A DNA stretch of 15,399 nt from an uncultured Prevotellaceae bacterium (lineage in GTDB: Bacteria; Bacteroidota; Bacteroidia; Bacteroidales; Muribaculaceae): positions 1-15,399 of the forward strand of contig CAJLWM010000050.1 of the NCBI GenBank assembly GCA_905210415.1, given 5' to 3'. Position numbers and translations under genes: made by a program. The stretch's first letter is position 1; each line of letters opens with the position of its first letter. The notes beneath the pieces are model-generated. The model was given only the letters and a program-made list of their open reading frames with translations, had not been told where the DNA came from and made no database searches. Below are positions 1 through 15,399 of this stretch, piece by piece.

Positions 1-23
1 ACCATAATCACTTCATATGCCAT
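1..23 (-). CDS. Start of a leftward gene, product unknown (partial)
   Basis: An ATG at 23-21 on the minus strand opens a frame reading M-A-Y-E-V-I-M-V before the window ends. Eight residues are too few to name a product. It is called as a gene because three tandem leftward promoter-like units (162-284) and a leader hairpin (34-54) point at it, and no other start suits them. The 5' leader would be about 140 bases. If the reading frame closes soon beyond the edge, this call is wrong. Confidence 0.4.
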
Positions 24-33
24 CTTATTTTTG

Positions 34-54
34 GGGACATTTACTGAATGTCCC
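34..54 (-). promoter_or_regulatory. Leader hairpin just upstream of the leftward start codon
   Basis: GGGACATT and AATGTCCC form a perfect 8-bp stem around a 5-base loop. It ends about 10 bases upstream of the ATG at 23, where it could hide or present the ribosome-binding region of the leftward mRNA. It has no T-run on either strand, so it does not look like a terminator. No known riboswitch or leader family is recognised. Confidence 0.45.
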
Positions 55-161
55 TGGTTAGAAACGCCCAAAGACAACCGGGAAAAACCGGATGAAAGCC
101 TAATACTGCACATAGTTATAAGCGCAAAAGTCCAACAGCGCCAACAATAGATTCACCAAGA

Positions 162-284
162 AAAACTTGCAAAAGTACCCAAGTATAAATCGTAAAATCA
201 ACAAAACTTGCAAAAGTACCCAAGTATAAATCGCAAAATCAACAAAACTTGCAAAAGTACCCAAGTATAAATCGCAAAATCAAC
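162..284 (-). repeat. Three tandem 41-bp direct repeats
   Basis: Copies lie at 162-202, 203-243 and 244-284, head to tail with no spacers. Copies 2 and 3 are identical; copy 1 differs at one base (cgT instead of cgC). Each copy holds the short inverted pair ACTTG/CAAGT and, on the minus strand, a complete promoter-like pair. Near identity suggests recent duplication or ongoing slippage or recombination. Confidence 0.9.
170..283 (-). promoter_or_regulatory. Three stacked Bacteroidota-type promoters, leftward
   Basis: Within each 41-bp repeat the minus strand reads TACTTTTG (fits TAnnTTTG) at 177-170, 218-211 and 259-252. A TTG lies 21 bases upstream of each, the same spacing as at surE and the tRNA gene in this window. 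This matches the -33/-7 layout known for the Bacteroidota primary sigma factor. All three would fire toward the gene starting at 23. That each is active is inference. Confidence 0.55.
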
Positions 285-316
285 AAATGCTGTTCTGTAA
301 AGCCTTCCTGCGGATG

Positions 317-372
317 GTATATACAAACGACGAGGCTCGCACAGTGCGGGCCTCGTCATTTTCCTTATATAC
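317..372 (-). terminator. Strong hairpin terminator downstream of waaA
   Basis: Bases 329-341 pair with 345-357 (GACGAGGC with GCCTCGTC, one T-G pair, then CGCA with TGCG), giving 13 bp around a 3-base loop. An outer 7-bp arm, GTATATA/TATATAC (317-323 and 366-372), could extend it. It lies 30 bases beyond the waaA stop codon. The T-rich tail is better on the plus strand (ATTTTCCTT), so it may work in both directions, shielding the leftward promoter array from waaA read-through. Confidence 0.7.
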
Positions 373-386
373 TTTTCGGAGCCTGA

Positions 387-1622
387 TTAAACGAAAATCC
401 TCTTATAAATGGTCTGCGTAGCGCCAAGTTTGCTCTTTATATAGTCGCCTGCACACTTTCCGCTATGGCTCAAATAATCGGCATCGCCAAGCATTCGGCC
501 AAACACATCGTTAAAGTCAGCCGCGCTGTTTATCGTGAATCCGCCCTTGCAGGCTATCAAATCGATGGCTTCCTTAAACTTGTGGTAATTCGGTCCGAAT
601 ATCACCGGAATGCCATACACCGCAGCCTCATTAAGGTTGTGAATACCCACGCCAAATCCGCCGCCGATATAGGCAGCCTGTGCATAGGCGTAGCACGACG
701 AAAGGATACCGAAGCAGTCTATTATCAAGCAATCATATTTCGCAGCCTCTGCGGCTTCGGCTATCTGCGTATATCGCACCACAGGACGCTTGATTTTGCT
801 CATCATCTCAGCCAAACGAGCCTCGTCGAACTCGTGCGGAGCAATCACCAACTTCATCTCAGGATGCTCGTTGAAGTATGGTATCACGATATCCTCATCG
901 GGCTGCCACGAGCTGCCCATCATCAGCATCGGGCGGTTGTCGCCAGCCACAAAACTGTCTAAGACTTCGAAATGCTTATTCGATGCCAATATGTCGGTCA
1001 CGCGGTCAAAACGGGTATCGCCAGCCACAGTGACATTGTTCACACCTATGCCAGCAAGCAAAGCACGTGAGTTTTCGTCTTGAACGAAGATGTGTGTGAA
1101 ACAGCGCAACATGCCACGAAATATGCCGCCCCATGGTCTGAAGAAACTCTGTCCTCTACGGAAAATCGATGATATTATATATGTGGGCACACCTCGCTTC
1201 TTGAGTTGATGCAAGTAGTTGCCCCAAAATTCATATTTTACAAACACAGCCATACGAGGCTTCGCCAAATCAAGAAATCGGCTCACATTGTGAGGCGTAT
1301 CAAATGGCAAATAGCACACCAAGTCGGCACCCTTATAGCCTTTGCGCACCTCATAGCCCGATGGAGAAAAGAAGGTGAGCAAAATCTTGGCATCGGGTTG
1401 CTCATGGCGAATGCGCTCAATGAGCGGACGGCCCTGTTCAAACTCGCCCAACGAGGCGGAATGAATCCAGATGCAGCCAGCCATCTCGGCACAATGCTCC
1501 TTGAGCACGGCAAACGTACGCGCCTGCCCCGCTATCATCTTACCTATCTTCTCATTGTTCTTCGAAGCAATTTTTGCTCCAAGGCTATAGGCAGATATGG
1601 CCAAATTATAGATAAAGTTCAT
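387..1622 (-). CDS. waaA: 3-deoxy-D-manno-octulosonic acid (Kdo) transferase
   Basis: Transfers Kdo from CMP-Kdo to the lipid A precursor, the first inner-core step of LPS synthesis, at the inner face of the cytoplasmic membrane. The 411 residues match the family length. The N-terminal half has WIHSASLGE (52-60), with Glu60 at the family's catalytic Glu, then TFFSPSGYE (83-91) and LPFD (105-108). The C-terminal GT-B half has GGGFGVGIHNLNEAAVYGIPV (320-340) followed by FGPNYHKF, the CMP-sugar binding region. The N-terminus is only mildly hydrophobic. It is last in the leftward run gltX - exported protein - waaA, 7 bases after the preceding stop, and is followed by a terminator. Whether it adds one Kdo or more cannot be read from sequence. 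Also known as kdtA. Confidence 0.95.
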   Translation of the reverse strand: MNFIYNLAISAYSLGAKIASKNNEKIGKMIAGQARTFAVLKEHCAEMAGCIWIHSASLGEFEQGRPLIERIRHEQPDAKILLTFFSPSGYEVRKGYKGADLVCYLPFDTPHNVSRFLDLAKPRMAVFVKYEFWGNYLHQLKKRGVPTYIISSIFRRGQSFFRPWGGIFRGMLRCFTHIFVQDENSRALLAGIGVNNVTVAGDTRFDRVTDILASNKHFEVLDSFVAGDNRPMLMMGSSWQPDEDIVIPYFNEHPEMKLVIAPHEFDEARLAEMMSKIKRPVVRYTQIAEAAEAAKYDCLIIDCFGILSSCYAYAQAAYIGGGFGVGIHNLNEAAVYGIPVIFGPNYHKFKEAIDLIACKGGFTINSAADFNDVFGRMLGDADYLSHSGKCAGDYIKSKLGATQTIYKRIFV

Positions 1623-1629
1623 TGCAACA

Positions 1630-2709
1630 TTAATACATATTACACAATTTATGGCACTTTGCGGCTTTCTCGCCCGATTTAAACAGGCTTTGGTCGATAT
1701 ATACCCTCAACGACAACTGTTGCCACAACGCAACGATGTCTTTAGTGACATGCACATTGACGGCAGCCTCAAAATCCACATAACGGTTGCTCACGATATG
1801 TGCATACACATCGGTGCGACTATATGTCTTTGCCTGATAATATGGAGATCCCATATTTAATTCCGCGCCATATTTAATATACAGCGGCATCAGATTGCCA
1901 CCTGCATAAAACGTCTCTCTCACGCCAAGCCAGCGCCACTGCGCACCTGCCTCAACAAGCACACCAGCAGCATTGCGCCAACCTTCGCCGTCGGCGCGGC
2001 ATCGCTGCATCGACACCACCGCTCCAGCCCTTAGGCTAAGGCTATCAAGCGAAGTGGCTTTGCTCAAATCCAAGCCCACCCATGGGTTGAACATAAAATC
2101 ATCGTTCACGCCCTGGTCTTCAGGAGCATTCTTCTGCTTAGCCAAGTGGTTGTATTGCAAGCGTTCGCCTATCTGCAGCACGCCACGTTCGCCAAAGGCA
2201 TATCGGGTGTTAAGGCACGCGTTAAACGCCTCACGCTGTGTCTCGCTCTGCAACTGTCGCCAATCAAGCATCAACTCCACATAGCCGCGTGGCTTCACAT
2301 ATTGCATCAGCACGCCACGCACATTGGGCTGCTGATAGGCAATAGAGTCGCTCCACAAGTATTTTGGTGCTTGCTCCATCAGATAGTTGCGCGAGAACAT
2401 ACCGAAGTTCACACGCCAAGCGTCTTTGCTGTAACGGTAATACAACGTTGGGCACAACTTATAGTCGTGCCAACCGTTGCCCACAGGCTGATTCCACACC
2501 ACGCCGCCGCTTATACGATGCTCGCCGCCAGGCAAAACCACGCCAATCTCAGGCGCCAAGCGTGTGAAGAATATAGTCTGGTCGTTTGATGAGTCGCCCT
2601 CGCGGTTGTCGAGCACGCTTGAGAAATCCACGCTCCACGTGAGTTGCTGAGCCATGCCGCTGGCAAGGGCAAAACAAAATGCCAATAATATTAGCGAAAA
2701 CTTACGCAT
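1630..2709 (-). CDS. Exported beta-rich protein, probably outer-membrane associated, function unknown
   Basis: Not recognised as a named family. Residues 1-20 form a signal peptide (basic MRKF, hydrophobic core, cleavage likely near SGMA-QQ). The remaining ~340 residues alternate polar and hydrophobic residues with many Tyr/Trp ([20 protein letters not shown] and similar), as in outer-membrane beta-barrels or periplasmic beta-sandwiches. No lipobox Cys follows the signal. The start codon sits inside the end of gltX (8-base overlap ATGCGTAA), and waaA begins 7 bases after its stop, so it is probably translated by coupling within one mRNA. Being next to waaA hints at an envelope role but proves nothing. 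The C-terminus (KCHKLCNMY) is not a typical barrel-ending aromatic signature. Confidence 0.8.
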
Positions 2710-4243
2710 TTGCAGTCGAGATTCTTTCCAGACCCTTTTCGATGCGAGCTATAGTTTCTTCTTTACCAAGAAGTTCGGTGATATCAAACATGTGTGGACC
2801 CTTGCATTCACCCACCACCACAAGGCGGAACGCATTCATCACGTTGCCCATGTGATAGCCGTGATCAGTAATCCAACCGAGCACGATGTCTTCAGATGGC
2901 TTTGAAGAGAAATCATCAATGCCACGAAGCACCTCAATGAGTTCCTTCATTATTTGTGGAGTATCTTCCTTCCAACGCTTCTTAACGTCCTTCTCGGCAT
3001 AAGCATCAGGAGCCACAAAGAAGAAGCGTGCTTGATCCCAAAGGTCCTTAACGAAAGTGATACGGCCCTTCACAAGGCTCACCACGTGAGCAAGGAAGTC
3101 ATTGCTATATGATGCCACGTCAATGCCGTGTTCTTTCAGCACTGGCTTAAACATCTCAGCCAATTCTGCATCTGGCTTATTGATAAGGTATTCGTGGTTA
3201 AACCATTTTGCCTTGTCGAAGTCGAAGCGTGCGCCGCTCTTCGAGCAGTGAGCAAACGAGAAGTCCTTGATTAAGTCGTCCATCGAAAGGATTTCGCGGT
3301 CGTCACCAGGATTCCAGCCGAGCAATGCCACGAAATTGACAAGTGCTTCAGGAAGGAAACCAGTTTCACGGAAACCGTCCCATACTTCCTCGCCTTCTTC
3401 ACCCTTATCGTGCCACTCAAGTGGGAACACAGGGAAACCAAGTTTCTTACCGTCGCGCTTGCTCAACTTGCCCTTACCTGTAGGTTTGAGCAACAATGGC
3501 AAGTGTACGAATTGAGGCATAGTATCGGCCCAGCCAAATGCCTCATAAAGAAGCACGTGCAATGGTGCACTTGGCAACCATTCCTCACCGCGTATCACAT
3601 GGCTCACTTCCATCAAGTGGTCGTCTACGATATTAGCCAAGTGGTAGGTAGGCAATTGGTCGGCACTCTTATAAAGCACCTTATCGTCAAGAATCGAAGA
3701 ATTGATAGTCACCTTGCCGCGGATAAGGTCGTCAACCACTACATCGCGGTTTGGTTCAATTTTAAAGCGCACCACGTAAGGAGTGCCAGCGTCGATCAAA
3801 GCTTTTACCTCATCGGCAGGCAACGATAGTGAGTTGCGCATAGAGCCACGAGTAGAAGCATCATATTGGAAGTTTGCCACCTCGGCACGCTTAGCGTTCA
3901 ATTCCTCTGGCGTATCGAATGCTATGTAGGCATTGCCCGACTCGAGCAATTGGTCTACGTGCTTGCGATAGATTTCGCGGCGTTCGCTTTGCTTATATGG
4001 TCCGTAGTTGCCACCTTCGCGCACGCCCTCATCGATGCCGATGCCAAGCCATGCCAATGCTTCATTGATATAATCCTCAGCACCAGGCACAAAACGTGTA
4101 GAATCGGTATCCTCGATACGCAAAATCATATCGCCGCCATTTTGGCGAGCAAACAAATAGTTGTATAATGCAGTGCGCACACCGCCAATGTGCAACGCGC
4201 CTGTTGGCGATGGTGCAAATCTAACTCTTACTCTTCTCTCCAT
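2702..4243 (-). CDS. gltX: Glutamyl-tRNA synthetase
   Basis: Class I aminoacyl-tRNA synthetase that charges tRNA-Glu in the cytoplasm. [13 protein letters not shown] (9-21) holds the HIGH-type motif, RIEDTD (42-47) the Glu-binding loop, and KLSKR (259-263) the KMSKS-type motif. The 513 residues match bacterial GltX length, including the alpha-helical anticodon-binding domain (about 330-513). The [15 protein letters not shown] opening is the family start. It is first in the run with the exported protein and waaA, with a promoter about 45 bases upstream. Whether it also charges tRNA-Gln cannot be told here. Confidence 0.97.
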
Positions 4244-4287
4244 TTTTTATTTTGGTATATCTAAATCTTATTTTTGTAATTATTTTG

Positions 4288-4320
4288 CAAAGATAGTGCA
4301 AATGAGGGAGATAATTACAA
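4288..4320 (-). promoter_or_regulatory. Promoter of gltX operon
   Basis: The minus strand reads TATCTTTG at 4295-4288 (perfect TAnnTTTG), with TTG at 4320-4318 and a 22-base spacer. Transcription would start near 4282, leaving a leader of about 40 bases before the gltX ATG at 4243. Confidence 0.7.
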
Positions 4321-4400
4321 GCATTGCCGTGTTAATTACACCTCAAAGTTGGTCTATCTTGCTCGGTTTGAATCCTTAAAGCCACTGAAGACGCTCAAAT

Positions 4401-5189
4401 TCACTTTAAAATCAACTTTCCAGCCCGCATCTTTTCGCGTAGCAACTGGATGGTGGGCTGATGGGTCTGCTCGGCAGCACAAGGCGTGATGCTTGCAAAG
4501 CCTCGTTGCAACTGATATAGGTCGGCATTAGGATTATCGGCATCGGTGTTTTCAAAACGTCCGGTAATCCAATAATAATCTCTACCAAATGGATCGACAC
4601 GCTTTTCAAACTCTTCCACCCAGCGTCCGCTGGCTGCGCTTGTTATCTTCAAGCCCTTCACGCCACCTTCCACTTTAGGTATGTTTACGTTTAAGCCCAC
4701 ACCATGAGGCAATCCGTTGGCAAGCACATATTCTATCACGCTCTTCATCACTGGCACACAGGCACTGAAATCGGCATCTTCACTAAATTCGCTATAAGAG
4801 AAACCCACCGACGGTATGTCTTGAAACAATCCCTCAAACACCACACCCATGGTGCCCGAATATATCACGCTATTGCCTGCATTGTAGCCATGGTTGATGC
4901 CCGACAGCACAATGTCGGGGCGACGAGGCAGCAAGCAGTTAAACGACAATTTTGCGCAATCTGTTGGCGTGCCGTTCACCTTAATAAGCGTGTAACGGTC
5001 GGTTTTCTCCACCGTGTAGGCACGCAGTGGCTGGTCTATGGTGATGCTCGACGATTTTCCACTCTGATGCTCGGCAGGCGCCACGGCATACACATAACCG
5101 TATTGGCAAGCCACCTCAATGAGTTTCCTCAATCCCTTAGCAAAATATCCATCGTCGTTGCTTATAAATATCAATCTGTCCTTCTCCAT
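4401..5189 (-). CDS. surE: 5'-nucleotidase SurE
   Basis: Metal-dependent phosphatase acting on nucleoside 5'-monophosphates (members may also cleave 3'-nucleotides and short polyphosphate), in the cytoplasm. ISNDDGYFAKGL (9-20) carries the metal ligands Asp12 and Asp13. Ser43 in HQSGKSSS and Asn99 in SGINHGYN complete the set known from the family, and YSGTMGVVFEG (110-120) is the adjoining conserved stretch. The 262 residues match the usual 250-270. It is transcribed alone and leftward, diverging from rlmN across 180 bases. No clear terminator follows it before the gltX promoter region. Confidence 0.95.
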   Translation of the reverse strand: MEKDRLIFISNDDGYFAKGLRKLIEVACQYGYVYAVAPAEHQSGKSSSITIDQPLRAYTVEKTDRYTLIKVNGTPTDCAKLSFNCLLPRRPDIVLSGINHGYNAGNSVIYSGTMGVVFEGLFQDIPSVGFSYSEFSEDADFSACVPVMKSVIEYVLANGLPHGVGLNVNIPKVEGGVKGLKITSAASGRWVEEFEKRVDPFGRDYYWITGRFENTDADNPNADLYQLQRGFASITPCAAEQTHQPTIQLLREKMRAGKLILK

Positions 5190-5212
5190 ATATTCTTTAT
5201 TGTTTCAAACTG

Positions 5213-5245
5213 CAAAAATACTCATTTTTCGTCAATTATCACAAA
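5213..5245 (-). promoter_or_regulatory. Promoter of surE
   Basis: The minus strand reads TATTTTTG at 5220-5213 and TTTG at 5245-5242, separated by 21 bases: a full -33/-7 match to the Bacteroidota consensus. The leader to the surE ATG at 5189 would be about 18 bases. Confidence 0.7.
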
Positions 5246-5354
5246 TCTGCACTCTCGGCTCGGCTCTTTACATCGCAGGTTTTCTCTCACATCTCCACGG
5301 CCCGTATTCACATATTTATTGACTAAACGGTGGGATTATTTCACATAAAATGAT

Positions 5355-5362
5355 TATTTTTG
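5355..5362 (+). promoter_or_regulatory. -7 element of rlmN, very close to its start codon
   Basis: TATTTTTG fits TAnnTTTG and ends only 7 bases before the rlmN ATG at 5370. No TTG sits at the expected -33 position (around 5331-5334). If used, transcription would begin at or next to the ATG and the mRNA would be leaderless or nearly so. Confidence 0.45.
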
Positions 5363-5369
5363 TGCTACT

Positions 5370-6410
5370 ATGGAAGAATCTATCACAACTACAAATAAAA
5401 CTCCCCTCGTGGGAATGTCGCTCAGCCAACTCCAGCAAGTGGTTGCGCAACTCGGCATGCCTCGATTCACCGCCAAGCAATTGGCTGAATGGATATATGT
5501 GCATCGTGCCAAATCGTTCGATGAGATGAACAATATCTCTAAAGCCAACCGCGCACGTCTGCAAGACGCCTATTCGCTTGGCTTGAAAGCCCCTATCAAG
5601 GAGCAACGTAGCGTAGACGGCACCGCAAAATATCTTTTCGGCGTTGGCGACGGCCAAGCAGTGGAGAGCGTATATATCCCCGATGACGACCGCGCCACCC
5701 TGTGCATCTCCAGTCAAAAGGGTTGCCGCATGAATTGCCACTTCTGCATGACTGGCAAGCAAGGATATCACGGCAATCTCACCGCCAATCAGATCATCAA
5801 CCAAGTGCTGAGCGTGCCCGAAAGCGAATCGCTCACCAACGTGGTGTTTATGGGCATGGGCGAACCGATGGACAACCTGCAAGAGGTGATGCAAGCCATC
5901 GAGGTGATGACTGCTCCTTGGGGATTGGCTTGGAGCCCGAAACGCATCACAGTGTCGTCAATCGGTAAAATCAGAGAGCTCACCCAACTCGTGGAGCAAA
6001 CCAACGTGCATATCGCCATAAGCGTACACTCGCCATATCATGCCGAGCGCGCAAGTCTTATGCCAGTAGAAAACGCCTATCCTATCAATAAGGTGATGCG
6101 CATGCTTAGCAATTACGATTTCGCTCACCAACGCCGTCTGTCGCTCGAATACATCATGTTCAACGGCCTCAACGACGATATGGAACATGCACAAGCGCTT
6201 GAGCAACTCATCGATCGCCAACCGATTCGCGTCAATCTCATCCGCTTCCACGCCATTCCGGGCGTCAACCTCAAGACCTCTGACGAGGAGCGTATGGTTC
6301 GCTTCCGCGACTATCTCAATTCGCGTGGCATAATTTGCACCATTCGTCGCAGCCGTGGCGAGGACATCTTCGCCGCTTGCGGCATGCTCGCCGGCAAAAA
6401 CAAGAAGTAA
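5370..6410 (+). CDS. rlmN: Dual-specificity 23S rRNA/tRNA adenine-C2 methyltransferase RlmN
   Basis: Radical-SAM enzyme that methylates C2 of A2503 in 23S rRNA and, in studied homologues, A37 of some tRNAs, tuning translation accuracy and the exit tunnel. The [4Fe-4S] motif CRMNCHFC... is Cys119, Cys123 and Cys126. Cys112 lies at the same distance from the cluster as the catalytic Cys118 of E. coli, and Cys337 in GEDIFAACGMLAG near the C-terminus corresponds to the methyl-carrying Cys355. GMGEPMDN is the SAM-binding GGE-like motif. The 346 residues match the family. The start at 5370 keeps a short N-terminal extension before the conserved GMSLSQLQQ helix, as in other Bacteroidota; Met16 is an alternative start. 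Monocistronic, ending in a terminator shared with the HAD gene. Clear RlmN rather than Cfr-like by context and length. Confidence 0.95.
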   Translation: MEESITTTNKTPLVGMSLSQLQQVVAQLGMPRFTAKQLAEWIYVHRAKSFDEMNNISKANRARLQDAYSLGLKAPIKEQRSVDGTAKYLFGVGDGQAVESVYIPDDDRATLCISSQKGCRMNCHFCMTGKQGYHGNLTANQIINQVLSVPESESLTNVVFMGMGEPMDNLQEVMQAIEVMTAPWGLAWSPKRITVSSIGKIRELTQLVEQTNVHIAISVHSPYHAERASLMPVENAYPINKVMRMLSNYDFAHQRRLSLEYIMFNGLNDDMEHAQALEQLIDRQPIRVNLIRFHAIPGVNLKTSDEERMVRFRDYLNSRGIICTIRRSRGEDIFAACGMLAGKNKK

Positions 6411-6423
6411 CGCTCTAACATAA

Positions 6424-6489
6424 ATCCAATTCGGTCGTTAGAACGTAAATATGAAAAATTTCCCTAAGCTCTAATGCCAGATTGGGATA
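6424..6489. repeat. Inverted pair of a dispersed ~25-bp intergenic repeat
   Basis: Copy 1 (6424-6445) reads CCAATTCGGTCGTTAGA on the plus strand. Copy 2 (6466-6489) carries the same motif inverted, CTAATGCCAGATTGGG. Three further copies lie at 14452-14478, 14616-14643 and 14852-14877. In one orientation the shared core is CCCAATTCGGNCATTAGG. The pair could fold on itself between the rlmN stop and the terminator. Confidence 0.7.
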
Positions 6490-6494
6490 AAAAC

Positions 6495-6538
6495 AATCAA
6501 CCGCAGCGCTGTAGCTTATGCACACGCTGCGGTTGATT
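6495..6538. terminator. Bidirectional terminator between rlmN and the HAD gene
   Basis: AATCAACCGCAGCG (6495-6508) pairs perfectly with CGCTGCGGTTGATT (6525-6538), a 14-bp stem with a 16-base loop. T-runs follow on both strands (TTTT at 6537-6540; GTTTTT on the minus strand at 6494-6489). It ends both convergent transcription units: rlmN from the left and the pdxA-to-HAD run from the right. Confidence 0.9.
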
Positions 6539-6550
6539 TTATAAATATCT

Positions 6551-7261
6551 CTAATCGAGTATTCCGTCGGTGAGGATGTCGCTCAGACGGCTAATGATGC
6601 ATGGGTGCATCTGTGCATCTTCGTCGGCAGTCCAGCCCTTACCTTTTAGCCATTGCACCTTGCAGCCAAGCGATTCGGCTGGCACAATATCCTTGCGATA
6701 GCTGTCGCCCACCACAAGCACCTCTTCTGGCTTCAAGCCCAAAGCCTCAACGCCAAGCGCGAATATCTTTGGGTCGGGTTTGCGAACGCCCACCACAGCA
6801 CTCTCCACGATTGTGCCGAAGTAGCGGCGCACATCAAAGTCGGTGAGCACGCTCTCCACGTTGCCATAGAAATTGCTCACAAGCACCATTGGATAACGAG
6901 CATGCAGAGCCTCAAGCGTTGGACGCGCTTCCTCGATGCTACCCTTTGCAGCCTCATAGCAATAGCGTGCTATCTTCTCGGCATTAGCCTCAATAGCGAA
7001 ATCAGCGGCAAGAATACCTCGAGCCACAAGGTCGCCAAGTTCGATGCGCATCTTTATGAGCAACAAGTCGTAAAAATTGTGGTGTGGCAAGATGTGGCGC
7101 ACTTTGGCAAGTTCGCGCTCTGCCATCACATAACTGTCACGGAATTGCTCCTTCGATACTGGCACGCCAGCCTCTTGGTAGCCATCCCAAATAATCTCGC
7201 TCCAATGCACACCTCGGCTATCGATAGTGCCACCGTAGTCAAATATAATACCTTTTATCAT
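6551..7261 (-). CDS. HAD-superfamily hydrolase, probable phosphatase
   Basis: HAD fold with a helical cap after motif I. Motif I is DYGGT (8-12): nucleophile Asp8 is present, but the usual acid/base Asp two residues later is Gly10. Motif II is Ser129-Asn130, motif III Lys161 in VRKPDP, motif IV GDSYRKD (185-191) with Asp186 and Asp191 for Mg2+. The 236 residues fit a subfamily I HAD. Last gene of the leftward run, 14 bases after the CDP-alcohol phosphatidyltransferase and so probably co-translated with it. In this setting it might remove a phosphate from a lipid head group or from its precursor; this is inference. Substrate is not readable from sequence, and similar proteins are often annotated only as HAD-IA hydrolases. 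Confidence 0.88.
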   Translation of the reverse strand: MIKGIIFDYGGTIDSRGVHWSEIIWDGYQEAGVPVSKEQFRDSYVMAERELAKVRHILPHHNFYDLLLIKMRIELGDLVARGILAADFAIEANAEKIARYCYEAAKGSIEEARPTLEALHARYPMVLVSNFYGNVESVLTDFDVRRYFGTIVESAVVGVRKPDPKIFALGVEALGLKPEEVLVVGDSYRKDIVPAESLGCKVQWLKGKGWTADEDAQMHPCIISRLSDILTDGILD

Positions 7262-7275
7262 AGTGTTTCCTGTTT

Positions 7276-8235
7276 TTATGCTTGATATTCACCAGCCTTA
7301 AGCTCTTCGGTAAATTTCTTGCAGAAGCGTTCGTGCTTGCAGATCATATACACGAGCATAGCATTGAGCACTACCAATTCAAACGCGAAATAGAGCCATG
7401 GCATACGCACGATGATAGACACGAACAATGCTATCACGCGAGTGTTGAACGAAAGCATATTGGTGTACTTCATCAGCGGCTTGCTCTTAGCGCGGAATGC
7501 GTCGCGGAACGATTGTGGAATCGCTGCAGCTGTGCCATAGCGCTCCTTCAATGCCTTGCGCAGACGTTGCATATTTGGTGTGCAAGCCTCTTGCTGTGCA
7601 GTGTAGTTGCGATAGGTCATTGCCACGAGTTTCTTCATTGGAGACTTCCAAGTGAGGCCAGCGTTGTCGCGGTCGAGTTGCTCAGTGCTATCGAGTTCGC
7701 TACCCTCCTCGCCCTTAAGGAAGAACAAGTGGAACTGGCGATAATAGTCGGCCGAAGCAGCTTGTTTGGTATGGCTCAATCCGGCAGTGATGGCAAGCGC
7801 CCAAATAGCCCATTGATTTTCCATAAAGAAAGCGCTCGAATCTATCACGCGGAACACGAGTGTGAAATATATGGCTATAAACCAGAAGTCACCGCTCATA
7901 CCATCGAGGATTCTGCCCAAGCGTGAATATTGCTTGGTCATACGAGCCAATTGGCCATCGGCGCTGTCAAACGAGTTTGCCCACACGAGCAAAAGCATAC
8001 CCACAAAGTTGAGCCACATCTGATTGGTCTCGTATGGGTAAAACAGCAGACCGCCAGCCACACCGAGGAATATCGAGGCGATAGTTATCACATTTGGTGT
8101 AATGCCCAGTTTAGCAGCCAACAACGCCCAGAAAAATCCTATCGGACGGTAAAACAATAGGTCGATAGTCTCCTCTGTATCCATTGATTTCAGAGAGCCT
8201 TTATAAGCCTCCTTAAATTCTTTAAAACTTCGCAT
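7276..8235 (-). CDS. CDP-alcohol phosphatidyltransferase family protein, head group unknown
   Basis: Integral membrane enzyme that displaces CMP from a CDP-linked substrate to form a phosphodiester, as in phospholipid synthesis. The signature D-x2-D-G-x2-A-R-x8-G-x3-D is complete: Asp90, Asp93, Gly94, Arg98, Gly107, Asp111. The final Asp, normally 4 residues after Asp111, is instead at 116 (DGMSGD), one residue late. Hydrophobic segments lie near 34-66, 73-88, 117-133, 140-157 and 265-298. A hydrophilic stretch of about 100 residues (160-262) is inserted before the last membrane part, making the protein (319) longer than the usual ~200. Neighbours: a nucleotidyltransferase that could make the CDP-alcohol, an ATP-grasp protein and a HAD hydrolase. 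Best reading: transfer of a non-standard polar head such as an inositol- or polyol-phosphate. Phosphatidylserine or PGP synthase is less likely given the insert and context. Confidence 0.85.
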   Translation of the reverse strand: MRSFKEFKEAYKGSLKSMDTEETIDLLFYRPIGFFWALLAAKLGITPNVITIASIFLGVAGGLLFYPYETNQMWLNFVGMLLLVWANSFDSADGQLARMTKQYSRLGRILDGMSGDFWFIAIYFTLVFRVIDSSAFFMENQWAIWALAITAGLSHTKQAASADYYRQFHLFFLKGEEGSELDSTEQLDRDNAGLTWKSPMKKLVAMTYRNYTAQQEACTPNMQRLRKALKERYGTAAAIPQSFRDAFRAKSKPLMKYTNMLSFNTRVIALFVSIIVRMPWLYFAFELVVLNAMLVYMICKHERFCKKFTEELKAGEYQA

Positions 8236-8314
8236 GTATTTTTTCTTTTTTCTTAATAATTTGTCTCATATCACTTGCTACAAACAGCGACAATGAGCCC
8301 ATTACACATCTCTG

Positions 8315-8331
8315 CGATGTGCTTATACGAC
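8315..8331. other. Small hairpin between ATP-grasp and transferase genes
   Basis: CACATC and GATGTG form a 6-bp stem with a 5-base loop in the 102-base gap 8236-8337, the longest gap in this leftward run. No T-run follows, so a processing or stability site is more likely than a terminator. No TAnnTTTG promoter is visible in the gap. Confidence 0.3.
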
Positions 8332-8337
8332 ACAAAA

Positions 8338-9213
8338 TCAAGGATTTTCCTCGATGTGCTTCTTCACAGCAGCGATAATGGCTTTGGCGATGAATGGAGC
8401 GGCTTCGTTGCGGCATGGCGCAAAGCTTGGCCAGTCGTTGAAGTCAATAATGCGCATATAGCCATCCTTGTCTACGATGCAATCGCCACCATATACCACC
8501 ACATTGAGTTCTTCGGCAGCGCGTTGGCAGATTTCCTTCATCTTCTCGATGTCGAAATGAAATCCCTTCGACTTGCCATTGATAGCCTCTGCTCCATACT
8601 TGCTATGACCCTCATCATATGGGTAGAACCAATGGAAGAATGATTGATCCTTCACGCCATAAAATTTGATAAGGTCGCCAGGCAAGTGCTTGTTAATCAC
8701 CGCGCGCTTAATGCCGCGATAGAAATATTCTTGAAGCACCTCTTGAGCTTCCTCTGGGTGACGCACATAGCTCACGTCCTCTTTGTGCATAGCATGAAAA
8801 TCGCCACGCTTAATCCAGCAGCTTTGGAAACCATATTTTTTCATCAAGCCCTTCACGGCCTCGTCGGTATTCACTATCAGACTCTCTGGATATGGAATAT
8901 CGTTGCCAATCAAGATGCGAGTCATGCGCTCACGGGTGCAATTCTCAATGCCGTAGCCTGAGTTTATCACCAGTCGACCCTCATCTTCATAACGCTGCAA
9001 ACGGGCGATCGACGCCTGCTCGCGGCACATGTTTATTATCACACGCTCTTCCACGCCATCACTGTTGAATTGGTCTTCGCTATACACATTCACTATGCAT
9101 CCGCGCTTACGCAATTGGTCGGCAGCAGCATTGAAGATTGCAGTATCGTTGCCAATATGGTTAGGCGAATACGCCCCAGCACGCATAATACCTGCTATTG
9201 TTATTTCAGCCAT
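8338..9213 (-). CDS. ATP-grasp family protein, ligase-like, substrate unknown
   Basis: Looks like an ATP-grasp enzyme of the RimK/D-Ala-D-Ala-ligase type, which activates a carboxylate as acyl-phosphate and joins it to an amine or thiol. Evidence: a pre-ATP-grasp alpha/beta region (1-90), a lid entry RERMTRILIGNDIPYPESLIV (94-114), an ATP-binding Lys135 in WIKRGD, and the metal-binding end YGGDCIVDKDG...IIDFNDWPSF (241-264), with Asp244, Asp257 and Asn259. This last stretch is the strongest signal. It lies between a nucleotidyltransferase and a CDP-alcohol phosphatidyltransferase on one strand, so it may modify an aminated or carboxylated head group; that is inference. It is not a recognised purine, biotin or peptidoglycan enzyme. 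291 residues. Confidence 0.75.
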   Translation of the reverse strand: MAEITIAGIMRAGAYSPNHIGNDTAIFNAAADQLRKRGCIVNVYSEDQFNSDGVEERVIINMCREQASIARLQRYEDEGRLVINSGYGIENCTRERMTRILIGNDIPYPESLIVNTDEAVKGLMKKYGFQSCWIKRGDFHAMHKEDVSYVRHPEEAQEVLQEYFYRGIKRAVINKHLPGDLIKFYGVKDQSFFHWFYPYDEGHSKYGAEAINGKSKGFHFDIEKMKEICQRAAEELNVVVYGGDCIVDKDGYMRIIDFNDWPSFAPCRNEAAPFIAKAIIAAVKKHIEENP

Positions 9214-9271
9214 AGTTCAAAAAATATACACTTTTTATTATTGCTATACGATTCTTATTCTCAGTTCTCGC

Positions 9272-9979
9272 TTATGGTTCGCTGATAAACTTTTCAGCCA
9301 CCTCAATATCTCCAGCATGGTCCACATCAATAATCTTATCTATTGAGTAGGCTTTCAGCTTCAAGCCGTTTGCCACCAAGGCACGTTGGAAATTGCGCAT
9401 ACGCGACACACCTGTGTCGATGCAGTTTTTCAGCACTGCCCACGACGCATCGGTGAGCGAATACACGCCTCCAGAGATATATTTTGCGCCCTCGTAAGCC
9501 TCGTCGCGGAAAGTGCGTACTTCCATATTCTCGTCAACGTCGACATACAATGGCTTTTCGTCTTCGATAAACGGAGTCACCGCCATCATGCCATCGTGCT
9601 CGCTGTCGGCCTCAAAAGCTGCCACATATTTAGCAAAATCAGGCTCTTTGAATATCGTATCCACGGTAGTCAAGCAGAATTTGCCTGGCTTCATCACGCG
9701 TGTTAACTCATAAAAGCTGTGCATCGAACTTGGAGTGGATTTCACAACGATGTTAAGCGGAACAGGCAATGTGGCTTTGAGCTCTTGCAGATAATTCTGC
9801 ACCTCTGTCATTTCCTCGTTCACAATCACACTCACGCTCTCTGCGTTGCAGCGCACAAATATGTTTATCAGGCGACCAATCATTGGCTCACCACATAGTT
9901 CCACCAATGGTTTTGGTTTCTTTACGCCTTCTTGCGCCAAACGGCTACCTTCGCCAGCAGCAATAATCGCATAATTCAT
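9272..9979 (-). CDS. NTP transferase (MobA/GlmU-like fold), probable cytidylyltransferase
   Basis: Single-domain nucleotidyltransferase of 235 residues. IIAAGEGSRL (5-14) is the nucleotide-binding loop, KKPKPLVELCG (20-30) the following Lys-Pro signature, Asp107 in TTVDT the likely metal ligand, and DVDHAGD (218-224) the C-terminal metal/substrate motif. Members transfer NMP to a sugar- or alcohol-phosphate. With a CDP-alcohol phosphatidyltransferase two genes downstream, CTP plus an alcohol phosphate giving a CDP-alcohol is the simplest idea. In archaea, a related nucleotidyltransferase and a CDP-alcohol transferase are fused to make inositol phosphodiesters, a useful precedent. A sugar-1-phosphate nucleotidyltransferase is the main alternative. 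It starts 54 bases after pdxA, with no promoter visible between. Confidence 0.85.
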   Translation of the reverse strand: MNYAIIAAGEGSRLAQEGVKKPKPLVELCGEPMIGRLINIFVRCNAESVSVIVNEEMTEVQNYLQELKATLPVPLNIVVKSTPSSMHSFYELTRVMKPGKFCLTTVDTIFKEPDFAKYVAAFEADSEHDGMMAVTPFIEDEKPLYVDVDENMEVRTFRDEAYEGAKYISGGVYSLTDASWAVLKNCIDTGVSRMRNFQRALVANGLKLKAYSIDKIIDVDHAGDIEVAEKFISEP

Positions 9980-10033
9980 AGTTTCGGAATTTTTTATTGG
10001 TTAAAGTCGGGGTTAAATAATCTCGTGTTTAAA

Positions 10034-11134
10034 TTACTCTTCCTCCACCTTGGTGAGGTCGAGAACTTCCTTGTCGCCGCTCTTGTCGAAATACAGACGT
10101 CGCAAAGGATTTTGCGTAGCCTCATCGTAGTTGCAACGGTTGCGGTAGATGTCAATCGCAGCGTAGATGGCTTGACGCATGCTTTGCTCATTAGCTTCGT
10201 TCTTGCCGGCGATGTCGTAACCAGTACCGTGGTCAGGGCTGGTGCGCACATATTGCAGTCCGGCTGTGAAGTTCACGCCGTTTTCCATAGCGATGGTCTT
10301 AAATGGAGCCAAACCTTGGTCGTGATACATAGCCAGCACGCCATCGAAGTGACGATATTGCTCGTTGCCGAAAAATCCGTCGGCTGCATATGGGCCAAAT
10401 GCCACCACCTTGTTTTCCACAGCCTCGTTGATTGCTGGGATTATCACCTCTTGCTCTTCCTTGCCGAGCAGACCGCCGTCGCCAGCATGAGGATTCAAGG
10501 CAAGCACCGCAATGCGTGGGCGAACGATGCCGAAATCATATTTCAACGATTGATTGAATGCATACAACTTTTCAAGCACAGCTTCCTTGGTGATATGTTC
10601 AGCAATGTTTGTCACAGGCACATGGGTAGTGACCAATGCCACGCGTATGTTTTCGCAGAACAGCACCATCAGGGCCTTATCGCCGTCGCCTATGCTTGCT
10701 TCAAGATATTCTGTGTGTCCGGGGAATGTGAAATGATCGCTTTGGATGCTCTTTTTGTTGATTGGCGCTGTCACAAGCACATCTATAAAACCTTGCTTGA
10801 GGTCGGTCACCGCTCTTTCAAGCGCTTGAAATGCCGCTTCACCGGCAGCCTCACTGCTCACTCCGAGCTCCACTTTCACTTCGTCGTTCGACACTTCCAC
10901 GAGATTGTTCACTCCGTCCTTAATGTCGCTGCTGTTTCGCACCACGTTCATCGCCACTGGCTGTAAATCAAGTGCTTTTCTATGATAACTCGCTGTTTTT
11001 GCCGAGCCATACACAACAGGCGTAAACATTTCTGTCATTTGTGGGTTCTGAAGGGCCTTCAATATCACCTCATAACCTATGCCGTTGGTATCCCCTTGGG
11101 TGATGCCAACGCGTATCAATTTTTCATTAGCCAT
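10034..11134 (-). CDS. pdxA: 4-hydroxythreonine-4-phosphate dehydrogenase
   Basis: Oxidises 4-phosphohydroxy-L-threonine with NAD+ in the DXP-dependent pathway of pyridoxal 5'-phosphate synthesis. GITQGDTNGIGYE (10-22) is the phosphate-binding start in its Bacteroidota form (elsewhere often GDPAGIGPE). The metal ligands known from E. coli match His171, His216 (NPHAGDGG) and His271 (YHDQG). GHTE (139-142) and RTSPDHGTGYDIAG (297-310) complete the active site. A C-terminal tail of about 30 charged residues makes it 366 long against about 330 in E. coli. First gene of the leftward run with the lipid head-group genes. PLP synthesis has no obvious link to them, so the grouping may be incidental. 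Confidence 0.95.
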   Translation of the reverse strand: MANEKLIRVGITQGDTNGIGYEVILKALQNPQMTEMFTPVVYGSAKTASYHRKALDLQPVAMNVVRNSSDIKDGVNNLVEVSNDEVKVELGVSSEAAGEAAFQALERAVTDLKQGFIDVLVTAPINKKSIQSDHFTFPGHTEYLEASIGDGDKALMVLFCENIRVALVTTHVPVTNIAEHITKEAVLEKLYAFNQSLKYDFGIVRPRIAVLALNPHAGDGGLLGKEEQEVIIPAINEAVENKVVAFGPYAADGFFGNEQYRHFDGVLAMYHDQGLAPFKTIAMENGVNFTAGLQYVRTSPDHGTGYDIAGKNEANEQSMRQAIYAAIDIYRNRCNYDEATQNPLRRLYFDKSGDKEVLDLTKVEEE

Positions 11135-11179
11135 TAATATTCAAAATATTATATTGCGCAGACGCTCACAGGAAATACC

Positions 11180-11198
11180 GCTTCGCTGCAGCGCAAGC
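11180..11198. other. GC-rich hairpin in the pdxA leader
   Basis: GCTT...AAGC flanks the 10-base palindrome CGCTGCAGCG, a stem with one bulged base. It lies about 45 bases upstream of the pdxA start. The leftward promoter for pdxA was not found with confidence; the nearest -7 candidate (AATATTTG, around 11210-11220 on the minus strand) has one mismatch and no -33 box. Confidence 0.3.
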
Positions 11199-11277
11199 CG
11201 CGCTTCTCTACAAATATTTTGCTAAGTTACGCATTTTTCCGCTATTAATCAATAGCCTACACATCTGTGATTTTCAT

Positions 11278-11285
11278 TATCTTTG
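11278..11285 (+). promoter_or_regulatory. -7 element upstream of the PH-domain gene
   Basis: TATCTTTG fits TAnnTTTG exactly. Transcription would begin near 11291, about 30 bases before the ATG at 11322. No TTG is seen at the -33 position. Confidence 0.55.
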
Positions 11286-11321
11286 CATAAATTGATGTAT
11301 CATAAAACGAGAATTATCTAA

Positions 11322-11747
11322 ATGGTCTATCGTTCAAAAGTTGATTTATGGTTGGTGGCAGTGGTATATGGTGTCACTGCATTATCAATGTTGCCCTGTC
11401 TGACTGACGGTGCAAATCTGGCGATAGCGGCAATCTTCGCAGCCATAATTGCGTTAGAGACCTGCGTATTGTTTGGAATAAAATACCAAATCACCGACAA
11501 TTGGCTTGAGGTGAACTGCTGCGGATTGGGCAAAGAGCGATATGACTTACGCAAAATCACATCGGTGCGCGCCAGTCGCAGCATCCTCTCTGCCCCGGCT
11601 GCGTCGCTCGACAGAATAGAATTGAGATTCGGCAAGCAGACTGTGCTGGTTTCGCCCAAACGCAAATCGGAATTTCTGGCACACCTGAGCCAAGCCGCAG
11701 GAAAGGATATCGGCGGCACCGTATTCACAGAAAATAGTGTCCGTTAA
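11322..11747 (+). CDS. Small membrane protein with a PH-like (YyaB-type) domain
   Basis: Residues 8-27 and 32-53 form two hydrophobic helices separated by CLTDGAN. They are followed by a ~70-residue beta-rich domain with the pattern YQIT...L.V...GLG...YDLRKITSVR, then SLDRIELRFG, then VLVSPKRKSEFLAHL (109-123). This matches the bacterial PH-like domain family typified by B. subtilis YyaB. These domains are usually found on the cytoplasmic side of the membrane and their role is mostly unknown. 141 residues, apparently transcribed alone, diverging from pdxA. An 8-codon frame (11295-11321) ends immediately before its start codon. Function not assigned. Confidence 0.8.
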   Translation: MVYRSKVDLWLVAVVYGVTALSMLPCLTDGANLAIAAIFAAIIALETCVLFGIKYQITDNWLEVNCCGLGKERYDLRKITSVRASRSILSAPAASLDRIELRFGKQTVLVSPKRKSEFLAHLSQAAGKDIGGTVFTENSVR

Positions 11748-11794
11748 TCGAAGAAAAACATCGAAAAAACTCTCACATAAGCAAATATTTTTCT

Positions 11795-11802
11795 TAACTT
11801 TG
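11795..11802 (+). promoter_or_regulatory. -7 element of the BY-kinase gene, long leader
   Basis: TAACTTTG fits TAnnTTTG. A start near 11808 would leave a leader of about 150 bases before the ATG at 11957. No clear -33 box is seen. The leader contains a 19-codon frame (ATG 11867, stop 11924-11926). Confidence 0.5.
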
Positions 11803-11956
11803 TAGACAGTACAACGCATAGCTACTATCACTTCAGCAACAGCCGCATTGATAGCCTCTGTGCATTATGGAGACACATAAATTTTACTTTACACAAACAG
11901 TTTTTCCGCCAAGAAATACTATTTGATAATTTTTCAAAAAATCATATCACCATACT

Positions 11957-14383
11957 ATGGTAGAACGTTCAGAAGAAAAAAAATCGAGAGCGAAAAAAGA
12001 TAGTCGCAGTGCTATATCAATCAGAAGTTACTTCACCGCATGCCTTCACAACTGGTATTGGTTTGTGCTTTCGGTACTCATCGTGGGTTGCCTTGCCTAT
12101 CTCTACGGTAAATCACGCCCTCAGCAGTATTCGGCTTCGGCATTAATCCTCATCAAGACCAACGTCGACGAGGCTTCGGGCGAAGCACAGGTACTAAAAG
12201 ACCTCTCTTCGTCGCGCAATCGCCGCTCATTGACCAATGAGATATATGTGCTGAAATCATCAACCATCATGGACGAGGTGGTGAGCAAGCTCAACCTCAA
12301 TGTGAATTACTTCTGCCGAATGTATCTGCGCGATGTGAACATCTATTACACCACGCCTGTGATATTCACTCCGCTCAAAGAGGTCACCACGCCATTCACC
12401 ATCCACTTCCGCACCCACAACGATAAGGAAATCGATTTCCGCATCGCTGGCGGCAAAGACGGCCGCTGGAAGCGCGCAAGCTTCGGCAGCAAGGTGAATA
12501 CCGACTTCGGCCCTATTGCCATCACCAAGGGACCGAACTTTAGCGACGACTACGACGATAACGAACTGTTTGCCACTGTATCTACCGTGCACAGCACCGC
12601 TTCGCAACTGATTGGCGGACTCAATATCGTGAAGGACCAAAAAGACGCCAATGTATTGCGCCTCACACTCATCACACAGAACCCCGACCTTAGCGCCACC
12701 ACTCTCAATGCGCTTATCGCGGCTTACAACCAATACACCATCGACGACAAAAACCGCGTGGCTCGCAACACCGAGTCGTTTATCGTAGACCGCATCAGCG
12801 CGCTGTCGAAAGACCTTGGCGGCATCGACTCTCAAATCGAGCACCTGAAGATTATCAATAGATACCCTACCATTGAGTCGGCTGCCGAAGCTTATACACA
12901 ACAAAGCTCCACTTCGCAGAGCGACCTCGCCAACGTGGATATGCAAATCTCTTTGGTGAACTATGTGCGCGACTTCATCAGCCGCTCACAGCTTCACGAT
13001 CTTATACCTTCCAACTCGGGCATTTCTGACATCGGCATCAACGGATTGATTGACCAATACAACCAGCTCTGCCTCAACTATCAGAAACTCTCGGCTACTA
13101 CTGGTAAGGACAACCCTGTGATGGCCGACCTCGACAAGCAGATGCGCGCCCTTCGCGCCAACCTCATCCGCTCTATCGACGGATTCATCAGCACCCTGCG
13201 CATCAAGCAATCGCAAGTGCGCAGCCAAGGCATCAAGGCAAGCAGCATGATGTCTACAGTGCCTACACAAGAAAAAGAAATCACCGACATCACACGTCAA
13301 CAGAAAATCAAGGAGCAACTCTACCTCTATCTGCTCAACAAGCGTGAAGAGAATGCGCTGCAGGTGGCTGTCACCGAACCAAACGCCAAGGTGCTTGAAA
13401 GCGCCACCAGCGGTTGGCTCATCTCGCCTATGGAGCAACAGATTCTATTCTTCGGCCTTATCATCGGATTTATAATCCCTGCTGTGGTGATATTCCTGAT
13501 ATTCTGGATCTACTCGCTCGACACCCTCATCCACAGCCGCTACGACGTGGAGAACAACTGCGACATACCGCTCCTTGGCGAAATACCAAGCAAACGCAAA
13601 GACCAAAAAGACGAGGAACTTATCGTCACCGAAACGGGCACCGACCGCATCACCGAGGCATTCCGCATTATCCGCGGCAACCTCGACTATGTGCTCCCTA
13701 AAAAAGCTGGCGAGGGCTACATCATTCAGTTCACCTCTACTATGGCTGGCGAGGGTAAGAGCTTCAACGCCGCCAACCTTGCGCTCACTTGCGCTATCAA
13801 TGGCAAACGTGTGCTCGCCATCGACATGGACATGCGCAAAGGTACGTTCTCTAAATACTTTGGCATCCACGATATCACTCACGGCCTCAGCTCTTATCTC
13901 TCTGGCCGCCTCGAAAACGTAGATACGATGATTTACACCTCTGAAAACAACAAGAACCTCGACATCATCCCACTGGGTGTGATTCCTCCAAACCCTACAA
14001 GCCTGATTATGGGCGAGCGTCTGAAGGAATTGCTTGAGACGATGAAGAAGCGCTACGACTATATCATCCTCGACACCGTGCCTTATGCACTTGTTGCCGA
14101 CGCGTCGCTTATCAACCGCTATGCCGACCTCACTATCTACGTAATTCGTGATGCCAAGATCGACAAGCGCTACCTCGAAGACCTCGAGAAGATGTATCAC
14201 AGCGAAAAGATAAAGAACATGACCATCCTGCTCGGCGACGTGAAGGCCGACGCAAAACGCTACGCCTACGGCTATGGTTACGGCTACGGTTATGGATATG
14301 GATACGGATATGGTTATGGCTACGGTTACGGCGAAGAAGAAACCAAGAAAAAGCTTCGCCTATTCCACCGCAAACGCCATTAA
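11957..14383 (+). CDS. Polysaccharide co-polymerase / tyrosine autokinase (Wzc-like BY-kinase)
   Basis: Inner-membrane protein governing chain length and export of a capsular or exopolysaccharide by cycles of Tyr phosphorylation. Order: TM1 (32-50), a periplasmic Wzz-type domain with a coiled-coil stretch (about 250-460), TM2 (495-520), then the cytoplasmic kinase. EAFRIIR (567-573) fits the E-x2-R-x2-R oligomer motif; Walker A is AGEGKS (597-602) with Lys601; Walker A' has Asp623 and Asp625 (AIDMDMRKG); Walker B is IILDTVPY with Asp706. The C-terminal phosphorylation tail is Tyr-Ala followed by 11 Tyr-Gly repeats (12 Tyr, bases 14261-14332), then an acidic-basic end. 808 residues, single-polypeptide form. 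No wza, flippase or glycosyltransferase genes follow, so it stands apart from a full capsule locus in this window. A terminator follows the stop. Confidence 0.95.
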   Translation: MVERSEEKKSRAKKDSRSAISIRSYFTACLHNWYWFVLSVLIVGCLAYLYGKSRPQQYSASALILIKTNVDEASGEAQVLKDLSSSRNRRSLTNEIYVLKSSTIMDEVVSKLNLNVNYFCRMYLRDVNIYYTTPVIFTPLKEVTTPFTIHFRTHNDKEIDFRIAGGKDGRWKRASFGSKVNTDFGPIAITKGPNFSDDYDDNELFATVSTVHSTASQLIGGLNIVKDQKDANVLRLTLITQNPDLSATTLNALIAAYNQYTIDDKNRVARNTESFIVDRISALSKDLGGIDSQIEHLKIINRYPTIESAAEAYTQQSSTSQSDLANVDMQISLVNYVRDFISRSQLHDLIPSNSGISDIGINGLIDQYNQLCLNYQKLSATTGKDNPVMADLDKQMRALRANLIRSIDGFISTLRIKQSQVRSQGIKASSMMSTVPTQEKEITDITRQQKIKEQLYLYLLNKREENALQVAVTEPNAKVLESATSGWLISPMEQQILFFGLIIGFIIPAVVIFLIFWIYSLDTLIHSRYDVENNCDIPLLGEIPSKRKDQKDEELIVTETGTDRITEAFRIIRGNLDYVLPKKAGEGYIIQFTSTMAGEGKSFNAANLALTCAINGKRVLAIDMDMRKGTFSKYFGIHDITHGLSSYLSGRLENVDTMIYTSENNKNLDIIPLGVIPPNPTSLIMGERLKELLETMKKRYDYIILDTVPYALVADASLINRYADLTIYVIRDAKIDKRYLEDLEKMYHSEKIKNMTILLGDVKADAKRYAYGYGYGYGYGYGYGYGYGYGYGEEETKKKLRLFHRKRH
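14261..14332 (+). repeat. In-frame Tyr-Gly coding repeat in the BY-kinase tail
   Basis: Twelve consecutive 6-base units encode Tyr-Ala once and Tyr-Gly eleven times. TAC/TAT and GGC/GGT/GGA are mixed, so the DNA is an imperfect repeat. Unit gain or loss keeps the frame and would change the number of phosphorylatable Tyr. Confidence 0.9.
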
Positions 14384-14408
14384 ACCACAACACCCTATAA
14401 ATGCACAC

Positions 14409-14441
14409 GGGATTGCATGCCAAGCATTGCAATCCCTTTTT
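14409..14441 (+). terminator. Intrinsic terminator of the BY-kinase gene
   Basis: GGGATTGCA (14409-14417) pairs with TGCAATCCC (14428-14436); the inner ATGC/GCAT can pair further. TTTTT follows at 14437-14441. It lies 26 bases after the stop codon. Confidence 0.9.
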
Positions 14442-14451
14442 ATTTGCCCTT

Positions 14452-14643
14452 TAACCCAATTCGGGCATTAGGGCTTGGTAGGATTTCGGAGTTTTAGAAG
14501 TGCAGATTTTGGTTGCTTTTTTAATGAGTAATAGCAAGCTATTGCGAGTTAAAAACAAGCAAAAGATGCCTTATAAAAGCCGAAAGACACCAAGTAGTAT
14601 TAAAATTTTCACATCTACGGCCTAATGACCGATTTGGGGTTAA
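14452..14643. repeat. Inverted pair of the dispersed repeat enclosing a structured spacer
   Basis: Copy 3 (14452-14478, CCCAATTCGGGCATTAGG) and copy 4 (14616-14643, inverted, CCTAATGACCGATTTGGGG) bound about 190 bases. Inside, 14513-14562 can fold: TTGCTTTTTTAA with TTAAAAACAAGCAA, then AATAGC-AA-GCTATT (14530-14543). No open frame of note is present. This accounts for most of the 333-base gene-free stretch 14384-14716. It may be a small non-autonomous mobile element or a REP-like element; neither is proven. Confidence 0.5.
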
Positions 14644-14673
14644 ACGCCGTAGCGCAATAAACTTCGTGAATTA

Positions 14674-14705
14674 TTGCTCATTTTAAAAATTATTTATTAA
14701 TTTTG
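14674..14705 (+). promoter_or_regulatory. Promoter of tRNA-Leu
   Basis: TTG (14674-14676) and TAATTTTG (14698-14705) are separated by 21 bases, a full -33/-7 match. The start would fall about 5 bases before the mature tRNA 5' end. Confidence 0.75.
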
Positions 14706-14716
14706 CATTCGCTAAA

Positions 14717-14800
14717 GCCCAGGTGGCGGAATGGTAGACGCGCTCGTTTCAGGTGCGAGTGTTGAGAGACGTGCAGGTTCGAGTCCTGTTCTGGGCACCA
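14717..14800 (+). tRNA. tRNA-Leu (anticodon CAG)
   Basis: Complete cloverleaf with encoded CCA (14798-14800). The acceptor stem pairs GCCCAGG with TCTGGGC (one G-U). The anticodon stem pairs 14743-14747 with 14755-14759, and the 7-base loop TTCAGGT puts CAG (14750-14752) at positions 34-36, reading CUG codons. A long variable arm follows (about 14760-14772), as expected for class II tRNA-Leu, then the T-arm GCAGG-TTCGAGT-CCTGT. It has its own promoter and terminator, so it is a single-gene transcript. Confidence 0.97.
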
Positions 14801-14805
14801 TCCAC

Positions 14806-14840
14806 AAAGAGAATGTAACCGCAGTTACATTCTCTTTTTT
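14806..14840 (+). terminator. Intrinsic terminator of tRNA-Leu
   Basis: AAAGAGAATGTAAC (14806-14819) pairs perfectly with GTTACATTCTCTTT (14824-14837) around CGCA, followed by more T residues. It begins 5 bases after the CCA end. Confidence 0.95.
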
Positions 14841-14844
14841 ATAC

Positions 14845-14877
14845 CCCAATTCAAGCCCTAATGATCGAATTGGGTTA
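14845..14877. repeat. Fifth copy of the dispersed repeat, with its own hairpin
   Basis: Bases 14852-14877 are nearly the exact reverse complement of copy 3: CAAGCCCTAATG, two changed bases, then CGAATTGGGTTA. In addition CCCAATTC (14845-14852) pairs with GAATTGGG (14867-14874) in a perfect 8-bp stem. It follows directly after the tRNA terminator. Confidence 0.75.
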
Positions 14878-14879
14878 TA

Positions 14880-15399
14880 CATATGGAGCGAGGCAAAATT
14901 GTTTGATGTAAGGCATACCACCACCAACCAGCCTCGGAGAGGCTGAAAACCACCATACTGGCAACGATTTTTTCGCGAATAGTAAAGGCCAAAAACCATA
15001 TCACGTCCATAGTCCTGCGTTTGGCAAATATCCCAAGCATCGAGCACGCGAACCTTCGGCTCGCCGCAAGTGGTATAGTATGTTTTCCGCCAGCAGACTC
15101 GCCTAGCGGCTCCCTTGCAAGCGGTTATTATCAGACGAGCGGCTTCACCGCCCTATAAGGTGCCAGCACATTTTTGGTAATCAATTTCACGCAAGTGATT
15201 CTTTCCACACATCACCAAACGCAAATGATACTCATCAACCATATCAAAAAATCTGCGCAATCTGCGTGCGAACAAACCAACAACAATGTGACACACCCGC
15301 AAGAGCGGTGAAGCCGCTCGTCAAGGCAAGACAGCAAGGCTTGCCGTTGAATATCCGCTTGTTAGCGAGCGCAGCGAGTCAGCTGGCGGTGCGCTCTAG
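14880..15399. other. Non-coding, hairpin-rich end region
   Basis: No convincing coding frame was found over these 520 bases. Seen: hairpin CAGCCTC-GGA-GAGGCTG at 14929-14945, next to a run of CCACC; a near-perfect stem at 15048-15064 (GCGAACC/GGCTCGC, one mismatch); a long imperfect inverted repeat (15085-15151 against 15305-15399); local hairpins GAGCGG-TGAAG-CCGCTC (15303-15319) and GGCAAG...CTTGCC (15325-15345); and the doublet ATCTGCGCAATCTGCG near 15250-15266. No terminal transposase or integrase is visible. Confidence 0.6.
15134..15322. repeat. Perfect 18-bp inverted repeat within a larger imperfect inverted repeat
   Basis: GACGAGCGGCTTCACCGC at 15134-15151 recurs inverted at 15305-15322, 153 bases apart. 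Outside it the similarity continues in the same mirrored order: CCGCCAGC-GACTCGC and CAAGCGG occur at 15088-15125 and, inverted, at 15354-15392. The whole forms arms of roughly 65-95 bases around an AT-richer centre. Confidence 0.85.

Follow-up and report, generated by a model that had tools for sequence, protein, structure and literature searches.

Which pathway is encoded by four closely spaced genes in the 15.4 kb stretch of DNA analysed here (the window), and what part does the ATP-grasp protein play in it? The original prediction read these genes, for a nucleotidyltransferase (NTP transferase), an ATP-grasp protein, a CDP-alcohol transferase and a HAD hydrolase, as an undescribed route to a lipid head group, possibly amide-linked, with inositol as one option. 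The features of the region are as follows:

10034..11134, minus strand: pdxA, 4-hydroxythreonine-4-phosphate dehydrogenase (TIGR00557, 364.8 bits, cut-off 290)
9272..9979, minus strand: NTP transferase, probable inositol-phosphate cytidylyltransferase (235 aa; Pfam NTP_transf_3 above cut-off)
8338..9213, minus strand: ATP-grasp protein, probable inositol/inositol-phosphate kinase (ITPK-like; 291 aa)
7276..8235, minus strand: CDP-alcohol transferase, probably of the CDP-head-group-donor kind (319 aa; PF01066, 41.7 bits, cut-off 22)
6551..7261, minus strand: HAD family IA hydrolase, probable phosphatase (236 aa; PF00702, 68.7 bits, cut-off 26.4)
6490..6550, minus strand: T-rich-tailed hairpin, probably a transcription terminator, where the HAD and rlmN genes converge

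The four minus-strand open reading frames were confirmed, separated by gaps of 58, 102 and 14 bp from the NTP transferase gene to the HAD gene, and followed by a strong hairpin (dG -29.6 kcal/mol, z -6.6) that was equalled by none of 200 shuffles. It had also been claimed that no promoter or terminator lies between the genes. A consensus scan of 6380-11350, whose list did not include the 6490-6550 hairpin, returned 9 promoter-like sites (chance, 6.8 +/- 2.5) and 4 terminator-like sites (chance, 5.2 +/- 2.1). They include one promoter-like site between the NTP transferase and ATP-grasp genes (9264-9237) and one terminator-like site, a weak one, at the stop codon of the ATP-grasp gene (8355-8337). 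Since these sites are at chance level the claim stands uncontradicted, but such a scan does not prove absence. pdxA lies 54 bp upstream of the NTP transferase gene on the same strand and was found in 56 of 80 relative loci; the transcription unit thus probably comprises five genes, with pdxA first.

A conserved gene group coupled to inositol-phosphate synthase

Three of the four genes correspond to the putative 'alternative inositol-lipid cluster' of B. vulgatus and Prevotella (Heaver et al. 2022, PMC9246714), and the pathway is therefore not undescribed. Indeed, the NTP transferase, CDP-alcohol transferase and HAD genes that define the published cluster (locus tags RS13095, RS13105 and RS13115, respectively) are co-located in the window. 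In the published account, PI-dihydroceramide was detected in B. vulgatus and P. veroralis, both of which lack the other pathway, and a three-enzyme scheme was proposed in which the HAD protein is an AUR1-like PI-ceramide synthase; a 2023 review still described this second route as 'not yet fully characterized' (PMC10191378). The four genes represent this putative route, through which gut bacteria probably synthesise inositol-containing membrane lipids. The expectation of a lipid head-group pathway is very probably correct, the pathway being the second PI route proposed for Prevotella and B. vulgatus.

The term 'ATP-grasp' returns no match in the main text of PMC9246714, where the gene is unnamed. 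The published locus-tag numbering has room for genes where relatives carry the ATP-grasp and LPG_synthase_TM genes, and we infer that RS13100 is the ATP-grasp gene. Among relatives, the ATP-grasp gene adjoins the CDP-alcohol transferase gene in 80/80 loci, and the order NTP transferase, ATP-grasp, CDP-alcohol transferase, (LPG_synthase_TM), HAD and myo-inositol-phosphate synthase (MIPS) repeats across divergent loci. In two genomes the NTP transferase and the ATP-grasp protein are fused into a single open reading frame (L120 and L125; 513 and 525 aa). When the NTP transferase was sought independently of the ATP-grasp gene in Bacteroidales, 16 of 17 genomes with a strong match also carried the latter; in the sole exception (G089), the transferase open reading frame lacks the catalytic motif and MIPS had no match. 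The co-occurrence check proposed with the original prediction thus showed that the four-gene group is conserved together, far beyond chance. The ATP-grasp gene is a constant core member of this group and seems to have been missed in the published scheme.

No MIPS gene was recognised in the window, as had been pointed out when inositol was put forward as one option only. That observation holds, but the case for inositol is now stronger. MIPS was found in all 50 cluster-carrying genomes searched (50 of the 80 relative loci), although six matches were partial and one of these (G032) spans only 72 positions. It lies within the fetched locus in 47/80 cases by tblastn and 46/80 by HMM, and 37 of the 46 HMM-found genes follow the HAD gene on the same strand within 2.5 kb. 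Among 149 Bacteroidales genomes, MIPS was present in 18/18 ATP-grasp carriers versus 5/131 others (Fisher, 4.8e-19); in a phylum-wide sample it was present in 11 of 12 strong carriers versus 48/296 overall (p 7.5e-9). One genome, G388, keeps the module with no MIPS match. Because MIPS occurs in 50/50 genomes and, where it is in the locus, mostly close behind the HAD gene, inositol is more than just one of several candidates.

Predicted activities of the four proteins

The best NCBIfam match of the NTP transferase is a bifunctional inositol-phosphate cytidylyltransferase (1.6e-11), and the top Foldseek match of its AF2 model (pLDDT 94.8) is the T. maritima inositol-1-phosphate CTP transferase 4jd0 (2.5e-16), which shares the fold at only 17-18% identity. 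R13, K23 and D107 are invariant in 18 alignment rows, and the strict G-x-G-x-R...P-K pattern occurs in 80 of 91 wider open reading frames. These residues, paired by motif position, are likely equivalents of the cytidylyltransferase active-site residues R16, K26 and D112 described in PMC12275187. Both the fold and the R/K/D active-site residues thus point to a probable inositol-phosphate cytidylyltransferase. The cut-off of NF041135, which models a bifunctional archaeal protein, was not reached (43.9 versus 580 bits); unlike the archaeal IPCT-DIPPS, this NTP transferase is separate from its CDP-alcohol transferase, and its fusion partner in two genomes is the ATP-grasp protein.

The CDP-alcohol transferase profile (A3) matches AF2299, CPT1 and CEPT1 and finds choline/ethanolamine phosphotransferases, that is, Kennedy-pathway enzymes, suggesting a protein probably of the kind that uses a CDP-head-group donor. 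The full signature D-x2-DG-x2-AR-x8-G-x3-D-x3-D is absent: the first three Asp, AR and Gly are present, but in 108 of 111 open reading frames a Gly with D or N directly after it takes the place of the fourth Asp (two of the remaining three have the fourth Asp and one is unreadable), and the same holds for all 23 inositol-type transferases read out. Motif I of HAD phosphatases is DxD; the window protein carries DYGGT, without the second Asp, and D[YF]G[GA]T was found in 86/86 proteins of a motif census.

The ATP-grasp protein has no Pfam match of its own, and its label derives from weak NCBIfam matches and from an AF2 model (pLDDT 89.4) with the ATP-grasp fold, as found in the ITPK family. Overall similarity is weak, and this fold does not separate kinases from ligases. 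PF05770 (ITPK) gave no match to the window protein at the gathering score, with 0/29 genomes above the cut-off, PF08443 did not match it either, and the NCBIfam RimK-family model scored 26.2 bits (cut-off 143). The best PDB match of the family profile (A6) is an inositol 1,3,4-P3 5/6-kinase (ITPK; 1.3e-9), followed by PsnB (2.3e-5), Arabidopsis ITPK4 (7.8e-5), human ITPK1 (0.0015) and RimK-type proteins (about 0.005). Ligases score as well as or better than ITPK in some plain similarity searches.

In ITPK kinases, a D-x-N motif and the Lys of a 'K-F-Y' strand have functional roles. DxNxxPSF is present in 108/108 unique ATP-grasp sequences, in contrast to ELN in PsnB and ExN in four RimK-type proteins from the same genomes. 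The segment 'GdlvKfY' aligns with 'SRIFKFY' of ITPK4, PsnB having 'GDDVRVY' at the same place; K183 is invariant in 35 alignment rows, and a loose pattern over 114 open reading frames gave K in 112 and R in 2. The E-x-N and Arg of RimK/PsnB-type ligases were not found at the corresponding places of the family. Because it has the ITPK-type K and D-x-N, versus R and E-x-N in the ligases checked, the protein is probably an inositol or inositol-phosphate kinase and not a ligase. It resembles ITPK kinases (PDB 1z2n, 7pup, 2q7d) in its fold, its K-F-Y segment and a D-x-N with a PSF/PSY-like tail, and differs from them in being bacterial, encoded in a lipid operon, below the Pfam cut-off wherever tested, and in having its own N-terminal motif, R-x(4)-SPN-x(4)-D.

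A proposed inositol-lipid route with a probable kinase, and its alternatives

In our view the window encodes the 'alternative' inositol-lipid pathway of Bacteroidota, a Kennedy-type route to which an ITPK-like kinase and a HAD protein add extra steps (probability about 0.6). This reading is based on the genes themselves, on how they are linked in relatives with one another and with MIPS, on two predicted folds and on the motifs. MIPS, presumably encoded elsewhere in the organism, would make D-myo-inositol-3-phosphate, and the ATP-grasp kinase would phosphorylate inositol or inositol-3-phosphate. The NTP transferase would then convert inositol phosphate to CDP-inositol, from which the membrane CDP-alcohol transferase could pass the (phospho)inositol phosphate to diacylglycerol or dihydroceramide. 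The HAD protein would act as a phosphatase, on inositol phosphate ahead of the kinase step or on the phosphorylated lipid after the transfer. A constant, previously unnamed kinase-like gene would change the three-enzyme in-silico scheme as published.

It is possible, if doubtful, that the pathway relocates the phosphate from D-3 to D-1. The MIPS phosphate is on D-3; the kinase, with inositol-3-phosphate or HAD-released inositol as its substrate, would add a new phosphate on D-1, which would be activated by CTP and passed to the lipid, the HAD protein removing that on D-3. This would explain why a kinase and a HAD gene occur in inositol-type modules and neither in the four fetched glycerol-/IspD-type loci that use the same transferase family. 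If true, the linkage would be D-1 as in eukaryotic PI, despite its CDP-inositol origin, and a bacterial lineage close to the ITPK kinases would serve membrane-lipid synthesis.

The kinase might instead act only in salvage, converting free inositol from diet or phytate to inositol phosphate in parallel to MIPS, while the core consists, as in Heaver et al., of the NTP transferase and CDP-alcohol transferase acting on MIPS-made inositol phosphate. One ATP-grasp gene does lie inside a PIP-synthase cluster (L112), where salvage would help too, and G388, with no MIPS match, retains the module. However, the ATP-grasp gene accompanies the NTP transferase in all but one strong-match genome and its carriers nearly always have MIPS; it is more constant than expected of an optional step, and we infer a place in the core route, salvage alone being unlikely. 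Quite improbable is a ligase that couples the inositol head group of an otherwise unchanged route to an amino acid or another acid. The fold would allow it, the window protein taken alone is weakly similar to ligases and scores better with one of them, PsnB was level with ITPK in one profile search, and some members carry the database name 'Glutathione synthase/RimK-type ligase'. In some relatives there are also genes for an aminotransferase and for a dehydrogenase with weak resemblance to inositol 2-dehydrogenase, and these two enzymes could supply an amino-inositol, but next to the window's own cluster no gene for an aminotransferase or any other amine-forming enzyme was recognised. The invariant DxN and the K argue against a ligase, and fusion to an NTP transferase fits an upstream kinase at least equally well. 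A kinase-like gene also puts those database names in question. The amide-linked head group of the original prediction is accordingly not favoured.

Di-myo-inositol phosphate is a solute of hyperthermophiles, and the NTP transferase resembles the archaeal and Thermotoga inositol-phosphate cytidylyltransferases that serve in making solutes of this kind. It nevertheless appears very improbable that the cluster makes a soluble inositol phosphodiester or a component of the capsule instead of a lipid, given the Kennedy-type transferase profile, the LPG_synthase_TM gene in many modules, the MlaE/MlaF/MCE lipid-transport genes in eight of the 12 loci L148-L159 and the PI-dihydroceramide of species with the published cluster (PMC9246714).

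Comparison with known lipid pathways

The inositol-lipid reading can be set beside three published systems. The window shares with the cluster of Heaver et al., as described there, the three genes side by side, an LPG-synthase-like neighbour and, in its relatives, a nearby MIPS gene, which the 15.4 kb of the window itself lacks. The BT_1522-1526 PIP-synthase route of B. thetaiotaomicron, the species in which inositol lipids of gut Bacteroidota have been shown to influence the capsule, resistance to antimicrobial peptides and colonisation of the host (PMC9246714), likewise starts with MIPS and ends in PI/PI-ceramide. Unlike in that route, the window transferase falls below the cut-off of the BT_1523-type PIP synthase model (NF052561, 34.2 versus 350 bits) and is without the canonical fourth Asp, and the window has no recognisable PgpA, GtrA or PAP2 gene. 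The Caulobacter CpgD/CPG2 ceramide pathway, according to its description in PMC12275187, also employs an IPCT-like cytidylyltransferase to make the CDP-head-group donor for a sphingolipid; it differs in that the substrate is phosphoglycerate and the kinase, CpgB, phosphorylates ceramide.

Organization of the probable operon in the window and conservation of its genes

The original prediction described four leftward genes ending at a single terminator. Their ORFs were confirmed, and a strong hairpin was found after the HAD gene, with a convergent rlmN on its far side. The unit probably also includes pdxA. The window belongs to a Bacteroidales genome, probably of the Muribaculaceae or a neighboring group, to judge from the named database matches.

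Genes of the probable minus-strand unit, in order of transcription
11134-10034, minus, pdxA; 54 bp to the next gene
9979-9272, minus, nucleotidyltransferase (NTP transferase); 58 bp to the next gene
9213-8338, minus, ATP-grasp protein; 102 bp to the next gene
8235-7276, minus, CDP-alcohol transferase; 14 bp to the next gene
7261-6551, minus, HAD protein of 236 aa (HAD-IA), then the strong hairpin

Scans across the unit for internal sigma-70 promoters, internal terminators and a Bacteroidota-type promoter pattern gave matches at chance level only, and co-transcription is therefore likely. Elsewhere in the window, the C-terminus of a Wzc-like tyrosine kinase (14255-14383) consists of a long YG repeat tail followed by a basic end, and a 359-aa ORF with a signal-like start (1630-2709), flanked by kdtA and gltX, had no Pfam match at 0.01.

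For the ATP-grasp protein, relatives could be confirmed in at least 533 stretches of GTDB species genomes, the best 80 of which were kept as loci. The CDP-alcohol transferase gene adjoins that of the ATP-grasp protein in 80/80 of these, and NTP transferase (62/80), HAD (56/80) and pdxA (56/80) are also present, some loci being clipped by contig ends; since the loci were selected via the ATP-grasp protein, these counts cannot alone show how frequent the other genes are without it. In one group of loci (e.g. L006, L010 and L012), the ATP-grasp and transferase genes lie approximately 7-9 kb away from NTP transferase. The gene order of the module is NTP transferase, ATP-grasp, CDP-alcohol transferase, (LPG_synthase_TM), HAD and myo-inositol-phosphate synthase (MIPS), and LPG_synthase_TM and HAD are fused into a single ORF at locus L117. 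At another locus (L129:587-3144), a 425-aa ORF combines NTP transferase with a transferase part that lacks the catalytic motif. Behind it lie LPG_synthase_TM and a HAD match that is short and weak. This genome yielded neither ATP-grasp nor MIPS matches, and the locus is perhaps a decayed module.

Co-occurrence with myo-inositol-phosphate synthase

Within the best 80 of the at least 533 relatives, MIPS was detected in 47/80 loci by tblastn and 46/80 by HMM, and in 37 of the 46 HMM-positive loci it directly follows HAD on the same strand. When 50 of the genomes behind these loci were searched, all 50 carried a MIPS match over the cut-off, six of them partial, including one (G032) that spans only 72 positions.

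The original prediction had raised the co-occurrence of these genes with an inositol-phosphate synthase, and this was borne out in 149 Bacteroidales genomes, where the ATP-grasp protein was found in 18 and MIPS in 23, with an overlap of 18/18 (Fisher 4.8e-19). With strong-match cuts chosen in this analysis (transferase E<1e-50, NTP transferase E<1e-60), 21 genomes carried the transferase and 17 the NTP transferase; ATP-grasp was present in 17/21 and 16/17 of these, respectively. The exceptions are G089, in which one ORF comprises NTP transferase and part of the transferase and which has no ATP-grasp or MIPS match, and G155, G171 and G192, whose transferases, of other head-group types, occur without ATP-grasp. 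Two ATP-grasp carriers had no strong NTP transferase match, namely G187, where the contig ends, and G189. The remaining five MIPS genomes of the 149 had no ATP-grasp match. MIPS regions were fetched for three of them: G109 and G155 have PIP-synthase-type regions (MIPS, PgpA, GtrA, PIP synthase, PAP2), and in G069 none of the other four genes lies beside MIPS within 14 kb.

In a phylum sample of 296 genomes, which includes G018 and G109 of the Bacteroidales sample, 12 genomes had strong ATP-grasp matches, 12 more with weak ATP-grasp matches alone being excluded. MIPS was found in 11 of the 12 strong carriers versus 48/296 overall (p 7.5e-9), and NTP transferase, ATP-grasp, transferase and HAD were present together in 12/12.

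Characteristics of the encoded proteins

The AF2 model of the window ATP-grasp protein (pLDDT 89.4, pTM 0.87) displays an ATP-grasp fold, with RimK, LysX, Ddl, ITPK1 and PPIP5K2 all within approximately 2 Z units. The 50 matches listed by Foldseek are ligases, and ITPK and PPIP5K appear in the VIA list; comparison of folds was rejected as a means of telling kinase from ligase, as it does not discriminate between them. The window sequence alone matched the PsnB ligase at 0.0028 and ITPK at 0.69, and its NCBIfam matches (MptN at 1.4e-7, then LysX and RimK) were all far below cut-off. A 15-row family profile (A6) searched against the PDB found Entamoeba ITPK (1.3e-9), PsnB (2.3e-5), Arabidopsis ITPK4 (7.8e-5), human ITPK1 (0.0015) and a RimK-type protein (0.005); the corresponding values for a 35-row profile (A9) were 1.2e-7 for PsnB, 1.4e-7 for ITPK, 7.6e-7 for ITPK4, 2.2e-4 for ITPK1 and 0.0018 for RimK-type.

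In the alignments, two positions separate kinases from ligases. The K of G-D-L-V-K-F-Y is also K in ITPK4, whereas PsnB has R, and the family's D-x-N has D as in ITPKs, whereas PsnB has E. RimK-type proteins from the same genomes carry ExN and R (4/6 loci readable), and DxNxxPSF is kept in 108/108 unique family sequences. In ITPK, the D-x-N and K residues presumably coordinate the metal and hold the phosphates of the substrate, and PPIP5K presumably has the same residues. Pfam matches among 35 members (RimK 4, YheCD 2, Ins134_P3_kin 2, and several unrelated families at 0.004-0.1) were at noise level. Since neither PF05770 nor PF08443 matches the family more than weakly, we do not class the ATP-grasp protein as an ITPK, but propose that it works like one.

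For the NTP transferase model, the best Foldseek match was T. maritima inositol-1-phosphate CTP transferase (2.5e-16; next 3.6e-15). This enzyme ties with sugar nucleotidyltransferases in VIA (25.5 vs 26.2), and heptose and sugar enzymes outscore it in the sequence profile (2.9e-9 vs 2.3e-5). HAD motif I reads D[YF]G[GA]T in 86/86 sequences, with no second Asp. A second motif-I Asp is common in phosphatases, and some HAD phosphatases, such as YihX, presumably carry Gly at this position. The suggestion by Heaver et al. (PMC9246714) of an AUR1-like synthase was not adopted for the HAD, which in the window is a HAD-IA protein of 236 aa.

The window transferase alone matched AF2299 and CDP-DAG-type PI/PIP synthases, and an 18-row profile matched AF2299, CPT1 and CEPT1. 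The canonical fourth Asp is replaced by Gly followed by D/N in 108/111 transferase ORFs; PIP-synthase-type proteins retain it (3/3 read). Transferase relatives were also found in four fetched loci (L130-L133), all without ATP-grasp or HAD. In three (L130:5650-9704, L131:5840-8858, L133:4359-9230), the relative has GlsA-like acyltransferase genes and a glycerol-3-phosphate cytidylyltransferase-like gene in its vicinity, and L130 and L133 additionally contain an SDR and LPG_synthase_TM; phosphoglycerol lipids, e.g. phosphoglycerol dihydroceramide, may be made here by way of CDP-glycerol. The fourth (L132:4670-8552) has the rlmN-pdxA-transferase setting of the window, but an IspD/ribitol-phosphate-type cytidylyltransferase. 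Since these relatives adjoin glycerol- or IspD-type cytidylyltransferases without ATP-grasp or HAD, they suggest a soluble CDP-alcohol as the head-group donor of the transferase, with kinase and HAD as inositol-tied additions.

Two loci (L121:529-6489, L122:1-5811) carry a second cassette upstream of the inositol module, with two ORFs of approximately 380 aa sharing a similar start, an aminotransferase, an NTP transferase, a LysE-type protein (gene families examined in L122) and a transferase paralogue that keeps the canonical fourth Asp. This cassette probably serves a different head group.

A proposed inositol-lipid route and its relation to the published cluster

Our best reading is a route in which MIPS, kinase, cytidylyltransferase, transferase and HAD phosphatase would lead to PI or PI-ceramide. 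The kinase would act ahead of the NTP transferase and the HAD past the transferase, an order that fits the fusions, since ATP-grasp and NTP transferase form single ORFs at L120 and L125, and transferase and HAD are fused in P. veroralis (Heaver et al., PMC9246714). Were the MIPS product itself the substrate of the NTP transferase, the route could do without a kinase, as at the glycerol-type loci. The role of the constant kinase-HAD pair may therefore be to move the phosphate from D-3 to D-1. The main rival is that the ATP-grasp protein is a kinase salvaging free inositol. Two cases favor salvage: in G189, ATP-grasp lies within a PIP-synthase-type inositol-lipid cluster (L112:134-4968) with PAP2, PIP-synthase-like, GtrA and MIPS genes, no NTP transferase and no HAD, PgpA being located outside the cluster; and G388 carries a complete module (L149) with no MIPS match across the genome.

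In seven loci (L150-L155 and L158; e.g. L154:5031-11647), the module is accompanied by MlaE-MlaF-MCE lipid-transport genes, a class-III aminotransferase and a Gfo/Idh/MocA oxidoreductase that is weakly inositol-2-dehydrogenase-like, which suggests that an amino-inositol lipid is made and transported. A tandem ATP-grasp pair is present in four of the seven (L151, L152, L153, L155).

A literature search by title and abstract start found no paper joining an ATP-grasp protein with the alternative inositol-lipid cluster and, among the matches listed, no later test of that route. The term ATP-grasp is absent from the main text of Heaver et al., whose supplements may list the gene. In B. vulgatus, BVU_RS13100 is a candidate for it; among the database matches listed, none bore the name of that species. 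The original prediction had called the pathway undescribed, which no longer holds for three of its genes: the cluster of NTP transferase, CDP-alcohol transferase and HAD had already been published as putative (PMC9246714).
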